A stretch of DNA of 64,000 bases, taken from contig JACRIK010000026.1 of assembly GCA_016235865.1 (NCBI GenBank), positions 124,001-188,000 of the forward strand. Reading direction: 5' to 3'. A program made the translations under genes and the position numbers. Positions within the stretch are counted from its first letter, which is position 1; every line of letters begins with the position of its first letter. The notes under the pieces are model-generated. The model searched no databases and was not told where the DNA came from. It saw only the letters and a list, made by a program, of their open reading frames with translations. Source of the DNA: Planctomycetota bacterium (GTDB lineage: Bacteria; Planctomycetota; MHYJ01; JACQXL01). Below, piece by piece: positions 1 to 64,000 of the stretch.

Positions 1-12
1 CGTTAATTTTCA

Positions 13-542
13 TCATATTCAAGAAGTGGTAAACGCTTTTCCGGTGTAATTTTCTTGATATAATCGATTAGGCTGGTATGGTAACATTCGATATCATATG
101 AGCGGCAAAAGAGCGAAAATATTGGTGGTCGATGATGACCAGTCATTCGGCGAGATGATGGTAAAATTTCTGGCCGAACTAAACTACGCGCCCGTCCATT
201 TCATTGGCGGTGTAGAAGCCCTGAAGCATCTGAATGACAATCCGGTTAATCTGATGATTCTGGATATCCGGATGCCCGGGATGGATGGCCTTGAGGTCAT
301 CCGGCAGGCGCAGTTGATAAATGCCGGCCTGCCGATAATCGTGGTTTCCGGTTTTCTTACCCAGCCCGTGATAGATGATATGACCAGGTTAAATGTGGCT
401 GACTATTTCACCAAGCCGGTTCAATTGAGCGACTTGAGGGACCGGGTGGCATTCAAACTCGCCTGCACCATGCTTAGCCGGGGATTTCCGGACCGGTAAG
501 CCGGTTATCGTCGCAGTCTTTGTCATATTTAGGAAGTGGTAA
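13..542 (+). repeat. Imperfect 20-bp direct repeat flanking the response regulator
   Basis: The 20 bp at 13-32 recur at 523-542 with two mismatches; the shared core is AGAAGTGGTAA versus AGGAAGTGGTAA, each preceded by TCATATT. The copies bracket the receiver gene on both sides. They could be operator half-sites, a recombination scar or chance. Confidence 0.4.
98..499 (+). CDS. Single-domain response regulator (CheY-like receiver)
   Basis: This 133-residue protein is a stand-alone phosphoacceptor receiver with no output domain. The acidic pocket DDD is at residues 12-14, the phosphorylatable Asp56 lies in LDIRMPG, the switch residue is Ser84 (VVSG) and the conserved Lys106 is in FTKP. All key residues are present, so it should accept phosphate from a histidine kinase. 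No kinase is adjacent; the only sensor-like protein nearby (12419-14419) lacks a kinase domain. A TATAAT at 59-64 could be a -10 box, but no convincing -35 is seen. The gene lies between two copies of a 20-bp imperfect repeat (13-32 and 523-542). The family is sure; the pathway is unknown. Confidence 0.9.
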   Translation: MSGKRAKILVVDDDQSFGEMMVKFLAELNYAPVHFIGGVEALKHLNDNPVNLMILDIRMPGMDGLEVIRQAQLINAGLPIIVVSGFLTQPVIDDMTRLNVADYFTKPVQLSDLRDRVAFKLACTMLSRGFPDR

Positions 543-560
543 GGCATTCCATAAAAGGGC

Positions 561-589
561 TTGACTTTTAAGGAATAGTTTCGTATATT
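561..589 (+). promoter_or_regulatory. Sigma-70-type promoter for the TPR gene
   Basis: TTGACT at 561-566 and TATATT at 584-589 are separated by 17 bp. The predicted start near 596 gives a leader of about 175 nt before the ATG at 772. Confidence 0.6.
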
Positions 590-595
590 TCCAGC

Positions 596-771
596 ATCTC
601 AAGATTGATTAACCTTAATGCTTTAGGTTTTTCTTAACTGTAATTTTAGGGCAATGTTGCCCGGTAAAACAGGAAAATAGCCGAGAAGGAAATGTGTCCA
701 TACGGGAAAACTCCGTGGTTTGATGCAGTTTTTAGGGTGGATCAAACATTCATATATATGGAGGAAAGATT
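596..771 (+). ncRNA. Long structured 5' leader, candidate cis-regulatory RNA
   Basis: This leader of about 175 nt contains several hairpins: GGGCAA/TTGCCC at 649-662, ACGG/CCGT around 702-716, and GTTTGAT/ATCAAAC at about 719-747 with a 16-nt loop. The last stem ends shortly before the Shine-Dalgarno GGAGG (near 761). I do not recognise a known riboswitch class. It may equally be an ordinary long UTR. Confidence 0.3.
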
Positions 772-2004
772 ATGAAAAAAGTAATTATTCCTATTCTGAC
801 CATAATATTCCTAATCGGCCTCATTACTTCGTCTCAGCAGGCTAAAACAGACACCAAGGAAGATTTACGCGGCAAATTGGCCCAGGGCAAGCAGCTTTGC
901 AAGCCGGTCATCAAAAATGACCCTGATGGCACAGCCAGATGTTACCGGGATTATGAGGGCGCCCTGAAACTATTTCGGGAGATTGTGTCCTATGGCCTGG
1001 GTCAAGATGTTTACGGGGAGGCCCAGCTCAATGTGGCCAAGACCTTGGGCAAGCTCGGAAGAACTGAAGAAGCTGTCGAAGAATACAGAAAACTAATAAG
1101 GGCCGTCGGGGCCCTGACGAGCACTAGAGATTCATCCCCCGCTAGTATGCGCTTAAAAGATTACCGCTCTCAAGCGCAAAAAGAGATTGCTTATCTTTAC
1201 TTTAACAACAAGCAGTATAAGGAGGCATTGGAGGCCATTGTTGAAGCTCAAAAGTATCCGTTTGGAACGGGATGTGGGACTTGTGACATAGAAATCTATT
1301 TGGAAGATGCAGAATTCACAGGCCGTTGTTATGAAAAATTGGGCGAAACCGATAAAGCCGTGGACTTGTATTGGAAGGCGACTCGCAAATCAAGTTTTAA
1401 TATGGTCCGCGATATACCGTTAGCTTTAACCGATATTTATATTGCGCGCGGTAAGGTTGACGAGATTAAGGCTTTAGCCGAAGCCGAGGCCCAGAAGAGT
1501 AAAACTAGCGCCACAAAGGTTATTTTGGAATATCTGGAAATAGTGGCATTAAAGGATAAAGGTGATGTGGAGGGCCTTTTTAAATTAATAGTAGAAACGG
1601 TGAATAAAAGGGATAGATATTTGAACATGCTGTATTACCGAAAGGATTTATCTTGGAAAGTTGTCAAGGCGGCTGAAGCCTTGGGCAGCTTGGATGATAA
1701 GGCGGTAGGGTTTATCAGCAAGAAACTACTCGAACCTGAAAATCGTTGTGCTGTGTTTTGCGCGGGTTTTATTCAAAATAAACTTATTCTGCAGCCGATG
1801 TTAGACTCTTGCCCGACTGCTAATAGCAGGCAAACAATGAGGAGCTCTTCTTTTTTGGAATATAGCGAAACCTTTTATTCGCTAAAATCCCTGGCTTTAC
1901 CGTTTTTTGAAGAGGTTCTCAAGACCAGTAAGAACGAGCAAGAGCGTGCAAAGGTCGCGCAAATAATGGGATGTTTTCCGAGAATAGAAGCAGGTTTGGA
2001 ATAA
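772..2004 (+). CDS. Secreted TPR-repeat protein
   Basis: This 410-residue protein starts with a Sec-type signal peptide (MKKVIIPILTIIFLIGLI, then a polar stretch) and continues as helical TPR-like repeats. Examples are the EGALKLFREIV segment near residue 60, the GRTEEAVEEYRKLI segment near 97 and the GETDKAVDLYWKA segment near 190. Several Cys residues occur, including a CGTC pair near residue 166. The ATG at 772 has a strong Shine-Dalgarno, GGAGGAAAG. TPR proteins are scaffolds, so no enzymatic role can be assigned. It is probably periplasmic or anchored outside the cytoplasm and is transcribed alone. Confidence 0.75.
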   Translation: MKKVIIPILTIIFLIGLITSSQQAKTDTKEDLRGKLAQGKQLCKPVIKNDPDGTARCYRDYEGALKLFREIVSYGLGQDVYGEAQLNVAKTLGKLGRTEEAVEEYRKLIRAVGALTSTRDSSPASMRLKDYRSQAQKEIAYLYFNNKQYKEALEAIVEAQKYPFGTGCGTCDIEIYLEDAEFTGRCYEKLGETDKAVDLYWKATRKSSFNMVRDIPLALTDIYIARGKVDEIKALAEAEAQKSKTSATKVILEYLEIVALKDKGDVEGLFKLIVETVNKRDRYLNMLYYRKDLSWKVVKAAEALGSLDDKAVGFISKKLLEPENRCAVFCAGFIQNKLILQPMLDSCPTANSRQTMRSSSFLEYSETFYSLKSLALPFFEEVLKTSKNEQERAKVAQIMGCFPRIEAGLE

Positions 2005-2160
2005 CTATAATCAGTGGTAATTCGTGGAACGTCTGTCTACTGGCAGACAGGGGTAATGAACGGTTCACTGATGCCCCTGAATGGTTAGCCTCAATTCGTG
2101 GGACCGCATACCTAATTATGAAGTGAGTGGTGTCTCCAGATTTGTGCAGATTTGTCGGAT

Positions 2161-2551
2161 TATGTGATACAGGGTGTGGGATTATGCTTTACCGGGTATG
2201 GGATTGTGCGATACCGGGTATGGGACGGTGTGATACCTGGTATGGGACTGTGTGATACCTGGTATGGGACTGTGTGATACCTGGTATGGGACTGTGCGAT
2301 ACGGGGTATGGGATTGTGCGATACCTGGTATGGGACTGTGCGATACGGGGTATGGGACTATGCGATACCGGATATGGGATTGTGCGATACCGGGTATGGG
2401 ACTGTGCGATACCGGGTATGGGATTGTGTGATACGGGGTATGGGATTGTGCGATACCGGGTATGGGATTGTGTGATACGGGGTATGGGATTGTATGATAC
2501 CAGGGGTGGGATTATACGATACCGGGGGTGGGACTGTATGATAGGGGGCGG
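2161..2551. repeat. Tandem array, 17 units of 22 bp (array A)
   Basis: Seventeen degenerate units of exactly 22 bp run from 2178 to 2551, with a partial unit from 2161. Units begin GGGAYTGTGYGATACC and most contain the dyad ATACC-N-GGTAT. Because 22 is not a multiple of three, the repeat cannot encode a regular peptide, so open frames across it are incidental. The remaining intergenic DNA at 2005-2160 holds a small hairpin around GTCTGTCTACTGGCAGAC and nothing else I can identify. Confidence 0.9.
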
Positions 2552-2605
2552 GCTACCCCACCCCCCTGTGTTTTGGTGATATAACTCTCTATTAAATATC
2601 AGGTT

Positions 2606-3580
2606 ATGGATGTCAATATTATAACACACCTAAAAGCATTTATTCCGGCCTTTAATGTCTATCCGTTTGAAAAAGCGATTGACTGGGCTGAGAAATATTA
2701 TGCCAGTATCAAGAATTTCAAAAGGAGATGGCAGAGGGCAGTGCCGGACGAAAAGACGTTCCGTAAAAAGGTGGCCAGGCCGGTTATTAGGGTTACCGAG
2801 GAGATGATAAACCCTGAATTTGTAAACCGGAGCGGATTGCACGTTGATGATATTATCAGTAAGATGAAGTATGAATTGCGCCGTGATATTACGGCCAGGA
2901 AATACATTGAAAGGATTAAACGCGCCTATAGCACGGTCAAAGGAGTGCCGGCTAAGAGGGTTAAGGATGCCCTTGATATCGGCGAGGTCAGATACTGCCT
3001 GGATATGACCTTTGGCGGATGGCGTTTTACCGGCCCTCTGGACGGTAAAGGCCGGGGCCCTTTTGCGCTGGCTGAATCCTGGCTCAGTAACAGTCCAAAG
3101 GCGCCGGGTCTGTTGAGGAAACAGGATGAGGTTGTGCTGGGCGGGCCGGTTCTTATTGCCACCCCTAAAAATACGCCCCGGCTTAAGGAAAAACTCCATA
3201 ACCAACTAATGCGCTCCGGTTCTTTTATCGTGGAAGCACACTACGACTCCGCGGTGATAACGGAAGAAAATGATAAGATTAACGGGCTGGTTAATAAATT
3301 CATCAGCAAGAAATTCGTGCCGTTTGGCAGTAGTGGCGCCTCGCATCTTGATTTCGTCCTGCATCCCGAATCGGTTATACCGGCTGATTCGCCGGCTATC
3401 AGGCAGATTCATTACAACGCCTATGCCTTTTTTCAGGGCCGGCAAACGGCTGATGACCTCAGAAAGAGGTGTATAGAAACGCACCGGGTTGCTCCGGTCA
3501 ATCCGCAGGATTATATCGGCTGGAGGACTGAAAAGGCATATTTTGATATGCATCTGGATATCCAGGTGACGGCTAAATAG
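2606..3580 (+). CDS. Hypothetical protein, 324 aa, probably cytoplasmic
   Basis: I do not recognise this family. The protein has no signal peptide or membrane segment. It is rich in Lys/Arg in its first half (for example KNFKRRWQRAV and RRDITARKYIERIKRAY) and mixed alpha/beta afterwards. A central stretch, FGGWRFTGPLDGKGRGPF, is glycine-rich, and SFIVEAHYDSAVITEEN looks like a beta strand pair with acidic residues. The only start with reasonable position is the ATG at 2606; the ribosome site before it is weak. It stands alone after repeat array A and before the dnaG leader. Codon use resembles its neighbours, so it is likely a real gene. Confidence 0.6.
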   Translation: MDVNIITHLKAFIPAFNVYPFEKAIDWAEKYYASIKNFKRRWQRAVPDEKTFRKKVARPVIRVTEEMINPEFVNRSGLHVDDIISKMKYELRRDITARKYIERIKRAYSTVKGVPAKRVKDALDIGEVRYCLDMTFGGWRFTGPLDGKGRGPFALAESWLSNSPKAPGLLRKQDEVVLGGPVLIATPKNTPRLKEKLHNQLMRSGSFIVEAHYDSAVITEENDKINGLVNKFISKKFVPFGSSGASHLDFVLHPESVIPADSPAIRQIHYNAYAFFQGRQTADDLRKRCIETHRVAPVNPQDYIGWRTEKAYFDMHLDIQVTAK

Positions 3581-3615
3581 GCGCCTCAATATCTCACGAA
3601 AATATCAGATTTTTC

Positions 3616-3643
3616 TTGCTATTGTCCATATTAGTGGTATATT
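3616..3643 (+). promoter_or_regulatory. Candidate promoter of the dnaG-rpoD operon
   Basis: TTGCTA at 3616-3621 and TATATT at 3638-3643 are 16 bp apart. Transcription from here would give a 5' leader of roughly 215 nt that carries the hairpin cluster described next. Confidence 0.45.
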
Positions 3644-3671
3644 TCCCTACCCTTAATTTGTAGCTGTTTAG

Positions 3672-3855
3672 TGTGGCTCGCCTTGGGCGGGCCAACTATA
3701 ACTCGCAGTATGGAATCAACCGCGAGTAATAACCTGATAATTTGAAAAAATCCCGATAGGCGTCGGGATAACCCTTGCCCCGAATGCTTTCGGGGTGGAG
3801 GTAACCCCGATATACATCGGGATAACTCGCTGTAACGACCAAGGGTCTAGCAGCG
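3672..3855 (+). other. Cluster of five hairpins upstream of dnaG
   Basis: Five inverted repeats follow each other: GGCTCGCC..GGCGGGCC (about 3676), TCCCGAT..GTCGGGA (about 3751), CCCCGAATGCTTTCGGGG (3778-3795), CCCCGAT..ATCGGG (about 3805), and ACTCGCTG..CAGCGAGT (about 3825-3857). The third also occurs at 46621-46638, so at least that one is a dispersed repeat. The set fills most of the gap at 3581-3867. It may act as an attenuator or be a pile-up of inserted palindromes. Confidence 0.55.
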
Positions 3856-3867
3856 AGTAAAGGTCGA

Positions 3868-5658
3868 ATGGACCGATTAATACCGCATTCTCAAATAGTT
3901 GAAATCCAGCAGGCGACTGACATTGTAGAGTTAATCTCTAGCTACATCCCACTCAAGAAGGCCGGCGCTAATTACCGGGCCCTCTGCCCGTTCCACGAGG
4001 AAAAGACGGCTTCTTTCTCCGTTAATCAGGCCAAACAAATATTCCACTGCTTCGGCTGCCACAAGGGCGGCAATGTCTATGGTTTTGTCATGGCCTACGA
4101 AAAGGTGGCGTTCCCCCAGGCCGTGAAGATACTGGCTGAACGGGCCGGTATCAGATTGGCCAATACCCAGCCCAAGGACGATGCCTCAAGGGAAAAGCGG
4201 GCCGACTTTCTGAAGGCCAACCGGCTGGTGACCAATTATTACCACGAGTGTTTGTTGAAGTCCAAAGCGGCCGAGCCGGCCCGGGCCTATCTGGCCAAGC
4301 GGGGATTTAACCAGGCGATGATTGCCAAGTTCCTGCTGGGCGTTGCCTTGCCTGGTTGGAGTAATCTGGTCGGCTATGCCCGGGAAAAGAATATCCCGCT
4401 CAAGCATCTTGAGGAGCTCGGGCTGATTTTACCGCGCAAGGAGAACAACGGATACTACGACCGTTTCCGCAACCGGCTGATGTTCCCGATATTTAATCCG
4501 CGCGACGGCGTGGTCGGATTCGGCGGCCGGGCGCTGGACGATGCCGAGCCGGTCTATCTTAATTCGCCGGAGAATCTTCTGTTTAACAAGGGCAAGTCGC
4601 TCTACGGGCTTAATTTCGCCAAGGACGCCTGTGAAAAGGCCGGTCAACTCTGCATTATGGAGGGTTATACGGACGTGATTATGGCCTACCAGCACGGGTT
4701 TGAATATGTCGTGGCTACGCTGGGCACGGCCATGACCACCGACCATATCAAATCCATCCGGCGCTATGTCAATAAAGTCGTCGTGGTTTATGACGCGGAC
4801 GCGGCCGGCAAGATGGCCTCGGCCCGTTCGCTGGATTTATTCCTGGCTGAAGAGATGGATTTATTCGTGGCCCGCCTGCCCGAGGGGCTGGACCCGTATG
4901 ACTGCCTGATACGTAAGGACGGCAAACAGGTCTTCCAGAAGTGCATTGACGAGGCCGTGGAACTCTTTGCCTACCGGCTGGAGGTGGCGACTCGCAAGTA
5001 TAACCTGAATAACATCGAGGAAAAGAGCAAGGCGGTGGATGAGATACTGGATACCATCGGCGCCGTGCCCAATCCGGTGAAACGCAATCTTTATATGAAG
5101 CAACTGGGCGAGGCCGTGGGTATCGGAGAGGACGTTCTGCGGGGCCGGCTGAAGTTAAAGGCCAACCGACCCAGTGGTGAGCAGAAGACAGTGTCAGTGG
5201 CGCTGCCGCCGTTACCGGTGCAACAACAGGATGTCCGGGCCGGAGAGCAAATCATTGAAATAATGTTAACCAAGAACGAGTTTATACCGATAATCAGGGA
5301 ATCCGTCGGGCTGGAAGATTACCCGACCGACTCAAGCAGAAAGATAGCCGAGAAGATATTCGAAAACTATGACACCGACGGCAAGGTGACAGCAGAGAGT
5401 TTGCTGAACTTTATTGCCGATAACCTCGAGTTGTCCGGCATGACCAGCCGCATTACCGAAGAGGCGTCACAGAAGAATATCTCCGATTACGATAAATATC
5501 TCAGGGAATGGCTGTCCTTTATTGAGAAGCGGCGCAAACGGACCAAGGAAAACCCGGCCTTGAAACTGCAGCTTAAGGAGGCACAGTTAAAAGGGGACCA
5601 GGCAGCCATAAACCTGATTCTTTCTAAACTTCAAGGAGCAGTAAACTCAAGACAATAA
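3868..5658 (+). CDS. dnaG: DNA primase DnaG
   Basis: This enzyme synthesises RNA primers at the replication fork. The 596-residue protein is full length for the family. The N-terminal CHC2 zinc-binding domain shows Cys40, His43, Cys61 and Cys64 (CPFH...CFGC). The central RNA polymerase domain is followed by the TOPRIM domain with Glu265 (MEGYTD) and the DxD pair Asp309/Asp311 ([10 protein letters not shown]). The C-terminal part, which binds the replicative helicase in the family, is divergent. The stop codon overlaps the rpoD ATG by one base (TAATG), so the two are translationally coupled, the classic macromolecular-synthesis arrangement but without rpsU. Confidence 0.97.
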
Positions 5659-7310
5659 TGAAAAGTATAAAGAATGCCTTAAATCTCCTGATTTTACAGG
5701 GGAAACGCAAGGGTAAGCTCACCTACGATGAACTCAATAAGATAATCCCGCCGGATATGGTTTCGCCTGAGGAGCTGGACAAGTTATTAGTCCGCCTGTC
5801 AGACGCCGGTATTGAGCTGGTGGATGAAGAGACCTCAGCCGCAGACGAGGTGCCGCGCGAGGATGCCGAGACCGAAAAGGAAGAAGCCGAAGAAGAGGTG
5901 GAGTTAAAACCGGCTGAAGAGGTGGAGAAGACCGACGACCCGGTCCGGATGTATCTCAAGCAGATGGGCGAAATCCCGCTGCTGTCACGGGTCGAGGAAC
6001 TGCATCTGGCCAAGAAGATTGAGCAGGCGCGCCATCGCTTCCGCGAGAAGGTGGAGGAGTCGCCGGTGGCGGTTTTAGAGGCCATCAATCTCCTGGAAGA
6101 CGTGCGCAACGGCAATATCGCCCTGGACCGGACCCTGCGCGGCGACAGCGAAATAGACCTTTCCAAGCGCAAGACCTTTGTCCGCCTGCCCCGGATTATC
6201 ATGCAGCTCAAACGCCTGCTCAATAAGAGTAAGGAAGAGTATTCATTTGTCGCCGGCAACCGCATGCCGGCCAAGACCAGGGAAAAAGTAAACCGCAAGA
6301 TCGCCGCCCGCCAGAGAAAGTGGGTGGGTATCCTGGAATCGCTCAATATCCAGGTCCGGCGCATCAAACCGATTTCCGTCCGCCTGAAGGAACTGTGCAA
6401 ACAGTGGACCCTGGCAGATAAGGATCGGCTGATATTGAAGAAGACCGCAGCCAACCGCCTGAAGTTAAAGGAACTGGAAAACAAGTTTGCGGATTGGAAA
6501 CTGCTCCTGATGGAAGACCTTAATTCCCTACGGAACCGGGTCAAGGAGCTGGAGCGCCGCTATAACGAATACGAGAAATACAAGAGGAAATTGTCGGCCA
6601 GCAATCTTCGGCTGGTGGTGAGCATTGCCAAGCAGTACCGTAACCGCGGGATGAGCTTCCTGGATCTGGTCCAGGAAGGCAACACCGGTCTGATGCGGGC
6701 CGTGGAGAAATACGATTATACCCGGGGCTATAGGTTTTCCACCTATGCTACCTGGTGGATTCGGCAGGCGATAACCAGGTCGATTGCCGACCAGTCGCGC
6801 ACCATCAGGATTCCGGTCCATATGGTGGAGACGATGCGCCGGTTGAAATCCGCGGCCAAGGAAATCATGCAGAATAAGGGCCGCAAACCCTCGATTGAGG
6901 AAATCGCCCAGCTTTCTGACGTGCCGCTGGATGAAGCCAAGCGGATTTACCGGATTATCAAGCAGCCGGTTTCTATCGACCGGCCGGTTAAGACCGGAGA
7001 GGATACCGAATTCAGCGATTTTATTGAGGATACATCGGTTCAGTCGCCGGTTAAGCTGGCCACCCACGAGATGCTCAAGGAGAAACTGGATGCGATTCTC
7101 AAGTCCCTGCCTTTCCGGGAAAGGGAAATCGTGAAGCTTCGTTTCGGCATCGGGGCCGGTTATTCCTGCACCCTGGAAGAGGTGGGCAAGATATTTAAGG
7201 TAACCAGAGAAAGGGTCAGGCAAATAGAGGAAAAAGCGCTGAGAAAATTACAACATCCGACCAGAATCAGAAAACTTGAGAGCTTTATGGAGGGAGTGAA
7301 GAAAGTGTGA
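5658..7310 (+). CDS. rpoD: RNA polymerase primary sigma factor (sigma-70)
   Basis: This is the housekeeping sigma factor, 550 residues. It has an N-terminal region 1.1-like segment, then an acidic stretch at about residues 55-90, region 1.2 ([19 protein letters not shown]), a charged non-conserved insert, region 2 with the -10-recognising [17 protein letters not shown], region 3, and region 4 with the -35-binding helix-turn-helix ([20 protein letters not shown]) near the C-terminus. The intact -10 and -35 recognition segments fit the near-consensus TTGACA/TATAAT promoters seen across the window. It is co-transcribed with dnaG, and its TGA overlaps the ATG of the next gene. Confidence 0.97.
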
Positions 7311-8056
7311 TGAATAACCAGATTATTGAAAAATTGAAGGAGCTGCAGGCGATAGATATCAGGATAGGGTCGCTCAATAAGTTATGCGTCGACAAGTCGT
7401 CCGGCTTGGATTGCAAAAAGGAGAGTATTAAGGAATTACAAAAACGGCTTGAGGAAGTCAAACAAAAGGCAAAACAGGTGAAGATAGAGATAGACAAGAA
7501 GGATTTGGAACTCAAGACTAACGAGGATAAGGTGAATAAGCTGAACGTTCAGTTGAATACGGTCAAAACCAATAAGGAATATTCGGCCCTGACCAACGAA
7601 ATCAAGTCGGCCAAGGCGGACAATGATGTGATTGAGGACGTGATTCTTAATCTTTTCAACCAGAATGAGATCGTCCAAAAGGAAGCCCGGGATGTTGAAG
7701 CCAGGATAAAAGAGGAGACTAATCAGTTGGATGCAATGTCGGCTCAGGTGGGTGAGGAGATTGGTCGCATTAAGACCGAGATAGAAGCCGTCTGCCAGGA
7801 GAGGCAGAAGAATGTAGGTGCGGTTGATTCCGAGGTGTTGAACAAATACGAAAAGATTATCAGTAACAAGGCCGACCGGACCGCTCTAGCCTGCGTAGTT
7901 GAACCTTATAAGGGTAATTACACCTGTCAGGGATGCCATATGGATGTGCCGCCGCAGCAGGTTAACGAACTTATGAAGAAGAAGGAGATAATTTGTTGTA
8001 AATCCTGTCTGAGGATTCTTTATATTGATCCGGTTAGCGCCCCAAGCGACAAATAG
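7310..8056 (+). CDS. Coiled-coil protein with C-terminal C4 zinc ribbon (CT398-like)
   Basis: This 248-residue protein consists of a long helical coiled coil (about residues 5-190) followed by a zinc ribbon with two Cys pairs, CQGC and CKSC, near residues 205-232. This is the architecture of the CT398/zf-RING_7 family, often found beside rpoD or nif3-like genes. In that family it has been linked to flagella, secretion or transcription, but no role is settled. I prefer the ATG at 7310, which overlaps the rpoD TGA (TGATG) and follows GGAGG; a GTG at 7307 is the alternative. It is the third gene of the dnaG operon. Confidence 0.85.
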   Translation: MNNQIIEKLKELQAIDIRIGSLNKLCVDKSSGLDCKKESIKELQKRLEEVKQKAKQVKIEIDKKDLELKTNEDKVNKLNVQLNTVKTNKEYSALTNEIKSAKADNDVIEDVILNLFNQNEIVQKEARDVEARIKEETNQLDAMSAQVGEEIGRIKTEIEAVCQERQKNVGAVDSEVLNKYEKIISNKADRTALACVVEPYKGNYTCQGCHMDVPPQQVNELMKKKEIICCKSCLRILYIDPVSAPSDK

Positions 8057-8070
8057 ATAAGCAGGTAAAA

Positions 8071-9378
8071 ATGGTAAAGTTTTCTGATATTTCTAAATTA
8101 TGGAAGGACCCGGAAGAAGAGCCGAAGAAAGACAGCAAAGCCAAAAAGCCCGTCCCGGTTGCCGATACGAAAGATCCCCGCAGGGATATCCTGCAGGGCC
8201 AATTAAAAACACCTGAGGTTCCCCAAGCCAGATTAGTAAAGATTAACGATGCCGATGAAAAGCCGGCGCCAGTTGGGCTTCGGCCCCAACTCGGTGGTGA
8301 ACCCCGTGAAACGGTTAAATATTCCGCTGGCAGTATTAAGCCCAAGGGCGATGCCATTGGTGCGCCCAGGGAAGAGATATCGTTTCGTAACATTGGCGCG
8401 TCCGAAAATAAAACCGCACCCCGGGAAGAGGCGAAACTTAATATTGCAGAGGTGGCCAAACAGGATGATAAGATTGAGCAGGCCGCCTCGGCATTTTACG
8501 ATAGATTATACAGCGCAAACCAGAATGTGGTTCACCTCCTTAACAGCAATCTGCCGGCCCGGATTGATATCAGGGAGTTGATTCAACTTGTCAAGGAAAT
8601 AGTTTCCTTTATGGATAATAACGGCGCTGCCTTGGTGGGGTTTGCCTATCGCGAGCCAAAGCCGGATTATTTCATATCGCACCAGGTTAATTTAGTGCTC
8701 TTTTCGATTTCCATCGGCTCGGGGCTGGGCTACAATCAAAATCAGCTGGAGGAATTGGGGCTGACTGCCTTTGTGCATGATGTGGCGATGAAGGAATTGC
8801 TTAATGTGGTTGAAGATAATGAGCAGAGGCGCTCGGTTGTCGGCAATGAAGTTATCAGGAATTATATCAAGTCGGGGTTGCAGATCCTAAGACAGATACC
8901 GTTATTGCCCGCGGTGATATTGGAGGTTTGCCGCCAGTATCACGAAAGTTACCACGGCGGCAGCGAGAGTGGCGTGGTTCACGAATACGCTCAGATAATG
9001 ATGGTGGCTGATAATTTTGAGAGTCTGACCCATTATCGTCCGAATCGCGTGACCCGGACCGCCCAAGCCGCCTTGCGTGAGTTGATCGAAACAGCCGATA
9101 CGGATTTTGCCCGGAAGGCGCTAAAAATACTGATTAAACAGGTTGGTATTTATCCGGTCGGAACGTTCGTCCTGCTTAATACCCAGGAGATTGCCGAGGT
9201 GGCCAGGCATAACGATAATTTTCCGCTAAGGCCGGTGGTAAATGTGCTTTATGTGTCAGAGGGGAAACTGTCTCTATTAAGGACGGTTGACCTCTTGAGT
9301 AATCCGAGTTTATATGTGACCGGTACGCTGACCAGGGAAGAGGTAGCAGACAGGGCGAAGCCGGAACAGAATAGTTAG
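8071..9378 (+). CDS. HD-GYP-like (HDOD/GYP) domain protein with disordered N-terminus
   Basis: The first ~130 residues of this 435-residue protein are charged and proline-rich, probably disordered. The remainder resembles an HD-GYP phosphohydrolase fold: His in ISHQVN, the HD pair at 236-237 (VHDVAM), QYHESYHGG in place of HHExxDGxGYP, and ADNFESLTHYRP matching the DxFDALTxxRPYR motif. The GYP signature is degenerate, so cyclic-di-GMP hydrolysis is possible but not assured. It begins 14 bp after the zinc-ribbon gene and is probably in the same operon. A UUCG-loop hairpin at 8271-8291 lies inside the disordered N-terminal coding region and looks like an inserted palindrome. Confidence 0.75.
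   Translation: MVKFSDISKLWKDPEEEPKKDSKAKKPVPVADTKDPRRDILQGQLKTPEVPQARLVKINDADEKPAPVGLRPQLGGEPRETVKYSAGSIKPKGDAIGAPREEISFRNIGASENKTAPREEAKLNIAEVAKQDDKIEQAASAFYDRLYSANQNVVHLLNSNLPARIDIRELIQLVKEIVSFMDNNGAALVGFAYREPKPDYFISHQVNLVLFSISIGSGLGYNQNQLEELGLTAFVHDVAMKELLNVVEDNEQRRSVVGNEVIRNYIKSGLQILRQIPLLPAVILEVCRQYHESYHGGSESGVVHEYAQIMMVADNFESLTHYRPNRVTRTAQAALRELIETADTDFARKALKILIKQVGIYPVGTFVLLNTQEIAEVARHNDNFPLRPVVNVLYVSEGKLSLLRTVDLLSNPSLYVTGTLTREEVADRAKPEQNS
8271..8291. repeat. Palindrome inside the HD-GYP-like gene
   Basis: AGTTGGGC, TTCG, then GCCCCAACT form a stem with one bulge and a TTCG tetraloop. It encodes part of the low-complexity linker in frame, which suggests insertion of a hairpin element into a tolerant region. 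Confidence 0.5.
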
Positions 9379-9381
9379 TCT

Positions 9382-9999
9382 ATGGAACATGTTTTAGTTG
9401 TTGAACGTAATAAATTACTGGATGGCAAAGAGATTCCCTATGGGTTTCATAAGGATAATATCGAGGTATTGCTTCAGAATATCCATAAATCCGCCTATTT
9501 CATCAACCGGCCTGATGCCGAGAATAATCCGGCATTGAAACAGATTATACCGTATCTGGTGATTACCGGGCGTGAAGGAGAGATATTCCTGGTCCAGCGC
9601 CTGGCCGGCCAGACCGAGAAACGCCTGCATAATAAATATTCCATCGGCATCGGCGGGCATATTAATCCGGTCCTTGATGCGCAAGGCAATGAAGTTTCAT
9701 CCGTGCCCGAAATCATCAAAAGTGGCCTGGAGCGGGAATTGCACGAAGAATTACAGGTTAAGACTTCATACCATTATAAATTGGTTGGTTATTTAAATGA
9801 CGATAGCAATTCAGTAGGGCAGGTGCATCTGGGATTAGTTCATCAGGTTTTGGTTGGCGATACCGATGGTGTTAGCGTGCTGGAAAAGGACTTGATGATT
9901 GGTAAATTCGAAACTATCAGGGAAATTGAAAAACAATTAGAGCTATTGGAAACCTGGTCGCAAATAGTGTTCAGAGATTTTGTTAAGACAGTAAGCTGA
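9382..9999 (+). CDS. NUDIX-family hydrolase
   Basis: This 205-residue protein is a predicted pyrophosphohydrolase. The Nudix box is visible as GGHINPV near residues 91-97 and, after a longer than usual spacer, Glu110-x7-RELHEELQV at 118-126, which carries the metal-binding glutamates. The N-terminal ~60 residues precede the Nudix fold, as in the larger COG4112-type phosphoesterases. The substrate cannot be read from sequence. It starts 3 bp after the HD-GYP-like gene, so it is the last gene of the dnaG operon. Its 3' end overlaps that of the convergent gpmI by 17 bp. Confidence 0.85.
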   Translation: MEHVLVVERNKLLDGKEIPYGFHKDNIEVLLQNIHKSAYFINRPDAENNPALKQIIPYLVITGREGEIFLVQRLAGQTEKRLHNKYSIGIGGHINPVLDAQGNEVSSVPEIIKSGLERELHEELQVKTSYHYKLVGYLNDDSNSVGQVHLGLVHQVLVGDTDGVSVLEKDLMIGKFETIREIEKQLELLETWSQIVFRDFVKTVS

Positions 10000-11527
10000 T
10001 TCCGTCCATTTCAGATGGTTTTTGGATATTAATAATCTCAAGTATGGTCGGGGAGATGTCACATAGTCTTCCTCCGCTCCTAAGCTTTCTGTCCTTAAAT
10101 TGTTCGCCTACCAGAATAAATGGTACGATGTTAGTAGTGTGATAGGTGTGTGGTTGGTTGCTGTTGTGGTGGTCAATCATTTCTTCGGCATTGCCGTGGT
10201 CTGAAGTGATGAGCACCACGCCGTTTTGCTTCAGGATTGCCTCGGTAATTCGACCTACCCCTTCATCCACGGTCTCAACGGCCTTGATGGCCGATTCTAA
10301 AACGCCGGTATGCCCGACCATATCGCAATTGGCGTAATTCATGATAATTACGGAATGTCCGCTTTTTGCGATGTCCTCTAAAACCTCACGAGTGACCTCC
10401 GGCGCGCTCATCTCCGGTTGCATATCATAGGTGGCCACTCTTGGCGATGGGATAAGTTTTCGGTCCTCAAGCGGGAATGGCTTTTCTTCACCGCCGTTGA
10501 AGAAATAGGTGACGTGGGCATATTTTTCGGTCTCGGCAATACGCAGTTGCCCGATATTATTCCTGGAAAGTATCTCGCCCAGGATATTCTTCATTGTTAT
10601 GGGTTTGAATGCTACGGGCAGGGTGAGTTTCTCGTCATACTGGGTCAGTGTGGTAAACAAGACCTTGGGAAATGCCTTACGCGGGAATTCTTGGAAATCC
10701 GGTTTAGTGAGGGCGTTGGTAATCTCCCGAGCCCGGTCAGCACGGAAGTTGAAGAAGATTACGGAGTCGTTGTTCTTGATTAAGCCGACCGGATTGTTAT
10801 TTCGGGTGATAATAATGGGTTTAATGAATTCGTCGGTTTCTCCTCTGTTATAGGCGTTTTTGACGGCGTCTATTGCCGATGTTTCCTTGACGCCTTCGCC
10901 GATGGTTAGGGCATTATATGCCTTGGCCACCCGGTCCCAACGTTTGTCACGGTCCATCAGGAAATAGCGGCCGCAGATGGTAGAGACCTGTCCGATGCTG
11001 AGTGAATTCATCTTGTCCTGAAGTTTTTCTAGATGATGAATACCGCTGGTGGGGGGGGTATCGCGGCCGTCCATCACCGCGTGGAAGAAGAGGTTATCCT
11101 TAGGAAATCCGCTTTTCTTTGCCATTTCCAGCAGGGTAGAGTAGTGGCGGTCTGAACTATGTACGCCTCCGTCCGAGACCAGGCCGATGAAATGAAGACC
11201 GCCCTTATTTTTACGGCAATGCGTCATTGCATTTGTTAATTCGGAGTTGGTGAAGAATGAGCCGTCTTTGATGGCGTTGTCAATACGGGTGATTTCCTGC
11301 CAGACCACGCGTCCGGCGCCGATATTAAGATGTCCGACCTCGGAATTGCCCATCAATCCATCAGGCAGTCCGACCGCATTGCCAGAGCTGAGGAGTTCGG
11401 TATACGGATATTCATTTTCCAGGCGGCTTAGGTTCGGGGTGCGAGATAGCTTTATGGCATTGCCTTCTTTATGTTTGTTGACGCCCCAGCCGTCCATTAT
11501 TATTAATGCGAGCACAGGGATGTTCAT
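9983..11527 (-). CDS. gpmI: 2,3-bisphosphoglycerate-independent phosphoglycerate mutase
   Basis: This cytoplasmic glycolytic enzyme interconverts 3- and 2-phosphoglycerate using two Mn2+ ions and a phosphoserine. The 514-residue protein opens with the family N-terminus (VLALIIMDGWG, Asp12) and has the catalytic Ser62 in MGNSEVGH. The C-terminal metal site is visible in NYANCDMVGHTG and TSDHGNAEEM. I chose the ATG at 11527, not upstream TTG/ATG codons. It gives the normal family N-terminus and lies 8 bp after the -10 box, so the message is probably leaderless. The gene converges on the NUDIX gene. Confidence 0.96.
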   Translation of the reverse strand: MNIPVLALIIMDGWGVNKHKEGNAIKLSRTPNLSRLENEYPYTELLSSGNAVGLPDGLMGNSEVGHLNIGAGRVVWQEITRIDNAIKDGSFFTNSELTNAMTHCRKNKGGLHFIGLVSDGGVHSSDRHYSTLLEMAKKSGFPKDNLFFHAVMDGRDTPPTSGIHHLEKLQDKMNSLSIGQVSTICGRYFLMDRDKRWDRVAKAYNALTIGEGVKETSAIDAVKNAYNRGETDEFIKPIIITRNNNPVGLIKNNDSVIFFNFRADRAREITNALTKPDFQEFPRKAFPKVLFTTLTQYDEKLTLPVAFKPITMKNILGEILSRNNIGQLRIAETEKYAHVTYFFNGGEEKPFPLEDRKLIPSPRVATYDMQPEMSAPEVTREVLEDIAKSGHSVIIMNYANCDMVGHTGVLESAIKAVETVDEGVGRITEAILKQNGVVLITSDHGNAEEMIDHHNSNQPHTYHTTNIVPFILVGEQFKDRKLRSGGRLCDISPTILEIINIQKPSEMDGISLLS

Positions 11528-11535
11528 ATATTTTG

Positions 11536-11564
11536 ATTGTATCATACGTCTCAAAAGGGGTCAA
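11536..11564 (-). promoter_or_regulatory. gpmI promoter predicting a leaderless mRNA
   Basis: On the minus strand TTGACC (11559-11564) is followed after 17 bp by TACAAT (11536-11541). Only 8 bp separate the -10 box from the gpmI ATG at 11527, so the expected +1 falls on or next to the start codon. Confidence 0.6.
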
Positions 11565-11636
11565 GTTTCACCCCGAAAAAGCCGATAATATATACATTCA
11601 ACCGGTGAAAATGAGGGCTTGCAACGAGGAGTTTTT

Positions 11637-12380
11637 ATGCCGAATATATTGATAGTTGACCAGTTACAACAAACCGGCGCTTTGATGAAAAGCATGCTTA
11701 ATAATTATTACGGCGTTTCCCTTTCCGATGATTTTTCCGGAGCGATGAAGAAATTGGAGACTGCCTTGTTTGATATGGTCTTAATGGAGGTGGAACGGCT
11801 CAATTCGGACACGCAGAGTTTTCTTAAGCAGGCAAAAGAAATTCTGCCTAATCTGCCGGTTCTTATTCTGACAGAACATCAGGATAACCTGCAATCAATC
11901 CAATCAGTTAGGATGATACCAAGACCTTTCAGATGCGCCAGTTTTATGGGAATAGTTTATGATGCGTTATCAACGCCGAATACAAATACCGAGAGTGTTA
12001 CCTTCCATCGGGCCCTGACATATGCAGTCGAGATATCTGCTTCTGCGCGCGCCTTGGGAAGCGGGCTGAAATGTTCTTTGACGGATCTGAGCAGGCAGGG
12101 TTTTATGATTGAGCCGGCCGTGCCTTCCCCGGGGCGTTCTGCAGAGAACGATAAGATAGAATTCCAGAATTTCTTTAAGGGTATCTGCCCTGACGGCATG
12201 GTTACATCCAAGCCGTTGCACGCCAATATAATCATAAAGGAACAGGAGCCGATATCGCTCAATTCAAGGGTTGCCTTTGTGGAAAGAGGGGCCGATGAGA
12301 TATTTAAAAGGGCGGGCTTGAGTTTTTTCGGAGCCGAGAAGCAGAATAACAGATTGCTGGAGTTGTTAAAGCAGAATTAA
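11637..12380 (+). CDS. Pseudo-receiver plus PilZ-like domain protein
   Basis: This 247-residue protein has an N-terminal receiver-like fold (MPNILIVDQ, Asp8). The phosphoacceptor position is Glu51 (VLMEVERL) and the conserved Lys is replaced by Arg96 (IPRPF), so it should not be phosphorylated; Glu may mimic the active state. The C-terminal half contains SLTDLSRQGFMI near residue 150, resembling the D/NxSxxG signature of PilZ c-di-GMP-binding domains, but the RxxxR motif is not clear. The ATG at 11637 is preferred because GAGGAG lies just upstream. It stands alone between gpmI and the PAS sensor, both on the other strand. Confidence 0.7.
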   Translation: MPNILIVDQLQQTGALMKSMLNNYYGVSLSDDFSGAMKKLETALFDMVLMEVERLNSDTQSFLKQAKEILPNLPVLILTEHQDNLQSIQSVRMIPRPFRCASFMGIVYDALSTPNTNTESVTFHRALTYAVEISASARALGSGLKCSLTDLSRQGFMIEPAVPSPGRSAENDKIEFQNFFKGICPDGMVTSKPLHANIIIKEQEPISLNSRVAFVERGADEIFKRAGLSFFGAEKQNNRLLELLKQN

Positions 12381-12418
12381 TTCCAGTCGACGGAACAGTT
12401 TCATTTTCGCACGCCGGT

Positions 12419-14419
12419 TCACTTGTAAGATGTGATGTCTTTCCCGATGTGAACAAATTGGGTTATCTCGCCATTACTGTCTTTTATCGGATAGGCCGTA
12501 ACTTCAATTATTTTCTTATGGCCCAGTTTGTCAAAGTGGGTGTGTTTTTTGACCACTGGTTTGTTGGTTCGCACCATTTCTGAAACCGGGCAGATATCAA
12601 GAGGCGCCTGGCAGGGTGTATTACTATTATGGGTTACCTTATAGCAGAAGCTTCCGATGAGTTCTTTCCGGCTGCAGCCGGTTTCTTTAAGGGCGGCGTT
12701 GTTAGCCCAGATGATACGCAAGTCCCTTGAGAGCAGGAATATTGAATCCGAGATGCCTTCAAGTATGTTTTCCAGCGTCTGCTTTGACCTGATGATTTCC
12801 TCGTCCTGTTTTTTCATCAGGGTGATATCGCGGGCAATGCCCATAACCGACGTAACTTTGTTATTAGTCGAGTCCATAATGGGCGCCAGCCAGGTTTCAA
12901 TCCAAAGTTCTCGTTTAGGATATGGCGTTTTACTGCTGACACAAAGCGGTTTGTTGGTATCGAAGACCTGCAGAATATTCTTTTGCATCCGGTCCGCCGT
13001 GGCCGGGAATAATTCTGCCAATAACTTGCCGACGATATCTGATGGTTGTGCGTCAAACTGTTTGGCGCCGAAACCGTTTGCATACTGGACGCGGAAATCC
13101 CGGCCAACGATGAAAATCATATCGTGGGCTGCTTCAGTCAATGTTCGGTAACGTTTTTCGCTTTCGTGCAATGCCTCTTCCATTAATTTGCGGGTTCCGA
13201 TATCGACGCCAAAACCCACGCCGCCTACGATAACGCCTTCTTTATAAACAGGCGCCAAGGTAAACAGCATGGTGAACAGAGTCCCATCGGCTTTATAGAT
13301 TCTCATGGTGTTCTGCTGTGGTTTGCCGGCCATGGTATTCTGGAATGCCTCTTTGGCTATTTCCAGGTCTTCGGCATAAATGTACGGCGCAAAAGATTTA
13401 CCCTGGACATCTTCCATCTTGTGGCCGGTTATGGCCATCGTTTGCTGGTTGAGGAAGGTAAAACTGCCGTTGGTGTCAAAGGTCCATATCATATCGTATG
13501 AGTTCTCGATTATCGTGCGGTATTTTTCTTCGGATTCCCTGATTAATTCTTCTGAACGGCGTTCTTTCGAAATGTCGTGGACATACTCAATAACTCCGGT
13601 TTGCCGGTTTGTTTTGGTGTCAACAAAGGGGTGGGAATATAAACCCAACCAGCCGATTTGGTTATAATCTTTTCCTGCTTTGGGGACAACTTCATAGGCA
13701 GGTTTGCCTGTTTTGATGGTCTGTTGGCTTGGACATATCTCGCAAGGGTATTTTCTGCCGTGATACGCTTCGTAGCATTTTTTGCCAACCAGAGGCATGA
13801 CGTGCGTGTACCATCGTTCCATGGTGGGGTTAACACGGATTATATTGAGGTCGTTATCAAGAATGCTGATGCCATCCTTGATGCTGGAAAAAATGTCTGA
13901 AAGAAACTTCTCACTGGCCCGGATTGATTCCAGGGCTTCGCGTCTTTCGGTGATATCAATGCCGGTCCCGATGATAAACTCCACGGAATTGTTGTCATCT
14001 AGGAGGACCGAATTGGACCAGGCAATGAGTCGGCGATTACCATCCTTGGTAATCCAGTAGTTTTCGAAGCTATTCGGCAATTTAGTGCCGACCAATTTAC
14101 CGAAAATATCCCTGATTTGCTTCACTTCCTCGGGGATGATGAAAACGTCCCAGATACATTTGCTGAAAACTTCTTTTAAAGCGTACCCGGTTATATTTTC
14201 ACAGGCCTTATTGAAGGATACGATTCTGCCTTGGCGATCAAAAACCACAACTAAGGCGCCTACAGTTTCAATAACTGCGGAAGAAAAATCACGCTCTTTC
14301 TTGAGCGTCTCCACCATTTTATTCCTATCTTTTTCCGTCTTTTCCAGGTCGCCAATCTGCTTGCGCAGAGATGCTATCTCACTTATAAGTTGATCAGATA
14401 TATTGTCTGTCGGATTCAT
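12419..14419 (-). CDS. Multi-PAS protein without output domain
   Basis: This 666-residue protein is an N-terminal coiled coil (about 1-45) followed by five PAS/PAC units, most ending in the GxDITxRK type linker. No kinase, GGDEF, EAL or methyl-accepting domain follows; it ends just after the fifth PAS. PAS units two and five carry a Cys/His cluster with the same pattern: Cys215, His220, Cys226, Cys229 and Cys592, His597, Cys603, Cys610. This suggests a metal, Fe-S or redox site. There is no signal peptide or membrane segment, so it is cytoplasmic. It may be a signalling scaffold or may have lost a C-terminal kinase; the stop is clean and no kinase remnant is seen downstream. Confidence 0.85.
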   Translation of the reverse strand: MNPTDNISDQLISEIASLRKQIGDLEKTEKDRNKMVETLKKERDFSSAVIETVGALVVVFDRQGRIVSFNKACENITGYALKEVFSKCIWDVFIIPEEVKQIRDIFGKLVGTKLPNSFENYWITKDGNRRLIAWSNSVLLDDNNSVEFIIGTGIDITERREALESIRASEKFLSDIFSSIKDGISILDNDLNIIRVNPTMERWYTHVMPLVGKKCYEAYHGRKYPCEICPSQQTIKTGKPAYEVVPKAGKDYNQIGWLGLYSHPFVDTKTNRQTGVIEYVHDISKERRSEELIRESEEKYRTIIENSYDMIWTFDTNGSFTFLNQQTMAITGHKMEDVQGKSFAPYIYAEDLEIAKEAFQNTMAGKPQQNTMRIYKADGTLFTMLFTLAPVYKEGVIVGGVGFGVDIGTRKLMEEALHESEKRYRTLTEAAHDMIFIVGRDFRVQYANGFGAKQFDAQPSDIVGKLLAELFPATADRMQKNILQVFDTNKPLCVSSKTPYPKRELWIETWLAPIMDSTNNKVTSVMGIARDITLMKKQDEEIIRSKQTLENILEGISDSIFLLSRDLRIIWANNAALKETGCSRKELIGSFCYKVTHNSNTPCQAPLDICPVSEMVRTNKPVVKKHTHFDKLGHKKIIEVTAYPIKDSNGEITQFVHIGKDITSYK

Positions 14420-14496
14420 AATTAAGCTCTGTAGAGATTATTTCAATATGATATTATAATACACCGGTTTATTAAAACATTATTACAGTTAATTAA

Positions 14497-17340
14497 CTAT
14501 ACTGTTATATTTACTGCGCAAACTTTGTATTCCGGTATCTTGGCCACTGGGTCTATCGCCGGGTTAGTAAGTATATTCGCCGGGCCTTCGGCAAAGTGGA
14601 ACGGGATAAAAACTGTACCTTGAGGAACGCAGTCGGTAATGGTAGCCTTTATCTTGATAGAGCCGCGCCGCGAGGCAATACTGATTTTCTCGCCGTCAGA
14701 TATGCCGAGTTTACCGGCATCGCCAGGATTTATTTCCACATACGGCTCGGACACTAAAAAGACCGGGCCAGCGGAGCGCCTGGTCATTGAGCCGGTATGA
14801 TAATGGTAAAGGGTTCGGCCGGTAGTCAGTGTAAATGGATAGTTGTTGTCCGGTTCCTCGGCCGGCGGCTTGTAATCAATCGGGAAGAACTTGCCCAGCC
14901 CGCAGGTGAATTTGTCCTTGTGCAGGAATCCGGTGCCCGGGTGGTCTTCAGAAGGGCAGGGCCATTGTATGGATTCGCAGGTGAAATAACCGCCTTTTGG
15001 GTTCAGACGGCGGTATTTTATTCCGCAATAGATAGGCGCAACAGAGGCGAGCTCATCAGTGAGTTCGGCCGGCGATTTATATTCAAACCCTGAGTTGATA
15101 TTCAGTTCCTTGGCCAGACGGGTGGCGATTTCAGAGAGTATCTGCCAGTCCGGGCGGCTTTGGCCGACAGGTTTTAATGCGGCCGGCGAGAGCTGGACGC
15201 GACGTTCAGTATTGGTATAAGTCCCTTCTTTCTCGGCAAAACTCGTGGCGGGCAGTACTACAGTTGCGCGCTGGGCTGTTTCGGTCAGGAAAATATCTTG
15301 AACAACCAGGAAATCCAATGCCTTTAGGCCGTCATCCACGTGACTGATATTCGGGTCAGAAAGCATGGGGTTTTCGCCCATAATATAGAGCCCCTTGATT
15401 TTACCTGAGGAAGCGGCGTCGATTATTTCAGTTACGGTCAGGCCGGGCTTGTCGCTTAACCGGGTATTCCACGCCTTTTCGAACTTCGATTTGATATCGG
15501 GGTTGTTCACGGACTGGTAACCAGGATAGACATTGGGTAGGCACCCGGCATCGCAGGCGCCCTGGACATTGTTCTGGCCTCTTAACGGATTCAGGCCTGA
15601 AGACGGCTTGCCAATCTGGCCGCAGAGCATTACAAAATTAGCCAGGGACATCGTGTTATCCGTGCCGGTGGTATGCTGGGTGATGCCCATAGAATAAATT
15701 ACCATGGCGTTTTTGGCCTTGGCATAAGCCTTGGCAGCTTTACGGATATCCTCAACTGGAACGCCGGTAATTTCAGAGGCTTTTTCAGGTGGATAATTAT
15801 CCACGACCTTTTTGACCGCCTCAAAGCCTTCGGTGCGGGTCCTGATGAATTCCTTGTTTTCCAGCCCTTCGCTGATGATAACATTCATCAGGCCGTTAAT
15901 CAGGGCAACGTCAGTGCCGCATTTATGCCTGAGCCAGAGTTCTGAGAACTCGGTTAATTCTATGGCCCTGGGGTCGCAGACAATGAGTTTGGCGCCCTTG
16001 TTGACCGCTCGCTTTATAGCATAACCGATAATCGGGTGCGCCTCGGTGGTATTAGAGCCAATCACCAGAATAACTTCGGCGTTTTCGACTTCATCTATGG
16101 AGTTGGTCATGGCGGCCGAGCCGAATGATTTGGCCAGTCCGGCCACGGTTGAAGCGTGGCAGAGCCGGGCGCAGTGGTCAATATTATTGGTGCCGAATAA
16201 TACCCGGCATAATTTCTGCATCAGGTAGTTTTCCTCATTGGAGCACTTGGCAGAGGCCAATGCTGCCAGTGCCTCAGGGCCGTGTTCCTTCTTAATCCGG
16301 GTGAATTTTTCGACCACAAGGTCAATGGCTTCTTCCCATGTGGCTTCGCAGAGAATGCCGTCCCTGCGGATAAGGGGTTTCTGGAGACGCTTCCGGCTCT
16401 GGTTGAGTGATTCATCTAAGGCAGACGATGGATAAATAGGTGGATTCGTTGAGGGTTGAGCGTTGAGCGTTGAGCACTCTTTGTTTTGACGCACGACGCA
16501 AGACGCTAATCTGTCCTGATGACCCACAAAGTCCATCCCGAAATGCCCTTTGATGCACAGCCAGCCGTGATTGGCCGGTCCGTGAGGGTTGCCTCTGGAG
16601 CGGACAATCCTATTGTCCTTTATGTCCAATAAAATACTGCATCCGCATCCGCAATAAGGGCAGATGACCGATGCCTTTTCACATTCAGAGATGCGTCCTT
16701 TGAACCGGGCGGTTGAGTCGGTCAGGGCGCCGACCGGGCAGACGTCCACGCAGGCGCCGCAGAAGACGCAGTCCGAGTCCTTCCTGGGCACATCAAGCGG
16801 AGTGGTAATTTTGGTGGCAAACCCGCGCCTGGTAAAATCAATCGCTTCGTTCACGACCGTCTCATTGCAGGCAATGACGCAGCGTCCGCACATAATGCAG
16901 GTCTGGTATGACATTTCTATGAGCGGATTACCTGTTTCGTTCGGATACGAAGTTGTTTCACCTGTATAAGATGTTTTTTCCAGTCCGAATTCGTAGGCAT
17001 ACTTTTGCAGGTCGCAGACGCCATTCTTCTCGCAGGTCAGGCAATTCAGCGGATGGTCAGAGAGAATCAGGTCTAAGGCGGTCTTTCGTAAGGAGTGTAG
17101 TTTGTCGTTTTGAGCAGTAACCTCTATTCCTTCCTTGACCGGCAGGGCACAGGAAGCAATGGGCGCTTTTCCGCCTTTGATTTCAATGATACACAACCGA
17201 CAGCCGGCAAAGGGAGTAAGCGCCGGATGATAGCACAGGTGCGGGATATGGATGCCATTATCCAGGGCGGCTTGGAGGACTGTTTGGCTTGGCTTGGCCA
17301 AGATCTCCTTGCCGTCAATCGTAAATCGTATATCAGTCAT
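14497..17340 (-). CDS. fdhA: NAD-linked formate dehydrogenase catalytic subunit (Mo/W, NuoG-like N-terminus)
   Basis: The 947-residue protein should oxidise formate (or reduce CO2) at a molybdopterin site and pass electrons to a NuoF-type partner. In order: a [2Fe-2S] domain (Cys36, 47, 50, 64), a His-Cys cluster (DHP, Cys100, 103, 109), two [4Fe-4S] motifs (Cys148-158 and Cys191-201), the MopB [4Fe-4S] motif (Cys227, 230, 234, 262), then the molybdopterin domains. Catalytic Cys394 in HCARLCHAS takes the place of selenocysteine. Residues ~280-320 are a low-complexity in-frame insertion (16448-16505). The ATG at 17340 follows AAGGACTG; upstream codons lie in repeat array F and were rejected. 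Other family members act on different substrates, so formate is the best guess. Confidence 0.88.
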   Translation of the reverse strand: MTDIRFTIDGKEILAKPSQTVLQAALDNGIHIPHLCYHPALTPFAGCRLCIIEIKGGKAPIASCALPVKEGIEVTAQNDKLHSLRKTALDLILSDHPLNCLTCEKNGVCDLQKYAYEFGLEKTSYTGETTSYPNETGNPLIEMSYQTCIMCGRCVIACNETVVNEAIDFTRRGFATKITTPLDVPRKDSDCVFCGACVDVCPVGALTDSTARFKGRISECEKASVICPYCGCGCSILLDIKDNRIVRSRGNPHGPANHGWLCIKGHFGMDFVGHQDRLASCVVRQNKECSTLNAQPSTNPPIYPSSALDESLNQSRKRLQKPLIRRDGILCEATWEEAIDLVVEKFTRIKKEHGPEALAALASAKCSNEENYLMQKLCRVLFGTNNIDHCARLCHASTVAGLAKSFGSAAMTNSIDEVENAEVILVIGSNTTEAHPIIGYAIKRAVNKGAKLIVCDPRAIELTEFSELWLRHKCGTDVALINGLMNVIISEGLENKEFIRTRTEGFEAVKKVVDNYPPEKASEITGVPVEDIRKAAKAYAKAKNAMVIYSMGITQHTTGTDNTMSLANFVMLCGQIGKPSSGLNPLRGQNNVQGACDAGCLPNVYPGYQSVNNPDIKSKFEKAWNTRLSDKPGLTVTEIIDAASSGKIKGLYIMGENPMLSDPNISHVDDGLKALDFLVVQDIFLTETAQRATVVLPATSFAEKEGTYTNTERRVQLSPAALKPVGQSRPDWQILSEIATRLAKELNINSGFEYKSPAELTDELASVAPIYCGIKYRRLNPKGGYFTCESIQWPCPSEDHPGTGFLHKDKFTCGLGKFFPIDYKPPAEEPDNNYPFTLTTGRTLYHYHTGSMTRRSAGPVFLVSEPYVEINPGDAGKLGISDGEKISIASRRGSIKIKATITDCVPQGTVFIPFHFAEGPANILTNPAIDPVAKIPEYKVCAVNITV
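16448..16505. repeat. Low-complexity direct repeats inserted in fdhA
   Basis: Three or four copies of GTTGAGSGTTGAG-type 7- to 8-bp repeats (16448-16476) and a GACGCACGACGCAAGACGC run (16487-16505) sit inside fdhA without breaking the frame. They encode the Asn/Ser/Pro-rich linker between the MopB Fe-S domain and the molybdopterin domain, where related enzymes have a short linker. Confidence 0.55.
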
Positions 17341-17343
17341 ATT

Positions 17344-17480
17344 CAGTCCTTTTTGGGTCTTCCGAGGTGGCAAAAGCCACTTTTTAGGTGCCAATTGGGT
17401 CCTCTGAGGTGCCAATTGGGTCTTCCGAGGTGCCAATTGGGTCCTCGGAGGTGCCTATTGCCACCTCCGAGGTGGCTATA
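17344..17480. repeat. Tandem array of 21-bp units upstream of fdhA (array F)
   Basis: About six degenerate 21-bp units run between the fdhA start and the nuoF terminator. Units begin AGGTGCCAATTGGGTC and three carry the dyad CCAATTGG; outer units diverge to AGGTGG and GCCAC forms. The array lies where the fdhA promoter and leader would be. Confidence 0.85.
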
Positions 17481-17494
17481 ACACCATTTCTACC

Positions 17495-17520
17495 AAAAAC
17501 TGTCCTAAAATCGGACAGTT
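17495..17520 (-). terminator. Rho-independent terminator after the NuoF-type gene
   Basis: Two bases downstream of the NuoF/HydB stop, on the minus strand, AACTGTCC and GGACAGTT form an 8-bp stem with a 7-nt A/T-rich loop, followed by TTTTT. It should end the upstream operon and leave fdhA to its own promoter or to read-through. Confidence 0.75.
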
Positions 17521-17522
17521 GG

Positions 17523-19391
17523 TTACTTTTTAACCTGATTTAGCTGTTTATTTGGCATCGGAGCAATAGCGTTAAATCTACACTTCTCAACACAAATCCC
17601 GCACACTTCGCATTTGATTGTGTCTATAGTATGGGGTTTTTTCTTTTCACCGGCAATGGCCTTAACCGGACAATTCTTGGCGCAGAGAGTGCAGCCGGTG
17701 CATTTTTCAGTGGCTATTTCATACCTGAAAAGTCCTTTGCATACGCCGGACGGGCAGAATTTGTCGTGCAGGTGCGTTTCGTATTCTTTGCGGAAATAGC
17801 GGAGCGTTGAGATGACCGGATTGGGTGCGGTCTGGCCTAAGCCACAAAGAGAACTATCGCGCACTGACTCGGCTAAGGCGTGCAGTTTTTCTATGTCTCC
17901 GGTTTCCGCCTTGCCCTGGGTAAATCGGGTTACCAGCTCCAGCATCCGCTTGGTGCCGATTCGGCACGGGACGCACTTGCCGCAGGATTCCTTCTGACAG
18001 AAGTCCAGGAAGTAGCGGGCGATGTCCACCATGCAGTTTCTCTCATCAAGGACAATCATTCCGCCTGAGCCCATGATGGCGCCGGCTTGCTTGATGCTTT
18101 CGTAATCAATAGAGGTATCCAGATGTTCTGCAGGCAGGCAGCCGCCTGAGGGTCCGCCCATCTGGACCGCCTTGAATGTCCGGCCGTGCGGAATGCCGCC
18201 GCCGACATCAAATATTATCTGGCGCAGGGTGATGCCCATCGGGACTTCCACCAGTCCGGTGTTGTTAATCTTGCCGGCCAAGGCAAAGACCTTGGTGCCT
18301 TTGGAGCCGGCGGTGCCTAATTGGGCATAGGCGCCGCCGCCATCCAGTATAATCTGAGGAATGCTGGCCAGGGTTTCCACGTTATTGATGACCGTGGGCC
18401 TGCCCCAGAGACCAGATTCAGCCGGGAAGGGCGGGCGGGGTTTGGGCATCCCGCGTCTGCCTTCAATAGAAGCGATTAGGGCGGTTTCCTCGCCGCAGAC
18501 AAAGGCGCCGGCGCCTTGTTTTATAGTGATGTCAAAACTAAATCCGGTTCCAAAGATGTTTTCACCGAGTAGTCCCATCTCGCGGGCTTGCTTGACAGCC
18601 AGAGTTGAATATTCCACGGCAATCGGGTATTCAGCTCGGACATAGATATAACCGTGGGTGGCGCCGATGGCATAAGCGCCGATGAGCATGCCTTCTATGA
18701 CCGAATGTGGGTCGCCTTCCAGAACCGCCCGGTCCATAAATGCGCCCGGATCACCTTCATCTCCATTACAAATAAAATATTTAGTATCGCTTTTGTAACC
18801 GTTAGCGAATTTCCATTTTAACCCGGTCGGGAATCCGGCGCCGCCTCGGCCCCTGATGCCTGATTTTGTTACCTCATCTATGACATCGGTGGGCTTCATT
18901 TCCCCCAGCGCCTTGGCAATCGCCATATATCCGTTGCGGTTGATGTAATCAGCGATGCTGGTGGGTCTGATGTAACCGCAGTTCCTCAAGACAATCTTTT
19001 TTTGCGACTTGAAGAACGGGATTTCACTAAGATGCGGATAGAACTTACCTTTTTCAGAATAAACGTGGTTGTTGAGCGCTGCGCCTTGAGCGGCAATCTG
19101 CGCAACGACCATCGGGATGTCTTTTTCTGATAACTTTCCGTAGAAGATACCGAGCGGGTCGATGGATACAACCGGTGCATAGGCGCAGAGCCCCTGGCAG
19201 CCGGTTTCCACTAATTCAATCTGCGCTTTCTGCTTTTTGATTTCAGAGTGGAAGGCATCCCTGATTTTAAGAGCTCCCTTGGCGCGGCAGCCGGTGCTGC
19301 AAATCCGGATGCGGGTTTTGGAGCTGTCCGCCTTTTTTGTCAAGTCTGACTTAAATGCGAGCAGTTCATTTACCGAAGAAAAATGTATCAT
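17523..19391 (-). CDS. NuoF/HydB-type diaphorase subunit (FMN, Fe-S)
   Basis: This is the NAD(H)-binding flavoprotein of a soluble formate dehydrogenase or bifurcating complex, 622 residues. It has a thioredoxin-like N-terminus with Cys pairs in STGCRAKG and TGCQGLC, then the FMN/NADH domain (GRGGAGFPTGLKWKFA and the GDEGDPGAFMDR stretch). The [4Fe-4S] motif CGKCVPCRIG follows, and a C-terminal 2x[4Fe-4S] ferredoxin domain (CTGCTLCAKNC and CEVCGICVEKC). The extra N- and C-terminal Fe-S domains match HydB of electron-bifurcating enzymes, not plain NuoF. The ATG has GGGAG upstream. It lies 21 bp after the NuoE-type gene and is followed by a terminator before fdhA. Confidence 0.92.
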   Translation of the reverse strand: MIHFSSVNELLAFKSDLTKKADSSKTRIRICSTGCRAKGALKIRDAFHSEIKKQKAQIELVETGCQGLCAYAPVVSIDPLGIFYGKLSEKDIPMVVAQIAAQGAALNNHVYSEKGKFYPHLSEIPFFKSQKKIVLRNCGYIRPTSIADYINRNGYMAIAKALGEMKPTDVIDEVTKSGIRGRGGAGFPTGLKWKFANGYKSDTKYFICNGDEGDPGAFMDRAVLEGDPHSVIEGMLIGAYAIGATHGYIYVRAEYPIAVEYSTLAVKQAREMGLLGENIFGTGFSFDITIKQGAGAFVCGEETALIASIEGRRGMPKPRPPFPAESGLWGRPTVINNVETLASIPQIILDGGGAYAQLGTAGSKGTKVFALAGKINNTGLVEVPMGITLRQIIFDVGGGIPHGRTFKAVQMGGPSGGCLPAEHLDTSIDYESIKQAGAIMGSGGMIVLDERNCMVDIARYFLDFCQKESCGKCVPCRIGTKRMLELVTRFTQGKAETGDIEKLHALAESVRDSSLCGLGQTAPNPVISTLRYFRKEYETHLHDKFCPSGVCKGLFRYEIATEKCTGCTLCAKNCPVKAIAGEKKKPHTIDTIKCEVCGICVEKCRFNAIAPMPNKQLNQVKK

Positions 19392-19412
19392 CTGTCACTC
19401 CCGTTATAAGCG

Positions 19413-19877
19413 TTAAGTGCATTCCTTTAATGCTTCGTCTATTCGTTTCTCGTCTAGGTTGCCGTAATAGTCCTGATTTACCATCATTGCCGGGGCCAGG
19501 AAACAGGTGCCCAGGCAGGCGACGGTTTCAAGAGAGAATTTATAGTCCGGGGTGGTTTGTCCGTCTTCAATATTGAGTTTTGACTTTATATGATTGATGA
19601 CGTTATTGGCGCCCCGCACATGGCAGGCCGTGCCCCGGCAGGGTTTTACGATGTATTTCCCGCGCGGTATCGTGGTGAATTGGGCGTAAAAAGTCAGGAT
19701 GCCGTAGATTTTATTGCGGCCGACACCGGTGTGTCGGCTTATTGCCTTGAGCGACTCCGGCGGGACATAGCCGAACTTTTCCTGGATTGCCTGGAGGATG
19801 GGAATAACCAGGCTGGCGCTATTATGGGCAAAGCCATTGATAACCCCTTTGATTTGGGAGGCGGTTGGCGGCTTCAT
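19413..19877 (-). CDS. NuoE/HydC-type [2Fe-2S] subunit
   Basis: The 154-residue thioredoxin-like ferredoxin carries one [2Fe-2S] cluster and forms the electron entry module with the NuoF/HydB-type protein. Ligands are the Cys pair in CRGTACHVRG and the pair in VACLGTCFLAP. The N-terminal helical part (VIPILQAIQEKFGYVPPESL) is typical of the family. The start has a good Shine-Dalgarno, AGGAGAG. It is immediately upstream of the NuoF-type gene and 22 bp downstream of the bifunctional-nuclease-like gene. Confidence 0.93.
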   Translation of the reverse strand: MKPPTASQIKGVINGFAHNSASLVIPILQAIQEKFGYVPPESLKAISRHTGVGRNKIYGILTFYAQFTTIPRGKYIVKPCRGTACHVRGANNVINHIKSKLNIEDGQTTPDYKFSLETVACLGTCFLAPAMMVNQDYYGNLDEKRIDEALKECT

Positions 19878-19899
19878 AAAAACTCTCCTGTTTTAATGG

Positions 19900-20319
19900 T
19901 TATCCCTGTGGTTGCGTTTCGTCTGGTGTTGTGCCTATTTCGTCCAGTATCTTATTCTCCACAAAGATAGGAGTTTTGAGATGGACCGCCAGGACAATCG
20001 CATCGCTTGGCCTGGAATCAATCTCTGTTTCTTTGCCGTTGGTGCTGATAAAAACCTTGGCATAAAAGGTGTTTTTCTTAAGGTCGCTGATTATGATCTT
20101 GCTGATGGTGTAGTTAAGCTCCTTGAGGATGTTAATAATCAGGTCGTGGGTCAATGGGCGAACTGTTTTAGAGTTTTTTATCTTGCGGTCAATGGCTGCG
20201 GCCTCGTAAATACCGATAACGATGGGGAAAACACGCTCGCCCTTGACTTCCTTTAGTATAATAAGCTGTTCTTCGCGGTTTTCGTCGATAATCAGGCGGG
20301 ATAGCTCTACTTGTATCAT
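19900..20319 (-). CDS. Bifunctional nuclease family (DUF151) protein
   Basis: The 139-residue protein shows the family hallmark DSRPSDAIVLAVH followed by PIFV near residue 105-120, and the N-terminal ILKEVKGERVFPIVIG strand pattern. Members are small single-domain proteins, some reported to have RNase/DNase activity; the biological role in bacteria is unclear. The ATG at 20319 is preferred over a TTG one codon upstream. It sits between the small proteins and the Fe-S subunits in one minus-strand run. Confidence 0.88.
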   Translation of the reverse strand: MIQVELSRLIIDENREEQLIILKEVKGERVFPIVIGIYEAAAIDRKIKNSKTVRPLTHDLIINILKELNYTISKIIISDLKKNTFYAKVFISTNGKETEIDSRPSDAIVLAVHLKTPIFVENKILDEIGTTPDETQPQG

Positions 20320-20334
20320 CAATGGAATCTTTCG

Positions 20335-20904
20335 TTACCTGAAACAGGAAATCTGCCGGCCCATCTCCTTAAAGTGGTAGGAATTTTCCTTGAGCGTATT
20401 GAGCAGGTCAATAAACACGGCTGACGATTGCGGCTGGCAGATTCCGCTGGTCAGTCTTTCTTCATGTTCCTGGGCAAAGTTAGTTGAGGTATTTTCCAAC
20501 GCATTGGCGGTGTCAATGATGTATTTGGCAAGAACATCGTTTTTTGTTACAGCCACATCCTTAAGGCATCGAGATAGGTGTTTGATGGTTCCGATAAGAT
20601 ACTCCAGTTCCCTGAGCGCTTTATCGCTGAAAAGGATATGTTTATCTATCTTGCTCTTAAAGATATTTACTAACCGGGAAAGATTGACAGTTATTTTATC
20701 TATACGGCCTCCGACATCTTTTCTGGTGGTGTCGTTGCATCCATTGTCGTATAATTGATAGCTTTTTGCTTGAGCGGATATCTTAGTGATGATTAATTCG
20801 GCGGAATTCAGCTGGGGCAGGTTTTCGGTGCGGATTGAATCAAATATAAGCTTGAGCACTTCCTCAATGCTTTGGAAAAACTCGCCAATGGAAATATTAT
20901 TCAT
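20335..20904 (-). CDS. Hypothetical all-helical protein, 189 aa
   Basis: I do not recognise the family. The protein appears almost entirely alpha-helical with heptad-like spacing of Leu/Ile (for example FFQSIEEVLKLIFDSIR and LLNTLKENSYHFKEMGR), no signal peptide and no membrane segment, with scattered Cys residues. Its pattern is reminiscent of PhoU-like helical bundles, but no motif confirms this. It lies 7 bp after the small membrane-protein gene, so it is in the same operon. Confidence 0.6.
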   Translation of the reverse strand: MNNISIGEFFQSIEEVLKLIFDSIRTENLPQLNSAELIITKISAQAKSYQLYDNGCNDTTRKDVGGRIDKITVNLSRLVNIFKSKIDKHILFSDKALRELEYLIGTIKHLSRCLKDVAVTKNDVLAKYIIDTANALENTSTNFAQEHEERLTSGICQPQSSAVFIDLLNTLKENSYHFKEMGRQISCFR

Positions 20905-20910
20905 AATAGA

Positions 20911-21099
20911 TTAGAAAGTGTTTATAATACTAACTATAATGCAAATGACAAGAATAATCAGGCATAAGAGATTAAAATTCTTCATTGTGGTCTGGAGGAT
21001 GGCTCTGGGGTTTTCCTCAGACGTAGCTAGGCTTAAAGTCAGCGAGACAATAAAGGCTATCAGGAGGAAAAGCCCGACCATTATAATAAGGTTAAGCAT
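20911..21099 (-). CDS. Small two-helix membrane protein, 62 aa
   Basis: The protein consists of two hydrophobic helices (about residues 3-26 and 42-61) joined by a short polar loop (SEENPRAILQTTMKN). Its start codon overlaps the end of the preceding gene by 8 bp, a strong sign of translational coupling. No family is recognised; it may be a partner of the adjacent membrane protein. Confidence 0.65.
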   Translation of the reverse strand: MLNLIIMVGLFLLIAFIVSLTLSLATSEENPRAILQTTMKNFNLLCLIILVICIIVSIINTF

Positions 21100-21529
21100 A
21101 ATTTGTTGGATTTATCTGGGTTGTCGCAGGCTGTTCAGTAGCCGTTGGTTCCTTGGTTGCGGCTGGCTTCCGGGCAAGCAACTGCGAACATAAGTTTAAT
21201 AGGATTACCAAATTGAGGATGCCTCCGACGCAGATATAAAGCAGGCCGACTTCAAAATAAGACATTGACACGATTCCTCTGGGCGCCTCGGATGTCAGGA
21301 GCGTTTTCAGCATGAGAGTTAACCCGCTGCCGAATTGCCCGACATAATAAAAAGGGTTGTCCGCAAATCTGACAAATCTAAAGTCGGCGATTATTACACC
21401 TATGGCAGAGCAGGTCAGGACGATCCCGAAAAATACCAAGGCTTTATACCGCTTTCCGTAAAACCAATGCGCAAAACCGGGGAGAATCCAGCCGGCAAGA
21501 AGCACCAGTGGCAATATAAGTTTTTTCAT
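21092..21529 (-). CDS. Multi-span membrane protein, DUF6677-like
   Basis: The 145-residue protein has about four hydrophobic helices. It starts LILPLVLLAGWILPGFAHWFYGKRYKALVFF, a pattern (GWxxPGxxHxxxGrr) that I associate with planctomycete DUF6677 or TM2-like proteins; I have not verified this by search. The C-terminal ~25 residues are a Thr/Pro/Ala-rich tail. Its ATG overlaps the stop of the LptB-like gene (ATGA). Confidence 0.65.
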   Translation of the reverse strand: MKKLILPLVLLAGWILPGFAHWFYGKRYKALVFFGIVLTCSAIGVIIADFRFVRFADNPFYYVGQFGSGLTLMLKTLLTSEAPRGIVSMSYFEVGLLYICVGGILNLVILLNLCSQLLARKPAATKEPTATEQPATTQINPTNYA

Positions 21530-22269
21530 ATCGTGAAATCCTTGCCCAGATATTTCTCTCGGGCTAAGGGGTTATTCATTATTTCTGCAGGGGTTCCGGC
21601 GCAGAGTATCTGTCCTTCATCTATGATATAGGAACGGTTTGTAACCGCTAGTGTCTCACGGACATTATGGTCGGTCAGAAGGATACTGATGCCCCGGGTC
21701 TTGAGTTGTTTGATGATTCCCTGAATCTCGGCAACAGAGATTGGGTCAACCCCGGAAAATGGTTCATCAAGCAATAACAATGTCGGTTCAGTAATAAGCG
21801 CCCGGGCGATTTCCAGGCGTCTGGTTTCTCCGCCGGAAAGAGTGGTCGTTTTCTGGTTCGCCAGCTTGGCCAATCCGAATTCATTGAGAAGCCGTTTGGC
21901 TTCGGACAGTCGCCGGCCGCGGCTGATGGGCCGGGTTTCCAGTATTGCCAGAAGGTTATTTTCCACGCTCAGATTCTGGAATACGGACGGTTCTTGGGGC
22001 AGGTAACCCATTCCGTATAATGCTCTTTTATACATCGGGAGTCCGGCCACATTTGTTTGTTTCTTCTCCCCGTTAATATTTGCCCTGAATATTATTTCAC
22101 CGGAAGAGGGTGGAATCAATCCCGTAACCATCCGGAAGGTGGTGGTTTTACCGGCACCATTCCTTCCCAGGATACCCACAATTTCGCCTTCAGAGATATT
22201 AAACCCCACGCCATCAACTACCCGGCGCGAACCGTATATCTTTACCAGCTGTTTTACTTCAAGTAGCAT
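21526..22269 (-). CDS. lptB: LptB-like ABC transporter ATPase
   Basis: The 247-residue cytoplasmic ATPase of the lipopolysaccharide export (LptB2FG) type has the Walker A GRNGAGKTT near residue 36, signature LSGGETRRLEIARAL, Walker B LLLLDEPFSGVDP and the H-loop LLTDHNVRET. The C-terminal YLGKDF ending is characteristic of LptB. No LptF/G permease is in the window, so the export target is inferred. It heads a tight minus-strand operon with three small genes. The 22270-22561 gap upstream is AT-rich. Confidence 0.88.
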   Translation of the reverse strand: MLLEVKQLVKIYGSRRVVDGVGFNISEGEIVGILGRNGAGKTTTFRMVTGLIPPSSGEIIFRANINGEKKQTNVAGLPMYKRALYGMGYLPQEPSVFQNLSVENNLLAILETRPISRGRRLSEAKRLLNEFGLAKLANQKTTTLSGGETRRLEIARALITEPTLLLLDEPFSGVDPISVAEIQGIIKQLKTRGISILLTDHNVRETLAVTNRSYIIDEGQILCAGTPAEIMNNPLAREKYLGKDFTI

Positions 22270-22561
22270 ATCTTTTTAATATAAATGGGTTACATTAACC
22301 GCCTCTAAAGCTATTGTTGATAATATGTTGATAACTTATCTGGGGCTTCTTAACTCCTTTATTATTAATGGTTTGTTTTATTCCCTCTCTTATTTTGCGC
22401 CCCCTTAGGTACTTTACCTAACATATTATAGAGTATAGTGTTATAGTATAGGAGCATATTTGTTTTCTATTTAGATAGCTCTTATAATTATACCTATAAA
22501 TACCCTAATTTATCTACATTTCCTAACCCTTTACGTTGTATAAAATTGTATACAACTGTTT
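22270..22561. other. AT-rich gap between lepB and lptB
   Basis: This 292-bp intergenic region is much more AT-rich than the genes around it. It contains two adjacent TGTTGATAA motifs (about 22314-22333) and a perfect 8-bp inverted repeat GTTGTATA/TATACAAC with a 6-nt loop at 22535-22556, just after the lepB stop. The latter could be a weak terminator or operator. The TGTTGATAA pair resembles, but does not match, DnaA boxes. Confidence 0.45.
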
Positions 22562-24121
22562 TTATCGTATCAATTTAAGCCTTTTTATAGGCCAGTATAC
22601 GAATAAAGCCCGGCCAAAGATTTCGTCGGCATCGATAAACGGGGCGTTATCCACATCGTTAGATACTATATCGGCTTGATTGATAACCCGGTCCATTCCC
22701 CATATATCTCCACCCCGGTTATTTTGCCTGTTTCGTTTTATTCTGATAATATCTCCGTTTTCCTGATAAATATCAGCGGATGACGGTTCGGCATCGCATT
22801 TGATTATCGTTCCATCCTTAAGAGTGATTTTTCTCATCCGCCACAGGCGGCTGTCTTTACTATTGGGGATATTATCCCCGATGGCAAAGTATTTACCCTC
22901 AGGTATTGCCAGGGGTTTGTTTTCCCTTAAGATGCCGCTGGTGTCATAATAATATAAATCACGCCAGATGGTGATATCCCTGATGACAGCCGGATGCTTT
23001 TTTGCCCCCAGTTCAATCTGAAAGGGATGAATATCTTCATCCAATTGGCCATCTTCAAGCGAGCTGATGTAATCATACTTCACGGCCTCCTTGTTGTCGA
23101 TCTTTATATAAATTGTGCCGTCAAAATTCAGTATTTCGATAAGATGTTCTTTATTAGGTTCGATTTTTATCTTTTCATCGATGGGTAACGATTTTATTGA
23201 GCTATCTGAAGGGATATAGCGTTCTAATGTATTGGGATAGGCTAAAAGGTCATACGGCGGTGAGCGAAAATGCCGTGTCATATTTGGTAAATCACTGTTC
23301 TCTTCCTGGAGCGGTTGGGGGTATAGATGGAGTGAAAAATTACCTGCGTGAGTTCTGATAGTTGCATAGATTTCCCCGCCTCTTCTATCCGTCCGGACCT
23401 TGAATGACAATTTCATGTCGCTGACCGGGTATCGGCCCGGGCTTTTACCGTATTCATCCCGGATGGTTTCCTTGTAGCCGATTGTTCCGCCGCCCTGGAG
23501 TTCCAACAGACCATTTTCTATCTTGTATAAACTGTCCTGCGGTGTATTCCAGGATTCCGTAAACTCATCCTGATTACCATTCCACCGATATGTATTTAAC
23601 CAGATGGACTCCTGGGTTTTCAGGGCTTTCTTGGCGATAAGGAATTTATCTGTGCCTTTCGGTCGGTAATAAAGATTGCCGCGGTTTATCATTAGTTCCT
23701 CATTGGGTAGTCCCACCACCCGCTTTATGAAGCTGGTGCTCTTATCAAGCGGGAACTTGAAAAGAAAGACATCGTATCTTTGGATGGGGTTAAAAAGGAT
23801 GCCGAATTTATTGGCGATGATTCTATCGCCGTCATTATAGTCGCCGTGTAAGGTGGGTTCCATTGAGCCGGTTGGAATCTTATAGACCTCGATGCAGAAA
23901 CACCTGATAATCATCGCCAGGATAAAAGCCACCAGGAATACCTCGGCATTGCCCTGGGTCAAGAACAGCAGGATTACCGCCATTATCGCCGCATTTCCTA
24001 ATGATATGGTTTTAGTGAGATAGAGCACGAATAAGATTATGCCCATCACGACCAAAATGATGCCTCTGAGATAGGAAAGGCCAAAACCCGGGATGTCAAC
24101 GGTCGAATCTCTTTTTAGCAT
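22562..24121 (-). CDS. lepB: Signal peptidase I with large insert
   Basis: This membrane-bound serine protease removes Sec signal peptides. The 519-residue protein begins with hydrophobic spans (about 18-75), then box B with the catalytic Ser86 (PTGSMEPTL) and box D with the general base Lys133 (SFIKRVVGLP). Box E (GDNIPNSKDSRLW) lies near residue 420. Between boxes D and E sit roughly 250 extra residues, partly beta-rich (KLSFKVRTDRRGGEIYATIR), so the enzyme is about twice the usual length. It lies 3 bp after lepA, a common lepA-lepB operon. Confidence 0.93.
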   Translation of the reverse strand: MLKRDSTVDIPGFGLSYLRGIILVVMGIILFVLYLTKTISLGNAAIMAVILLFLTQGNAEVFLVAFILAMIIRCFCIEVYKIPTGSMEPTLHGDYNDGDRIIANKFGILFNPIQRYDVFLFKFPLDKSTSFIKRVVGLPNEELMINRGNLYYRPKGTDKFLIAKKALKTQESIWLNTYRWNGNQDEFTESWNTPQDSLYKIENGLLELQGGGTIGYKETIRDEYGKSPGRYPVSDMKLSFKVRTDRRGGEIYATIRTHAGNFSLHLYPQPLQEENSDLPNMTRHFRSPPYDLLAYPNTLERYIPSDSSIKSLPIDEKIKIEPNKEHLIEILNFDGTIYIKIDNKEAVKYDYISSLEDGQLDEDIHPFQIELGAKKHPAVIRDITIWRDLYYYDTSGILRENKPLAIPEGKYFAIGDNIPNSKDSRLWRMRKITLKDGTIIKCDAEPSSADIYQENGDIIRIKRNRQNNRGGDIWGMDRVINQADIVSNDVDNAPFIDADEIFGRALFVYWPIKRLKLIR

Positions 24122-24124
24122 TTT

Positions 24125-25930
24125 CTATCTTTTCTCTTCTCCGGACAGAACCGCAACGAAAGCCGACTGGGGGATTTCCACCGAGCCGATGCTTTTCATC
24201 TTCTTTTTGCCTTCCTTCTGCTTGTTCCAAAGCTTCCGCTTGCGGGTGATGTCGCCTCCGTAACACTTGCCGGTTACGTTTTTGGCCAGGGCGCTGATAT
24301 TTTCCCGGGCCACGATTCTTTTGCCAACTGCGGCCTGCAGGGCAACCTGGAAAAGGTGGCGCGGAATTTGCTGCCGCAATATGTGGATAATCTTCCGGCC
24401 CTTTGATTCCGCGACATTCTGATGGACTATCGCGGAAAACGCATCCACCTCGACATTGGCTACGAATATTCGCAATTTTACCAAATCGCCCGGTTTGTAT
24501 CCAATAAAAACATAGTCCATCGTGCCGAATCCATGCGTGGCGGATTTAAGCTTGTCATAGAAATCATAGATAATCTCGCCCATCGGCATATTGTAATGGA
24601 GTATCACCCTGGTCGGTGAGATATATTCGGTCTTGATATGTTCGCCCCGTTTATTCTCGCACAAGGCCATGATATTGCCGATGTTTTCAGACGGGATGAT
24701 TATGGATATCTTGACAATCGGCTCTTTAACCTCCCGGATGGTGGCTTCATCGGGGAACATCGCCGGGTTATCGATGCGCAGGGTTTTGGACAATCCGCCT
24801 TCGGTAATCGTCACCTCATATGGGACGTTAGGCGCGGTCTGGACCACGTCGGCTTTTTGCTCGCGCCTCAGGCGTTCCTTGATAACATCCATATGCAGCA
24901 ATCCCAGGAACCCGCATCGGAAACCCATGCCCAGCGCTTCTGATGTTTCCGGCTCAAAGGTAAATGACGAGTCATTGAGCGACAGTTTTTCCAGGGCCTT
25001 TTTGAGGATAGTAAAGTCGCTGTCCTGGGTGGGGTAGAATCCGGCAAAGACCATGGGTAGTGGTTCGCGGTAACCGGGCAGGGGCGCCACCCCGGTCGCA
25101 TTTTTCATGGTTACCGTATCGCCGATTTTAATCTCGCGGCTGTTGCGGATGCCGCTGATGATATAACCCACTTCGCCGGCTGACAATTTCGGGACTTTCA
25201 GCATCTTGGGCGTGAATATGCCAACTTCCTCGACATTAAAGGAGCGGTTATTTCTTATCATGATGATTTCGTCATCGGCTTTGACCGAGCCGTCTATCAT
25301 CCGGACAAATATCACCACCCCGCGGAAGTCGTCATAGACCGCATCGAATATCAGGGCTTTGAGCGGTTTGTTGATATCGCCGGTGGGCGGCGGAATACGC
25401 TCAACCACTGCCTCGAGAATCTTATCGGCATTGGTTCCCTGCTTGGCGCTGACGTTGATTATCTCATCCGGCGAAATGCCCAGGATATTCTGGATTTCAT
25501 CCCGGACCATCTCAATATTGGCCGCCGGCATGTCTATTTTATTGATGACCGGTATGATTTTTAGGTTGGCTTCCATGGCTACCAGGGCATTGGCCACGGT
25601 CTGGGCCTGGACGCCCTGGGAAGCGTCAACCAGCAGCAGGGCGCCTTCGCAGGCCTTCAGGCTCCTTAACACCTCGTAGCTGAAATCCACGTGTCCGGGC
25701 GTATCAATCAGGTTCAGGATATAATTCTGGTTATTAAGCCGGTATTTGAGCAGGACCGCCTTGGCTTTGATGGTAATCCCGCGTTCCCTTTCTATCTCGC
25801 CGTTATCCATGAACTGGTTACGCAATTCCCGGGCTGAGACCGCACCGGTCAACTCCAGCAGGCGGTCGGCCAGGGTCGATTTGCCGTGGTCAATGTGGGC
25901 GATGATACAAAAGTTGCGGATATTCTGCAT
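24125..25930 (-). CDS. lepA: Elongation factor 4 (LepA)
   Basis: This ribosome-associated translational GTPase can back-translocate stalled ribosomes. The 601-residue length is standard. The G1 loop AHIDHGKSTLADRL is near the N-terminus, followed by DTPGHVDF (G3) and NKIDMP (G4). The diagnostic LepA C-terminal domain is present with VIVARENISALAKNV and KCYGGDITRKRKLW. It is the first gene of the lepA-lepB pair. A ribosome encoding a 50-Pro tract (39720-39869) is a plausible client in this genome, by inference only. Confidence 0.97.
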   Translation of the reverse strand: MQNIRNFCIIAHIDHGKSTLADRLLELTGAVSARELRNQFMDNGEIERERGITIKAKAVLLKYRLNNQNYILNLIDTPGHVDFSYEVLRSLKACEGALLLVDASQGVQAQTVANALVAMEANLKIIPVINKIDMPAANIEMVRDEIQNILGISPDEIINVSAKQGTNADKILEAVVERIPPPTGDINKPLKALIFDAVYDDFRGVVIFVRMIDGSVKADDEIIMIRNNRSFNVEEVGIFTPKMLKVPKLSAGEVGYIISGIRNSREIKIGDTVTMKNATGVAPLPGYREPLPMVFAGFYPTQDSDFTILKKALEKLSLNDSSFTFEPETSEALGMGFRCGFLGLLHMDVIKERLRREQKADVVQTAPNVPYEVTITEGGLSKTLRIDNPAMFPDEATIREVKEPIVKISIIIPSENIGNIMALCENKRGEHIKTEYISPTRVILHYNMPMGEIIYDFYDKLKSATHGFGTMDYVFIGYKPGDLVKLRIFVANVEVDAFSAIVHQNVAESKGRKIIHILRQQIPRHLFQVALQAAVGKRIVARENISALAKNVTGKCYGGDITRKRKLWNKQKEGKKKMKSIGSVEIPQSAFVAVLSGEEKR

Positions 25931-26097
25931 AAAGAATTACAGTCAGCGGATTAAGCTGATTTATCAGGCTAATGCACTACTTATAAAGATATTCATTATA
26001 GTATAACTAATTGGTTAGGCAAGAAAAAGATGATAAAGTAAGGATTGATTTGTCGGCTTAATCGGCAAAATCAGCGCGACCAGCCTGACTGATTTAC

Positions 26098-28740
26098 TTA
26101 TCTTAATTCCCGTTCCAGCTCATCCAGTTCGATAATCTTGGCCCGGACGATAATAAATTGGTGGCGTTTTTCCTCCACCTTGATTTTACGCTTAAAGAAG
26201 GCGGATAGAATCGGGATTTTATCCAGCAGGGGTGTGGAAGCGGTGATATCCTGCTGAAAGACCGTTTCAAACCCGCCTAAGACCAGGGCGCCGCTGTCCG
26301 GTACCTCGGCGCTGGTCCGGCAACGCTGTAAACTTAACCAGGGCTTTTCGATCGTAATTTGCGTTCTTATTGTTCCTGCTTCATATTCTAATGTGGATTC
26401 CCTGCTGTCGACTAGCTCTAACAAGGTCGGGAATATATTCAGTGTGATAAACTTGCGGTCATAACTCATCACCGGCTTGACATCGAGCACCACGCCGGTG
26501 GAATAGGTATTTATCACCGGCTCATAGGCTACGGCGCCGGCCTGGATGTCTCCATCCTGGATATACTGGCGCTGTTTCAGGAATGACACGTTGACCCGTT
26601 GGCCGTTAAGGGCCGTGATTCTGGGCGAATCCAGGATGATTCCTTGGCCGGTTTTTTCCAGCGCCGTCATGAGCATATTGATGCGCGGCGAGCCCAAGAC
26701 GGCAAATTGCAGCCCCAGACCGCCGATGGCCGATGCCGGCAGGGCGTTTTCCACCTGGTTATTCTGGTCCCGGAATGTGTAGGCGGTCCTGAATCTGGTA
26801 TCCCGGGTGCCGCCCAGCAGTAACCCGGCGGTGGGATTGGCCTGTCCGGGTATATCCGGCGCATTAGGTATGGATTCACGGGGTATATTTCTTAGCTCCA
26901 CGCCTAAACTCTCCAGGATATTATCGCTGGTGTTCAGAAAGGTGGCTTCTACCGAAATCATCGCGCTTCGGAATGACCTGATGATTTGCAGGAATTCCGT
27001 TATTTCATCCTGGACCGAGGCGGTATGCACCACCATCAGTTTATTGCTTTCTCCTATCCGGCGTATGATTACGCCCGGGGTATTGCCCTCCCAGGTGCTT
27101 TGTTCCCGGCGGTCTTTGCCGGTGTTCTTTTTGATTAAATCCATCAGTTCATCGGTGGTTATCTTGGCCACCGCGGGCAGGTCTGTCTGCGGCATCTGCC
27201 AGCCCGGAGCTCCGCCCGGCGTCAGCGGTAACTCGATAGTCGGACCGGGAAATTCCGGTATGTCCCTGACCAGGTCGTCCACATTGTGCATCCGCCATTC
27301 TAAATCTTCTTCTAATGCCGTTGACTTGGTTATTTTCACGCTCTTAAAATCCTTATCAAACCCATATGCCAGGCCATATTGCTCCAGCAGGCTCTTTAAC
27401 CCGATATCCAGGGGCAGTCCGGTTAAGGACAGCGTCTTTTTCTCGTTCGGAATCCCTTCCTGTTTGACGTCAGCGGCGTAGATAATGGGTATTTTATACT
27501 GCTGCTGGATGTAATCCGTCACGTTGTATAGGGTGTCATTGCCTTCCAGCTTGAAATCGTGCCTGATGGTCTTGAGTTTCCGCTTTACCTCGACGATATC
27601 CTGGTCGTCTTCTAACCGGCTGGTAACTATTCCGGGCGGCTTCCGCCGGCTGGCTGTCTTCCAAACCCCAGGGTCGTAGCGCACGATTCTATCATCCGCA
27701 TAGGATATTTTCGTTTCCTTGAATTCGTCATACATCGCCTTAAACCGTTCCGAGCGCAGTTTGATGTATTTTTCCGATACCTCATAGTGCCGGGCTCGGA
27801 TGGCCTCTTTTCTTAATTCATCGGCGGTCTTGAAACTGGGCGCTGATTCCAGTATGGTCTGGGCCAGCCGCTCCACCTCTTCAAACCGCCGCTCCTCAAA
27901 AAGAATCAACGCCTGCTTAAAGAGCGACTTGATTCTCTCGTTATACTCCTGTTGGCGCTTTAATTCTTCTTCCTGGGACAGCTGGGCGGCCGCATCACGC
28001 ATCTGCCGGTTGTTTTCTTTTTCCTGATCGGCTCTCAAATCCTGTATGGCCTCTAACCGCGCCTGGGCCTTGCCCAGGTACTCATTCAGCCCGATATCAT
28101 ATGGCAGCCATTTCAGGGTATTTATCACCTGTTCAAATTCCGACTCGGCCTGGCTGTATTTCCTTTCGGCCGCCAGCTTCTCGCCCTGCAGAAAATGGTT
28201 CCGGACCACCACCTCGGTCTCCTGTAGTTTGACCGACAGTTGGTTCTGCAGGAATTCCTTTATCACCTTGATTTCATCCGGCCGGGTGACCAGGATCATC
28301 TGTATCTCAATCTGGAGCTTCTTGGCCTCCGGATGTTGGGGATTGAGTTGGAGGGCTTTGGTCACCTCGTCGCCGGCCTGGACGTAATTAAACTCCTTGA
28401 ATAGTTTCAGTCCCGACTCGTAGTATTTCTGGGCCAGGAACTCATTCTCCTGCATCTTGACGCCCTTGGATTTCTCCAATTCGGACATAACGTCATCGGT
28501 GTCAACCACCTCGCCTTTGTCATTGCGAGCCCGTACGGGCGAAGCAATCTCCTTATCCCTCCGTACGGAGGGAGGCAGGGGGATTAGAGAGTCATTTTCC
28601 GGCGCCAAGTTCTCTGTAATACCGGGGGATGCAGGGGGTTGTAAGGGGGTTGCCTTTTTCGTCCCGGTCACCTGCGTCCCGGTGCACCGGATGCACAGCA
28701 GGGTAGCCAAAACGGCTAAGATGATGAATAATCTTCTCAT
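26098..28740 (-). CDS. Secretin (GspD/PilQ-type) with TPR-like N-terminal region
   Basis: The 880-residue protein is predicted to form an outer-membrane secretion pore. It has an N-terminal hydrophobic signal (MRRLFIILAVLATLLCIRC, possibly a lipobox Cys), then a low-complexity stretch (about residues 25-80) built from dispersed repeats. Helical repeat segments run to ~340. An N0/STN-like domain follows near 405-470 (NDTLYNVTDYIQQQYKIPII). The C-terminal secretin core ends with VPDSGALVLGGFE and LLDKIPILSAFF, diagnostic of the family. No assembly ATPase is nearby; the GspK-like gene at 39270-43277 may belong to the same system. The N-terminal coding region holds a CATTGCGAG-type repeat and two palindromes in frame. 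Confidence 0.88.
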   Translation of the reverse strand: MRRLFIILAVLATLLCIRCTGTQVTGTKKATPLQPPASPGITENLAPENDSLIPLPPSVRRDKEIASPVRARNDKGEVVDTDDVMSELEKSKGVKMQENEFLAQKYYESGLKLFKEFNYVQAGDEVTKALQLNPQHPEAKKLQIEIQMILVTRPDEIKVIKEFLQNQLSVKLQETEVVVRNHFLQGEKLAAERKYSQAESEFEQVINTLKWLPYDIGLNEYLGKAQARLEAIQDLRADQEKENNRQMRDAAAQLSQEEELKRQQEYNERIKSLFKQALILFEERRFEEVERLAQTILESAPSFKTADELRKEAIRARHYEVSEKYIKLRSERFKAMYDEFKETKISYADDRIVRYDPGVWKTASRRKPPGIVTSRLEDDQDIVEVKRKLKTIRHDFKLEGNDTLYNVTDYIQQQYKIPIIYAADVKQEGIPNEKKTLSLTGLPLDIGLKSLLEQYGLAYGFDKDFKSVKITKSTALEEDLEWRMHNVDDLVRDIPEFPGPTIELPLTPGGAPGWQMPQTDLPAVAKITTDELMDLIKKNTGKDRREQSTWEGNTPGVIIRRIGESNKLMVVHTASVQDEITEFLQIIRSFRSAMISVEATFLNTSDNILESLGVELRNIPRESIPNAPDIPGQANPTAGLLLGGTRDTRFRTAYTFRDQNNQVENALPASAIGGLGLQFAVLGSPRINMLMTALEKTGQGIILDSPRITALNGQRVNVSFLKQRQYIQDGDIQAGAVAYEPVINTYSTGVVLDVKPVMSYDRKFITLNIFPTLLELVDSRESTLEYEAGTIRTQITIEKPWLSLQRCRTSAEVPDSGALVLGGFETVFQQDITASTPLLDKIPILSAFFKRKIKVEEKRHQFIIVRAKIIELDELERELR
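28521..28573. repeat. Dispersed repeat and palindromes inside the secretin gene
   Basis: A CATTGCGAG...CGAAGCAATC element (28521-28552) has a central palindrome GCCCGTACGGGC (28529-28540), followed by the perfect 18-bp palindrome TCCCTCCGTACGGAGGGA (28556-28573). The same CATTGCGAG/CGAAGCAATC element is found as an inverted pair at 51238-51314. All of it is translated in frame. Confidence 0.65.
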
Positions 28741-28764
28741 TGTTTTACTTAGGGCAATACGTCT

Positions 28765-28794
28765 TAGATACCATTATTTCCTGGGCGGAGTCAA
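28765..28794 (-). promoter_or_regulatory. Candidate secretin promoter
   Basis: On the minus strand TTGACT (28789-28794) and TATCTA (28765-28770) are 18 bp apart, about 25 bp upstream of the secretin ATG. Confidence 0.4.
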
Positions 28795-28918
28795 GAAAAA
28801 TTGGCCACAAAGGTTAGGTCGTTTAATTGCGTGTAACAATTCCTTGCTTCATGGCTCAGAGTTTAGTTTAATGCCATTAAGCCGGGCGGGGCGGGGGCGG
28901 AATTTAGAAAGGAAAAAT

Positions 28919-29818
28919 ATGAAAAAGAAAATATATTTGGTAATCGGTGCGGCGATTCTGACGGCCATTGGGGTACTCCCTTTCTTGTTAAATGCGGCAG
29001 AGGACGATAATACGTCTCTAAGTGTTGGTACCCGATATCTTAAGGCGCTGAGGGATGGCGATATTAAAGCGGCTTATAATCTTACCAGCCAGGCATTTAA
29101 GTATGCAATACCAGAGTCTGATTTTCGCCGCTGTTTAGTTGGTATTCGTAAATTGTTAATAGAAATGGAAAATGAAAAAGATGTAGATAAGGATCTTTTG
29201 GTAAAGTTCAAGGAGGCGATGAAGGAGAATTACGAGATCTTATACATTGATGATGTGGCATACAAGATCAATGAAAATCGTTCCGCGTTGTTGTTCGTGC
29301 AAAGGTCTCCAGAATACCCTTTAAATTTGATATCGGACAAAGATGAAGCAAAAAAAATTCGTGACCGATATGTGAAAGAGCTTAGCGATGAGTTGGCAAG
29401 AGCCCGGGCCAATAAAAATATTAAAAAAGAGGCGATGGCTGTTTTTGAATCCGCCGTAATGGATTTTGAGAAGGAGAAGAGTTTCCGATTCCCGTCAATC
29501 GCCTATTTGCAGATTTGGAGGAATTATAATTCTGGCAAGTGGGAAGTCTGTCCAAACTTTAATTGGACAGGGAAACGAGATGCGTCTTTAGACTTGAATT
29601 TAAGAAAAGATGCCGGAACCGTCAACCTGAACCATTCTTTTCGCGATTGCCCGAGTAGGTACGAAAAAGATATAAGAAAAATAAGCTATTGGAATTTATG
29701 CATATTAGAGACTAATCCACCGGAATGTTCCAAGTGCGGCAATCAGCTTTTTGACAATTGGGCATACTGTCCGAAATGCGGGACCAAGACGTCGGATGAT
29801 AATGCTGATAAGAAGTAA
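28919..29818 (+). CDS. Membrane-anchored or secreted protein with C-terminal zinc ribbon
   Basis: The 299-residue protein begins with MKKKIYLVIGAAILTAIGVL, a signal peptide or anchor, then a DUF4878-like segment (TRYLKALRDGDIKAAYNLTSQAFK) typical of secreted lumazine-binding-like folds. It ends in a zinc ribbon CSKCGN...CPKCGTK. The ATG at 28919 follows AAAGGAAAAAT; reading further upstream would run into the divergent secretin gene. The combination of an exported N-terminus and a reducing-type zinc ribbon is odd, so topology is uncertain. Function is unknown. Confidence 0.7.
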   Translation: MKKKIYLVIGAAILTAIGVLPFLLNAAEDDNTSLSVGTRYLKALRDGDIKAAYNLTSQAFKYAIPESDFRRCLVGIRKLLIEMENEKDVDKDLLVKFKEAMKENYEILYIDDVAYKINENRSALLFVQRSPEYPLNLISDKDEAKKIRDRYVKELSDELARARANKNIKKEAMAVFESAVMDFEKEKSFRFPSIAYLQIWRNYNSGKWEVCPNFNWTGKRDASLDLNLRKDAGTVNLNHSFRDCPSRYEKDIRKISYWNLCILETNPPECSKCGNQLFDNWAYCPKCGTKTSDDNADKK

Positions 29819-29985
29819 ATAGAGAGCTCGTGGGACAGAGTTCGACGGATAGCATACCGAACTAAGCGAAGCCCCGTTAGAAAGACCTGTAGTAGGGTAA
29901 TAAACTTGAGGCATATTTATAACCATCACGGGTAATCCGGGGACACGTACCAATTTCTGGCCAATCCGAGTATTATCTCAATAAT

Positions 29986-30440
29986 TGTTAGACGTCTAAC
30001 ATTAAAGTTCTCTCTAATCCCGACAAAGACTGTCGGAATAAGAGCTCCTATGTAGCTATCTAGTTCTAAAAATGTGTGACGTCACACATTAAATAGGCAA
30101 TTAAGGGGGGTATATACAGGGATGTGAGGGTGGTATTATAGGGGGGTGTGGGGGAGGGAGGGGGGTAGTTACCCACACCTCCCCTAGTAGTGACCTACAC
30201 CTCCATCGGTAGTGGCCTACACCTCCACTGGTAGTGACCTACACCTCCATCGGCAGTGACCTACACCTCCACTGATTATTGCCTACCCCTCTATTGGTTA
30301 TTACCTACACATCTACCGGTTATTACCTATACATCTACCTGCCAATAGGGTCAAATGTGCGACGTCGCACATTTGTTAGACGTCTAACAATTAAAGCCCC
30401 TTAGGAATGTGTGACGTCACACAATTGTTGGACGTCCAAC
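29986..30440. repeat. Six perfect palindromes centred on GACGTC
   Basis: Palindromes lie at 29986-30001 (16 bp), 30071-30090 (20 bp), 30352-30375 (24 bp), 30373-30390 (18 bp), 30408-30423 (16 bp) and 30427-30440 (14 bp). They alternate between the GTTAGACGTCTAAC and GTGTGACGTCACAC types. The last four form two pairs whose centres are exactly 18 bp apart, and the two groups bracket array B. All six arms are perfect, which chance does not explain. They look like operator or nucleoprotein sites. Confidence 0.85.
30166..30341. repeat. Tandem array, 8 units of 22 bp (array B)
   Basis: Eight units of exactly 22 bp occur, consensus start TAGTGACCTACACCTCC, drifting to TTATTACCTACACATC at the right end. 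GTAG-N4-CTAC dyads occur across unit borders. The sequence is unrelated to array A although the period is identical. Confidence 0.9.
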
Positions 30441-30494
30441 GTTTTATAATACACCTTATTTTAACCTAACTATCGTAATTAAATGGGTTGTGGT

Positions 30495-30624
30495 ATGAAG
30501 TTTGAGACCAAGGCCATACATTCAGGCGATAAGTCGGATAGCGCGTGCGGCGTATGCCTTTACCGATGTCAGCGGGAATGTTAGCACTACTTTTAACCAA
30601 TACGTGATAGGATATGTGGTGTAG
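30495..30624 (+). pseudogene. Fused gene remnants (PLP-enzyme N-terminus and another C-terminus)
   Basis: An ATG at 30495 opens MKFETKAIHSGDKSD, which closely resembles the start of cystathionine gamma-synthase/O-acetylhomoserine sulfhydrylase enzymes. The match is lost after about 15 codons. In another frame (30535-30624) a run ending FTDVSGNVSTTFNQYVIGYVV resembles the C-terminal strand of an Ig-like or FN3-like secreted protein. The junction looks like a deletion scar joining two unrelated gene ends. Both identifications rest on short stretches and are tentative. Confidence 0.4.
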
Positions 30625-30633
30625 GCAATGGGT

Positions 30634-30939
30634 TTAATACTGGGTATATTGCCCTATGTCGCGATAGAGGTCTTTGAGGACTTTGATGGATTCGATCGTT
30701 CCCAGTATCATATAATATCCGGCTACCAGGAAGATGATGGTCAGGGTGATTTTCAGCCACTTTTTGTAATTCGGGTTGAGCCAGATTAGGGGGATGATAA
30801 ACGGCCCGACGCACAGGAACCCGATTATCAGGGTGGTGGTCTTGAAATACCACTTGGGCTTATTGAGGAACTCATTGCAGTAGCGGCACTTGACCGCGTC
30901 GGACTGTATTTCCTCAGCGCAGAATGGGCATTTTTTCAT
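30634..30939 (-). CDS. Zinc-ribbon membrane protein, 101 aa
   Basis: The protein begins with a zinc ribbon, MKKCPFCAEEI...CRYCNEFL (Cys4, 7, 18, 21), followed by two hydrophobic helices (about residues 33-55 and 63-83). This zinc-ribbon plus two-helix form is common among small uncharacterised bacterial proteins. The stop codon is 10 bp from the end of the converging remnant. No ribosome site is obvious. Confidence 0.7.
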   Translation of the reverse strand: MKKCPFCAEEIQSDAVKCRYCNEFLNKPKWYFKTTTLIIGFLCVGPFIIPLIWLNPNYKKWLKITLTIIFLVAGYYMILGTIESIKVLKDLYRDIGQYTQY

Positions 30940-31015
30940 ATCAGGGTAGTTGATAAGTTTATAGGTTTATAAGTTGATAAGTAATAATAGCGCACTTACT
31001 ATCTTATCATCTTAT

Positions 31016-31675
31016 TTACTTATTATCTGTCTTACTCTCCTTGGTTTCTTTTATCTCCGCTTCTGGCACGCCGAGTTGTTTCAGGGCTTGTTCGGCATCA
31101 TAACGTACTTGTTCGTCTTTATCTTTGAGTAGTTCTTTTATCTGAGGAATAGAATCTTTGTCGTCTAAATTAACAAGTGCCTTGATAGCTGTAGCACGGA
31201 TAAGCCAAAATTCGTCATTCAGCTGTTTTCTTATTTTAGGTATTGATTCTTTGTCGCCCAACTTACCAAGAGCTTCTGCAGCAATACTGTATACAGCTGA
31301 ATCATCTAAAAGATTCCGTATTTCAGGGATAGATTCTTTATCTCCCATATTCATTAAACCGTTAAGTGTTGCCATGCGTACAACAATGTCTTTATCCCTA
31401 AGTAATTTTCTTAATTCGGGTAACGATTTCTTGTCTTTTAAGTCATAAAAAAGAACGCCTGATGCCGACAGGCGCACCATTCTGTTCTTATCATTGAGTA
31501 ATTCCCTGACTTCAGCGATAGATTTTTGTCCAGTTGCAACCTCATTTTTAAGGCGGGCGCAAAGCTTCACCATCCCGTCAAACCTGTCTCTAGTATGTTG
31601 AATTTGGTACATAATCCCGGTGGCGGTAAGCAGGGCGCAGGCGATGCCGATTACGATTAATATTGTCTTGGACAT
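31016..31675 (-). CDS. Membrane-anchored HEAT-repeat protein
   Basis: The 219-residue protein has an N-terminal hydrophobic anchor (SKTILIVIGIACALLTATGI), followed by at least five HEAT/PBS-lyase type repeats of about 31 residues. Each carries a DKxSIPEIRxLLxD-like helix (for example DKESIPKIRKQLND and DKDSIPQIKELLKD). Such repeats bind partner proteins, and no enzyme activity is implied. The ATG at 31675 (MSKTI) follows AAAAGG; an upstream start would read into the dispersed repeat at 31706-31736. It is the last gene of the rny-ymdB-xseA-xseB run, though separated from xseB by repeats. Confidence 0.75.
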   Translation of the reverse strand: MSKTILIVIGIACALLTATGIMYQIQHTRDRFDGMVKLCARLKNEVATGQKSIAEVRELLNDKNRMVRLSASGVLFYDLKDKKSLPELRKLLRDKDIVVRMATLNGLMNMGDKESIPEIRNLLDDSAVYSIAAEALGKLGDKESIPKIRKQLNDEFWLIRATAIKALVNLDDKDSIPQIKELLKDKDEQVRYDAEQALKQLGVPEAEIKETKESKTDNK

Positions 31676-31705
31676 ATAATGCCTTTTACCACAGAGGCAC
31701 TGAGG

Positions 31706-31736
31706 CACACATTCGCTTCGCTCAGTGTAAACTCCG
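31706..31736. repeat. Dispersed 31-bp repeat, copy 1
   Basis: The minus-strand sequence CGGAGTTTACACTGAG..GCGAATGTGTG matches 57288-57318 with only two differing bases. The second copy abuts the glcF start. It is surrounded by other low-complexity text such as CAGAGGCACTGAGGCAC. Confidence 0.7.
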
Positions 31737-31764
31737 AATTCTTAGTGTCTTGGTGCCTTTGTGG

Positions 31765-31992
31765 CTACGAATTCTTCTTCGTTGGCTTCGTGGTCAAGTT
31801 GCCCTCGGCATCCTTGGTCAGGAGCTCAATCTTCTTTTCCATCCCGGACAGTATCTCATAGCATTTCTTGAGCGCCTTGATGCCGGTTTCGTACTTCTCC
31901 AGTGATTTCTCCAGGTCCACCTCGCCTTCCTCTAATTCGGCCACCACCTGCTCCACCTCGGCTAAGTAATCCTCGAATCTTTCTTTCTTCAT
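31765..31992 (-). CDS. xseB: Exodeoxyribonuclease VII small subunit
   Basis: The 75-residue helical protein shows the XseB signature: FEDYLAEVEQVVAELEEGEVDLEKSLEKYETGI. It assembles with XseA into the ExoVII single-strand exonuclease. The ATG at 31992 (MKKERFEDY) is the family-like start; an upstream start would add residues unlike the family. It lies about 95 bp downstream of xseA, separated by a short stretch of CCGATTAA-type repeats. Confidence 0.93.
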   Translation of the reverse strand: MKKERFEDYLAEVEQVVAELEEGEVDLEKSLEKYETGIKALKKCYEILSGMEKKIELLTKDAEGNLTTKPTKKNS

Positions 31993-32086
31993 AATAAATA
32001 CAATTGCGTACACGGATTTAGCGGATTTAACCGATTAAGCCGATTAAATTTCCGTTCAATCTGTCTTATCCGCTTAATCTGCTTAC

Positions 32087-33340
32087 TCAATTAACCGTGG
32101 ATTTGATTTCTCCATCGGCCAGTTTGGTTAGTATATCATCTCCTGCTTTTATTTGTTTGACGGATTTCAGTATTTGTTTGTTCCCAGTATATGTAATAGA
32201 ATAGCCCCTGGCAAGTATATTCAGCGGAGAAAGGGCATTGAGCCGGGCGACCTTTTCGGCCAGCGCCAGCCCGGATTTTTCCATGTTCTGTTTAATGTAT
32301 CCGGACAGCCGGGTGGTCAGTTCGTCCATGCGCTGGTAATATTCCCGGATGCGGTTTATGGGCGCCTGCCAGCCAAAGCTCTTACGCAGCGCGTCCAGCT
32401 TGCCTTGGGCCATCTCGGTCTGGTGTTGTAATGAGATAACCAGTTTCTGGCGCAGATGTGCCAGCGTGTCGGTCAGTTCCTCTTTTATCGGCAGGACAAT
32501 CTCAGCCGCGGCTGATGGCGTGGGCGCGCGCCGGTCAGCCACCAAATCCGCAATGGTGTAGTCAATCTCGTGGCCGACCGCGGAGATGATGGGTATCTGG
32601 GAATGGCTGATGGCCCGGGCGACAATCTCTTCATTAAATGCCCAGAGGTCTTCGATACTGCCGCCGCCTCTGCCGACAATCAGGACATCGGGCGGAAAGG
32701 GCAGTTGCGAGAAATCATCTATGGCTTGGGCAATTTCCTCCTTGGCGCCGGCGCCCTGGACCTTGACCGGATAGACGATGATATGCACGGTCGGGAACCG
32801 GCGGTCGATGATATTGAGGATATCCTGCAGTGCCGCGCCGGACAAGGATGTCACGATTCCGATGGTGCCGGGCAGGAATGGCAAAGGCTTTTTGCGTGAG
32901 GCGTCAAACAGGCCTTCGGACTCCAGCTTGCGTTTGAGCTGCTCGAATGCCACCTGCAGGGCTCCAATGCCCTTGGGCTCGGCCGCGTCCACGATTATCT
33001 GGTAGTCGCCGGATTTCTTGTAGACGCTGACCTTGCCCAGGATGATGGTTTCCATTCCGTTTTCTATTTGGAACTTCAGGACCCGGCGGGTGGAGTCAAA
33101 GAGCACGCAGCGAATCTGGCTGGATTCATCTTTAAGCGAGAAGTAGAGATGTCCGGAGACCGGCTGGCGCAGGTTCGAGACCTCGCCGGTGACCCAGACC
33201 GAGCCAATGGCGTTTTCCAGCATGGTCTTGATACGCTCGGTCAGTTCCGAGACCGAGAGCGGTTTCTTGGGGATTAACGACGGCGTGGGAGTCTCGGCCT
33301 TGTTGGAGAATAAGGATAGGTTTTTGTTGTCCAGTTTCAT
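32087..33340 (-). CDS. xseA: Exodeoxyribonuclease VII large subunit
   Basis: This is the catalytic subunit of ExoVII, 417 residues. It has an N-terminal OB fold (VWVTGEVSNLRQPVSGHLYFSL), then the conserved catalytic core with GIVTSLSGAALQDILN, DVLIVGRGGGSIEDLWAFNEE and SAVGHEIDYTIADLVADRRAPTPSAAAE. A C-terminal helical region follows, ending with a strand motif (LARGYSITY). It begins 3 bp after the YmdB-type gene and continues to xseB. Confidence 0.96.
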   Translation of the reverse strand: MKLDNKNLSLFSNKAETPTPSLIPKKPLSVSELTERIKTMLENAIGSVWVTGEVSNLRQPVSGHLYFSLKDESSQIRCVLFDSTRRVLKFQIENGMETIILGKVSVYKKSGDYQIIVDAAEPKGIGALQVAFEQLKRKLESEGLFDASRKKPLPFLPGTIGIVTSLSGAALQDILNIIDRRFPTVHIIVYPVKVQGAGAKEEIAQAIDDFSQLPFPPDVLIVGRGGGSIEDLWAFNEEIVARAISHSQIPIISAVGHEIDYTIADLVADRRAPTPSAAAEIVLPIKEELTDTLAHLRQKLVISLQHQTEMAQGKLDALRKSFGWQAPINRIREYYQRMDELTTRLSGYIKQNMEKSGLALAEKVARLNALSPLNILARGYSITYTGNKQILKSVKQIKAGDDILTKLADGEIKSTVN

Positions 33341-33343
33341 TAA

Positions 33344-34171
33344 TTATTCCTGTCCGTCGGACAGGTCGCTGGTTGGTGCGAGTTTTTCGCAGACCCTTTT
33401 TATCCTGAGTGCCTTACCGGTCTTGGAATCCACGGTCACGATAATAGCGCTCAGCCGGATATCGTTCTTGGCCACGTCAAATGCCGCTGGCATGCCGGTG
33501 ATAAAGGCCGATAGCACCCGGTCGGTCTGCCGGCCGATGACCGAGTCATAAGGACCGCACATGCCGACGTCGGTGATGTAACCCGTGCCTCTGGGCAGGA
33601 TGGTTTCATCAGCCGTCTGGATATGGGTATGCGAGCCGAACAGGCAACTGACCTGGCCATCCAGATGCCAGCCCATGGCGATTTTTTCCGATGTCGCCTC
33701 GCAATGCAGGTCGACAATGATTAGCTTGGTTTGCTGGCCGACATTGGACAGGATATTATTAATGGCGTGGAAAGGGCAGTCGGAATTGGGCTGCATAAAT
33801 ACCCGGCCCTGAAGATTGACGACCGCTATTTTGATGTCCGGATTAATCTTGAGCGGGAAGACTCCGTATCCGTTGCCGGGCGATTCCGGCGGGTAATTGG
33901 CCGGCCTGAGCAGGGCAGTGGTGTTCTTTATGTATTCCACCACGTCCTTTTGTTTCCAGATATGGTCGCCCGAGGTCAGGACATTCAGCCCGTAGGAGAA
34001 CAGTTCGTCGGCGATTTTGGCGGTGATGCCCGATCCGCCGGCCGCGTTTTCGGCATTGGCAACGCAGAAATGGAGCTTTTCTTTCTCCCGCAACTGCGGC
34101 ACCAGCTCGCGGACGGCCATCCGGCCCGGACGGCCGACAATGTCACCGATGATTAGGATGTTCAGTTCCAT
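33344..34171 (-). CDS. YmdB-type metallophosphoesterase (TIGR00282 family)
   Basis: The 275-residue protein is a calcineurin-like phosphoesterase. Metal ligands are visible in IGDIVGRPGR (Asp9), NAENAAGG, SGDHIWK and DLHCEATSEK, with FGSHTHIQTAD at the C-terminal metal site. Bacillus YmdB hydrolyses cyclic nucleotides and affects biofilm development; that role here is inference. It is placed 2 bp after rny, the conserved rny-ymdB neighbourhood. Confidence 0.92.
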   Translation of the reverse strand: MELNILIIGDIVGRPGRMAVRELVPQLREKEKLHFCVANAENAAGGSGITAKIADELFSYGLNVLTSGDHIWKQKDVVEYIKNTTALLRPANYPPESPGNGYGVFPLKINPDIKIAVVNLQGRVFMQPNSDCPFHAINNILSNVGQQTKLIIVDLHCEATSEKIAMGWHLDGQVSCLFGSHTHIQTADETILPRGTGYITDVGMCGPYDSVIGRQTDRVLSAFITGMPAAFDVAKNDIRLSAIIVTVDSKTGKALRIKRVCEKLAPTSDLSDGQE

Positions 34172-34173
34172 AA

Positions 34174-35724
34174 TTATCTGGCGTATTCCACGGCTCTGGT
34201 TTCCCGGATGACCGTGACCTTGATTTCGCCCGGGTATTTAAGTTCCTTTTCGATATCCTGGGCGATATTCCGGCTGAGAATGGTGGCCTGGCTGTCATCG
34301 ACCTTAGAGGCGCTGACAAAGACCCTGATTTCACGGCCGGCCTGGATAGCGTAAGAGGTTTCCACGCCCTGATAGGCGTTGGCAATGTCTTCCAGCTGTT
34401 TGATTCGCTGGAGGTATTTTTCCACGCTGTCGCGCCGGGCGCCGGGCCTCGATGCGGATATGGCGTCAGCCGCGGCAATCAGGACCGTGTAAGGCGAATC
34501 CGGGTGGACCATCTCGTGGTGTTTTTCTATGGCGTCAATCACCTCCGGCCGCTCGTCGCAGCGCCGGGCTAAATCGGCCCCTAATGCCGGATGGGTGCCT
34601 TCTTCCACTTGGTCAATGGATTTGCCGATGTCGTGCAACAGGCCGGCCCGCTTGGCCAGCGTGGCGTCGAGTTTCAGCTCCGCAGCCATGGCCGAGGCCA
34701 GATGCGCCACCTCAACCGAGTGCTGCAGGACGTTCTGGCCGTAGCTGGTTCGGAATTTCAGCCGGCCGATCAGGGCTACAATCTTTGGATTGATATTGGG
34801 GATATTCATTTCATAGCAGGTGGCTTTACCGGCCTGGTTGATGGCTTCGTTGACCTCTTTCTTGGCGATTTCCACAACCTCTTCAATCCGCCCGGGCTGG
34901 ATGCGCCCGTCGCTGACCAGTTTTTCCAGCGCCTTGCGGGCTACCTCGCGCCGGACCGGGTCGAAACTGGAGATAACCACCACGCCGGGCGTGTCGTCGA
35001 CAATCAGTTCCACGCCCGAGGCCTTTTCAAAAGCCCGGATGTTCCGGCCTTCACGGCCGATAATCCGGCCTTTCATATCATCGTTGACAATGTCCACCGT
35101 CGAGACGGATGATTGCCCGCTCTGGTCGGCCGCGTATTTCTGGATGGCCATGGTGATGAGCCGCCGGGCTTCGCCTTCGGCCATCTCCTTGGCGCGTTCC
35201 TGTGATTTCTTGACCAGGTCGGCTTCTTCTTTCTGCAGGTCGGTTTCCATCTTGCTCAGGAGCAGCTTGGTGGCCTCTTCCTTGCTCAGCCCGGAAATCT
35301 GGTGCAGGGTCTGCTTCTCGTTGTCAATGATAGTTTGCAGTTCTTTGTTCTTGGTGTCAATCAGCCGGTTTTTATCCTCGATGGATTTTTCGATTCCTTC
35401 TATCTGGCGTTCCCGGCGCTGGAGCGTATCGGCCTTGCGGTCAATGGCGTCCTCGCGTTTGAGAAGCCGGCGTTCGAATTCCTTTAGTTCCCGCTTGGTT
35501 TCCTGGGTGTCGCGGTTGGCTTGTTCCTTAAGGCGGTAGGTTTCCTCTTTAGCCGCGAAAGACGCTTCTTTTCTTACCCGTTCGGCCTCGAGCTGTGCCT
35601 GGTTGATGATATCGGCTGCTTTCTGTTTGCCTTTTCGTTGCTGGAGGAACAGGAACAGATAGACCGCCACAGCACCGAGGATAAAAGCCGCCACGATCAA
35701 AATGATATATATCTGGCTGGACAT
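34174..35724 (-). CDS. rny: Ribonuclease Y
   Basis: This membrane-anchored endoribonuclease initiates mRNA decay. The 516-residue length is standard. It has an N-terminal transmembrane helix (IYIILIVAAFILGAVAVYLF), a long coiled coil (~25-200), a KH domain with GRIIGREGRNIRAFE, then the HD domain with LLHDIGKSID. The start has AGAGGAAAG upstream. It leads the rny-ymdB-xseA run. The 463-bp gap upstream contains a candidate structured RNA. Confidence 0.97.
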   Translation of the reverse strand: MSSQIYIILIVAAFILGAVAVYLFLFLQQRKGKQKAADIINQAQLEAERVRKEASFAAKEETYRLKEQANRDTQETKRELKEFERRLLKREDAIDRKADTLQRRERQIEGIEKSIEDKNRLIDTKNKELQTIIDNEKQTLHQISGLSKEEATKLLLSKMETDLQKEEADLVKKSQERAKEMAEGEARRLITMAIQKYAADQSGQSSVSTVDIVNDDMKGRIIGREGRNIRAFEKASGVELIVDDTPGVVVISSFDPVRREVARKALEKLVSDGRIQPGRIEEVVEIAKKEVNEAINQAGKATCYEMNIPNINPKIVALIGRLKFRTSYGQNVLQHSVEVAHLASAMAAELKLDATLAKRAGLLHDIGKSIDQVEEGTHPALGADLARRCDERPEVIDAIEKHHEMVHPDSPYTVLIAAADAISASRPGARRDSVEKYLQRIKQLEDIANAYQGVETSYAIQAGREIRVFVSASKVDDSQATILSRNIAQDIEKELKYPGEIKVTVIRETRAVEYAR

Positions 35725-36187
35725 ATGGCTTTCCTCTCTTAGTTACTGTTAGTGGCGGGTCGCCGCAGGCGGCACGACACGTTACAGTAAGTTAGATGGC
35801 CTCGAACCCATTCGGGGCCATTGTTAAAATTCGGTTATCGGTTATATAGGAATAAGCAGAATGATTACGGACGGATAGGGGAGTCCAGGACGGGATGAAT
35901 CAAAACACTAACAACCAGAATGGTCCGGAACAGGCAAAATATCAGGCCAAAAGCCCAGCGGCCTTTGGATATTACAGTCAACAGGCCAGATTCGTGTCCG
36001 GGGATGGTTCCGCCGGGGGATTTTTCCGTTGACGATAAGTATTAGCGTTAGGAAATACAATATTATGTTCATGCTATAATTTTGCCGTCTGATTCCGGTT
36101 ATTAAGTTGATATTCGATTCATTTTCCCATATCGGTCAGTTCAATGATTCTGTTTACTCCTTTATATGATTATTTCTAATCTAAACG
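35725..36187. other. Structured intergenic region upstream of rny
   Basis: No gene is found here. Hairpins include GGCCTCGAA...TTCGGGGCC (about 35798-35819) and a longer bulged stem at 35939-35972 (AATATC, bulge AGG, CCAAAAGCC, loop CAGC, GGCCTTTGGATATT). CCGG/GGTCC-rich flanking segments occur at about 35920 and 35995. In several bacteria 6S RNA lies just upstream of rny, so an RNA gene here is worth testing, but I cannot fold a convincing 6S. Confidence 0.35.
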
Positions 36188-37336
36188 TTATTGGTCTTCT
36201 TCCGTTAGTAAGTCTATTTTTTCGATTATGATGGTTTCAGCTACGCCTGATTTATTGGCGACTTTTTTGCCTTTTACGCCCACGTATTGACCGTAGTAGT
36301 CGTCCAGATTGGTTGAGGAGCTCGGGCTCTTGAGGAAGAACAGGGTCTTGCCGCCCATGGTTAGTTTGTGCGCGGCCGGCCGGCCGATATACTTGCCTTC
36401 TGATTCCATCCAGCCCCTGGCATCATAAGGTTCCGGGGCTTCTTTCATCCGGTATAATTCCGCCATTCTCTCCTGGTATTTTTTCTCTATCGTTATTTTA
36501 TCAGTGGTGGCCTTGTTTATCGCATCGGTATATTCAATGAGGATTTGCTGTTTGGGCTCAATTTGTCCAACGCGTTCGCGGCTCTTTTTCATTAATTCAT
36601 TATCGGATGTGGTGTTTATGACCTCTTTATAGAGACGAAGCACTTCGGTATAGTTCTGCTGCAGAGGCGGTTTTTGAAGCTCCGCATCGTATAGTTTTTC
36701 CGCTTGGTTGAATATTGCGGTAAGCGACTGCTTGTTTTTTTCTTCCTGGATGGTCTTATTCTTGAGATCATCGTAAATCTTGCGATTACCCCAATAACGG
36801 GTATATTTCTTGTTTACCCAGCCGGTCAGGTTTTCGGTCGGGGCGATTTGATACCATTCACCTTTCTCGGATTTAACTTTAATTGTTTGCCCCTCGGTGA
36901 TATGGCCGATGATGTTTTCGCCTGATTCCGGCCGGCTGCGGACATTGATGCGGCCGACCTTAACCACGCCCAGCGATTTTTCCTTGTTGGTAATCTCCAC
37001 GTATTTTTTGGTTATCCAGCACTTGGTGTCATCCGGGAGTTGCACTTCCAGCCAGCCGCTTTTGTCGTTGACCACGACCAGTTTTTCGCCTTTGGTCAGC
37101 GATTGGACCACCGGGTAATTGATGCCGTTGCCGGCGCGCAGATTGAGTTTTGGGACGGTTACTTCCACCACCTCTTCGGGTCCTGACGCCTTGGCGTTTT
37201 CAGTCGCTTCAGGGGCTGCTTTCGGCTCGGCTACTTTTGGTTCCGCTGACTTTACCTGGGAGAACAAGCTCCCGATACTCAAAACAGCCAGGGCAATCGC
37301 CCAGCCACTAATAGCCCATATCTTTTTTTCTACCAT
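36188..37336 (-). CDS. Secreted protein with two SH3b domains
   Basis: The 382-residue protein has a signal peptide (VEKKIWAISGWAIALAVLSIGSLF), an Ala/Pro/Glu-rich linker, and two bacterial SH3 domains at about 58-112 (KLNLRAGNGINYPVVQSL) and 120-180 (RINVRSRPESGENIIGHI). A helical region and a C-terminal beta domain follow. SH3b domains usually bind cell wall peptides; no catalytic domain is visible. It has a very strong Shine-Dalgarno (GGGGAGGAGG) and a good promoter about 75 bp upstream. It is transcribed alone. Confidence 0.85.
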   Translation of the reverse strand: MVEKKIWAISGWAIALAVLSIGSLFSQVKSAEPKVAEPKAAPEATENAKASGPEEVVEVTVPKLNLRAGNGINYPVVQSLTKGEKLVVVNDKSGWLEVQLPDDTKCWITKKYVEITNKEKSLGVVKVGRINVRSRPESGENIIGHITEGQTIKVKSEKGEWYQIAPTENLTGWVNKKYTRYWGNRKIYDDLKNKTIQEEKNKQSLTAIFNQAEKLYDAELQKPPLQQNYTEVLRLYKEVINTTSDNELMKKSRERVGQIEPKQQILIEYTDAINKATTDKITIEKKYQERMAELYRMKEAPEPYDARGWMESEGKYIGRPAAHKLTMGGKTLFFLKSPSSSTNLDDYYGQYVGVKGKKVANKSGVAETIIIEKIDLLTEEDQ

Positions 37337-37412
37337 TTTATACCTCCTCCCCTAATTATATTATTTTAGGGTGTCTTTTTATATATCGGTTTATTGCCGT
37401 ATTTTGTTTAGC

Positions 37413-37441
37413 AGATTATCACATATCGCCAACCGGGTCAA
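37413..37441 (-). promoter_or_regulatory. Promoter of the SH3b gene
   Basis: Minus-strand TTGACC (37436-37441), 17 bp, TAATCT (37413-37418). The -35 context TTTTTCTTGACCCGGTTGG is shared with the pdxJ promoter at 43433-43452. Confidence 0.55.
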
Positions 37442-37515
37442 GAAAAATGCAAAAATTCGTGCAAATTGGCAGATAACCACTAAAGTCACTCAACGCCCTG
37501 GCCGATAGATAGGGT

Positions 37516-38178
37516 ATGAAAGCAGTAGACCTCTTGCTCACGGCCGCCACCTTCATCGCCTTTGTGCTGGCTGTGTATCTGTTTTCCAGCGATCCGGTTT
37601 TAAGCGGCTCGGTTAACTGGGCTGAAGACCGCGCGCCGGAAGGTAAGGCGTCAGCAAAGCCGGCCGACATTAAACAGAATACCGGGGCAGTGTCAAGCCT
37701 GCCGGTCCCGATTAGCGCGCCGGCTCAGGGATTGGCGATTAATTATCCGCCGGCCACGCAGTGGAAGTATATCGTGATTCATAATAGCGGCACCAGGCAG
37801 GGGAATGCGAAAATGTTTGATACTTACCATCGTAATGAAAAGGGTATGAAAGACGGGCTGGCCTATCATTTTGTCATCGGCAACGGCAAGAAGTCAAAGG
37901 ATGGCGGGATTGAGGTTGGCAAGCGTTGGGACCGGCAGATAGCCGGGGCTCACTGTTATGATAGCCGGATGAATTGTGAATCTGTCGGCATCTGTTTGGT
38001 GGGTGATTTTAATGAATCAAAGCCGACTGCCCGCCAGATGGAATCGCTGCTCAAGCTTATTGCCGACCTGCAGACCCAATACCGCATTCCCAAGGCGAAT
38101 ATCCTGCTTCATAAGGAAGTGGACAAAAGGCAGACCGATTGTCCGGGCAGGAAATTCCCCGCCAATAAGATTCGCTGA
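37516..38178 (+). CDS. N-acetylmuramoyl-L-alanine amidase (PGRP/Amidase_2 fold)
   Basis: The 220-residue protein is anchored by an N-terminal hydrophobic helix (residues 5-24), followed by a Pro/Ala-rich linker (~35-75), then a zinc amidase domain. Zinc ligands are His89 (YIVIHNSG), His199 (LLHKEVD) and Cys209 (TDCPGRKFP), as in T7 lysozyme-like enzymes. AYHFVIGNG and ESVGICLVGDF are typical strands. It should cleave the amide bond between muramic acid and the peptide stem, in the periplasm. It is divergently oriented from the SH3b gene, which may share a cell-wall role. Confidence 0.88.
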   Translation: MKAVDLLLTAATFIAFVLAVYLFSSDPVLSGSVNWAEDRAPEGKASAKPADIKQNTGAVSSLPVPISAPAQGLAINYPPATQWKYIVIHNSGTRQGNAKMFDTYHRNEKGMKDGLAYHFVIGNGKKSKDGGIEVGKRWDRQIAGAHCYDSRMNCESVGICLVGDFNESKPTARQMESLLKLIADLQTQYRIPKANILLHKEVDKRQTDCPGRKFPANKIR

Positions 38179-38200
38179 TGCTGATTAACTATAGATGCTG

Positions 38201-38407
38201 CTAACTCTTCTTGGAAAGCGTTGTTGGCTTGGCAGCCGTATTGATGTCAACCTTATTCTCCCGCGCCAGCCAGCCCAGTGCCTGTTGGAATAAATCCTTG
38301 GAGATATTTTTCAGATCTTTCTGGACTTTTTCCAGTGGCGTGTTGCCGTGTTTGTCCAGGTAGCGCCAGACCTCCCCGGCGGCCTTGCCGATTTCGTGCT
38401 GGTACAT
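38201..38407 (-). CDS. Small winged-helix protein
   Basis: The 68-residue protein has the fold pattern of DUF2582-type winged helix proteins: helix GKAAGEVWRYLDKHG, helix PLEKVQKDL, recognition helix SKDLFQQALGWLARENKVDI. The ATG at 38407 is supported by a perfect AGGAGG seven bases upstream and by a promoter with TTGACA; longer versions would start inside the promoter. It may bind DNA, but no target is known. Confidence 0.8.
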   Translation of the reverse strand: MYQHEIGKAAGEVWRYLDKHGNTPLEKVQKDLKNISKDLFQQALGWLARENKVDINTAAKPTTLSKKS

Positions 38408-38426
38408 AGTCTTACCTCCTGGTCTT

Positions 38427-38454
38427 AATGTAGATAAATAACACATTTTGTCAA
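38427..38454 (-). promoter_or_regulatory. Promoter of the winged-helix gene
   Basis: Minus-strand TTGACA (38449-38454) and TACATT (38427-38432) with 16-bp spacing give a leader of roughly 13-18 nt containing AGGAGG. Confidence 0.6.
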
Positions 38455-38478
38455 GGACAATCTGTGATTTATGATAAA

Positions 38479-39120
38479 TTACTCCTCAAACTGGCTGATC
38501 ATATGGTGCTGCCAGGTGGGAATGGTGCTGTCAGATCCGGCGTATTCCTGCCACTCCTTGTAGGAAATAAACGGCTTGGTCTTTTCTATCGGATGAATAT
38601 CGGTTCTGAGCACGCCCTCTATCTTATTGACCTTTTCGGTCAGGTATTTTTGCAGGGTCTGCTCGCTGTCAGCCAGCAGAGAATACTGCAGGGTTTCATC
38701 ATAGAGGTGGAAGGTAAAGGCATAATAAACCTTTTTCAAGCCCTCAGGCAGATTGGGGTCCGCCAGTTTGCCGTAAACCTCCGATAAATATTTAGGTTTG
38801 ACCTTGGCCGTGATGGTAAATCGTTTCATATTGGTGGTGTCCGCCGGCAGAGGGAAGAATCTCGGTTTGTAGAGATGAATCAGCCAAATAGCCGAGACCG
38901 ATTCTATTTTATTTAAATAGTTAGAAATTAACTCGTTGATGACGGTGGAATCCTTGGCGTGGACGAATAAACTTGCCTCATTATGTCCCTTGCGTTTGGA
39001 GAGATAAAGAAGCCGTCCGCGGTTCTGCAGGACCTTTTGCAAATCATCTTTCCGGGTGGTAATCTCATTCCAAAGATTCCTGCCCGCATCATCCGTGAGC
39101 ATGCGGATAATTACTATCAT
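38479..39120 (-). CDS. Hypothetical protein, possible tandem ferredoxin-like (AsnC-ligand-type) folds
   Basis: The 213-residue cytoplasmic protein appears to contain two alpha/beta repeats. In each, a helix and a strand run toward an ESVSAIWLIHLYKPRFFPL-type segment (residues ~73-91) or an IEGVLRTDIHPIEKTKPF segment (~167-184). This resembles the dimeric alpha-beta barrel of Lrp/AsnC ligand-binding domains, without a DNA-binding domain. The Shine-Dalgarno AAGGAG and a consensus promoter precede the ATG. Function is unknown. Confidence 0.65.
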   Translation of the reverse strand: MIVIIRMLTDDAGRNLWNEITTRKDDLQKVLQNRGRLLYLSKRKGHNEASLFVHAKDSTVINELISNYLNKIESVSAIWLIHLYKPRFFPLPADTTNMKRFTITAKVKPKYLSEVYGKLADPNLPEGLKKVYYAFTFHLYDETLQYSLLADSEQTLQKYLTEKVNKIEGVLRTDIHPIEKTKPFISYKEWQEYAGSDSTIPTWQHHMISQFEE

Positions 39121-39147
39121 CTTATTCGTCTCCTTTTCCCTGGTATG

Positions 39148-39176
39148 ATTATAAATGATGGCAGCAACCTTGTCAA
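39148..39176 (-). promoter_or_regulatory. Consensus sigma-70 promoter
   Basis: Minus-strand TTGACA (39171-39176), 17-bp spacer, TATAAT (39148-39153): a perfect consensus promoter about 20 nt of leader upstream of the ATG at 39120. Confidence 0.75.
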
Positions 39177-39269
39177 TATATTCTGGCTATATTGATGTCG
39201 GCAAAGTGCGTGGGAGCGCCTATGTGGCGCCAGGCAGGCGTTGCATCATATTGGACCTACGGCAGTTGC

Positions 39270-42200
39270 TTACTGTTCATATCCCCAACTGATTATCTTG
39301 GGTGTGGTATAATAATAGAATGTGATATCGTCGAATATTATTGTATCGTTTGCTGGCTGATTAATCCTTGTATTTGGTTTGAATAAGAGCTCGTATCTTA
39401 TTCGGTTTTTACTCAGGGTTAATGGTCCGTTCTCAGCCGGCGCGGCGCCGCCTCCGTCAGTCGGGATGGCCAATGTCCGGTTGTTTAATAAATCAGTGGT
39501 TTCGTTTTTCAGTCCGACTTCAACCTTCCCGTCAGGCATAGAGCCATTATCGATTTTGGTTTTTGTATCATACACGGTCCAGTGGACCATAAAGATATTA
39601 ATCTGGTTCGGATTTTCTGCGCCAATGTTTTCGGTTTTGCCAAGGTCAATCTCACGCGAGATGAATTTGGCGTCGTCGCCGGTGTAATATCTGCCTAAGC
39701 TCCAGAGACCGTCAATATTGGGCGGTGGAGGTGGCGGCGGTGGCGGCGGAGGAGGCGGTGGCGGTGGAGGCGGCGGAGGTGGTGGAGGAGGCGGCGGAGG
39801 TGGAGGAGGCGGCGGTGGAGGAGGCGGTGGCGGTGGTGGCGGCGGCGGAGGCGGTGGAGGAGGAGGTGGCCAATCACCATCTCTTTTCCTGCGCGGACAA
39901 CCTGCCCAGATCACCTTTTCTTTGTTGATATAGGTTGTTTTGGTATTGTTTAAACTACAGAGTTTGACATTTTCGTCAACGATAAAGGTGTTGTTGTCAA
40001 CTGATTGCCTGTCAGGAAAGGAAGGCGCAGAACCATTTGAACCTCCAGATGGAGGCGGAATCATCCTTTCGTCTGATTTTTCACTATTACCTGAATCACC
40101 TTCCTGACTAACTGGTATTAACTCAAAAACCAGAACCTCGTCAATAGTTGCGTCAGGGGCTCCGTTCAATCGCAGGGCGCTCATAACCTCGCCTAATCTT
40201 AAATAATTGTCGATACTGTTGTATTTGCCGGTCAGAGCATTCTGCTGGTCCTGGAAGGTGCCTCTTTTCCACGCCTGACCATTGATATAGAGCACGTCAT
40301 TAGCCTCTTGCTTGGTTGTCGGCGGTATTACCGCTGGTGGTTTGGATTCATCCGGTGGTGTGGTCTCGCCAGTCGGTTCAGGCGGTTTAATGGTCGGTTC
40401 AGGCTGTTTTGTCCACTCGGGAATAACAGGTGGTACTTTGTTATGCACCAAGACACCATTAGCAAAGTAGTTATGAGTGTCACTCACTTCCAGGTTATAA
40501 ACCAGGGGGGATTCCGGTATAAATTCAATCCTGACAATTTCCATCAATCCACATTCAGTAAACAGGGCATGATTTACTTTCAATTCATCTGCTCTTTTAC
40601 AGATATCAGAAGCGATATATACGGGATGGTTACCTGTAATCTCTAACTGCGTTCCGTTTTTCAAGGAGATGCGATAATATCCTGATTTATTTTCGTGTTC
40701 GAACACCTCGGCAACTTTAACTAATTTAGTTTGAGATGTCTTTTCATCAAGACCGAATACTTCATATCCTACTTTAATATCCTCGATATTCACTAAAACA
40801 TTGTTCCTGGTTAATATCTTAGTTCCGGCAAGCAGGCAGCCACCCATACCCGGACAAGACGCTAAATCAACATCTTCCTTCTGATAACTGCCGCCATCCG
40901 CAAACACACATAATTTATTGCCGGAAAAGGCATATTTGAGTTGTTTGGTGTCATCTATCATCGCCATGACTTCCTGGACCCTTCTGACCCAGGTAATATT
41001 AATCCATTTGCCGGCCCGGAAGCTGGTGTTGCTCCAATCAGGAGGATTACTGATACCGCTGCAATTCGGATGATTGATATGATTAAGGCAGGGGGTTCCG
41101 GCGCCCTTAAACCCGATGGTATTGGATGTCCCGTATCCGCCGGCCAGGAAACTATTGTGATTCCATCCGTCTCCATCGTCCCGGTAAGACATTATATCGG
41201 CGCGGGGTATGCGGGCGATACTGTATATCCCAAACGGGATTCCGTACCTGCCGTATGTCTCATTACGAGCGGTTGTGTTCATCCAGGAGAAATAGGTCCT
41301 GATTTTGCCTGTTTCCTCCGGATAGAAGTGCGGTTTTACCCACATAGAAACCACGATTAGTTGGTCGTTGAAATCTCCCGGCCTTAGAAAGTAGGCCGGA
41401 ATTGCCTTGCTGTCCGAATATACGCCGTCCGGGTAAAGGCGTCCGGATAATTCATCTGAGGGAGGGATTAATCTGCCTGCGCCGGGAACAGGTTCGGTGC
41501 GGAACTGCTTTATTTCCTGCCCGGTATTGGCATCCAATCCGTTTGTGAAACTGGCCCGGAACCTGAGCGTGCCGCCGTTGATTGTCGGATTGGGTTGTTC
41601 GGTCGTGGCTAGGGCAATATAGCCGTCATAATCAGCGTTTGCGCCGGCGTCCTTATTATTCATTTCAGGCAGGACCTGAAGAGTTAAATCATTATGGGTC
41701 GGCTTGTTTGGATTGGTGTTTTCCGCAATGATATTATTTTTAATCGGTTTATCCTTGAGGTCGGCCAGGAATTGCGCTTCCGTGGTCTCGCGGTAGATAT
41801 CAAATAATTTGACCACGCTCTTGATTTCCGCCTGCGCCAGCACCTTGTTGGCATTGTTTAATATCCGGCCTAATGAGGTTATTTCATAATAGCCGGTCGG
41901 GTAGAAGGTGAATTCGGTAGTGTAGTAAGTTAAATCTGTTTTGTCCGACCTGAGCAACCGGTTGTAATCGGGATTGAAATCGTTCAGGTTGGTATTGGGG
42001 TTAAAATTAGCTTTAAGGATGTCGGCTTCTGTTTTGGTCAGGTTGATGCTGGCAGTCAACGAATCGCAGAAATCGTGGAATTGTTCCCAGTTCCTGAACG
42101 GCCCGGCGGTTTTTATCCGGTTGGCAATCTGTTCCGTGATCTTTACGGCGGTCTCGCGAGAGAACGCGGTGGTTTCTTTTAATTTAAAGGTGGCGCCGGA

Positions 42201-43277
42201 AAACTGCGGAAATTGGTGCAAGGCATAATTTTGGCTGGTGCGGCCCGCGGCGTTTGCCCATTCACTGTCGGTGACATAGTTATCAGCGGGAGAATTGTCG
42301 CTGTCAAGCGCCGCCAGATAAAAGCCCTTAAGGTCCCTGATGAGCGCGATGAGAAGTTGTTTCGGGGCGGTATTGATATTGACCGGCGCCCGGCCGACTA
42401 TCTTGTCATTCTTCTTGGGGAATTTCACCGGTTCGGCAATGCGCATTTCGCTCCAGGATTCAATGTCGCTGTTTAGGGTGGGCGGTTTTCCGTTTCTGCC
42501 CAGACGTCCGGTTAGCGGAGTCGGGCTGACTACCGTGGTATCGCACCAGGCGTAAAAGGTAATATAGGGCGCTAATCTCCGGGCGTCAGTATCGCTCAGT
42601 TTTATTCTTGATTTGAGGTCATCTATGGAGGTATATGGCCCGTTTTTAGTCTTTTCGTCAAATATCTTGGCGCCAGGTTCCCGGCCCAGGTCGATTTCTT
42701 CGGCCAGATTCTCCAGTATTTGTTTGAGATGCGAGTGGTCTTCCATATTGACATAGAGCCGGGCGGACAGGTCGTCTATCTTAAGCGCGAAATAGTCGCC
42801 GTCCTTATTCTTTTGAGACGGCACCCGGCCGGATACGCCGACCTTGTATGGCTTGAGGCCCTTTTTTATTTCCAGTAAATCTTTTGCATTTATATCTCCG
42901 TCATTATTTGCATCCTTCATCAATGAAGGACGCACGGCGCGACTCAGAGGGCAGTCAAAGGTCTGGAGAATGCCGTCGCCATCCTGGTCTTCTTCGGCGG
43001 TGGCCGGATTATCGCCGTCGTTTGGGTCAAGGTCTTCGCCGTAATATTTTAGCCCGTCAATCCTGGCCGGGGTGAGATACGTTTTGGCATTGGAGATGGC
43101 ATAGTGAATGCCGCTCTGGGCCACTAATTTGGCCTGGACATAATCCACGTGGCTCTTTGAGGTGGCACGTTCCATCGTGGTCAGCATTGAAAATAGTATG
43201 CCCAGGATCACCAGCAGGGTCAGGATGCCCAGTATGACAATCAGGACCACCCCGGATTTGGTGCTTTTTGAGCTCAT
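39270..43277 (-). CDS. GspK-like minor pseudopilin with EF-hand loops, LamG-like domain, Hint domain and Pro50 tract
   Basis: The 1335-residue protein starts with a type IV pilin/GspK N-terminus (SGVVLIVILGILTLLVILGILFS). Two EF-hand/dockerin-like calcium loops follow (DQDGDGILQTFD and DANNDGDINAKD, near residues 95 and 130), then the GspK helix-hairpin core. A LamG-like sandwich starts at ~600 (WINITWVRRVQEVMAMIDD). A Hint domain occupies Cys814-Asn946 and interrupts the LamG-like part, which appears to resume after a Pro-rich linker at VLYINGQAWKRG. Residues 1137-1186 are 50 consecutive prolines. The start has GAAGGAAA upstream. It may cap a pseudopilus of a type II-like secretion system with the secretin at 26098, or be a surface protein using the pilin export route. 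Confidence 0.8.
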   Translation of the reverse strand: MSSKSTKSGVVLIVILGILTLLVILGILFSMLTTMERATSKSHVDYVQAKLVAQSGIHYAISNAKTYLTPARIDGLKYYGEDLDPNDGDNPATAEEDQDGDGILQTFDCPLSRAVRPSLMKDANNDGDINAKDLLEIKKGLKPYKVGVSGRVPSQKNKDGDYFALKIDDLSARLYVNMEDHSHLKQILENLAEEIDLGREPGAKIFDEKTKNGPYTSIDDLKSRIKLSDTDARRLAPYITFYAWCDTTVVSPTPLTGRLGRNGKPPTLNSDIESWSEMRIAEPVKFPKKNDKIVGRAPVNINTAPKQLLIALIRDLKGFYLAALDSDNSPADNYVTDSEWANAAGRTSQNYALHQFPQFSGATFKLKETTAFSRETAVKITEQIANRIKTAGPFRNWEQFHDFCDSLTASINLTKTEADILKANFNPNTNLNDFNPDYNRLLRSDKTDLTYYTTEFTFYPTGYYEITSLGRILNNANKVLAQAEIKSVVKLFDIYRETTEAQFLADLKDKPIKNNIIAENTNPNKPTHNDLTLQVLPEMNNKDAGANADYDGYIALATTEQPNPTINGGTLRFRASFTNGLDANTGQEIKQFRTEPVPGAGRLIPPSDELSGRLYPDGVYSDSKAIPAYFLRPGDFNDQLIVVSMWVKPHFYPEETGKIRTYFSWMNTTARNETYGRYGIPFGIYSIARIPRADIMSYRDDGDGWNHNSFLAGGYGTSNTIGFKGAGTPCLNHINHPNCSGISNPPDWSNTSFRAGKWINITWVRRVQEVMAMIDDTKQLKYAFSGNKLCVFADGGSYQKEDVDLASCPGMGGCLLAGTKILTRNNVLVNIEDIKVGYEVFGLDEKTSQTKLVKVAEVFEHENKSGYYRISLKNGTQLEITGNHPVYIASDICKRADELKVNHALFTECGLMEIVRIEFIPESPLVYNLEVSDTHNYFANGVLVHNKVPPVIPEWTKQPEPTIKPPEPTGETTPPDESKPPAVIPPTTKQEANDVLYINGQAWKRGTFQDQQNALTGKYNSIDNYLRLGEVMSALRLNGAPDATIDEVLVFELIPVSQEGDSGNSEKSDERMIPPPSGGSNGSAPSFPDRQSVDNNTFIVDENVKLCSLNNTKTTYINKEKVIWAGCPRRKRDGDWPPPPPPPPPPPPPPPPPPPPPPPPPPPPPPPPPPPPPPPPPPPPPPPPPPNIDGLWSLGRYYTGDDAKFISREIDLGKTENIGAENPNQINIFMVHWTVYDTKTKIDNGSMPDGKVEVGLKNETTDLLNNRTLAIPTDGGGAAPAENGPLTLSKNRIRYELLFKPNTRINQPANDTIIFDDITFYYYTTPKIISWGYEQ
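39720..39869 (-). repeat. 50 consecutive proline codons
   Basis: 150 bp of uninterrupted CCN codons (NGG on the plus strand) encode 50 prolines in the GspK-like protein. The third positions are mixed (CCG, CCA, CCT and one CCC), so the tract is not a simple slipped trinucleotide. Translation would depend strongly on EF-P. Confidence 0.95.
40440..40838 (-). other. Hint (intein-like) domain, 133 aa, within the GspK-like gene
   Basis: The domain begins with Cys814 (GCLLAGTKIL), has IEDIKVGYEVFGLDE, the block B TGNHPVY with the TxxH motif, and ends with THNYFANGVLVHN at Asn946. Residue +1 is Lys, not Cys/Ser/Thr, so the splicing nucleophile on the C-terminal side is missing. This is the pattern of bacterial intein-like (A-type BIL) or polymorphic-toxin Hint domains; no endonuclease is inserted. 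Confidence 0.9.
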
Positions 43278-43384
43278 AGGTTATTTCCTTCTCTGTATAT
43301 ATGAATGTTTGAGAGGCATGAAAAACTGCAATCCGTTATAAAATTATTTGACAACAGGATTTAGCGGAGTAACAATTCCCTCAG

Positions 43385-43422
43385 TCCCCCTTAACAAAGG
43401 GGGAATAAAAGGGGGTTGTTTA
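43385..43422. repeat. Dispersed CCCCCTT/AAGGGGG element, copy 1
   Basis: CCCCCTTAACAAAGGGGG forms a hairpin and is followed by AAAAGGGGGTTGTTT. A related element at 47788-47868 has the same GGGGGTTGTTTT end. Confidence 0.6.
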
Positions 43423-43440
43423 ATTCGGTTGTCGTTTTTC

Positions 43441-43469
43441 TTGACCCGGTTGGAAGTATTTGATTTACT
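43441..43469 (+). promoter_or_regulatory. pdxJ promoter predicting a leaderless mRNA
   Basis: TTGACC (43441-43446), 17 bp, TTTACT (43464-43469), then only 6 bp to the pdxJ ATG at 43476. Confidence 0.55.
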
Positions 43470-43475
43470 GCGGTT

Positions 43476-44192
43476 ATGAAATTAGGAGTTAATATAGACC
43501 ACGTTGCCACGGTCAGGCAGGCCCGTAAGACCTTTGAGCCGGACCCGGTCCGGGCCGCGGTTCTGGCTGAACTGGCCGGGGCGGATAGTATTGTCGTTCA
43601 CCTGCGCGAAGACCGCCGGCATATCCAGGAACGCGACGTGCGTATCCTTAAGGATACGGTCAGCACCAAACTCAACCTGGAGATGGGCCTGGCTGATGAG
43701 ATAATCAAGATTGCTATTGCCATCAAACCGTATCAGGTCACTCTGGTGCCGGAGCGCCGGGAGGAATTGACCACCGAAGGCGGATTGGATATCGTCAAGG
43801 AGCGCAAACGGATTGAGGAAGCCGTTAAACTATTCAAGAAGAGCGGCATTATCGTCTCGGTCTTTATTGACCCGGACCGGGAGCAGCTCCAGGCCGCCAA
43901 ATTAGTCGGCGCCAATATGGTGGAACTGCATACCGGACTGTACGCCAATGCCCAGGGTATTGAGGCCCAGCGGATTGCCCTGCATAAATTAGCCGAGTCA
44001 GCCGTGACGGCCCGCAATACCCGCCTGGCTGTGTCTGCCGGACACGGACTGAATTACACCAATGTCCACGAGATTACCCATATTATGGAGATAGAAGAAC
44101 TCAATATCGGACACAGCATCATCGCCCGGGCTGTTCTGGTCGGTATGGAACGGGCCGTCAGGGAAATGAAAGAGGCTATTGGGAAAAGATGA
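43476..44192 (+). CDS. pdxJ: Pyridoxine 5'-phosphate synthase
   Basis: This enzyme condenses 1-deoxyxylulose 5-phosphate with 3-amino-2-oxopropyl phosphate in de novo vitamin B6 synthesis (DXP-dependent route). The 238-residue TIM barrel is full length, with [15 protein letters not shown] at the N-terminus, [52 protein letters not shown] and AGHGLNY. Its start lies directly after a promoter with no room for a Shine-Dalgarno. dapA follows 10 bp downstream and is probably co-transcribed. Confidence 0.97.
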
Positions 44193-44202
44193 GAGATAAT
44201 AG

Positions 44203-45084
44203 ATGAAAGTGGAAAGATGTCAATTCAGCGGTTGCATTACCGCAATAGTTACGCCATTTAACAAGGGGCGTGTGGACTACAAGAAACTACTGGATTTGAT
44301 TGACTTCCAGATTAGTAATGGTGTCACCGGTATCGTTCTCTGCGGCACGACCGGCGAGGGCCCGACCGTTATCGACGACGAGAAGAAACGGATTTTTAAG
44401 GCCGCGGTAAAACATAACCACGGCAGGGTCCAGATGATTGCCGGCACCGGAACCAATGACACGGTCACAACTATAAAGCGAACACAAATGGCCCAGAAGT
44501 GCGGGATGGATGCGGCGCTGATTGTCACGCCTTACTATAATAAACCCACCCAGCAGGGGATGTTCCTGCATTTCACTGCCGTGGCGAAGAAAACCAAGCT
44601 CCCGATAATCCTTTATAACGTCCCGGGCCGGACCGGGGTTTCTATGGCGCCTGAGACAGTGGCACGCCTGTCTAAGGTGAAAAATATCGTAGCCATAAAG
44701 GAAGCCAGCGGCAATCTCAAAAATATAGCCCGGATTAAGAATCTGTGTGGCATCACCATTCTCTCAGGCGATGACGGGCTGACATATCCCATCCTTTGCC
44801 TGGGCGGCAAGGGCGTGATTTCGGTTGCTTCTAACATCGTCCCGGCTGATGTGGTTCGGATGATAGACCTATTCAATGATAAGAATTTTAAAGAAGCCAA
44901 GAACCTGCATCTCAAACTCCAGCCGTTATTCAACGCGCTGTTCGTAGAATCAAATCCTATCCCGGTCAAGACCGCGATGAAGATGCTCGGTATGATTAAC
45001 GATGAGATGCGTCTTCCACTCTGCGGAATGGCCAAGCCCAATGCCGATAAGTTAAAGACGGCGTTAAAGAATTACGGAATATAA
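44203..45084 (+). CDS. dapA: 4-hydroxy-tetrahydrodipicolinate synthase
   Basis: This enzyme condenses pyruvate with aspartate semialdehyde, the first step of lysine and diaminopimelate synthesis. The 293-residue TIM barrel has LCGTTGEGPT (Thr49/50), Tyr138 and Arg143 in LYNVPGRTG and the Schiff-base Lys166 in VAIKEASGN, all as in E. coli. It is probably co-transcribed with pdxJ. Confidence 0.97.
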   Translation: MKVERCQFSGCITAIVTPFNKGRVDYKKLLDLIDFQISNGVTGIVLCGTTGEGPTVIDDEKKRIFKAAVKHNHGRVQMIAGTGTNDTVTTIKRTQMAQKCGMDAALIVTPYYNKPTQQGMFLHFTAVAKKTKLPIILYNVPGRTGVSMAPETVARLSKVKNIVAIKEASGNLKNIARIKNLCGITILSGDDGLTYPILCLGGKGVISVASNIVPADVVRMIDLFNDKNFKEAKNLHLKLQPLFNALFVESNPIPVKTAMKMLGMINDEMRLPLCGMAKPNADKLKTALKNYGI

Positions 45085-45152
45085 TCAGGGACAAATACAA
45101 ACGTGTCTCCGGTTTTGTGCCGGATTACGGATTATGAGAAACGGAATTTCTT

Positions 45153-45809
45153 ATGCGTAACTATTTTATGAATTGTATGATATTGTTGATTGGATTGTCT
45201 CTGGTGAATTGTCTATTGGGATGTGGCCTCGGGAGGGATGAGGTTGTTATAGAAGATCCTAAAGTTTTGTCCCAAATAAATAGCTTGCCAATAGACGAAC
45301 GCCTATTTGAAGCGGTGAAGCAAAATTATCCCAGCATCATTAGGGGGTTATTAGCAACGAGAGAAGAGCTTTACCTTAGAATGGGGGGAGGTGTTTCTTT
45401 CCCTGGAGGATTGCCTGAGAAAGAGAACATGCAGGGTTTTATGAGAACGCCAGGAAGTTTAAGTGAAAATCCGGAGGAGGCGGTCAAAAAACAAAAAGAA
45501 GAGAGGAGAAGGGAAAATGAGGGCAGAAACAGATTTAATAGGGCAGTTGCAGATCTGAGAAGTTTATGTGAAAGGAAAGGATTGATCTGGTGTAATTCTT
45601 TTTTGGTGAAAACTACTTATCGAAAAGGTATTGACAAAAAGGATGAAAGTTTTAACCCAAAGAAACTGCCCGCTGGAATTATATGCTTGCATATTTCAGA
45701 TGGTAAGGCCTCTGTTGTAATACTTGCAAAAATCTATTATGTTGATAGGGCTGAAGAAAAACTAAGATTATGGGGACATTTAGAATTGGACCCATCTATG
45801 GGCCGGTGA
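45153..45809 (+). CDS. Hypothetical lipoprotein
   Basis: The 218-residue protein has an N-terminal hydrophobic stretch ending in a lipobox, LLGC (Cys24), so it should be lipid-anchored. The rest is charged and mixed in structure; a middle segment (KKQKEERRRENEGRNRF) is strongly basic/acidic helix. No family is recognised. An ATG at 45168 is an alternative start. Base composition is more AT-rich than the neighbouring housekeeping genes. Confidence 0.65.
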   Translation: MRNYFMNCMILLIGLSLVNCLLGCGLGRDEVVIEDPKVLSQINSLPIDERLFEAVKQNYPSIIRGLLATREELYLRMGGGVSFPGGLPEKENMQGFMRTPGSLSENPEEAVKKQKEERRRENEGRNRFNRAVADLRSLCERKGLIWCNSFLVKTTYRKGIDKKDESFNPKKLPAGIICLHISDGKASVVILAKIYYVDRAEEKLRLWGHLELDPSMGR

Positions 45810-45812
45810 CAC

Positions 45813-45833
45813 CACAGCACATAAATTATGTGC
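45813..45833. repeat. 21-bp palindrome after the lipoprotein gene
   Basis: CAGCACATAA and TTATGTGCTG form perfect 10-bp arms around a single central base. There is no T-run, so it is not a typical terminator. Confidence 0.55.
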
Positions 45834-46014
45834 TGGGCAGGCACACCTTCCGGGGAAACCTCCTCCAGAGGCGGACAGGCGCTAAATAGTTGACTCGCCC
45901 CGAAATAATTGGGACTTCGCTCACGCTACGCAAGGCATCGTTTTTGCAAAGTAACCTGTCCGCGTACTTGATAAGAAGAATAGTCGAGCAGTAATAAGGA
46001 TAGCGTAATTTTGC

Positions 46015-46042
46015 TTGACTATTCGTTATTTCCTGATATAGT
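46015..46042 (+). promoter_or_regulatory. Nucleotidyltransferase promoter, leaderless type
   Basis: TTGACT (46015-46020), 16 bp, TATAGT (46037-46042), then 9 bp to the ATG at 46052. Confidence 0.55.
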
Positions 46043-46051
46043 TCTGTTACT

Positions 46052-46579
46052 ATGACACATAAGGAGTTCATTAACAAGGTGACCAATTCACATAAGGATT
46101 TTATATCAGAGTTTATTAATATTCTAAAGTTTAACCGGATGCCTTTTTGTGTTATCGGCGGATTAGCGGTTAATGCTTATGTGGAACCGGTGGTGAGTTT
46201 GGATTTAGACGTGGTGGTCGTGGTCCAGGGGATAAATAATCTGATTAAACTCCTCAGGAAAAGATATAAGGTTTCCCGATACCCGCATAGTATTAATGTG
46301 GCTTATTCCCAATCTGACTTACGGATTCAAATCCAGATTGACCCGAGATATCAGTCGTTCATAGAAAAGGCCAGGGTGAAGAATGTTCTGGGTTATCGCT
46401 TGCCTGTAGCGCTGATAGGGGATGTGTTTCAGGGGAAAATCTGGGCGGCTCAGGACCCGAAGCGCCGGCCCAGCAAACGGCAAAAGGATTTATCAGACAT
46501 CCAGAGAATGCTGGAAGTAAAGCCAGCCCTGGCTAAATTGTTACCTCAATCACTCAAGAACCGGTTAATCACGAAATAA
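46052..46579 (+). CDS. Nucleotidyltransferase (AbiEii/MNT-like)
   Basis: The 175-residue protein carries the minimal nucleotidyltransferase signature: Gly36-Gly37 in VIGGLAVNAY and the catalytic Asp51/Asp53 in LDLDVVV. The C-terminal part is helical and basic (KRRPSKRQKDLSDIQRM), typical of AbiEii or related toxins that modify tRNA or nucleotides. No antitoxin (AbiEi or other small partner) is seen upstream or downstream, so it is solitary here. It could be a domesticated toxin or an unrelated nucleotidyltransferase. It is isolated, with repeat array C after it. Confidence 0.75.
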   Translation: MTHKEFINKVTNSHKDFISEFINILKFNRMPFCVIGGLAVNAYVEPVVSLDLDVVVVVQGINNLIKLLRKRYKVSRYPHSINVAYSQSDLRIQIQIDPRYQSFIEKARVKNVLGYRLPVALIGDVFQGKIWAAQDPKRRPSKRQKDLSDIQRMLEVKPALAKLLPQSLKNRLITK

Positions 46580-46620
46580 CGCTCCGATGCTCATCAGCCC
46601 GAGGTCCGGTGACAACAGCG

Positions 46621-46638
46621 CCCCGAATGCTTTCGGGG
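46621..46638. repeat. Second copy of the CCCCGAATGCTTTCGGGG hairpin
   Basis: The copy is identical over 18 bp to 3778-3795 in the dnaG leader. Here it starts the repeat-rich gap that follows the nucleotidyltransferase gene. Confidence 0.75.
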
Positions 46639-46639
46639 C

Positions 46640-46894
46640 GATAGACAGGCCAGTATCGGAGTTAGGCAGCCGTGTATAGGAGTTGGACAGGCTTGCACAG
46701 GAGTTGGACAGGCCTGTATAGGAGTAAGACGGGCTTGTCTAAGAGTTAGACGGGCTTGAATAGGAGCTGGACAGGTCTGTATAGGAGTTGGACAGACCTG
46801 TCTAAGAGTTAGACGGGCTTGCCTAAGAGTTAGACGGGCTTGCATAAGAGCTGGACGGGCTTGTCTAAGAGTTAGACAAGTCCGTATCAGAGCT
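46640..46894. repeat. Tandem array, 11 units of 21 bp (array C)
   Basis: Eleven full units run from 46658 to 46888, with partial units at both ends. Units read RGAGTTRGACRGGCYTG plus four variable bases. The dyad ACAGGCCTGT is perfect in unit 3 and imperfect elsewhere. The remaining gap (46895-47131) holds a 20-bp palindrome and several hairpins. Confidence 0.9.
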
Positions 46895-46960
46895 ATTCAA
46901 TGGGGGTTAAGAACGAGAGCAGGTGCTATAACAGTCATAAAATATGGAGTTATGGTAAAC

Positions 46961-47120
46961 CCACACACCAATGCATTGGTGTGCGGGTAAATCCTCCTCA
47001 CCATACCCTCTTCCCGACGTGATGTCTGGGGAGAGGGTTTAGGAGAGGGTGGTAAGCCCCGCCATTCGGCGGGGTCTAAGAGGCTGTAACGCCCCGTACG
47101 GGCTAACCGCCTCTAAGAAA
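46961..47120. repeat. Palindrome and hairpin cluster before the FN3 gene
   Basis: A perfect 20-bp palindrome at 46964-46983 (CACACCAATG then its complement) extends to 46961-46986 with one mismatch. It is followed by a long imperfect hairpin of ACCCTCTTCCC/GGGGAGAGGGT type. CCCCGCC/GGCGGGG and GCCC/GGGC centred on CCGTACGG, nested within AGAGGC/GCCTCT, come next. GCCCGTACGGGC also occurs in the secretin gene. Confidence 0.6.
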
Positions 47121-47131
47121 AGGATAAAACT

Positions 47132-47755
47132 ATGGGAAAAGTAAAGTTAGAGCTCAGGAAACTGCACATTCTGGACAAGATTAGGCTGGCCAACACAATT
47201 GTCACCATGATGACCGGTAATCCGAATTTCACCACGCCGGTGCCGGCCCTGGCTGACCTTACTAATGAAACGATTGCTTCGGGAGCCGCTTATAATGATG
47301 CGATGATTAAGCGCCAGGATTCCAAACTCGCCACTCAAGTGTTGGACGATAGGGAAGATGCGCTGGACCTGAAATTGACGCAGATAGCGCTTTATGTAGA
47401 AAACGTCTCGGCTGGCAATGAGACGAAGATATCCTCAGCCGGAATGAGCGTCAGGGATAGAGCCACGCCGATTGGGGAACTGATGCCGCCCTCGGCTTTG
47501 AGCGCTATGGCCGGCAATAAGGACGGCGAGATTGACCTTAACTGGGAGCCGGTGCGCGGCGCCAATAGTTACGTCATTCAGATGACCAGCGACCCGAATG
47601 TGCCGAGCAGTTGGGCTAATAAAGCCAATGCCACTGAGTCCTATGCTGTTATCCTGGGCCTGACCAGCGGCAATAAATACTGGTTCCGGGTGGCCGGCCT
47701 CGGCGCGGCCGGACAGGGGCCGTTCAGCGGCGCCGAATCAAAATACGCGCCATAG
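47132..47755 (+). CDS. Fibronectin type III domain protein
   Basis: The 207-residue protein has a helical N-terminal half (residues 1-110) and one C-terminal FN3 domain (about 118-207) with DLNWEPVRGANSYVIQ and YWFRVAGLGAAGQGPFS, the canonical strands. No signal peptide is seen, so it may be cytoplasmic or exported by an unknown route. AAAAGGA precedes the ATG. Function is unknown. Confidence 0.75.
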   Translation: MGKVKLELRKLHILDKIRLANTIVTMMTGNPNFTTPVPALADLTNETIASGAAYNDAMIKRQDSKLATQVLDDREDALDLKLTQIALYVENVSAGNETKISSAGMSVRDRATPIGELMPPSALSAMAGNKDGEIDLNWEPVRGANSYVIQMTSDPNVPSSWANKANATESYAVILGLTSGNKYWFRVAGLGAAGQGPFSGAESKYAP

Positions 47756-47787
47756 GAGAATACCTAACCACAAAGGTCACAAAGGAC

Positions 47788-47868
47788 ACAACCCCCCCGG
47801 CCCCCTTTGCTAAGGGGGAGTGGGCAGTAAATTCCCCCTTACGAAAGGGGGATAAAGGGGGTTGTTTT
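47788..47868. repeat. Inverted dispersed element, GGGGG/CCCCC type, copy 2
   Basis: ACAACCCCC at the left and GGGGGTTGT at the right bracket two internal CCCCCTT/AAGGGGG hairpins. The right arm matches 43397-43422. It lies just upstream of the folE promoter. Confidence 0.6.
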
Positions 47869-47888
47869 CTCTTTACGGTAAATATTCC

Positions 47889-47918
47889 TTGACACTAATC
47901 TGCTAAATCCTGTTTAAT
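47889..47918 (+). promoter_or_regulatory. folE promoter
   Basis: TTGACA (47889-47894), 18 bp, TTTAAT (47913-47918). The predicted leader is about 25 nt and contains AAGGAG. Confidence 0.55.
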
Positions 47919-47948
47919 CCTGTTGTAAAAGGAGTTTCCTATATAATT

Positions 47949-48515
47949 ATGATAAACAAGAAGAAGATTGTCAAGGCCATTAAACTGTTCCTGGAGGGCA
48001 TCGGCGAGAATCCGAACCGGAAAGGCCTGCTGGAGACCCCGGACCGGGTGGCCCGGATGTGCGATGAGATTTACGCCGGGCTGGATAAGTCCATTGTCCC
48101 GACCAGAATCATCAAGCCGCTGATTTCCGAGGAGCACGATGAGATTATTCTGCTAAAGGATATCCCGTTCTATTCCATCTGCGAGCATCACCTGTTGCCG
48201 TTTATCGGCAAGGCGCACGTGGCTTATCTGCCCAGCAAGGGCCGGATCAGCGGGGTGAGCAAGCTGGCCCGGGTAGTGGACACGTTCTCCAAGCGGCCCC
48301 AATTGCAGGAGCGGCTGACGGTCGGGATTGCCGAGACGATTATGAAGGCCTTGAGGCCCAAGGGCGTGATGGTGATTGTCGAGGCCGAGCATCTGTGCAT
48401 GACCATGCGCGGCATCAAGAAACCCGGCTCGCGCATGACCACATCAGTGGTGCGCGGCGTGTTCCGCAATAACCCGGCCACCCGGGCCGAGGCGATGAAT
48501 CTGATATACAAGTAA
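47949..48515 (+). CDS. folE: GTP cyclohydrolase I
   Basis: This enzyme converts GTP to 7,8-dihydroneopterin triphosphate, the first step of folate (and queuosine precursor) synthesis. The 188-residue protein has the zinc ligands Cys78 and His81 ([10 protein letters not shown]) and Cys150 ([10 protein letters not shown]). [21 protein letters not shown] and RPQLQERLT are classic motifs. It has its own promoter and precedes gatC by 43 bp. Confidence 0.97.
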
Positions 48516-48558
48516 GTAGGCAGTAAACAGTAGTCAGTAGACAGTAAGATAAATCAAT

Positions 48559-48888
48559 ATGGATATAAACGATAAATTAATAGACCATCTTTGTTTCCTT
48601 TCCCGGCTTTCTTTGTCAACTGGTGAGAAGAATTCCCTGAAAGCCGACTTGTCAAAGATACTGGCTTATGTCGAGACCGTTAAGCAGGTGGATGTGACCG
48701 GGATTGAGCCGATGGTCCACCCAGCCCCTGTGCACAGGGGCGGGGTCCATTCCGGCGGAGCGGCCGCGCCGGCGGGTATTTTTCGGGATGACCAGACCCG
48801 TCACAATTCGCTGGGAAACGATAAGGCACTCCAAAACGCGCCGAAACGCAGGGCAAATTTCTTCGAGGTCCCGCGGGTGATAGAATAA
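48559..48888 (+). CDS. gatC: Asp/Glu-tRNA(Asn/Gln) amidotransferase subunit C
   Basis: The 109-residue small subunit stabilises GatAB. The N-terminal helices DKLIDHLCFLSRLSLSTGEK and DLSKILAYVETVKQVDVTGIEPMVHP match the family. The segment that follows (VHRGGVHSGGAAAPAG) is longer and more repetitive than usual, because a perfect 18-bp palindrome at 48724-48741 is translated here. The C-terminal PKRRANFFEVPRVIE motif is intact. gatA and gatB are not in this window. Confidence 0.93.
   Translation: MDINDKLIDHLCFLSRLSLSTGEKNSLKADLSKILAYVETVKQVDVTGIEPMVHPAPVHRGGVHSGGAAAPAGIFRDDQTRHNSLGNDKALQNAPKRRANFFEVPRVIE
48724..48741. repeat. 18-bp palindrome inside gatC
   Basis: GCCCCTGTGCACAGGGGC is a perfect palindrome inside the gatC reading frame, in the loop between the helical part and the C-terminal motif. 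Confidence 0.75.
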
Positions 48889-48901
48889 TTATTTTTTATT
48901 G

Positions 48902-48930
48902 TTGACACCGGCGTTCCTCTGGGGTATACT
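48902..48930 (+). promoter_or_regulatory. Strong promoter giving a leaderless mRNA
   Basis: TTGACA (48902-48907), 17 bp, TATACT (48925-48930), then 7 bp to the ATG at 48938. The predicted start of transcription is at or within one base of the A of ATG. Confidence 0.75.
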
Positions 48931-48937
48931 TATATAT

Positions 48938-50029
48938 ATGCTGAAGATGTATTACATAGTGTTGGTGGTCATCGTCGGCCTGGTTATCTGGCTGGTGGCT
49001 GATTTTGCCCGGAACAGCGCGCAGGCCCGGGATATCCTGAGCGATATTAATAAGCTGGGTGGTACTACCGGGGGGCCGACCATAGACCTGCCCCCGTCTC
49101 TGCCTCCGCATCCGGGCGATTTGCCGGATATATTCAAGCCAAGAGTAGAGGTGGTTCCGGTCGCGCCGCCTCCGGTAACGGTTGCAGCCGGGCCGAATTA
49201 TATCCTGACCGGCACGATTATTGAGCCGAGCGGCCCAACCGCATTTATCTCTAATCCAACCACCAATGTTGAGTATACTTGTAAGATTGGCACCAAGATA
49301 GATGAATGGGAGGTAATAGAGATTATCCCCGAAGAGGTAAAAATAAGGAATAGAAACGGCGATATCAGGACCCTGCCTGTCCAGAAATCCTGGACCGGCC
49401 CTAAATTTGATCTGGGCGGGAAGATAGAAATACCGCCGGAAATAATAAACATCCCCGGCGCCCAGGATATGATTAAAAGGGTGAGCGAAGGTAAGGAAAG
49501 CATCGAGGTGGTCGAGCAGACCATCGATGCCCTGGCCAAAACCCTGCCACCGGCGTTTATCAGGGACTTCATAAAACAAAATATCGGCCTGGCCGAAGAG
49601 GATATGCCCAAGGATGACGCCAAGCTGGGCGACTTCGGCAAGAATTTATTCAGATTGCTTCAGGGCGAGCAGCCGAATCCGGCTCAGAGCCAGTCATTGG
49701 AGAATGTTACCTTTACGCTCAGGGTTAATCCGGACAACAGCCCGGTTTCGCCGCAGACGTTATTTAAGCCCGGTGACCGCCGGATATACGCCTGTTTCCA
49801 GAATCAGGGTTCGCTTCAGGGGCTGGCCAAGGTGGTTACCCGTTGGACAAATAGAACCACCAAGGAAATTATCGGATTTGGGCCGAAGGCGTTAAACCCC
49901 GGCACGCCATATAACTTTATCTGGTGGGAAAAGAAAGACGGTTGGCCGGTCGGGGAATACGAGGTGGAACTCCTCAACGCGCAGACCTTGGGAAAAATCG
50001 CCGCCGGTAAATTCAGTATTGTGCCATAA
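48938..50029 (+). CDS. Membrane-anchored hypothetical protein upstream of tyrS
   Basis: The 363-residue protein has one N-terminal transmembrane helix (YYIVLVVIVGLVIWLVADF), then a Pro-rich linker. An SH3-like or OB-like small beta domain follows (about 100-150, YILTGTIIEPSGPTAFI), then a helical part and a C-terminal beta sandwich (TFTLRVNPDNSPVSP to the end) resembling CARDB/Ig-type folds. No family is certain. The ATG at 48938 is chosen because the promoter -10 box ends 8 bases upstream. Its stop overlaps the tyrS ATG (TAATG). Confidence 0.75.
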   Translation: MLKMYYIVLVVIVGLVIWLVADFARNSAQARDILSDINKLGGTTGGPTIDLPPSLPPHPGDLPDIFKPRVEVVPVAPPPVTVAAGPNYILTGTIIEPSGPTAFISNPTTNVEYTCKIGTKIDEWEVIEIIPEEVKIRNRNGDIRTLPVQKSWTGPKFDLGGKIEIPPEIINIPGAQDMIKRVSEGKESIEVVEQTIDALAKTLPPAFIRDFIKQNIGLAEEDMPKDDAKLGDFGKNLFRLLQGEQPNPAQSQSLENVTFTLRVNPDNSPVSPQTLFKPGDRRIYACFQNQGSLQGLAKVVTRWTNRTTKEIIGFGPKALNPGTPYNFIWWEKKDGWPVGEYEVELLNAQTLGKIAAGKFSIVP

Positions 50030-51222
50030 TGCTTGATATTGCTAAACAGTTAGAGACCATCAAACGCGGAGCAGTTGAGATTCATTCCGAAGAGGAATTA
50101 ATTCGTAAGTTAAAAGCCAACCGGCCGTTGCGGATTAAGCTGGGCGTTGACCCGACCGCGCCGGATATCCATCTCGGCCATACCGTGGTGCTTCAGAAAC
50201 TCCGCCAGTTCCAGGAATTGGGCCACCAGGCCGTGCTGATTATCGGAGACTTTACCGCCTTAATCGGCGACCCTTCGGGGAGGGAAAAGACCCGTCCGCA
50301 ATTATCAGCTGAAGAAATAGAGCGTAATGCCCAAACCTACCTGGCCCAGGTCGGCAAGGTTCTTGATAACAAACGCCTGGAGATTGTTCACAATGGTGAC
50401 TGGTTGGCCAAATTGACCATGGAAAATATCATTCGGCTGGCTGCCCAGGTGACCGTGGCCCGGTTTATCGAACGGGAGGATTTCCGGAACCGCTTGAAAG
50501 CCGGCACACCGATCGGCCTGCACGAATTTTTATACCCGCTGTTGCAGGGCCAGGATTCGGTGGCCGTGCGCGCCGATGTGGAACTGGGCGGGACCGACCA
50601 GATATTTAATCTTCTGGTCGGCCGTGACCTGCAGCGGTCGGCCGATATGACTCCTCAGGTGGTGCTGACCATGCCTCTGCTGGTCGGCCTGGACGGCGAG
50701 CAGAAGATGAGCAAGTCCTACGGCAATCATATCGGCTTAAACGAGCCGGCCTCGGAAATGTATGGCAAGGCCATGTCGCTGGCTGACAAGTTAATGGAGA
50801 CGTATTTTACCCTGCTTACCTCAATACCGGCAAAAGAGGTCAAGGAATTGCTTAACGGTCATCCCAAAGAGGCCAAGGTCCGGCTGGCCAAGGAAATAGT
50901 CACTCAATACCATGGTCAGGCCGAGGCCGATAAATCCGCCGAACGGTTTGAGTCCGTGTTTTCGCGTAAGGAGTCTCCGGATGAGATGGCGCAGTTAAAG
51001 GTTGATACATCAATGTTCAAGGATGGCAAGGTCTATTTGCCTAAACTTATCAATCTTTCGGGCGCGGTCAAGTCCTCGAGCGAGGCCAAGCGCCTGATTA
51101 CCCAGGGCGGCGTGACTATAGACGGCCAGAAGATAACCGACCCGGACGCGGAAATCAGCGTAAAGACCGGCCAGGTCCTCAAGATAGGTAAGAAGAACAG
51201 GTTTTATCGGATAGAAATATAA
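50029..51222 (+). CDS. tyrS: Tyrosyl-tRNA synthetase
   Basis: This class I aminoacyl-tRNA synthetase charges tRNA(Tyr). The 397-residue protein has the HIGH-type motif HLGH at 48-51 (DPTAPDIHLGHTVV), the KMSKS motif near 226-230 (EQKMSKSYGNH), and a C-terminal S4 RNA-binding domain (AVKSSSEAKRLITQGGVTIDG). The HLGH/KMSKS combination is that of the TyrZ-like subgroup. It is translationally coupled to the membrane protein upstream. Confidence 0.97.
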   Translation: MLDIAKQLETIKRGAVEIHSEEELIRKLKANRPLRIKLGVDPTAPDIHLGHTVVLQKLRQFQELGHQAVLIIGDFTALIGDPSGREKTRPQLSAEEIERNAQTYLAQVGKVLDNKRLEIVHNGDWLAKLTMENIIRLAAQVTVARFIEREDFRNRLKAGTPIGLHEFLYPLLQGQDSVAVRADVELGGTDQIFNLLVGRDLQRSADMTPQVVLTMPLLVGLDGEQKMSKSYGNHIGLNEPASEMYGKAMSLADKLMETYFTLLTSIPAKEVKELLNGHPKEAKVRLAKEIVTQYHGQAEADKSAERFESVFSRKESPDEMAQLKVDTSMFKDGKVYLPKLINLSGAVKSSSEAKRLITQGGVTIDGQKITDPDAEISVKTGQVLKIGKKNRFYRIEI

Positions 51223-51237
51223 AGCACGCAGCGAGAT

Positions 51238-51314
51238 GAGATTGCTTCGCTTACGCTCGCAATGACAACATTTTGGCACTGCCATTGCGAGGAGCAGAGC
51301 GACGAAGCAATCCC
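51238..51314. repeat. Inverted pair of CATTGCGAG/GAAGCAATC elements
   Basis: The left arm at 51238-51266 (GATTGCTTCGC..GCGAATGAC type) and the right arm at 51283-51314 (CATTGCGAGGAGCAGAGCG) are inverted copies separated by about 16 bp, forming a long hairpin after tyrS. A third copy is translated in the secretin gene (28521-28552). No terminator T-run follows. Confidence 0.7.
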
Positions 51315-51350
51315 ATTTTGTTACTTACACTTTTACAAAGAGGAGGCTTT

Positions 51351-52769
51351 ATGTCCGCCATATCTAAAATCATATTCGCCGGTATTTTGGGTGGTGCCTG
51401 TCTGATAGGGACCATCAACGCCACGGATAAACCGGCGGATGACAAACCGGCCGACGCGTCCGAGCCGATCGAAGCAAGCCTGGTTTATTCCGACGACTGG
51501 GCTGTCCTGTCCAAGATTTCCACGCCTCTGCCGGCGATTACCCAGATAAATAATAACTACGTAACCATTCCCAATCCCGAGAATCAAAAAGGCTTTCGCT
51601 GCGTCGGCGAGCCGGATAAGGCCAGATTGGATACGGACGGCGATGAAGAGTTCGATACCGACATTAAGAGCAAGGAACAGTTTGTCGCGTATAAGATTAA
51701 ATACCCGAATGAACTGAAAATGAATTATAAGGTGCGGTTTTTTACCAGCGGCAAAACCCCGAGCGGCGGGCCGCTCTGGTCGTATCAGCGCGCCTGTTTC
51801 ATGACCGCCAAAACGCCCCTGGAAACATTCATTTTGATTGACGACAATACCAACGGTTCCTACGGCGATTACGGCAAGGATGCCATTGCCATCGGCTCAT
51901 CCAAGCAGGCCGGGCCGCTGTCTGCCGTTATTTCCGTGAAAGGCAAATTCTATAAGCTGGAGGTCCAGACGCTGGCTGAGCTGACGGGCACCCAGATGAA
52001 GGACCCCAAATTTACCGGCATGACCCTGCGCCTGACTCCCTGTGAGGAAGAGACCGGTAAGTTAGACCTGGTAAAAAACCTGAAACCACCGAAGGGCTCG
52101 CCCCAGGCCATAATTATCCGGCGCGGCGAGGACGCCTTTTTCCAGCTGAATAGCAAGGGCGAAACCGTCCTGCCGATCGGCGAGTATTATCTGGTCTCGG
52201 CTATATTCACGCCCCGGGTCCGGGCCCGGACCAGCGAGAAGCCCATTGCCGTCATTGAAAAGGATAAGTCTGTTGCGCCCAAGTGGGGCGCGCCTTTTAA
52301 GCTGGATATCAATGCCTTCTGCGAGAAGGGCGGCACGGAAATCATCGTCATCCCGCCCGGGAATCTTACCCCTCCTCAAGACGTCAGCAAGAATCTGGAA
52401 TGCCCGTTCATCAAGTGTGACTTCCCGAGGATTCTCGGTTCGCTGGGCGAGGAATACTACGCGCCGGACGAATTCAAGGACGAGGGCGGCTATGCCTTTC
52501 CTGATGAGAGTGTGACCTCATTTAGTGTGGACATCAGGCCCAAGGGCGCCCAAGCCAATGATAAGCCGCTCAATAAACGGGGCAATCCCTTTACGGACCG
52601 GTGGATACAGACCGATATGTCCGGCCTGGTCCAGAAATCAATACCATACTGGAATACCTACCGCTGTCCGATTGAAAGATATCGCGGGAAGGTTATCTTC
52701 AAGGTCTCGGCCAAGAGCGCGGTCTTCGGCGAGCTTTCCTTTGAGAAAGAGATTGAGGTTACGGAATAA
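51351..52769 (+). CDS. Secreted hypothetical protein, 472 aa
   Basis: The protein has a signal peptide (SAISKIIFAGILGGACLIGTINA) then an Asp/Pro-rich linker and a beta-rich body. Stretches such as KYPNELKMNYKVRFFTSGK and FLIDDNTNGSYGDYGKDAI (acidic, calcium-site-like) suggest an extracellular fold; no enzyme motif is seen. The ATG at 51351 follows GAGGAGG; starting further upstream would translate the dispersed repeat. Not recognised beyond being a long planctomycete-style secreted protein. Confidence 0.7.
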   Translation: MSAISKIIFAGILGGACLIGTINATDKPADDKPADASEPIEASLVYSDDWAVLSKISTPLPAITQINNNYVTIPNPENQKGFRCVGEPDKARLDTDGDEEFDTDIKSKEQFVAYKIKYPNELKMNYKVRFFTSGKTPSGGPLWSYQRACFMTAKTPLETFILIDDNTNGSYGDYGKDAIAIGSSKQAGPLSAVISVKGKFYKLEVQTLAELTGTQMKDPKFTGMTLRLTPCEEETGKLDLVKNLKPPKGSPQAIIIRRGEDAFFQLNSKGETVLPIGEYYLVSAIFTPRVRARTSEKPIAVIEKDKSVAPKWGAPFKLDINAFCEKGGTEIIVIPPGNLTPPQDVSKNLECPFIKCDFPRILGSLGEEYYAPDEFKDEGGYAFPDESVTSFSVDIRPKGAQANDKPLNKRGNPFTDRWIQTDMSGLVQKSIPYWNTYRCPIERYRGKVIFKVSAKSAVFGELSFEKEIEVTE

Positions 52770-52796
52770 AATAGCGTGGAGCGTATTGCGTAGAGT

Positions 52797-53591
52797 ATGT
52801 TTTTAGCCTTTGCCGTCAAAACCGCCCGCCGGGCCGGCCATTTGCTCAACTCACTGCAACCTTCTTTCAGGCAGGCCAGGACCAAGGCGACTGAACTTGA
52901 CCTGGTCACCAAGGCCGACGGACTGTCTGAAAAACTTATTATTAGCAACATCACGAGGAAATTCCCCAATCACAAAATACTGGCTGAGGAACAGTATTGC
53001 AATAGTAAATCATCCGGCTATTGTGTTGGCAAATCTGATTTTACCTGGGTGATTGACCCGCTGGACGGCACCACCAACTATTCGCATCAATTCCCGATTT
53101 ATTGCGTCTCCATAGCGCTGGTTAAAGGTAATAAAACTATCTTGGGTGTCGTTTATAATCCCAATTTGGATGAGATGTTTTATGCCTCACCCGGCCAGGG
53201 CGCATATCTGAACGGTAAGCGCATCCGTGTGTCAAAGGTTGATACCCTGAACCGGGGTTTGCTCTGCACCGGATTTCCTTATATCATCCGGCAGCATCCG
53301 GGCGATAATTTCCGCAACTTCCAGCGGTTCTGTCTGACCGCCCAGGCCATCCGCCGGGCCGGTTCTGCCGCGCTTGACCTGTGCTATCTGGCTGCCGGAC
53401 GCTTTGACGGGTTCTGGGAACGGGAGCTTAAGCCCTGGGACACGGCCGCCGGCGCGCTGATTGTTGTTGAAGCCGGCGGCAAGATAAGCGATTTCAAGGG
53501 CGGAAAATATAACCTGTTCGCGCACCGTGAAATACTGGGAAGCAACGGCCTGATACATAAGCAGATGATTAAAGTAATTAATAACCCGTAA
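52797..53591 (+). CDS. Inositol monophosphatase family protein
   Basis: The 264-residue Mg2+-dependent phosphatase has Glu in ILAEEQY, the metal-binding WVIDPLDGTTNY, and the C-terminal ELKPWDTAAGALIVVEAGG. The middle [23 protein letters not shown] is typical. The substrate may be inositol phosphate or another sugar phosphate. It stands 27 bp after the secreted protein. Confidence 0.93.
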   Translation: MFLAFAVKTARRAGHLLNSLQPSFRQARTKATELDLVTKADGLSEKLIISNITRKFPNHKILAEEQYCNSKSSGYCVGKSDFTWVIDPLDGTTNYSHQFPIYCVSIALVKGNKTILGVVYNPNLDEMFYASPGQGAYLNGKRIRVSKVDTLNRGLLCTGFPYIIRQHPGDNFRNFQRFCLTAQAIRRAGSAALDLCYLAAGRFDGFWERELKPWDTAAGALIVVEAGGKISDFKGGKYNLFAHREILGSNGLIHKQMIKVINNP

Positions 53592-53600
53592 TTATTTGTT

Positions 53601-53846
53601 ATGCCATTCCCGCACGTATTTATTAAATTGACTGACCAGGAACGGAATACTGTTGCTAAAGAACTGACCGCATTCAGTATTAAAGGAAAGTTTAAGAAAC
53701 GCAAGGCGTTGCAGGTGCTTTGGCTTTCAGACCAGGGATTCACCTTCCAGTCAATTGGCCAGCGGCTAAACTACTCTTATATCAGGGTTCGGCAGTTGAT
53801 TTATTTGTACCGGAAGCAAGGATTAAAACCCTTCCTCTCGCCATGA
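53601..53846 (+). CDS. Small helix-turn-helix protein (IS630-like HTH or remnant)
   Basis: The 81-residue protein has a helical segment with KALQVLWLSDQGFTFQSIGQRLNYSYIRVRQLIYLYRKQGL, which resembles the N-terminal HTH of IS630/Tc1-type transposases. The DDE catalytic domain is absent and the frame stops soon after. It may be a decayed transposase N-terminus or a small regulator. It starts 9 bp after the inositol monophosphatase gene, which suggests co-transcription. Confidence 0.55.
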   Translation: MPFPHVFIKLTDQERNTVAKELTAFSIKGKFKKRKALQVLWLSDQGFTFQSIGQRLNYSYIRVRQLIYLYRKQGLKPFLSP

Positions 53847-54031
53847 TAATAATTATCACCTTGGGAGGTGAAGGTGATAAATTTGCCTCTGAAGGTGATA
53901 ATTTTAGACCCCCGAAAACACTGATTTTATCACCTTCATTATATATTCTGAGCACAAAATAGCGCAAAATAGGGGGGATTCCCCATACTACCCCCCTATA
54001 CCCCCCTACCCTCTACCCCCTCCAAACTACA
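53847..54031. repeat. GAAGGTGATAA inverted/direct repeat cluster
   Basis: TTATCACCTT occurs at 53853-53862, GAAGGTGATAA at 53870-53880 and 53891-53901 (21 bp apart), and TTATCACCTTC at 53927-53937. The last two form an 11-bp stem. TCACCT/AGGTGA with a four-base loop lies at about 53856-53871. Poly-C runs follow at 53985-54020. Confidence 0.6.
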
Positions 54032-54295
54032 CTGCGCCTTGTTCTGGCATCGCCTGCTACTTATTCACGACTATACTAATACTTGTTCGGGCTTAGACTG
54101 CTATTTGCAGGCGGCTAATTTGTAGATTACACTTGGCTCGCCTGCTATTTGCAGGCGGCTAAACTGTAGATTACACTCGGCTAAACTGCTATTTGCAAGC
54201 GGCTAAACTGTAGATTACACTTGGCTCGCCTGCTATTTGCAGGTGGCTGGACTGTAGACTACACTCGGCTAAACTGCTATCTACACCGAATCACC
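54032..54295. repeat. Tandem array, 12 units of 22 bp with alternating types (array D)
   Basis: Twelve 22-bp units occur; from 54098 two types alternate, CTGCTATTTGCAGGCGG and CTGTAGATTACACTCGG, both ending in GCTAAA or GCTCGC, giving a 44-bp higher-order period. Each type carries its own dyad (CTGC-N5-GCAG and TGTA-N3-TACA). The first three units are more diverged. Confidence 0.9.
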
Positions 54296-54399
54296 CGTAT
54301 ATCCCCCTGAAATTTTATGAAGCAAAATGCGTTTAGTTTTCAGCAGGGGAATCGGTGTTTTTTCATTATTGATAACCCGCTTTACCATCTGTTATTTAT

Positions 54400-54428
54400 T
54401 TGCCTAAGCAATTGTATTAAACTATAAT
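54400..54428 (+). promoter_or_regulatory. glcD promoter, leaderless or near-leaderless
   Basis: TTGCCT (54400-54405), 17 bp, TATAAT (54423-54428), then 10 bp to the glcD ATG. The predicted leader is about 3-4 nt. Confidence 0.5.
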
Positions 54429-54438
54429 AAATTTTCAG

Positions 54439-55809
54439 ATGAAACAGGGTATATACAATCAACTCAAGGATATCATAGACCCCAAGCGGGTCTTTGATTC
54501 ACCCGAGGCGCGGATTGCCTCGTCCTACGACGCCTCGCGCAAACAGCATCTGCCTGATGTCATTGTCAATCCTATCAACACCAAGGAGATTTCGGAAGTG
54601 CTCAAGCTGGCCTATGCCAACGGAATCCCGGTCTATACCCGGGGCGCGGCGTCGTCGGTGACCGGCTCGGCTGTGCCGATTAAGGGAGGGATTGTTCTTG
54701 ATTCATCGCTGATGAACCGCATCATTGAGATAAATCCGATTAATCTGACGGCCACGGTTGAACCGGGCGTGATAGTGGCTGATTTCCAGACCGAGGTGGA
54801 GAAGCTTAATCTGTTCTATCCGCCTGACCCGGCCAGCGCCGAGTTCTGCACCCTGGGCGGCAATATCGCCACCGGCGCCGGCGGCTTGCGCTGTATCAAA
54901 TACGGCACCACCCGTGATTATGTCCTCGGACTTGAAGTTGTGTTAGCCGACGGACGGATTATCAATACCGGCAAGGGCACGTTAAAACGCGTTTCCGGCT
55001 ATGACCTGACCCGGCTGATGGTCGGCTCGGAAGGCACGCTGGGCGTATTTACCAGAATCAACCTGAAACTTATTCCCAGGCCACAGGCCCAGTCAACCAT
55101 TGCCGCTTTCTTTGCCGATTCTGAACAGGCAATCCGGTTCAGCATTGACCTGTTGAATAAAGGCATTCTGCCCCGGGCGCTGGAATATATGGACGCTACG
55201 TCCCTGAAATCAGTGGCAAAATACAAGCCGGAATTGCAGGTTCCGTCTGATGCCCAAGCCATGCTCCTGATTGAACTGGATGGTGCGCCCAATGATGTGG
55301 ACGAGCACACCGGCCAGGTCCGCAAACTCCTGCATGATGCCGGGCCGATTATGTCCAAGCGGGCCATCAGCGAAAAAGAGGCCGCCTATCTCTGGTCCAT
55401 CCGCAAGTCCCTCTCCGCGGCCCTGTTCTCCATCACCGCCCAGAAGGTCAGTGAGGATATCTGCGTGCCCCGAAGCGCGATATCCGATATTCTCAAGGTT
55501 ATTGCAGAGATAGAAGCGTCGTCCGGCATACCCATTGCCACCTTCGGGCATCTGGGTGATGGCAATTTCCACGTAAACTTTCTTATTTCATCCAAGGAAC
55601 ACGAGAATCAACTCCCGTCAGCGCTGAATCGATTATTCACTAGAACCATTGAATTAGACGGCACGCTCTCAGGCGAGCACGGTATCGGGCTGACCAAGGC
55701 CAAATATTTCCCGCTGGAATGGGGCCCGGATGAGATGTCCATATTCAAACAGGTAAAACAACTCTTTGACCCGAAGAATATCCTAAACCCGGGGAAGATA
55801 TTTGGTTAA
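54439..55809 (+). CDS. glcD: FAD-linked oxidase, glycolate oxidase subunit GlcD type
   Basis: The 456-residue FAD-binding subunit of a glycolate/lactate oxidase has FAD_binding_4 motifs PVYTRGAASSVTGSAVP and FCTLGGNIATGAGG near residues 70 and 138. The C-terminal GHLGDGNFHVNF and SGEHGIGLTKAKYF are typical of the GlcD/LldD-like family. It probably oxidises a 2-hydroxyacid and passes electrons to the Fe-S partner GlcF, which lies downstream beyond an unrelated lipoprotein gene. The substrate is inferred from the family. Confidence 0.92.
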   Translation: MKQGIYNQLKDIIDPKRVFDSPEARIASSYDASRKQHLPDVIVNPINTKEISEVLKLAYANGIPVYTRGAASSVTGSAVPIKGGIVLDSSLMNRIIEINPINLTATVEPGVIVADFQTEVEKLNLFYPPDPASAEFCTLGGNIATGAGGLRCIKYGTTRDYVLGLEVVLADGRIINTGKGTLKRVSGYDLTRLMVGSEGTLGVFTRINLKLIPRPQAQSTIAAFFADSEQAIRFSIDLLNKGILPRALEYMDATSLKSVAKYKPELQVPSDAQAMLLIELDGAPNDVDEHTGQVRKLLHDAGPIMSKRAISEKEAAYLWSIRKSLSAALFSITAQKVSEDICVPRSAISDILKVIAEIEASSGIPIATFGHLGDGNFHVNFLISSKEHENQLPSALNRLFTRTIELDGTLSGEHGIGLTKAKYFPLEWGPDEMSIFKQVKQLFDPKNILNPGKIFG

Positions 55810-55821
55810 AAGATAGCCACT

Positions 55822-55854
55822 GGCGCCGAAGCGCCATGGCGCCCTTATGGCGCC
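55822..55854. repeat. GC-rich palindromic element, intergenic copy
   Basis: This 33-bp element contains GGCGCC at both ends and GCGCCATGGCGC centrally. Its exact reverse complement (32 bp) lies inside glcF at 57476-57507. Confidence 0.85.
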
Positions 55855-55937
55855 AAAAGACACTAAGACACGAAGAATAAAAGATTCGCCGTAAAAGCGC
55901 GAGGACGCCGAGAGATTTCCGGAAAATAGGAGGAAAT

Positions 55938-57194
55938 ATGAAAAGATTAATGTTGATTTATTGCGTAATGGCTATTCTTTTATTGGGTTGCGACAAGCAG
56001 GATAGTAACCCTTCTTCGGCCAGTCAAAACACCGCTAACAGTAAACGTGACGTTTTTATAAAAGAATTGATTAGTGCGATAAAAACAGATTCAACCGATT
56101 TCATGCAGCTGGGAGAAGAAAAAGATACTCCGGCTCAATGCTTGCATCAATTGTGGGCTATTGAGATTTTAGGCGACATATATGCTAAAGAGGCGGCTCC
56201 GGAATTGATTAAATTGCTTAAACGACGCCCCGACTATCATACAACTCATTCACTGATTTATACACTAGTCAAGTTGGAAGCAAAGGAAGCAATGCCAGAC
56301 ATAGTTAATCTGTTTAACGATAAAGATGTGGCGTCGCCAAATGATATTCTTTATGCAATCAGTGTTCTTGGATATGATCAGGTAATCCCGGAATTGATAG
56401 AGTCAATTAAGGCTGGTGACTGGAGGGCCGCCGAGGCGATTATTAAGATTAACAACAAAGCGTATGTGCCGGAACTTATGAATATGCTGAACGATAAGGA
56501 TGCTAATGTGCGCCGGACCTGCGCCTCAACTCTTGGTTATCTCGGCGATAAAAGGGCCATTCCGGCTTTGATTAAGTTACTTAAGGATGAAGAGGACGTC
56601 AAGGCGGCCGCTGTTATTTCTTTGGTGAAACTTGAGGCGAAAGAAGCGATGCCCGAAATAGATAATCTGCTCAATGGTGAATTATATCGTCTTAGGCAAA
56701 CAATTAATAATGTTAAGAACGATATGGCGAAAAAGAATATTGATGATATTCCTTCGGCCGAGAAACTCACGGAATTATGCCGTAAGTCAAAGCTAATATT
56801 TGTCGGACGGATAAAAATGCTTGTTCCTACAGAATATGGATATGAAGTTGGTTATCAAACGGCTTTATATTCTAAAGAGGAAGTGTTAAAAGGTAATTGG
56901 GGAGAGATATATATACCCGTGAACCACCTTATCGCTGGCGGAAAAACGGAACTGCATGGATTTCTTAATCCGGCAAGGTTCTACGTTGGCGCAAAGGTCA
57001 TTGTCCTAGCCGGAAGGAGTAAGCCCGGATGGTGGCCTAAAATAGAATATAAGGAATACAAGATTGAGACGGATGAGTTTGTTATCCCGGCTACTTTTAA
57101 TGAAGATTATGGCGTAATGCCTTACTCTGCAAAACTGGAAGATATGATTAAGGCTGTTATAGATGGATCTAATGTTACTATTGAACCGAAGTAA
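55938..57194 (+). CDS. HEAT-repeat lipoprotein between glcD and glcF
   Basis: The 418-residue protein has a lipoprotein signal, MKRLMLIYCVMAILLLGC (Cys18), then about six HEAT repeats (for example KEAMPDIVNLFND and KRAIPALIKLLKDE, residues ~65-250). A C-terminal domain (LCRKSKLIFVGRIKMLVP to the end) may be a beta-rich fold. AGGAGGAAAT precedes the ATG. It is an unusual insert between the two glycolate oxidase genes. Codon use is more AT-rich than in glcD, suggesting a separate history. Confidence 0.75.
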   Translation: MKRLMLIYCVMAILLLGCDKQDSNPSSASQNTANSKRDVFIKELISAIKTDSTDFMQLGEEKDTPAQCLHQLWAIEILGDIYAKEAAPELIKLLKRRPDYHTTHSLIYTLVKLEAKEAMPDIVNLFNDKDVASPNDILYAISVLGYDQVIPELIESIKAGDWRAAEAIIKINNKAYVPELMNMLNDKDANVRRTCASTLGYLGDKRAIPALIKLLKDEEDVKAAAVISLVKLEAKEAMPEIDNLLNGELYRLRQTINNVKNDMAKKNIDDIPSAEKLTELCRKSKLIFVGRIKMLVPTEYGYEVGYQTALYSKEEVLKGNWGEIYIPVNHLIAGGKTELHGFLNPARFYVGAKVIVLAGRSKPGWWPKIEYKEYKIETDEFVIPATFNEDYGVMPYSAKLEDMIKAVIDGSNVTIEPK

Positions 57195-57287
57195 GAATCT
57201 GTTTATCTAATGACATGATATTGGAACTAAGCGAAGTGTGAGCGCGAGCGTCCGCGAAGCGGAGTGAGTTCCCCGTGTTCTCTGTGC

Positions 57288-57318
57288 CGGAGTTTACACT
57301 GAGCAGAGCGAATGTGTG
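57288..57318. repeat. Dispersed 31-bp repeat, copy 2, at the glcF start
   Basis: Same element as 31706-31736 with two differing bases. It runs up to the first possible glcF start codons, so the region that would hold a ribosome-binding site is made of repeat DNA. Confidence 0.7.
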
Positions 57319-57327
57319 GCAAATTTT

Positions 57328-58635
57328 ATGGATTTACAAAAAGAATTAGCCCGTTGCGCCAAGTGCGGGCAGTGCCGGTCGGTCTGTCCGGTCTTTCTGG
57401 CCTTGAAGGACGAGACCCTGGTGGCCCGGGGCCGGCTGGCGATTATTCAGGCAGGGCAGGCAGGCCAACAGATGAGCGCCATAAGGGCGCCATGGCGCTT
57501 CGGCGCCACCAACAGACCAACAGACCAATTCCGCAAGATACTTGACACCTGCTTAATGTGCCGCAGGTGCGAAGAGAACTGCCCGTCGTTGGTTGAGACA
57601 AGCGTAGTTTTTAAGTCCGAGCGCCAGAGAGTTACGGATGAAAAAGGACTGCCTTGGCTGTTGAGGTTGGGATTCAGGTGGGTCTTGCCCAATCGCTGGT
57701 TGTATAATAGCATGATGCGTCTGGCGTCTTTGGCCGGTTGGCTGTTTGGCCGCGGCGGTGCGCCGGTCCGCCACCTGCCGTTATATTTCGCCAATCTGTT
57801 CCCCGACGCTTTGGTCGGGACTCCGTTGCGACTTCGCCAGCGTATGCCGCGCTTGGCCAAGAAATCAGCATTACAACTTCGTCATTCGTCATTGGACATT
57901 AGTCATTCGCCCAAGGTATCTATCTTCCTCGGCTGCGCTGCCAACTACATCTATCCTGAGATAATAGAGGCGCTGACTTCGATTCTGGACCGGCTCAAGA
58001 TTCCCTACGTCATTCCTCAGGCTCAGGTCTGTTGCGGTATGCCGGCATTATTGTCCGGCGATGAGCAGTCCGCTAAACGCCTGATGAAAATGAATCAGGA
58101 AACATTTAAAACGGAAACTATTATAACCGTCTGTCCGACCTGCAACCGGATGCTCAGGGAAATGCGGAGTTCGGAATGGGGAATGGGGAATAAAATAGTT
58201 GATGCGGTGGAATTCCTTGAGACAGAATTAACTCAATTCCGCATTCCGCACTCGGCATTCCGCACTGCTTACCATACTCCTTGCCATTCCGCCGGCACCA
58301 AGGCGCCGGAGATTATCAAGGCATTCCTCAAGGCCAATACGGATTATCAGGAGATTGATGATATCTGTTGCGGCGGCGGGGGATTGTTCACATTCAAATA
58401 TCCGGAATTATCCGACCTGATTGGTCAGGCCAGGGTGGATTCACTGAGGGGTTCTCTAATCACCCAATCACCTAATCATCCAATCACCCAGCTTGTCACC
58501 AACTGCCCGGGTTGTATGATGCAACTGGAATATCTGTTGTCGTCAGGTAAGCATACCGTCAAGGTCCGTCACATCGTGAATCTGATTATGGACGCACATA
58601 AAACGGGTCGGCCCGCTCCACATACTCATAAGTAG
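57328..58635 (+). CDS. glcF: Glycolate oxidase iron-sulfur subunit with inserted repeats
   Basis: The 435-residue cytoplasmic Fe-S subunit accepts electrons from GlcD. Two [4Fe-4S] motifs, CAKCGQCRSVCP and CLMCRRCEENCP, are at the N-terminus, and two CCG domains follow (FLGCAANY, VCCGMPA, then YHTPCHS, ICCGGGG, NCPGCMMQ). All clusters look intact. Five low-complexity or palindromic segments are translated in frame: 57476-57507, 57802-57819, 57882-57908, 58161-58191 with 58235-58266, and 58455-58490. The ATG at 57328 is preferred over a GTG at 57316. The 3' end overlaps the convergent M28 gene by 50 bp. Confidence 0.9.
   Translation: MDLQKELARCAKCGQCRSVCPVFLALKDETLVARGRLAIIQAGQAGQQMSAIRAPWRFGATNRPTDQFRKILDTCLMCRRCEENCPSLVETSVVFKSERQRVTDEKGLPWLLRLGFRWVLPNRWLYNSMMRLASLAGWLFGRGGAPVRHLPLYFANLFPDALVGTPLRLRQRMPRLAKKSALQLRHSSLDISHSPKVSIFLGCAANYIYPEIIEALTSILDRLKIPYVIPQAQVCCGMPALLSGDEQSAKRLMKMNQETFKTETIITVCPTCNRMLREMRSSEWGMGNKIVDAVEFLETELTQFRIPHSAFRTAYHTPCHSAGTKAPEIIKAFLKANTDYQEIDDICCGGGGLFTFKYPELSDLIGQARVDSLRGSLITQSPNHPITQLVTNCPGCMMQLEYLLSSGKHTVKVRHIVNLIMDAHKTGRPAPHTHK
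57476..57507. repeat. GC-rich palindromic element, copy inside glcF
   Basis: Exact reverse complement of 55823-55854 and translated as part of the linker between the two N-terminal [4Fe-4S] motifs, where other GlcF proteins are shorter. Confidence 0.9.
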
Positions 58636-59875
58636 ATTTCCGGTCCGCCTCCGGGATGCTCAGTTCAAACGGCATCTCCACCGCGTTGGCAATCCGGCTG
58701 ACCAGTTCCAATCCGAATTGGCCCATGACCTTCAGCCCGGCCGGGCTGGTCAGGTGGATGTTGTCCAGCTTGCTATGCCCGTAGATTCCGCTGTAGCGAT
58801 TGAGCGCGATAGACGGAATTCCCTTTTCATTGAACGGAATATTGTCGCTGGAATAGGCAAAGTGCCGGGTATCAACCGGCAGTCCTTTTTCTTTGGCAAA
58901 GCTGTCCACGAAATTAGCCATGGACTCGTGCCCGCAGATGACCGTGCCGTTATTGCCGAAGATGGTGCCGGCCACGTCAAAGTTTACCACCAGTTTCACC
59001 GTCTGCGTCTTCAATGAAATCGGCGGCTTGGGACGGGTGAGTTCCCGGGCGTGCTGTTTGGTGTACGCCCAACTGCCTTTCAGTCCCATTTCCTCGCTGC
59101 CGAACCAGATGAACATCAGGGTCCGTTTGGCCGGATGCCTGGCAAAGTGTCTGGCGAATTCGGCAATGCTGACCGAGCCGCCGCCGTTATCCACCGTGCC
59201 CGGGCATTTATTGACGCTGTCATAGTGTCCGCAGATGATAATCTTCTCGTTGGGCAGTTCCGTGCCCGGGATAGTCGCCATGACATTGCGCGAGGTGGCC
59301 AGTAAATCTTTTTGTTTTAATATCACCCGGACCGTCCGGGCTGATTTATGAATCATCTCCAGCCCGTCTTCATAATTGAGCATGATGGACGGAATCCGGC
59401 CGTATGCCTTGATAAACAGCTCGTTTTGTTTCAGCTGCATCAGGGCCGGCGCCGGGCCTTGCACCCGGATGATGGCCTTGGTCTTATACTGGCGCAGTTG
59501 CTGGTGCATGGTCTTGGTGACCGCGTTGTAGGTCAGCGCGATTCTATTAGCTACGGATTTTAAATGGCTCGGCTCGGATGTGGTCAGATGGACTACTTCG
59601 GCCGTGATGCCCTTATCAGGCGTGGAACCGCTGTTGCCGATGACCGCCGCCTGGTAGGTCTTGCGATAGGGCGTTAATACCTCGAGCGACGCCTTGATGT
59701 CCTTAAAGGACTGTATCCGGAAGGTCTCTTCTTTGGGCGTCAGGCCGATTGACCGCAGATATTGCTTGAGCAGATTGGCCGCCTTTTGCTCCTCCGGCGT
59801 GCCGCCCAGCCGGGGGAATGACAGCCGTTTCAGCAGTTGGAAGGCATTGTTTTCGTCAAATATTGGGTGATTCAT
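58586..59875 (-). CDS. M28-family metallopeptidase
   Basis: The 429-residue zinc aminopeptidase-like protein has ligands in CGHYDSV, the bridging Asp in VDNGGGSVS and the catalytic Glu pair in WFGSEEMG. A further His is in YGHSKLDN. A PA-like insert lies between residues ~70 and 200. No signal peptide is seen, so it is probably cytoplasmic. I chose the ATG at 59875, since AAAGGG lies ten bases upstream; another ATG at 59884 would overlap the divergent promoter. It converges on glcF with a 50-bp overlap. Confidence 0.88.
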   Translation of the reverse strand: MNHPIFDENNAFQLLKRLSFPRLGGTPEEQKAANLLKQYLRSIGLTPKEETFRIQSFKDIKASLEVLTPYRKTYQAAVIGNSGSTPDKGITAEVVHLTTSEPSHLKSVANRIALTYNAVTKTMHQQLRQYKTKAIIRVQGPAPALMQLKQNELFIKAYGRIPSIMLNYEDGLEMIHKSARTVRVILKQKDLLATSRNVMATIPGTELPNEKIIICGHYDSVNKCPGTVDNGGGSVSIAEFARHFARHPAKRTLMFIWFGSEEMGLKGSWAYTKQHARELTRPKPPISLKTQTVKLVVNFDVAGTIFGNNGTVICGHESMANFVDSFAKEKGLPVDTRHFAYSSDNIPFNEKGIPSIALNRYSGIYGHSKLDNIHLTSPAGLKVMGQFGLELVSRIANAVEMPFELSIPEADRKSTYEYVERADPFYVRP

Positions 59876-59877
59876 AG

Positions 59878-59905
59878 TTGACATTCCCTTTCTGTTTCGT
59901 ATAAT
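59878..59905 (+). promoter_or_regulatory. Consensus promoter with very short leader
   Basis: TTGACA (59878-59883), 16 bp, TATAAT (59900-59905). The ATG at 59918 is 12 bp later, leaving only 5-7 nt of leader. The -35 lies next to the divergent M28 start. Confidence 0.7.
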
Positions 59906-59917
59906 AAAATATTATAT

Positions 59918-61756
59918 ATGTCCAAGACGCATATTATAATCGCTCATCTGTTTCTATCAAGTATATTACTGATATATTTTTCCCTGTTGGTGAACGCCCA
60001 GCAGCCGGGCATAGGCTCGGGCAATCCTGCGCCGCCGAATCCTCCTGCTCCCAAGCCGATGGCCCAGTCCGAATGGTCCGAGAAACGCTCAAACTACCTG
60101 ACCCTGTATAACAGCAATTCAGTGGACAAACGCCTCAAGGCCGTGGAATTCATCAACGCCGAGTTGTTCGAGCGATTGGTGGTCTCGGACCTGAAATACG
60201 CATCCGAGGTAATGGAATTTCTGCTTCAGATACTCATGGCTGACAAGGACGACAAGGTCATCGCGGCGGCCAAGGAATGCCTGGCCAAATTCCTGTCCCA
60301 GAAAACCTTTATTGAATGGACGGTTAAGAATCACCGGAAAATCGCGGTCAAGGAACCCGCCAAACTGAGGTTGCTCGACGCCCTGAGCGATACCGCCAAG
60401 ACAGTCCTGAATGATAATGTCCAGTCCATCGCCGTTGATTTAACGGGCGAGGAACAGCCGGTCCGGGTGCGCCTGTCGGCCCTGGCGTTGGTGGCCCGCG
60501 GACCGTCCAGCAAGGCCATTGAGATTATGCTTATGCTGGCCAGGGATGCGGACGCCAATGTCTCCAAGTCCGCCCTGAACATCCTGGCCGGGTTCAAGCC
60601 GATAGAAAAGGCCGGCGCGTTGGTAAAAATGCTGGCCGAGGAAAAGAGGTCGGACATCAGGCAGGAAATCGGCCGCGCCCTGGGAATCATCTCCGGCGAG
60701 AAATTCGGAATGGATGCGGCGGCCTGGCAGAAGTGGTGGGACAAGAACCCCTTGAGCCGGACCGTCCTGCAGTCTGAGGTGGATGCGGCTATCAGCAAGG
60801 GCGTGGATTACCTGGTCGGCCAGTATTCCCTCAACCCTTACGATGATGAATTGATTTTTTACACCCTGATAAAGAGCGGGGTGCGGATACCGGAAAAGAC
60901 CCTGAAGTCCCTGCTCAATAAGGCGCTGAATAATAAACTGGAAAAGACCTATAACGTGGCGCTCCTGGCCATGGCACTGGCCGAACTGGATAGGATAAAA
61001 TACCAGGACCGGATTATCCAATGCGCCGAGTTCCTGCTGGCCGGACAATCCTCGTCCGGTAACTGGCATTACGGCACGCCGATTGGCAATTATGTTAATA
61101 CGCCGTCTTCCGGCGCGGTCAGCCCGACCGACGGCGCGTCCACCCGGTCAGTCAGGCGGGTGACCCTCAAGATGCGCTCCCGCCGGGCGGAGACCGATTA
61201 TGACAACTCCTGCACCCAATACGCGCTCCTGGGACTGCGGGCCTGCGCCGATGCCTACATAGAAATCCCGGCCCCCGTCTGGGCCGATGCGGAAAAACAT
61301 CTCCAGCTCACCCAGGGCTCGGACGGCGGCTGGTGTTACAACACCGGCTCGAGTTACGGCAGCATGACGGCCGGCGGACTCGGGGGCCTGGCCATCTGCA
61401 AATTCTATCTCAATAAGGACATCAAGGACGACAAGAACATCAAAAAAGCCATGGACTGGATTACCCGGAATTTCACGGTGCGTGAGAATCCCCAATACGG
61501 TTCCTGGCACTATTATTATCTATACGCTTTAGAGCGGGCCGGAATCTTTACCCGGACCGAATCATTCGGCGGCAATGACTGGTATCCCATCGGCGCGAAT
61601 TACCTGCTGAACGAGCAGAAACCGGACGGCTCCTGGAACGACAACGGCATCCCGATTCAGGACACCTGCTTTGCCATACTGTTCCTGAGGCGGGCCACCA
61701 AGCCGCTCAAGATTGAAATCACCCCCGGCGGTCCGGCCGGTGGGGAGGGGAAGTGA
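59918..61756 (+). CDS. Secreted HEAT-repeat plus alpha-toroid (prenyltransferase/squalene-cyclase-like) protein
   Basis: The 612-residue protein has a signal peptide (HIIIAHLFLSSILLIYFSLLVNAQ), a Pro-rich linker, and HEAT-type helices (~60-270). A C-terminal alpha/alpha toroid follows (~280-600) with repeated helix pairs and QDTC, NWHYG, DGGWCYN, GSWHYYY and DGSWND-type motifs that resemble QW motifs. Such toroid proteins are frequent in planctomycetes, with unknown roles, and a cyclase is unlikely without a DxDD motif. Leader is 5-7 nt. The two lipoprotein genes follow. Confidence 0.8.
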   Translation: MSKTHIIIAHLFLSSILLIYFSLLVNAQQPGIGSGNPAPPNPPAPKPMAQSEWSEKRSNYLTLYNSNSVDKRLKAVEFINAELFERLVVSDLKYASEVMEFLLQILMADKDDKVIAAAKECLAKFLSQKTFIEWTVKNHRKIAVKEPAKLRLLDALSDTAKTVLNDNVQSIAVDLTGEEQPVRVRLSALALVARGPSSKAIEIMLMLARDADANVSKSALNILAGFKPIEKAGALVKMLAEEKRSDIRQEIGRALGIISGEKFGMDAAAWQKWWDKNPLSRTVLQSEVDAAISKGVDYLVGQYSLNPYDDELIFYTLIKSGVRIPEKTLKSLLNKALNNKLEKTYNVALLAMALAELDRIKYQDRIIQCAEFLLAGQSSSGNWHYGTPIGNYVNTPSSGAVSPTDGASTRSVRRVTLKMRSRRAETDYDNSCTQYALLGLRACADAYIEIPAPVWADAEKHLQLTQGSDGGWCYNTGSSYGSMTAGGLGGLAICKFYLNKDIKDDKNIKKAMDWITRNFTVRENPQYGSWHYYYLYALERAGIFTRTESFGGNDWYPIGANYLLNEQKPDGSWNDNGIPIQDTCFAILFLRRATKPLKIEITPGGPAGGEGK

Positions 61757-61758
61757 TT

Positions 61759-62520
61759 ATGAAGAAGATTTTATTATTGGCGGGTTTGTTATTATTGGCT
61801 GGTTGTGCTGTCAACGCCTCCGGTCCTCAGGATGCCAAGGCAATCGTACTTAATGCCCACCGGATGCTGGATGAAGCAAAGGGATACAGGTTTAATATGG
61901 ACGTGACTTTAGACGATACGCCGGCGACGATTAATATCAAGGGCGCCATCCAGAACCCTGATTTCTGCTACTTCAAAGTCACGCTGTCTACTCCTGAAAA
62001 TGCCGAAGCAGAGGTAATGGAAGTGTACCGGCAGGGCAACAAGCTGGCTCTCAATCACGCCCGGGATGGAGAACCTAAAGAATGGCAACCGGATGATTAT
62101 GATGATCCGGAATATAGGAGTGTGGCCACAGATATGCTTTGGGAGGTATATAAAACCGTTGATGTGGATAAATTACTCAGGAACGCAAAATCAGCCGGGA
62201 CCATGACAGTCAACGGGATTGAATGCTATAAGATAGAGGCGCTGTTTGACGCGGAAGACCTGAAAGACTTTAATGCAATTGATGAAGGTCGGATGTGTCC
62301 GCCCGGGACGGGCAAGGCCGTAAAGGCCGGATATCGATTCTGGGTGGCAAAAGGCAGCGGCGAACTCTGCAAAACACAACGCACCATTGAATACCCGGCG
62401 TCAGATAAGGCAATGACATTAGATATTACAATGATGCTGTCAGACCATCACAAGGATATCAAGTTGGAAATACCGGCCGAAGTGCAGGCATTGTTAAAAG
62501 ATAATCCGGAAACAAAATAG
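61759..62520 (+). CDS. LolA/LppX-like lipoprotein
   Basis: The 253-residue protein has a lipobox LLAGC (Cys16), followed by a beta-rich body. AKGYRFNMDVTLDDTPATINIKGAIQ and a later NGIECYKIEALF segment resemble outer-membrane lipoprotein-sorting or LppX-type antiparallel folds. GGGGAGGGGAAG lies just before the ATG at 61759; an in-frame GTG two codons upstream is not needed. It follows the toroid gene directly and is probably co-transcribed. Confidence 0.7.
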   Translation: MKKILLLAGLLLLAGCAVNASGPQDAKAIVLNAHRMLDEAKGYRFNMDVTLDDTPATINIKGAIQNPDFCYFKVTLSTPENAEAEVMEVYRQGNKLALNHARDGEPKEWQPDDYDDPEYRSVATDMLWEVYKTVDVDKLLRNAKSAGTMTVNGIECYKIEALFDAEDLKDFNAIDEGRMCPPGTGKAVKAGYRFWVAKGSGELCKTQRTIEYPASDKAMTLDITMMLSDHHKDIKLEIPAEVQALLKDNPETK

Positions 62521-62590
62521 TTCTGGGATGGGCGTTCCGTGTCTCAGTGCCTCTGTGGTTGAATTTCGGGCCGGGCGGGGGATTATAACT

Positions 62591-63013
62591 ATGAAGAAGG
62601 TTCTCTTATTGGCCTGTCTGTTATTGTTAATCGGGTGCGGAAAACAAATGACCCCGATTGAATTCGTCGAAAAGAACTTTGGGTTTCACATTCCTTCTGA
62701 TGTGTATATACGAAAAATAGAGAATAGCTTTATTAATGGTCTTCATGGCGATGGGCACTTTTATCTGGAGGCGCAACTTGAGAAAGACCGGATGCCGATG
62801 TTCCTTCAGGTAATATCGCAATCTGAGAAGTGGAAGGAACTGCCACTGCCAGAGGCCATGCAGAAGTATTACCGGGGCAGTTTCGTAAACAGGTATATGA
62901 AACTAAAAAACGGATATTACTATTTTCAGGATATTCCTGAAGAAGGCGGTTATAATATTGCCGTTTTGAATTTAGACACAAACGAATTGTTTGTCTATAA
63001 GCAGGTTAATTAG
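62591..63013 (+). CDS. Small lipoprotein
   Basis: The 140-residue protein has a lipoprotein signal, MKKVLLLACLLLLIGC (Cys16), and a short mixed alpha/beta body with no recognised motif. The N-terminus is very similar to that of the preceding lipoprotein, suggesting paralogous signals. The ATG at 62591 is preferred because it starts the signal peptide. It is probably the last gene of the run starting at 59918. Confidence 0.65.
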   Translation: MKKVLLLACLLLLIGCGKQMTPIEFVEKNFGFHIPSDVYIRKIENSFINGLHGDGHFYLEAQLEKDRMPMFLQVISQSEKWKELPLPEAMQKYYRGSFVNRYMKLKNGYYYFQDIPEEGGYNIAVLNLDTNELFVYKQVN

Positions 63014-63153
63014 AATTGCCAGGGCGGGGGCGGGCATTAAACTTATACCTTATAACTTGTAACTTATAATTGCCCCGAAGGGGTTTGGGCCGGAATCTGC
63101 GATAGGGGGTCCGGATTACTAGTATTGTGTCCCCGGATTAATCCCGTAGAGGC

Positions 63154-63342
63154 GCACTTATGAGTTGTAGTGACGCACTTACGACCTGTAATGACGCACT
63201 TACGACCTGTAGTGACGCACTTACGACCTGTAATGACGCACTTACGACCTGTAGTGACGCACTTATGAGTTGTAATGACGCACTTACGACTTGCAAGTGC
63301 GCACTTATGACTTGTAGTGACGCACTTATAACCTGTGCGCTG
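63154..63342. repeat. Tandem array, 9 units of 21 bp (array E)
   Basis: Nine units with consensus start GCACTTACGACCTGTARTGAC (20 of the 21 positions well conserved) run head to tail. AGTG-ACG-CACT dyads span each unit border. Since 21 is divisible by three, open frames of a Cys/Asp/Ala/Leu heptad pattern arise on both strands; no start site or composition supports a gene. Confidence 0.9.
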
Positions 63343-63551
63343 TAGTCCAGAACCTTTATTAACAGTAAATGAAGGCCCGCCGACGCCCTTTATATGGGCC
63401 AAGTGACACACACCTTCCCCTAAAAGCCGCTAAATATCTGACTTCAGAGATGCTGTTTTGCCAAATCAGTCCTTTATGCCACCAGTCCTGTCCTAAAACG
63501 CCGCACCTTTAGGGCTTATATGGGGGTAAATAGTGGTTCAATATGATTTGT

Positions 63552-63635
63552 ATGGCGTGTTTTCTGACTCAGTTGGCGTGCCAAATGACCTTGTTGGCGT
63601 GCCAAATAACCTTGTTGGCATGCCTAATGACCCGT
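63552..63635. repeat. Tandem array, 4 units of 21 bp (array G)
   Basis: Four units, consensus TTGGCGTGCCAAATGACC; units 2 and 3 carry the dyad TTGGC-GT-GCCAA. The first and last units are diverged. Confidence 0.8.
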
Positions 63636-63659
63636 ATTGAGCTCAAAACAAGCTGAAAC

Positions 63660-64000
63660 CTATTCATTCGGGATAATACAGAGGAATTTCATGGTGCCCG
63701 GGCCGGTATTCCGGAACCCGCACTGCGGGACCACGAGCAATCGTCCTGTGAACGATGCGGAGTGAACTGGTGGAGTTTGTTCGGCTCGACAAGGATTACA
63801 TAGCCGGCCTGGAATGGTTTCTTGGCGTCTTCGTAGGTCATCTCGCCCTGGCCGTCCAGGACGAATATCTCGTGCTCGCCCGGATGGGTATGGAGCGGGG
63901 TATGGCCGTCCTGGGCCACCTCAAACAGGCGCATGGCGAAGTTGGGCGCCTCCTTCTGTGAAATCAGCCAGCGCATGCTCACGCCGATTGCGCCTTCGAT
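63660..64000 (-). pseudogene. Cupin-domain gene broken by a 50-bp insertion; 5' end outside the window
   Basis: Minus-strand reading gives a cupin with IEGAIGVSMRWLISQ at the window edge, so the gene continues beyond 64000. HTHPGEHEIFVLDG carries the metal-binding His/Glu motif and NKLHQF leads into the last strand. The frame then runs into unrelated residues. The expected C-terminus, FRNTGPGTMKFLCIIPNE, is intact in another frame ending at 63660-63662. Removing 50 bp (63714-63763) restores a continuous cupin. The insertion is flanked by a repeated GAA. Confidence 0.8.
63714..63763. repeat. 50-bp palindromic insertion in the cupin gene
   Basis: The segment has imperfect inverted ends (CCGCA/TGCGG) and inner GGAC/GTCC complementarity, with a duplicated GAA target at 63714-63716 and 63764-63766. 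It shifts the frame by two and so inactivates the gene. Confidence 0.65.

Follow-up and report, generated by a model that had tools for sequence, protein, structure and literature searches.

Six palindromes centred on GACGTC in a Planctomycetota genome appear to be lineage-specific parS-class sites for ParB-family proteins, apparently in two versions for two ParBs; we give this reading a probability of roughly three in four. ParB-family CTPase dimers nucleate on 16-bp parS palindromes, clamp shut and slide onto adjacent DNA, and parS is among the most conserved of bacterial DNA motifs. The sites lie in the window, i.e., the whole stretch of 64,000 nucleotides that was analyzed, where the core GTNNGACGTCNNAC has exactly six matches (at 29987, 30074, 30357, 30375, 30409 and 30427), against a mean of 0.03 and a maximum of 1 per window in 100 dinucleotide shuffles. 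From left to right they form perfect palindromes of 16, 20, 24, 18, 16 and 14 bp within a span of 455 bp, which bears out, far above expectation, the original prediction of six perfect palindromes of 14–24 bp.

Using a pattern match and a palindrome check, the first site, TGTTAGACGTCTAACA, was placed at 29986–30001. The second, TGTGTGACGTCACACA, is at 30073–30088 (within a perfect 20-bp palindrome, 30071–30090). Beyond a 22-bp tandem array at 30164–30338 follow TGTGCGACGTCGCACA at 30356–30371 (within a perfect 24-bp palindrome, 30352–30375), TGTTAGACGTCTAACA at 30374–30389, TGTGTGACGTCACACA at 30408–30423 and TGTTGGACGTCCAACG at 30426–30441; the last has one outer mismatch, being perfect only over 30427–30440 (14 bp) and imperfect on further extension. 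The claims that four of the palindromes form two pairs with centres 18 bp apart, and that two lie to the left and four to the right of the array, agree with these coordinates (pair centres 30363.5/30381.5 and 30415.5/30433.5). Sites 1, 4 and 6 have TGTT arms and sites 2, 3 and 5 TGTG arms, giving the order TT, TG, array, TG, TT, TG, TT. Both of the alternating arm types that had been proposed are present, but each is itself variable, i.e., TGTT(A/G) and TGTG(T/C). The label "engineered-style" is unnecessary.

The source genome (G000), a 2.67-Mb assembly of 38 contigs examined by searches and in selected stretches, contains 12 symmetric or near-symmetric sites. These are confined to four loci, all beside 22-bp arrays, rather than scattered at random as the alternative to the original prediction had it: the window (six sites), C26 at 44.5 kb (two), C30 at 22.5 kb (three) and C12 at 112.2 kb (one). 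The sole other GACGTC match (C27:144222) is asymmetric and intragenic. A looser pattern, TGTNNNNCGNNNNACA, gave 23 matches in this genome compared with 6 for the reversed control pattern, with no perfect palindromes among the extra matches, while the order-level relative G005 gave 13 compared with 18, with no perfect palindromes. In the genome collection, AATGTGNGACGTCNCACATT matched only in the relative JACQXL01, with about four chance matches expected by our estimate; in viral contigs it was absent, and the other arm type gave seven scattered single matches. There was no GC-skew switch at the site cluster on C26, the skew being positive throughout that contig, and we therefore make no origin or terminus call for the sites; the suggestion of a replication or termination factor is left without support. 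On C12 the skew passes from slightly negative to positive near 80–90 kb, which alone proves nothing, and the contigs are unordered.

The palindromes recur in two further genera of the family, one of them represented by a second Planctomycetota MAG from groundwater. They stand beside 22-bp arrays of other sequence in G003 (JACQXL01, Planctomycetota bacterium NC_groundwater_1514), and beside an array of 11–12-bp units in G001. The family-wide class pattern is aaTGTNNNNCGNNNNACAtt, with inner bases that change symmetrically. Across 24 sites from the three genera, TGT....CG....ACA is common to all, with one exception at the outermost ACA base, and the consensus is AATGTTnGACGTCnAACATT. In G003 there are also TGTC arms and the cores ACCGGT, GCCGGC and GGCGCC, and palindromes whose cores differ (TGTTTACCGGTAAACA, TGTCTGACGTCAGACA, TGTTGGGCGCCCAACA and TGTTCGCCGGCGAACA) border the array on its contig C81. 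This variety is greater than two simple specificities would give, and it counts against our reading.

The family consensus is one symmetric base away from canonical parS, AATGTTYCACGTGRAACATT, which is what distant members of the phylum returned when 79 relatives were searched with AATGTNNNNCGNNNNACATT. Like chromosomal parS of ParABS systems, the sites are 16-bp palindromes with TGT/ACA ends and a CG centre, present in multiple copies in genomes with a parAB operon and a putative cognate ParB, and found in or near parB, including a copy within parB at the same codons. However, parS is mainly TGTTNCACGTGAAACA (PMC7022226), and because every site departs from that consensus at position 5 (and others), we class them as a parS-derived variant and not as canonical parS. 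Specifically, the C at position 5 has given way to G (in some sites to T or A), position 3 is T, G or C, cores of CCGG and GCGC also occur in G003, and the family sites have two arm types and lie beside 22-bp arrays. A search of G000–G003 gave no perfect match to canonical parS. At one mismatch there was none in G002 or G003, and only AGGTG-cored matches, probably due to chance, in G000 and G001. In G004, G005 and G007, canonical or one-mismatch parS is present in or beside parB.

Within parB of the order-level relative G004, the codons GTT TCA CGT GAA ACA (V-S-R-E-T) form a perfect canonical parS, TGTTTCACGTGAAACA. At the same alignment columns, the parB on contig C191 of G003 has GTT AGA CGT CAA ACA (V-R-R-Q-T), i.e., TGTTAGACGTCAAACA, and that on contig C255 has ATT AGA CGC CAA ACA. 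Judged from the aligned genes, this codon correspondence is, taken singly, the strongest argument that the palindromes as a class would have descended from parS. The proposal that the cluster might serve a partition protein is supported by the parS geometry, by the replacement of canonical parS in the family, by the sites in or next to parB, and by altered DNA-contact residues in the ParB paralogs encoded nearby.

The source genome encodes two HTH_ParB proteins. The gene for ParB1 (C3) follows parA and lies beside clpC, and the protein has the LGRGL motif; ParB2 (C12) is encoded after murC-murB-ddl, and both parA and the LGRGL motif are absent. Downstream of the ParB2 gene come a 22-bp array and then TGTGCTACGTAGCACA, 343 bp away; there was no site in the 11 kb examined around parB1. 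In G003, the second parB (C255) follows murG in an mraZ-to-murG cluster, with TGTGTGACGTCACACA located 416 bp past the gene end, and the parAB-encoded parB (C191), beside clpC, has TGTT sites inside the gene and 576 bp downstream. Of the genes in these clusters, murC, murB, ddl, murG and ftsW were confirmed by NCBIfam, and the rest of the G003 cluster was read from translations. The ParB encoded on C191 (L112:10884–11891) is a mosaic, with ParB1-like N- and C-termini but a ParB2-like centre and HTH, which suggests gene conversion between paralogs. All three genes for ParB2-type DNA-binding domains in the family have a site either inside them or within 600 bp. In G007, a parB2 follows murG and a 22-bp array is present, and no such CG-centred site adjoins the ParB2-type relatives; this, like the result around parB1 of the source genome, counts against our reading.

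ParB_N and HTH_ParB domains were found in ten out of ten of these ParBs, the closest solved proteins were ParB, Spo0J and Noc (E values to 5e-44), and the CTPase boxes GERR and EN..RKDLNPIE were invariant in the alignment. Arg-204 (Caulobacter numbering) is a parS contact conserved in both ParB and Noc (PMC7383237). This residue is arginine in the five ParB1s, but is K, M, I, L and I in the five ParB2-type domains. Arg-173 is retained in all ten, as is Gly-201 in all but ParB1 of the source genome (T201). Residue 178 is histidine in the two proteins encoded beside TGTG sites (ParB2 of the source genome and the C255 protein of G003) and asparagine in the C191 protein of G003, encoded beside TGTT sites. 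The two arm types may therefore correspond to the two ParBs, a match that rests on three adjacent pairs.

The array in the window is intergenic and C-rich on the + strand, with a unit of about GGTAGTGACCTACACCTCCACT, and has a G-run boundary (30104–30163) of a type common to many 22-bp arrays of the source genome. Sites stand at its 3' end, as at the other loci. At all four site loci at least one site starts within 60 bp of the end of a 22-bp array, and the array unit is different at each. Over the 400 kb sampled, such an array lay no more than 80 bp away for 4.05% of the noncoding bases outside arrays, and the adjacency at four out of four loci is therefore not due to chance. Nevertheless, arrays of this kind also occur away from the palindromes. 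A 464-kb sample that included the window contained 14 period-22 and 10 period-21 arrays of more than 60 bp, which extrapolates to about 140 in the genome, many with a G6/C6 boundary; perfect palindromes of at least 14 bp near the other 21/22-bp arrays in this sample were few and unrelated in sequence. Bacterial satellites of 20–23 nt with constant size and variable sequence have already been described (Subirana and Messeguer, PMC8161180), and the window array belongs to this known class. The arrays resemble those satellites in their constant period, locus-specific unit and intergenic location, whereas an association with parS-like palindromes and the G6 boundary were not found described in the text of that paper that was consulted.

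Several other features were observed. Further arrays in the window lie at 2157–2537, 17353–17474, 46644–46894, 54097–54286 and 63146–63336, with many more at the sampled loci. The units of these 21- and 22-bp arrays differ, and many of the 22-bp arrays have a motif resembling AATAGGGGGGTAT...ACCCCCC at their boundaries; this array population is conserved in type throughout the family. Between sites 1 and 2 is a stem-loop, TCCCGACA...TGTCGGAA (30018–30037), which belongs to a dispersed hairpin family of more than 30 copies and is probably a passenger; the hairpin TCCCGACA..TGTCGGGA was rejected as the key to the cluster, since those copies mostly lack palindromes. A dispersed two-hairpin element, TCCCGACAAAAACTGTCGGGATAAGAGCCAGTAAC...TAACTGGCTCTAA (L013:3909–3985, L016–L034, and more than 30 places in the source genome), is often immediately upstream of a start codon, and has the look of a repeat, specific to the lineage, that sits in 5'-UTRs or within operons. 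Next to two of the site-bearing arrays are truncated copies of the N-terminal part of a cystathionine gamma-synthase-like gene (MKFETKAIHSG...), at 30494–30552 in the window and at C12:114194–114245; a copy that appears to be intact begins at C26:1488. The repeat TAATCCGGGGACACGTACCAATTTCTG, possibly the end of an insertion element, occurs at 29930–29974 in the window, at L081:1501–1546, where it abuts a truncated dnaK-like fragment, and also in G005. A 1335-aa open reading frame on the minus strand of the window (39270–43277), in which Pfam places an intein/pretoxin HINT domain and which also contains a long GGA/GGC repeat, is a possible polymorphic-toxin-like or intein-bearing protein.

The constant proximity of sites to arrays, set against the 4% background, is also what would be expected if the palindromes were passengers of a compound intergenic repeat, in which palindromes, hairpins and arrays were copied together, either in a MITE/REP-like manner or by recombination, with no dedicated binding protein. 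The window and C12 loci do share the flanks CTACCTGCCAATAGGGT and TTATTTTAACYTAASTATCGTAATTAAATGGGTTGYGGTA, and the C81 and C200 sites of G003 have about 80 bp of flank in common. Yet copying of this kind does not account for the fact that the sites have parS geometry, that one lies within a gene at the parS codons, that canonical parS is missing and that parB is nearby, and there are only 12 palindromes compared with the roughly 140 extrapolated arrays. An origin from REP/RAYT elements was rejected, because the palindromes do not flank either of the genome's two Y1 transposases. REP and CGTC-tagged repeats are high-copy stem-loops in which the GTAG or CGTC tags are unpaired ends (PMC3733652), whereas in the present sites the motif forms the centre and is paired. 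We consider the passenger explanation improbable.

Less probable still is that the palindromes are operators of another dimeric regulator (e.g., LacI- or GntR-like) controlling adjacent genes. Many operators resemble perfect CG-centred dyads, but the sites in the window and on C12 are located where two genes converge or past the end of a gene, their neighbors are unrelated, the symmetric change of the inner four bases is unlike a single operator, and the regulator that recurs nearby is parB itself.

Symmetry of this kind could also reflect selection on the stem of an RNA or cruciform hairpin rather than recognition by a protein. Among the 24 sites, 93.5% of cells were paired, with 26 double changes, and the covariation score was 0.364, compared with 0.102 for shuffled and no more than 0.071 for slid sites. 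This symmetry is stricter than in canonical parS, where asymmetric variation is allowed, and is not explained by ParB binding alone. However, it would also be seen in dimer sites, or could arise if template switching corrected the palindromes, and with a perfect palindrome of zero loop making a poor hairpin, and TGT/ACA and CG invariant at fixed positions as in parS, we regard selection on a stem as very unlikely. There were no matches to Rfam families in the window.

If the palindromes are parS-class sites, a shift in this Planctomycetota family would have taken TGTTYCACGTGRAACA to TGTTNGACGTCNAACA and added a new second version, TGTGNNACGTNNCACA. The parAB-encoded ParB would use the TGTT version, and the second, ParA-less ParB of the division/cell-wall cluster the TGTG version. 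Most likely, as at parS, ParB dimers would nucleate at the palindromes, take up CTP, and then close and slide, and such loading would flag a section of the chromosome for segregation and organization. At the window cluster both ParBs would load side by side on either flank of the array, which may limit their sliding, and the pairs of sites could favor neighboring loading or competition. The second ParB may be Noc-like, providing a site-marked link between chromosome position and division. In its fullest form, this would be a dual centromere code, with parS rewritten by a C5-to-G change and divided between two arm types for two ParBs, the second ParA-less and in the division/cell-wall cluster, the sites interleaved within shared loci and tied to 22-bp arrays, and a Noc-like coupling that arose independently of Firmicutes Noc, via residues R204 and N178. 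We put this forward tentatively, and think it rather doubtful as a whole.

We know of one well-studied natural split of specificity in this family, that between ParB and Noc. Noc, with its NBS sites, acts in nucleoid occlusion in the Firmicutes, and the system described here resembles it in having a ParB duplicate that lacks the ParA-activating LGRGL motif within a ParB architecture, a changed site derived from parS, dispersed sites and a possible link to division. It differs in that the sites depart from parS at positions 3 and 5, whereas NBS does so at 1 and 6, and in that ParB2 keeps R173 and G201 but has lost R204 and is encoded in the dcw cluster. Moreover, no membrane helix was obvious by eye in the short N-termini of ParB2, and the protein from the source genome scored 203.8 bits with the Noc model TIGR04285, below the cut-off of 315. 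The replicon-specific ParB–parS pairs of multipartite Burkholderiales genomes, as far as the consulted portion of their description goes (PMC5450999), likewise combine distinct parS versions and distinct ParBs in one cell, but here the second ParB is ParA-less and lies in a chromosomal division cluster. Neither Planctomycet- nor dcw nor murG appears in the main text of a survey of orphan ParBs published in 2025 (PMC12704722), and in the literature searched no paper joined a ParB paralog, nucleoid occlusion and the dcw cluster.

If correct, our reading would provide a natural instance of a centromere code that has been both rewritten and doubled. It would represent a second independent split, involving contact residues that ParB and Noc have both kept, and with the change in site preserved in the coding sequence of parB it would allow direct testing of how centromeres co-evolve with the proteins that bind them. 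A concrete functional neighbor would also be at hand for some bacterial 22-nt satellites that have so far gone unexplained.

Follow-up and report, generated by a model that had tools for sequence, protein, structure and literature searches.

We describe here a Hint domain that interrupts a likely LamG-like domain of a GspK-like protein in a bacterium of the Planctomycetota. The gene lies within a stretch of 64,000 nucleotides, referred to below as the window, and the parts of its product are listed in Table 1. The domain is a further member of the bacterial intein-like (BIL) domains, and both its host protein and its insertion point are unusual for such a domain. Intein-like domains were already known from bacterial secreted proteins; a literature search pairing 'intein-like' with 'pseudopilin' found no paper in the collection searched. 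Judged from its sequence and modelled fold, the domain probably works as an A-type BIL in a loop of the LamG-like domain, where it would process its host into a mixture of cleavage and excision products while the two LamG-like halves are held together.

Table 1. The host reading frame and its parts, in window coordinates.
Feature	Residues	Coordinates	Strand	Basis or remarks
Host ORF, GspK-like pseudopilin with LamG-like C-terminal part	1335 aa	39270..43277	minus	ORF list and translation, NCBIfam/Pfam, relatives
Type IV pilin-like N-terminal segment	1-60	43098..43277	minus	PilX_N 0.011 and T2SS_GspK N-terminus 6e-5, both below cut-off; kept in relatives
Helix-hairpin-helix (HHH) region	197-240	42558..42689	minus	HHH_3 E 0.0011, below cut-off
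LamG-like domain, N-terminal half	556-769	40971..41612	minus	Profile from Hint-free relatives, model 1-220, 196 bits
Lineage-specific loop module preceding Hint, ending ...SCPGMGG	770-813	40839..40970	minus	Own-genome paralog has the module, relatives lack it
Hint / A-type BIL domain	C814-N946, 133 aa	40440..40838	minus	Pfam, NCBIfam, phmmer, catalytic residues, AlphaFold2 fold
+1 residue	Lys947	40437..40439	minus	Sequence
Pro-rich linker 3' of Hint	947-983	40329..40439	minus	Sequence and alignment with paralog
LamG-like domain, C-terminal half	984-1052	40122..40328	minus	Profile from Hint-free relatives, model 218-286, 55 bits
Second lineage-specific insertion	1053-1186	39720..40121	minus	Alignment; includes 50-proline run, 1137-1186 (39720-39869)
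Conserved C-terminal segment	1187-1335	39273..39719	minus	Alignment with relatives

An earlier note on this DNA, made from its letters, had placed a Hint domain at these coordinates, and the boundaries prove exact, with K947 following directly. The HMM search that it proposed as a check returned Pfam Intein_splicing (E 4.3e-16) and PT-HINT (E 8.3e-12) together with NCBIfam intein_Nterm and intein_Cterm, all over cut-off, and phmmer matched the same segment to solved inteins and to the Clostridium thermocellum BIL 2lwy (E 2e-8). An AlphaFold2 model built with Hint relatives has a mean pLDDT of 87.7; its best fold matches are Tetrahymena BIL2, DnaB inteins, the hedgehog Hint and the C. thermocellum BIL, with VIA-align Z scores of 21.9 to BIL2 (6y75) and 20.5 to 2lwy. 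The Cys at the start, TxxH and HN at the end that had been read from the sequence are present in an alignment with 25 non-redundant relatives as C814, T881xxH884 and H945-N946; in Hint numbering, C1, T68xxH71, H122, H132 and N133 are all kept. The host region is variable, its loop differing in length and content among relatives, and Lys947 stands at the +1 position, where A-type BILs are without Cys, Ser or Thr. The A-type character that the note had suggested is borne out by the family matches, the catalytic residues and the fold match to BILs.

The insertion site could be located with a profile of the LamG-like part built from uninterrupted (Hint-free) relatives of the host. This profile matches the host in two abutting halves, one on each side of the Hint, with no model positions lost across the split, in agreement with the earlier reading that a single LamG-like fold is interrupted. 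Because the two profile halves flank the insert, the insertion is placed in one strand-to-strand loop, and the break has the stretch FRAGKW.....W on one side and LYINGQ on the other. The label 'LamG-like' is likely rather than certain, since Laminin_G_3 gave a weak, sub-threshold match in one of two uninterrupted relatives (19.9 versus 27.6 bits, E 0.00087) and no match in the other. When AlphaFold was applied to the whole stretch, with few sequences used, only the Hint was confident and the LamG part was of low confidence.

A search with residues 1-813 found host relatives, at any similarity, in 39 of 59 genomes, and the full alignment comprises the host, its paralog and five proteins from four related genomes. 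The paralog lies on the same contig (G000:C26:34706–37165), is 63% identical over residues 3-812, and has no Hint: at the site it reads PGRGQ/PMPPQTPP, versus PGMGG/Hint/KVPPVIPEW in the host, so that a long Pro-rich linker stands where the host has the Hint and a shorter one. The five other homologs have neither Hint nor Pro-rich linker at the site. Near the paralog, and likewise near the homologs in G001, G005 and G006, an ORF of some 400 codons encodes a protein that looks secreted. No such ORF lies near the host gene, which looks like a dispersed duplicate.

Both lineage-specific expansions are common to host and paralog. Each opens with a short module ending A/S/G-C-P that is followed by low-complexity sequence (40839-40970 and 39870-40121; paralog L035, G000:C26:31500-38500), and the module before the Hint and that before the 50-proline run may be distant repeats. 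As an internal repeat the pair is suggestive only, its score being reached by 2-3 of 2000 shuffles with the paralog's module and by 22-82 of 2000 with the host's own. The 50 consecutive Pro codons are of mixed kinds, and the paralog's linker there is Pro-rich but mixed. A run of 50 prolines should stall ribosomes without EF-P.

The Hint was probably acquired separately from its host, because no second Hint was found in the genome and its composition is AT-rich. At 37.8%, its GC content is lower than in any of the 335 stretches of the window's genes with which it was compared (mean 51.5%); its GC3 is low but not unique, six of the 335 being as low. The nearest Hint sequences are at most 38% identical, and the tree leaves their relationship to it unsettled; it does not group the domain with its own phylum, with little support. 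Some Hint match is present in 24 of 392 genomes of the phylum, the host genome included, and those matches that were read sit in other kinds of protein, e.g., RHS-type.

Two other readings were considered. A multi-copy cassette within the genome was rejected, only a single Hint having been found there. Vertical inheritance in the family is opposed by the distribution, as no Hint was found in any of the order's eight other genomes, and only a distant one in 1 of 22 other genomes of the class.

In the mechanism that we propose, C814 would attack the Gly813-Cys814 bond in an N-S acyl shift aided by T881 and H884, and Asn946, aided by H945 and H935, would cyclise and free Lys947. Since Lys947 is not the usual nucleophile, a mixture of products would be expected: C-terminal cleavage, hydrolysis of the N-terminal thioester and, in part, precise excision, the last through attack of the freed alpha-amine of Lys947 on the Gly813 thioester. 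Excision would leave a Gly/Pro linker resembling that of the paralog. The two LamG halves, on neighbouring strands, would probably remain associated in every one of these products, so that the protein could tolerate the cut. BILs are described as sitting in variable regions, lacking a +1 nucleophile, and cleaving or splicing, with cleavage as the main outcome and splicing in some A-type cases (PMC5874633, PMC7664689, PMC7765530); reviews differ as to whether A-type BILs cannot ligate (PMC7765530) or some splice (PMC5874633). By analogy with such domains, the release or joining of surface-protein parts, which the earlier note had envisaged, is the standard expectation for a BIL.

The +1 Lys, which the note had remarked on, appears to be a recurring feature of such BILs and not an oddity, because it is shared by about 9 of the 32 non-redundant homologs whose +1 residue could be read, in a tally slightly biased by a query that ended in Lys. 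Among the relatives in which Lys follows the HN end are L048, L049, L051, L059, L078, L084, L112 and L195, the first three of which form a supported clade (98/85). Several viral relatives carry a Gly-rich stretch right before Cys1, comparable to PGMGG of the host. An unusual Hint host is L051 (G042), which resembles a sigma factor, has a membrane segment and carries its Hint at the C-terminus, with Lys directly after it. Viral contigs (L076-L082) encode a protein of 766-770 aa with three tandem Hint-like domains, the last ending in LVS, not HN.

Several near-invariant non-catalytic Hint positions are altered: D25 (Asp in 92% of homologs) is Tyr, G79-W80 is Ile-Cys and G89-D90 is Asn-His. These changes may mean weakened activity; with its catalytic residues retained and structural ones altered, the domain could be active though diverged, or could be at an early stage of decay. 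If it were an inert or decaying passenger, it would fold as a Hint without efficient processing, its host surviving through the tolerant loop; the substitutions would suit such a passenger, as would the fact that the host is a second, dispersed copy and that the same genome encodes a paralog without a Hint at another place. With every catalytic residue kept, the ORF intact and the predicted fold confident, we regard decay as unlikely.

In a transfer of the hedgehog or BUBL kind, the thioester at Gly813 would be passed on to an external nucleophile or to the side chain of a lysine, joining the N-terminal part to another molecule. Gly-Gly precedes Cys1, +1 Lys recurs in relatives, some relatives (L083/L084, L048) stop directly behind HN-K, at a point where C-cleavage would release next to nothing, and the top fold match, Tetrahymena BIL2, forms a lysine isopeptide (PMC8616854); however, no acceptor or sterol-recognition-like part was identified, and Asn946 and H945 are retained though unneeded for plain thioester transfer, which makes this outcome distinctly improbable. 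The isopeptide formed by BIL2 also keeps open, at a very slim chance, a reading in which the side-chain amine of the +1 Lys itself acts, giving a pseudopilin-like protein that is branched or joined by an isopeptide, or attaching it to a partner, as BIL2 does with ubiquitin-like domains. Least credible is a true splicing intein, always cleanly excised and without a role: the intein end models match over cut-off and excision would yield a paralog-like linker, but a canonical class 1 intein would have Cys, Ser or Thr at +1 and a conserved insertion site such as an active site, whereas here there are Lys947 and a variable loop, and 133 aa leave no room for an endonuclease.

As for the host, it is GspK-like through its N-terminus and HHH region and is not a proven T2SS component. 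The name 'GspK-like' given in the note holds for the N-terminus, where 53 residues match T2SS_GspK (NF037980) and Pfam gives weak HHH and PilX_N matches, but not for the strict, curated whole-protein model, whose cut-off of 130 bits is not reached by a score of 22.7. The genome has two prepilin-peptidase matches over cut-off, several T2SS/T4P-type ATPases and six secretins, and with these a pilin-like protein could be processed and assembled. No T2SS operon adjoins the host gene. One secretin lies in the window (26098-28740, minus strand); it has a TPR-like N-terminal region, and its neighbours are LepA and a signal peptidase, not a T2SS operon. Elsewhere in the window, 46052-46579 (plus strand) gives a weak, sub-threshold match to an AbiEii-like nucleotidyltransferase.

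The host and its paralog form a natural pair in one genome, much the same protein once with a BIL in this loop and once without, so that the use of A-type BILs to their hosts becomes directly testable. With a pilus-tip-like protein among them, the known hosts of BILs would extend past toxins and adhesins.

Finally, the protein and its domain can be set beside known systems. The host shares a pilin-like N-terminus and HHH region with the T2SS minor pseudopilin GspK (NF037980) and with Verru_Chthon cassette protein A (TIGR02600), but falls below the curated cut-off of each and has an extra LamG-like part and long linkers. The domain matches the PT-HINT of polymorphic toxins (PF07591) over the Pfam cut-off, yet Pfam recognises no toxin domain or RHS stalk in the host protein. 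Tetrahymena BUBL1 BIL2 is the closest fold match at 25% identity, but the host here is without ubiquitin-like domains. With the A-type BILs of C. thermocellum (2lwy) and of Neisseria MafB the domain described here shares a Hint of 133 aa without endonuclease, Cys1, TxxH, an HN end, a non-nucleophilic +1 residue and a place in a variable region of a surface or secreted-type protein; unlike them, it resides in a GspK-like host, in a loop inside one domain rather than at the border with a variable C-terminal end.

Follow-up and report, generated by a model that had tools for sequence, protein, structure and literature searches.

The glcF-like gene of a Planctomycetota bacterium was found to carry short repeats, all of them in frame, in the loops between its conserved domains, and the corresponding loops of four related species were found to be filled with other repeats. 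Tandem words and palindromes of this kind also occur in many other genes of the same genome. We consider it probable that such repeats arrive at the DNA level without regard to reading frame and that selection for frame and loop position follows. The words turn over within the loops between species. The window below is the whole 64,000-nt stretch of DNA that was analysed, and the genome it comes from is G000.

A glcF-like gene with repeats between its domains

The gene opens with an ATG at 57328 and runs for 435 codons to 58635 with no internal stop, and an alternative GTG start lies at 57316. Its product matched a 4Fe-4S dicluster domain and two CCG stretches in Pfam, and cysteines C10, C13, C16, C20 and C75, C78, C81, C85 were invariant in an alignment of 18 sequences. 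It therefore has the two [4Fe-4S] motifs and two CCG domains of the CCG/4Fe-4S subunits, and an earlier reading made from sequence only was right that both pairs are retained within one open frame. Because it scored 100.3 bits against NCBIfam PRK11274, below the curated cut-off of 333, we call the gene GlcF-like, a name given by its domains and its glcD-like neighbour. That neighbour lies 1.5 kb upstream; a palindrome copy and a further gene separate the two. At the opposite end, glcF shares its last 50 bp (window 58586-58635) with the tail of a convergent M28 peptidase gene, and GlcF extends ~10 residues past the C-terminal end of its closest relative.

The repeats are listed in Table 1. The in-frame palindrome, GTCGGG hairpin and tandem arrays that the sequence-only reading had described were all recovered, together with the ACCAACAG array that it had overlooked. 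Its two ATTCCGC-type runs also exist, with the qualification that they stand in opposite orientations, as GGAATGG and ATTCCGC. Local copying between these near-inverted arrays was considered and dropped, since two separate arrivals explain them equally well, with the ATTCCGC word at 17 sites in the genome. The TTTGGCCG array in linker B may be due to chance. Partial matches to the TCGGGACTCCG half of the hairpin recur in a 464-kb sample of the genome (eight matches listed, including the query itself). As a separate observation, the window holds seven tandem arrays with a period of 21-22 bp, or two helical turns, one of them just upstream of glcD.

Table 1. Genes and repeats in the window (positions are those of the window)
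Feature	Position	Strand	Remark
glcD-like FAD-linked oxidase gene	54439..55809	+	No array within (TRF)
Second window copy of the 32-bp palindrome	55822..55853	-	Intergenic, just after glcD
glcF-like gene	57328..58635	+	435 aa; two [4Fe-4S] motifs and two CCG (cysteine-rich) domains
32-bp dispersed GC-rich palindrome	57476..57507	+	Repeat common to exact copies is 57473-57508
8-bp tandem ACCAACAG x2.6, linker A	57508..57528	+	Absent from the list of the sequence-only reading
Weak 8-bp tandem TTTGGCCG x3 (75% matches), linker B	57729..57752	+	TRF score 34
CCCGAC/GTCGGG hairpin (CCCGACgctttgGTCGGG), linker B2	57802..57819	+	Within the 12-aa gain over the closest relative
7-bp tandem TTCGTCA x4.6, linker C	57878..57909	+	Length about as in the closest relative
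7-bp tandem GGAATGG x2.7, linker D	58173..58191	+	Upstream (5') copies degenerate
7-bp tandem ATTCCGC x4.1, linker E	58236..58264	+	Orientation inverted relative to the GGAATGG array
8-bp tandem AATCACCC x4.1, linker F	58456..58490	+	Net gain 7 aa
Tandem arrays of 21-22 bp	2157-2537, 17353-17474, 30104-30338, 46644-46894, 54097-54286, 63146-63336, 63572-63632		

An AlphaFold2 model of GlcF built on the 18-row alignment (pLDDT 83.4, pTM 0.86) placed the repeat segments (residues 49-67, 159-164, 184-194, 282-288, 303-313 and 377-388) between predicted helices and strands, with an overlap of a few residues at most at the ends. The repeat stretches were mostly of lower confidence, and the lowest internal block was 161-170, with a pLDDT of 50. 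M. smegmatis EtfD, LutA and HdrB were the closest solved folds to the model, and a PDB sequence search with GlcF matched no chain.

The same linkers in related species

If the repeats had been inserted as proposed from the sequence, their segments were expected to appear as gaps in homologs. Against the closest relative (G001, 62% identity, with linker lengths counted by hand on the alignment), this was borne out for linker A, with the palindrome and ACCAACAG (+13 aa), linker B2, with the hairpin (+12 aa), and linker F, with AATCACCC (+7 aa). It was not borne out for the TTCGTCA, GGAATGG and ATTCCGC arrays, which occupy linkers whose length is about the same and whose sequence is not conserved (C, -1; D, 0; E, -1), and linker D is ~11 aa shorter here than in G006, whose glcF has no repeats. 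Since linkers C, D and E are no longer than in G001, insertion there must have been balanced by loss, or else the linkers were overwritten.

GlcF was found in eight genomes of the order. The gene holds arrays in five of them and is without repeats in G006 and G008, and its frame is open in all eight aligned genomes, with no frame-broken copy. Four relatives in the order fill the corresponding linkers with other words or hairpins. G001 has AATGCGG in linker D, where the gene described here has GGAATGG, and AATCCCA in linker E; the alike words in linker D may represent an old shared arrival. The G002 protein, at 568 aa, has GTCTTGG, TTGCGAA and a hairpin in linker B and hairpins in C, D and E. 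Hairpins occupy linkers C and D of G003, with CCGTATC in E, while G005 carries GATTGCA in B, CAAACTCCAAACCC in C, AGGTTAC in D, CTTCG with a hairpin in E and a hairpin in F. The G004 gene, which is GC-rich, has hairpins only, three of the five within linkers. Linker E contains, depending on the genome, ATTCCGC, AATCCCA, a GGTCGCC hairpin, CCGTATC, or CTTCG with a hairpin, and linker D is occupied in all five array-bearing genomes.

All 15 non-redundant arrays fall inside seven inter-domain intervals that make up about a quarter of the protein; these intervals were drawn after the alignment had been seen, and no P value is attached to the count. The intervals leave out two further hairpins, of which G000 and G003 have one each. 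It was also observed that the C terminus of the G002 GlcF (L011) reads through GTCATTCTGAACTTGGTTCAGAATCTC, an inverted repeat that serves as the end of the protein.

Repeat load beyond chance

The G000 sample comprised 464 kb, made up of the window and 20 further stretches of 20 kb each, with 391 called genes, and one order-4 Markov copy was used as background. At a TRF score of at least 38 and a period of 6-9, we found 44 arrays (43 after merging), compared with 1 in the Markov copy. An excess over chance of tandem arrays with units of 5-11 bp, as is characteristic of heptanucleotide repeats, is thus present in this genome. Eighteen arrays at this score are intragenic, with five in glcF and two in the next gene. 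Counted by unit length over the 464 kb, the 18 intragenic arrays with a unit of 7, 8, 14 or 16 bp affect 13 genes. When only periods not divisible by three and scores of at least 34 are counted, glcF holds 6 of 33 intragenic arrays (one of them weak) and the next gene 2; the Poisson P for glcF is 6e-10, or 2.4e-7 after multiplication by 391 genes, in a test that was run after the gene had been picked and with a home-made gene caller. The repeat load of glcF had been called extreme, and it does rank first of the 391 genes in this sample.

When genes were ranked by arrays plus hairpins per kb, glcF was 1/280 in G000, 1/221 in G005 and 1/64 in G002, and 10/58 in G001, 15/84 in G003 and 32/85 in G006, where the gene has none. 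These density ranks are rougher than the array counts, as hairpins with 7-bp stems have a sizeable chance background (shown for 8-bp stems), and the glcF contig was deliberately included in each relative's sample. Across G000, G001, G002, G003 and G005 together, 41/1029 genes had arrays at a score of at least 38, compared with 0/127 in G006 (Fisher P = 0.018) and 1/188 in 200 kb of E. coli K-12 (P = 0.015).

Tandem words in other genes

The pattern is not special to glcF. That gene has the highest load in the sample, and identical words stand in frame within essential genes elsewhere in this genome. A whole-genome search for ATTCCGCATTCCGC with at most one mismatch gave 26 overlapping matches at 17 sites, with 0 for the reversed control, and the view taken from the 464-kb sample that ATTCCGC is private to glcF was therefore wrong. 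All 17 ATTCCGC tandem sites were read: 4 are outside called genes and 13 inside, all in frame, as judged with a gene caller that reports only in-frame cases as inside a gene and misses disrupted genes. Besides glcF, the hosts are LeuRS, ArgRS, GatB, Ddl, MnmE, GpsA, a Rho-like factor, histone deacetylase-like and dihydrolipoamide dehydrogenase-like enzymes, a sigma-54 regulator, a solute-binding protein and a radical SAM protein, the last with the word near its C terminus. Relative to solved homologs, the net gain at the word is 13 aa in GatB, ~9 in Ddl and ~6 in GpsA; for the histone deacetylase-like enzyme, the alignment is loose at this site.

Numbers for each word are small. TTCGTCA sites lie in genes in three of four cases, one of them a ROK kinase (L209) whose length at the word is about that of its solved homolog. 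The AATCACCC word gave 14 matches with two mismatches, compared with 8 for the reversed control, and no dispersed family is shown by that count. In-frame tandem words of 7 or 8 bp were seen in many genes of G000, G001, G002, G003 and G005; hosts of intragenic words also include topoisomerase I, aspartate semialdehyde dehydrogenase, inositol monophosphatase and, in G002 (L158) and G003 (L156), ValRS. In an alignment of ValRS from seven genomes of the order, the core has few gaps, and the WYC-CPPI loop and two others differ in their insert from genome to genome (the G004 row, a wrong-strand ORF, was ignored, and G008 is in two pieces). These ValRS loops, in G001 (L160) and G000 (L163) as well as the two genomes above, form the clearest second case of the pattern seen in glcF.

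A universal vocabulary of words was also considered and rejected. The TTCGTCA doublet TTCGTCATTCGTCATT was present in 4/149 genomes of the phylum and its reversal likewise in 4/149, so the words are genome-specific. The reversed control word, TTACTGC, proved to be a multi-site tandem word in G054 and G062, and other lineages of the phylum thus have heptanucleotide words of their own. Heptamer classes common to pairs of genomes among six samples numbered 16, compared with 4 for reversed words, a result given little weight as the pairs are non-independent.

The dispersed palindrome

The palindrome was found in 34 copies in the whole genome with at most three mismatches, 20 of them exact, and the reversed control gave 0. 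Thirty-one copies were read, with 23 outside called genes and 8 within, two of these being doubtful (one near an N terminus and one in an ORF without a Pfam match). For a genome that is 86% coding, this genic share departs from random placement at P = 4e-14, and it differs from that of the ATTCCGC word at P = 0.001. The intragenic copies are read in four different combinations of frame and orientation, and their hosts include pantothenate kinase, DUF1015 and protein kinase genes. Two Y1_Tnp (PF01797) genes are present in the genome, at G000:C27:246341-246673 (L172) and G000:C33:268-600 (L173, near the end of contig C33). A search of the loci around both genes (L172, L173, L210, L211) found no palindrome core, and mobilisation of the palindrome by a RAYT is not supported.

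Relation to known repeats

Heptanucleotide repeats and in-frame palindromes of the Rickettsia type are known, and glcF is an extreme case of such repeats. The words described here resemble the heptanucleotide repeats of bacteria (long simple sequence repeats) in being tandem 7-bp words that are dispersed, genome-specific and of no known generator. Such words include TAACTGA in Beggiatoaceae (PMC4679880) and GGGAATC in Xanthomonas and GGGGA(C/T)T in Nostoc (PMC4692102). Heptanucleotide repeats are described as mainly intergenic (68% in Anabaena) and under-represented in coding regions generally (PMC4692102), and coding repeats are said to favour 3n units (PMC4679880). In contrast, 13 of the 17 ATTCCGC sites are intragenic and in core enzymes, and the intragenic units are of 7, 8, 14 and 16 bp rather than mostly 3n. 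One array in G005, AGTTGTCAGTTATC, resembles the Beggiatoaceae word read in reverse.

In REP/RAYT systems, palindromes flank a Y1 transposase gene. The genome is like them in having dispersed palindromes and two Y1_Tnp genes, but differs in that the palindrome core is absent from both Y1_Tnp loci. Short tandemly repeated repetitive sequences (STRR) are repeats of cyanobacteria, and several heptanucleotide families per genome are a shared trait. Three heptanucleotides are mentioned for Calothrix (PMC4692102). Rickettsia palindromic elements are in-frame palindromes in metabolic genes (Ogata 2000, 2002, via PMC10969869; also PMC2694212), of ~150 bp and with a conserved peptide (PMC10969869). The palindrome here is likewise dispersed and inserted in frame in metabolic genes, with 8 of 31 copies in genes; however, it is 32-36 bp long, is read in four ways rather than as one conserved peptide, and has most of its copies outside genes. 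A search of the open-access literature, outside which most subscription journals lie, returned no report of heptanucleotide words in Planctomycetota core genes or of orthologous loops with different words.

Origin and fate of the repeats

In the mechanism that we propose, short DNA repeats would keep entering protein-coding genes in a single family of uncultured Planctomycetota, together with one genus from a sister family. Two kinds of repeat would be involved. One consists of 7- or 8-bp words, present as 2.5-5 tandem copies, that vary from one site to another and partly recur within a genome; the other consists of short palindromes or hairpins with many dispersed copies. The process would act on DNA and be blind to reading frame, as suggested by the non-3n units and the varied phases and orientations. 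Selection would then purge copies that cause a frameshift or a stop or that hit the protein core, and surviving copies would build up in flexible loops between secondary structures. GlcF, in which ~seven loops connect two Fe-S motifs and two CCG domains, would hence come to hold the most repeats, and the word found in a given loop turns over between species. The words would most likely come from slippage that starts on a copied seed, or from short-patch copying.

With units of 7 and 8 bp that occur in every phase and in either orientation, the repeats cannot have originated through selection on the protein and must have been made on DNA. Every intragenic case that was read keeps the frame and has no stop, and the host genes are essential in other organisms; within the reach of a gene caller that leaves out broken genes, this points to selection acting after insertion. 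We infer that the inserts are translated, and that they are tolerated rather than useful.

Replication slippage in place, whereby arrays grow from local chance seeds with no dispersal between sites, is possible but on the unlikely side. Most sites do have a word of their own, the units are imperfect, the listed intragenic units are mostly 7 or 8 bp, and polymerase slippage has been proposed for heptanucleotide repeats (Mrazek 2007, as cited in PMC4679880). However, the gains in GatB, Ddl and GpsA are not multiples of 7 bp, and ATTCCGC stands at 17 sites with its reversal at none, so that words spread or are favoured, and slippage in place is insufficient alone. Loss of mismatch repair was rejected as a cause because both MutS and MutL are present in G000; among seven genomes, MutL was found in all and MutS in six, the exception being G008, whose glcF is without arrays. 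Rather improbable, in our judgement, is an unrecorded process by which short tandem words enter coding DNA almost as often as random placement would predict, with in-frame survivors remodelling orthologous loops of core enzymes using new words in each species; the 13 of 17 intragenic ATTCCGC sites are compatible both with random placement in the 86% coding genome (P = 0.20) and with random placement minus only the frame-shifted two thirds (P = 0.31).

The repeats could instead be adaptive, tuning loop length, mRNA structure or a phase-variable expression of glcF. Such a role would fit the top density rank of glcF in three of six sampled genomes (G000, G005 and G002) and the near-inverted GGAATGG and ATTCCGC arrays, which could pair, but it appears very unlikely given that each species has different words, that unrelated core genes hold the same ones, that the glcF of G006 and G008 has none, and that changes of 7 or 8 bp break the frame while no aligned order genome has a frame-broken glcF. 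Decay of glcF, with the gene gathering junk, would account for a load that is the highest in the sample; with the frame open in every aligned order genome, the Fe-S cysteines invariant, each array in frame, and ValRS and other essential genes likewise affected, we regard it as highly improbable. There is hardly any chance that the arrays are themselves random or an assembly artefact: lone short arrays with a score of ~34 do occur by chance (the Markov copy yields 7 at a score of at least 34), but the excess at 38, the rates in G006 and E. coli, and the agreement across five separate assemblies all argue against it.

Arrival on DNA followed by selection, as proposed above, makes these genes an unusually clear natural experiment in which non-coding repeat DNA becomes protein sequence. 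From one species to the next, the same loop of an enzyme carries another repeat, and this is true of tRNA synthetases and GatB in addition to GlcF. The tolerance of core proteins to loop insertions, the speed at which repeats enter and the origin of heptanucleotide words can now be tested. Should words indeed be written at a near-random rate, the process would be a running source of new protein sequence.

Follow-up and report, generated by a model that had tools for sequence, protein, structure and literature searches.

What interrupts the cupin gene that closes the window (the whole stretch of 64,000 nucleotides analysed here), and does the interrupting segment belong to something larger? The answer proposed below is that the segment very probably represents a hairpin element, lineage-specific and non-autonomous, which is akin to the Rickettsia palindromic elements (RPEs) and to REPs, is present in at least 83 copies and enters at GAA.

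The broken cupin gene

The minus-strand cupin reading frame extends past the window end to a full length of 118 amino acids (locus L001, reading MKCQASNEIPLRP...) and matches Cupin_2 (PF07883) with 45 bits (cut-off 27.2) and an E value of 9e-12. Its translation runs to ...VEPNKLHQF and is then followed by the residues TPHRSQDDCSWSRSAGSGIPARAP, which do not belong to the family, and a stop. Across the break (given as ccgGAACCCGCACTGCGGGACCACGAGCAATCGTCCTGTGAACGATGCGGAGTGAACtggtgg), the plus strand reads ccgGAACCCGC...GGAGTGAACtggtgg. When a single unit of 50 bp was excised in silico (63714-63763; taking 63717-63766 gives the same result), the cupin end became ...NKLHQFRNTGPGTMKFLCIIPNE-stop (also written ...LHQFRNTGPGTMKFLCIIPNE-stop), and the flank-joined protein aligned with TM1459 (5wsd) free of gaps to the last residue (E 5e-23). 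The same ending is found in the cupins of relatives, which close with ...DKLHRFRNTGKDTLKFLCLVPN and ...HQFRNTGGGTLRFLCLVPN. The first-pass annotation, which had described a good cupin up to LHQF whose expected end resumes in another frame after 50 bp, was thus borne out on both counts.

The frameshift removes the last 17 residues of the protein, and inactivation of the cupin by the insertion is the reading to which the sequence points. A truncated cupin that still functions, with the insertion as a neutral change of its C-terminus, would accord with upstream codons that are all intact, with no further frameshift or stop, and with the histidines matching the TM1459 metal site, which precede the insertion; by the ligand positions of TM1459, truncation would fall two residues past the position of the last metal-ligand histidine. 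The lost residues, however, include the final barrel strand, present in every aligned homologue, and retained function is on balance rather unlikely.

The inserted element comprises two consecutive hairpins, both stems of which are intact in the predicted fold (Table 1). It is bounded by direct GAA(C) repeats and does not have the inverted ends that had originally been supposed; the palindromy resides in the two internal hairpins. Elsewhere in the window, positions 63158-63345 hold a tandem array of units of about 21 bp (gacgcacttacgacctgtagt); ttggcgtgccaaat repeats come after it, at around 63567-63625.

Table 1. Positions in the window of the cupin gene, the inserted element and a second family copy.
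Feature	Position	Strand	Basis or remark
TM1459-like cupin gene in its present, frameshifted form	63689..64000	-	PF07883; flank-joined match to TM1459
Displaced 3' end of cupin gene, now out of frame (RNTGPGTMKFLCIIPNE-stop)	63663..63713	-	Read from sequence; aligned with homologues
Hairpin element from GAA to GAAC (50 bp inserted, net)	63714..63767	+	63717-63766 when the left GAA is taken as target
Stem A: CCCGC-ACT-GCGGG	63717..63729	+	Predicted fold; covariation among copies
Stem B: CAC..GC-A-ATCGT.../ACGAT-GC..GTG around conserved GAGC/GCGGA	63732..63764	+	Predicted fold; covariation
Second family copy, intergenic; the ORF that begins at 57316 lies downstream	57224..57269	+	R1/R2 model matches

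A dispersed hairpin family at GAA

A BLAST search of the cupin region against its own genome returned copies at 85, 76 and 79% identity (E 1.3e-10 for the first), and a long-form pattern with free positions matched 14 places in the genome compared with none for the reversed control. Because of the 85%-identical copy and the 14 matches against 0, the 50-bp segment is genuine and not a product of chance; it is a member of a dispersed family apparently confined to one lineage. The family census was built on models and patterns, and its counts depend on the thresholds. A sequence-only model matched 26 sites with E values of about 0.01 or below, and a structured model (CM) built from 12 copies gave at least 83 matches at E<=0.05 in the 2.67-Mb genome. 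The 24-bp form was found at 54 places within 3 mismatches (0 in the control), of which 42 copies lay within 2. The second copy in the window, absent from the input of both models, was recovered by R1 (E 1.8e-4 for the genome, 4e-6 for the window) and by R2 (E 0.03).

Outside this genome, the long-form pattern gave at most two matches per genome in relatives of the class, with similar numbers for the controls, while the CM search of 22 class relatives produced no match at E<=0.05, and a single weak match came from a more distant genome. Of 391 further genomes of the phylum, 389 held no 24-bp form within 2 mismatches, and the other two held one chance-like match each. The closest genomes compared were three incomplete ones from other genera of the same taxonomic family. 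In viral contigs, 28 long-form matches were rejected as chance-like, the conserved stems being missing, and the short-form pattern matched twice. A pattern scan of a wider contig collection, in which the own genome was possibly not included, returned no match, and a literature search for the element's peptide and DNA strings found no paper. The stem-A half of the element was also seen as a 27-bp tandem array of four copies (GAACTCGCTACTGCGAGACCACGAAGT) in contig C12 (12084-12188; L135/L136).

The copies have diverged from one another, and their stems covary. Two dinucleotides left free in the pattern, the NN of GACC-NN-GAGCA and that of GCGGA-NN-GAA, form the outer stem B; they were complementary in 14 of 14 pattern matches (13 Watson-Crick, one with G-T) and came in five combinations: AC/GT, GT/AC, GG/CC, GC/GC and AT/AT. 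Among 12 aligned shorter copies, 93% of cells were paired in the two-stem structure, with a covariation score of 0.359 against 0.157 for shuffles, none of 500 of which scored as high. Stem A likewise covaries (CTCGC/GCGAG, CACGC/GCGTG, CCCGC/GCGGG), the free stem-A pair of the 24-bp form being T-A in 22 and A-T in 27 of 52 cases, and the middle hairpin is exchanged between copies for unrelated stems (ATCGTCC/GGACGAT, CTGC/GCAG, TTTGAGCC/GGCTCAAA). Wobble-pair counts are compatible with folding of either strand. Net inserted lengths across the family are 24, 39, 42-45 and 50 or more bp, and the shorter forms, at 24 or 39 bp, amount to precisely 8 or 13 codons.

Strong covariation of this kind, along with the many intergenic copies, could also be accounted for if the hairpins worked at the RNA level, as regulators, processing sites or terminators, and were kept for that function without being mobile. 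Such an explanation is quite improbable in the face of copies placed N-terminally and internally within unrelated enzymes and nested in another repeat, of their absence from the orthologues of relatives, and of an Rfam search of window positions 62500-64000 that gave no match. Still less credence is given to an assembly or sequencing artefact at the cupin locus: the assembly is in 38 contigs and the cupin site is single-copy (one match in the own genome), but the insert is a complete family member with exact GAA bounds and both stems intact, its flanks carry no extra errors, and a clean element at a GAA site is not to be expected from an artefact.

The reconstructed empty sites in the cupin, RNase PH, PFOR beta and enolase genes all keep one GAA; at the RNase PH site, for instance, VNSELMLDL stands against VKGELLLDL in a relative. 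Within the genome itself, cacagatGAACacagat and tctgtGAAAtctgtg are present both as intact (empty) phrases and, at other places, in a filled state. Since the base after the right GAA varies among copies, the shared part is GAA and not GAAC. The duplicated GAA reported in the first-pass annotation is present at both ends, but it does not read as a random target-site duplication because it is a feature of most copies; constancy at both ends is compatible with a target motif or with duplication, and the constant GAA is probably either a target motif or an element end.

In-frame copies in conserved enzymes

At least 16 homology-supported genes carry an in-frame copy. Apart from that in the cupin gene, the copies within genes keep the reading frame, with lengths of 24 or 39 bp and, in a single case, 45 bp, and almost all of them have the sense orientation. 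Exactly 13 extra residues are present in both RNase PH and PFOR beta, absent in each case from 7 of 7 aligned relatives; ornithine carbamoyltransferase has 16 extra residues made up of two tandem 24-bp units, enolase about 35 with one unit among them, UvrA two units in a linker and UppS one unit. In PPDK, a 24-bp unit is nested after the GAA of a different repeat, itself within the gene. Ten further hosts have clear Pfam domains, nine with internal copies and one (PFOR alpha) with an N-terminal copy.

Further insertions were also noticed. Around the EHRSDHDSE unit of PPDK (L213), the second palindromic repeat (caccctgaa...cttggttcaggg...ctgaaacaagttcagcatgac) is in frame and hosts the nested unit. 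At residues 229-256 of enolase (L206), about 27 more residues (PEGKRSTPKAAHGKPKGTSTSGGTGAHS), absent from the aligned enolase, lie at the same point as the 24-bp unit. A sigma-54 regulator (L115) contains an in-frame insertion of about 45 residues, composed of several element units, between its TPR and AAA+ parts.

By our count, the copies in 16 homology-supported internal hosts are in the sense orientation, the antisense copies in genes being those of a 762-aa ORF (L197) and of the cupin. The orientation bias would fit selection: translated in sense, the copies give charged, hydrophilic peptides (EHRSDRDSE, NSAETGSTHRSGPN), and in antisense they give FAIAVSAEF-like ones. The cupin copy, being antisense, gene-breaking and of a length that is not a multiple of three, is atypical; it had been put forward as the clearest case of small palindromic elements inserting into genes, and while such elements do enter genes throughout the genome, the cupin is an unrepresentative example.

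Mobilisation, kinship and significance

In every copy, two mini-hairpins follow one another; the pair stands directly after GAA and ends in GAA. The element probably moves as single-stranded hairpin DNA, with a trans-acting enzyme that would recognise GAA and the hairpins; the case for mobility is built on filled and empty sites compared at the level of sequence, and the divergence of the copies is a point against it. Purifying selection would then spare chiefly those copies that lie in sense and in frame, whose translations are hydrophilic. Forms of 24 and 39 bp would survive in genes because they are whole numbers of codons, and the cupin copy would be a recent or tolerated antisense insertion of 50 bp.

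REPs are thought to be spread by RAYT (Y1 HUH) transposases. Two RAYT-like Y1_Tnp genes are present in the genome, and single-strand hairpins with a short fixed target would suit HUH chemistry. Both genes, however, are flanked by a different repeat with its own GGGGACAGACC ends, no GAA element was found beside either, and the elements have neither GTAG nor CGTC tags; spread of the family by RAYT enzymes is therefore doubtful, and these two genes were set aside as its mobiliser on account of their different ends. The ends at the two loci (L036 and L037) are of the GGGGACAGACCACATATTTT type, and partial copies of the 3' end of the Y1_Tnp gene lie in tandem behind the gene at L037.

Among known systems, RPEs are small hairpin repeats that, within a single lineage, have inserted into unrelated protein genes without breaking the frame (PMC10969869). 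The GAA element resembles them as a dispersed small palindromic repeat (83 CM matches, paired stems) and in its in-frame insertion into unrelated protein genes, the cupin copy being out of frame. RPEs were about 150 bp as first reported, whereas the GAA element is 24-60 bp, GAA-bounded and composed of two mini-hairpins, with no shared tag; the RPE4/6 type ends in CGTC (PMC3733652), unlike the GAA(C)...GAA ends seen here. GTAG/CGTC-tagged REPs, including the intragenic REPs of Opitutus terrae, are short palindromes in tens to hundreds of copies, some within genes including uvrA (PMC3733652). The GAA element shares these traits, UvrA among its hosts, but it has two direct hairpins where those REPs have a tagged single stem; neither GTAG nor CGTC was found at the ends of the aligned copies, and, unlike GTAG REPs, the element flanks neither Y1_Tnp locus. 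With MITEs (Correia, ERIC, NEMIS), it has in common that it is non-autonomous, dispersed and able to inactivate genes, yet it is far shorter and lacks terminal inverted repeats, its ends being direct GAA.

It is possible, although we lean slightly against it, that the family represents an undescribed class of minimal mobile element, in which 24-bp (eight-codon) units of two 10-nt mini-hairpins, inserted at GAA by a putative enzyme and able to stack head to tail, have lengthened many conserved enzymes of a single lineage by peptides that keep the frame. The best-known instance of hairpins entering conserved enzymes in frame is that of Rickettsia, for which such insertion has been proposed as a route for selfish DNA to make new protein sequence. 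The present family offers an independent case outside Rickettsia; its unit is much smaller and spans a whole number of codons. The insert-free orthologues of RNase PH and PFOR beta, together with the contrasting gene-breaking copy in the cupin, render both the movement of the element and the limits set on it by selection open to test.
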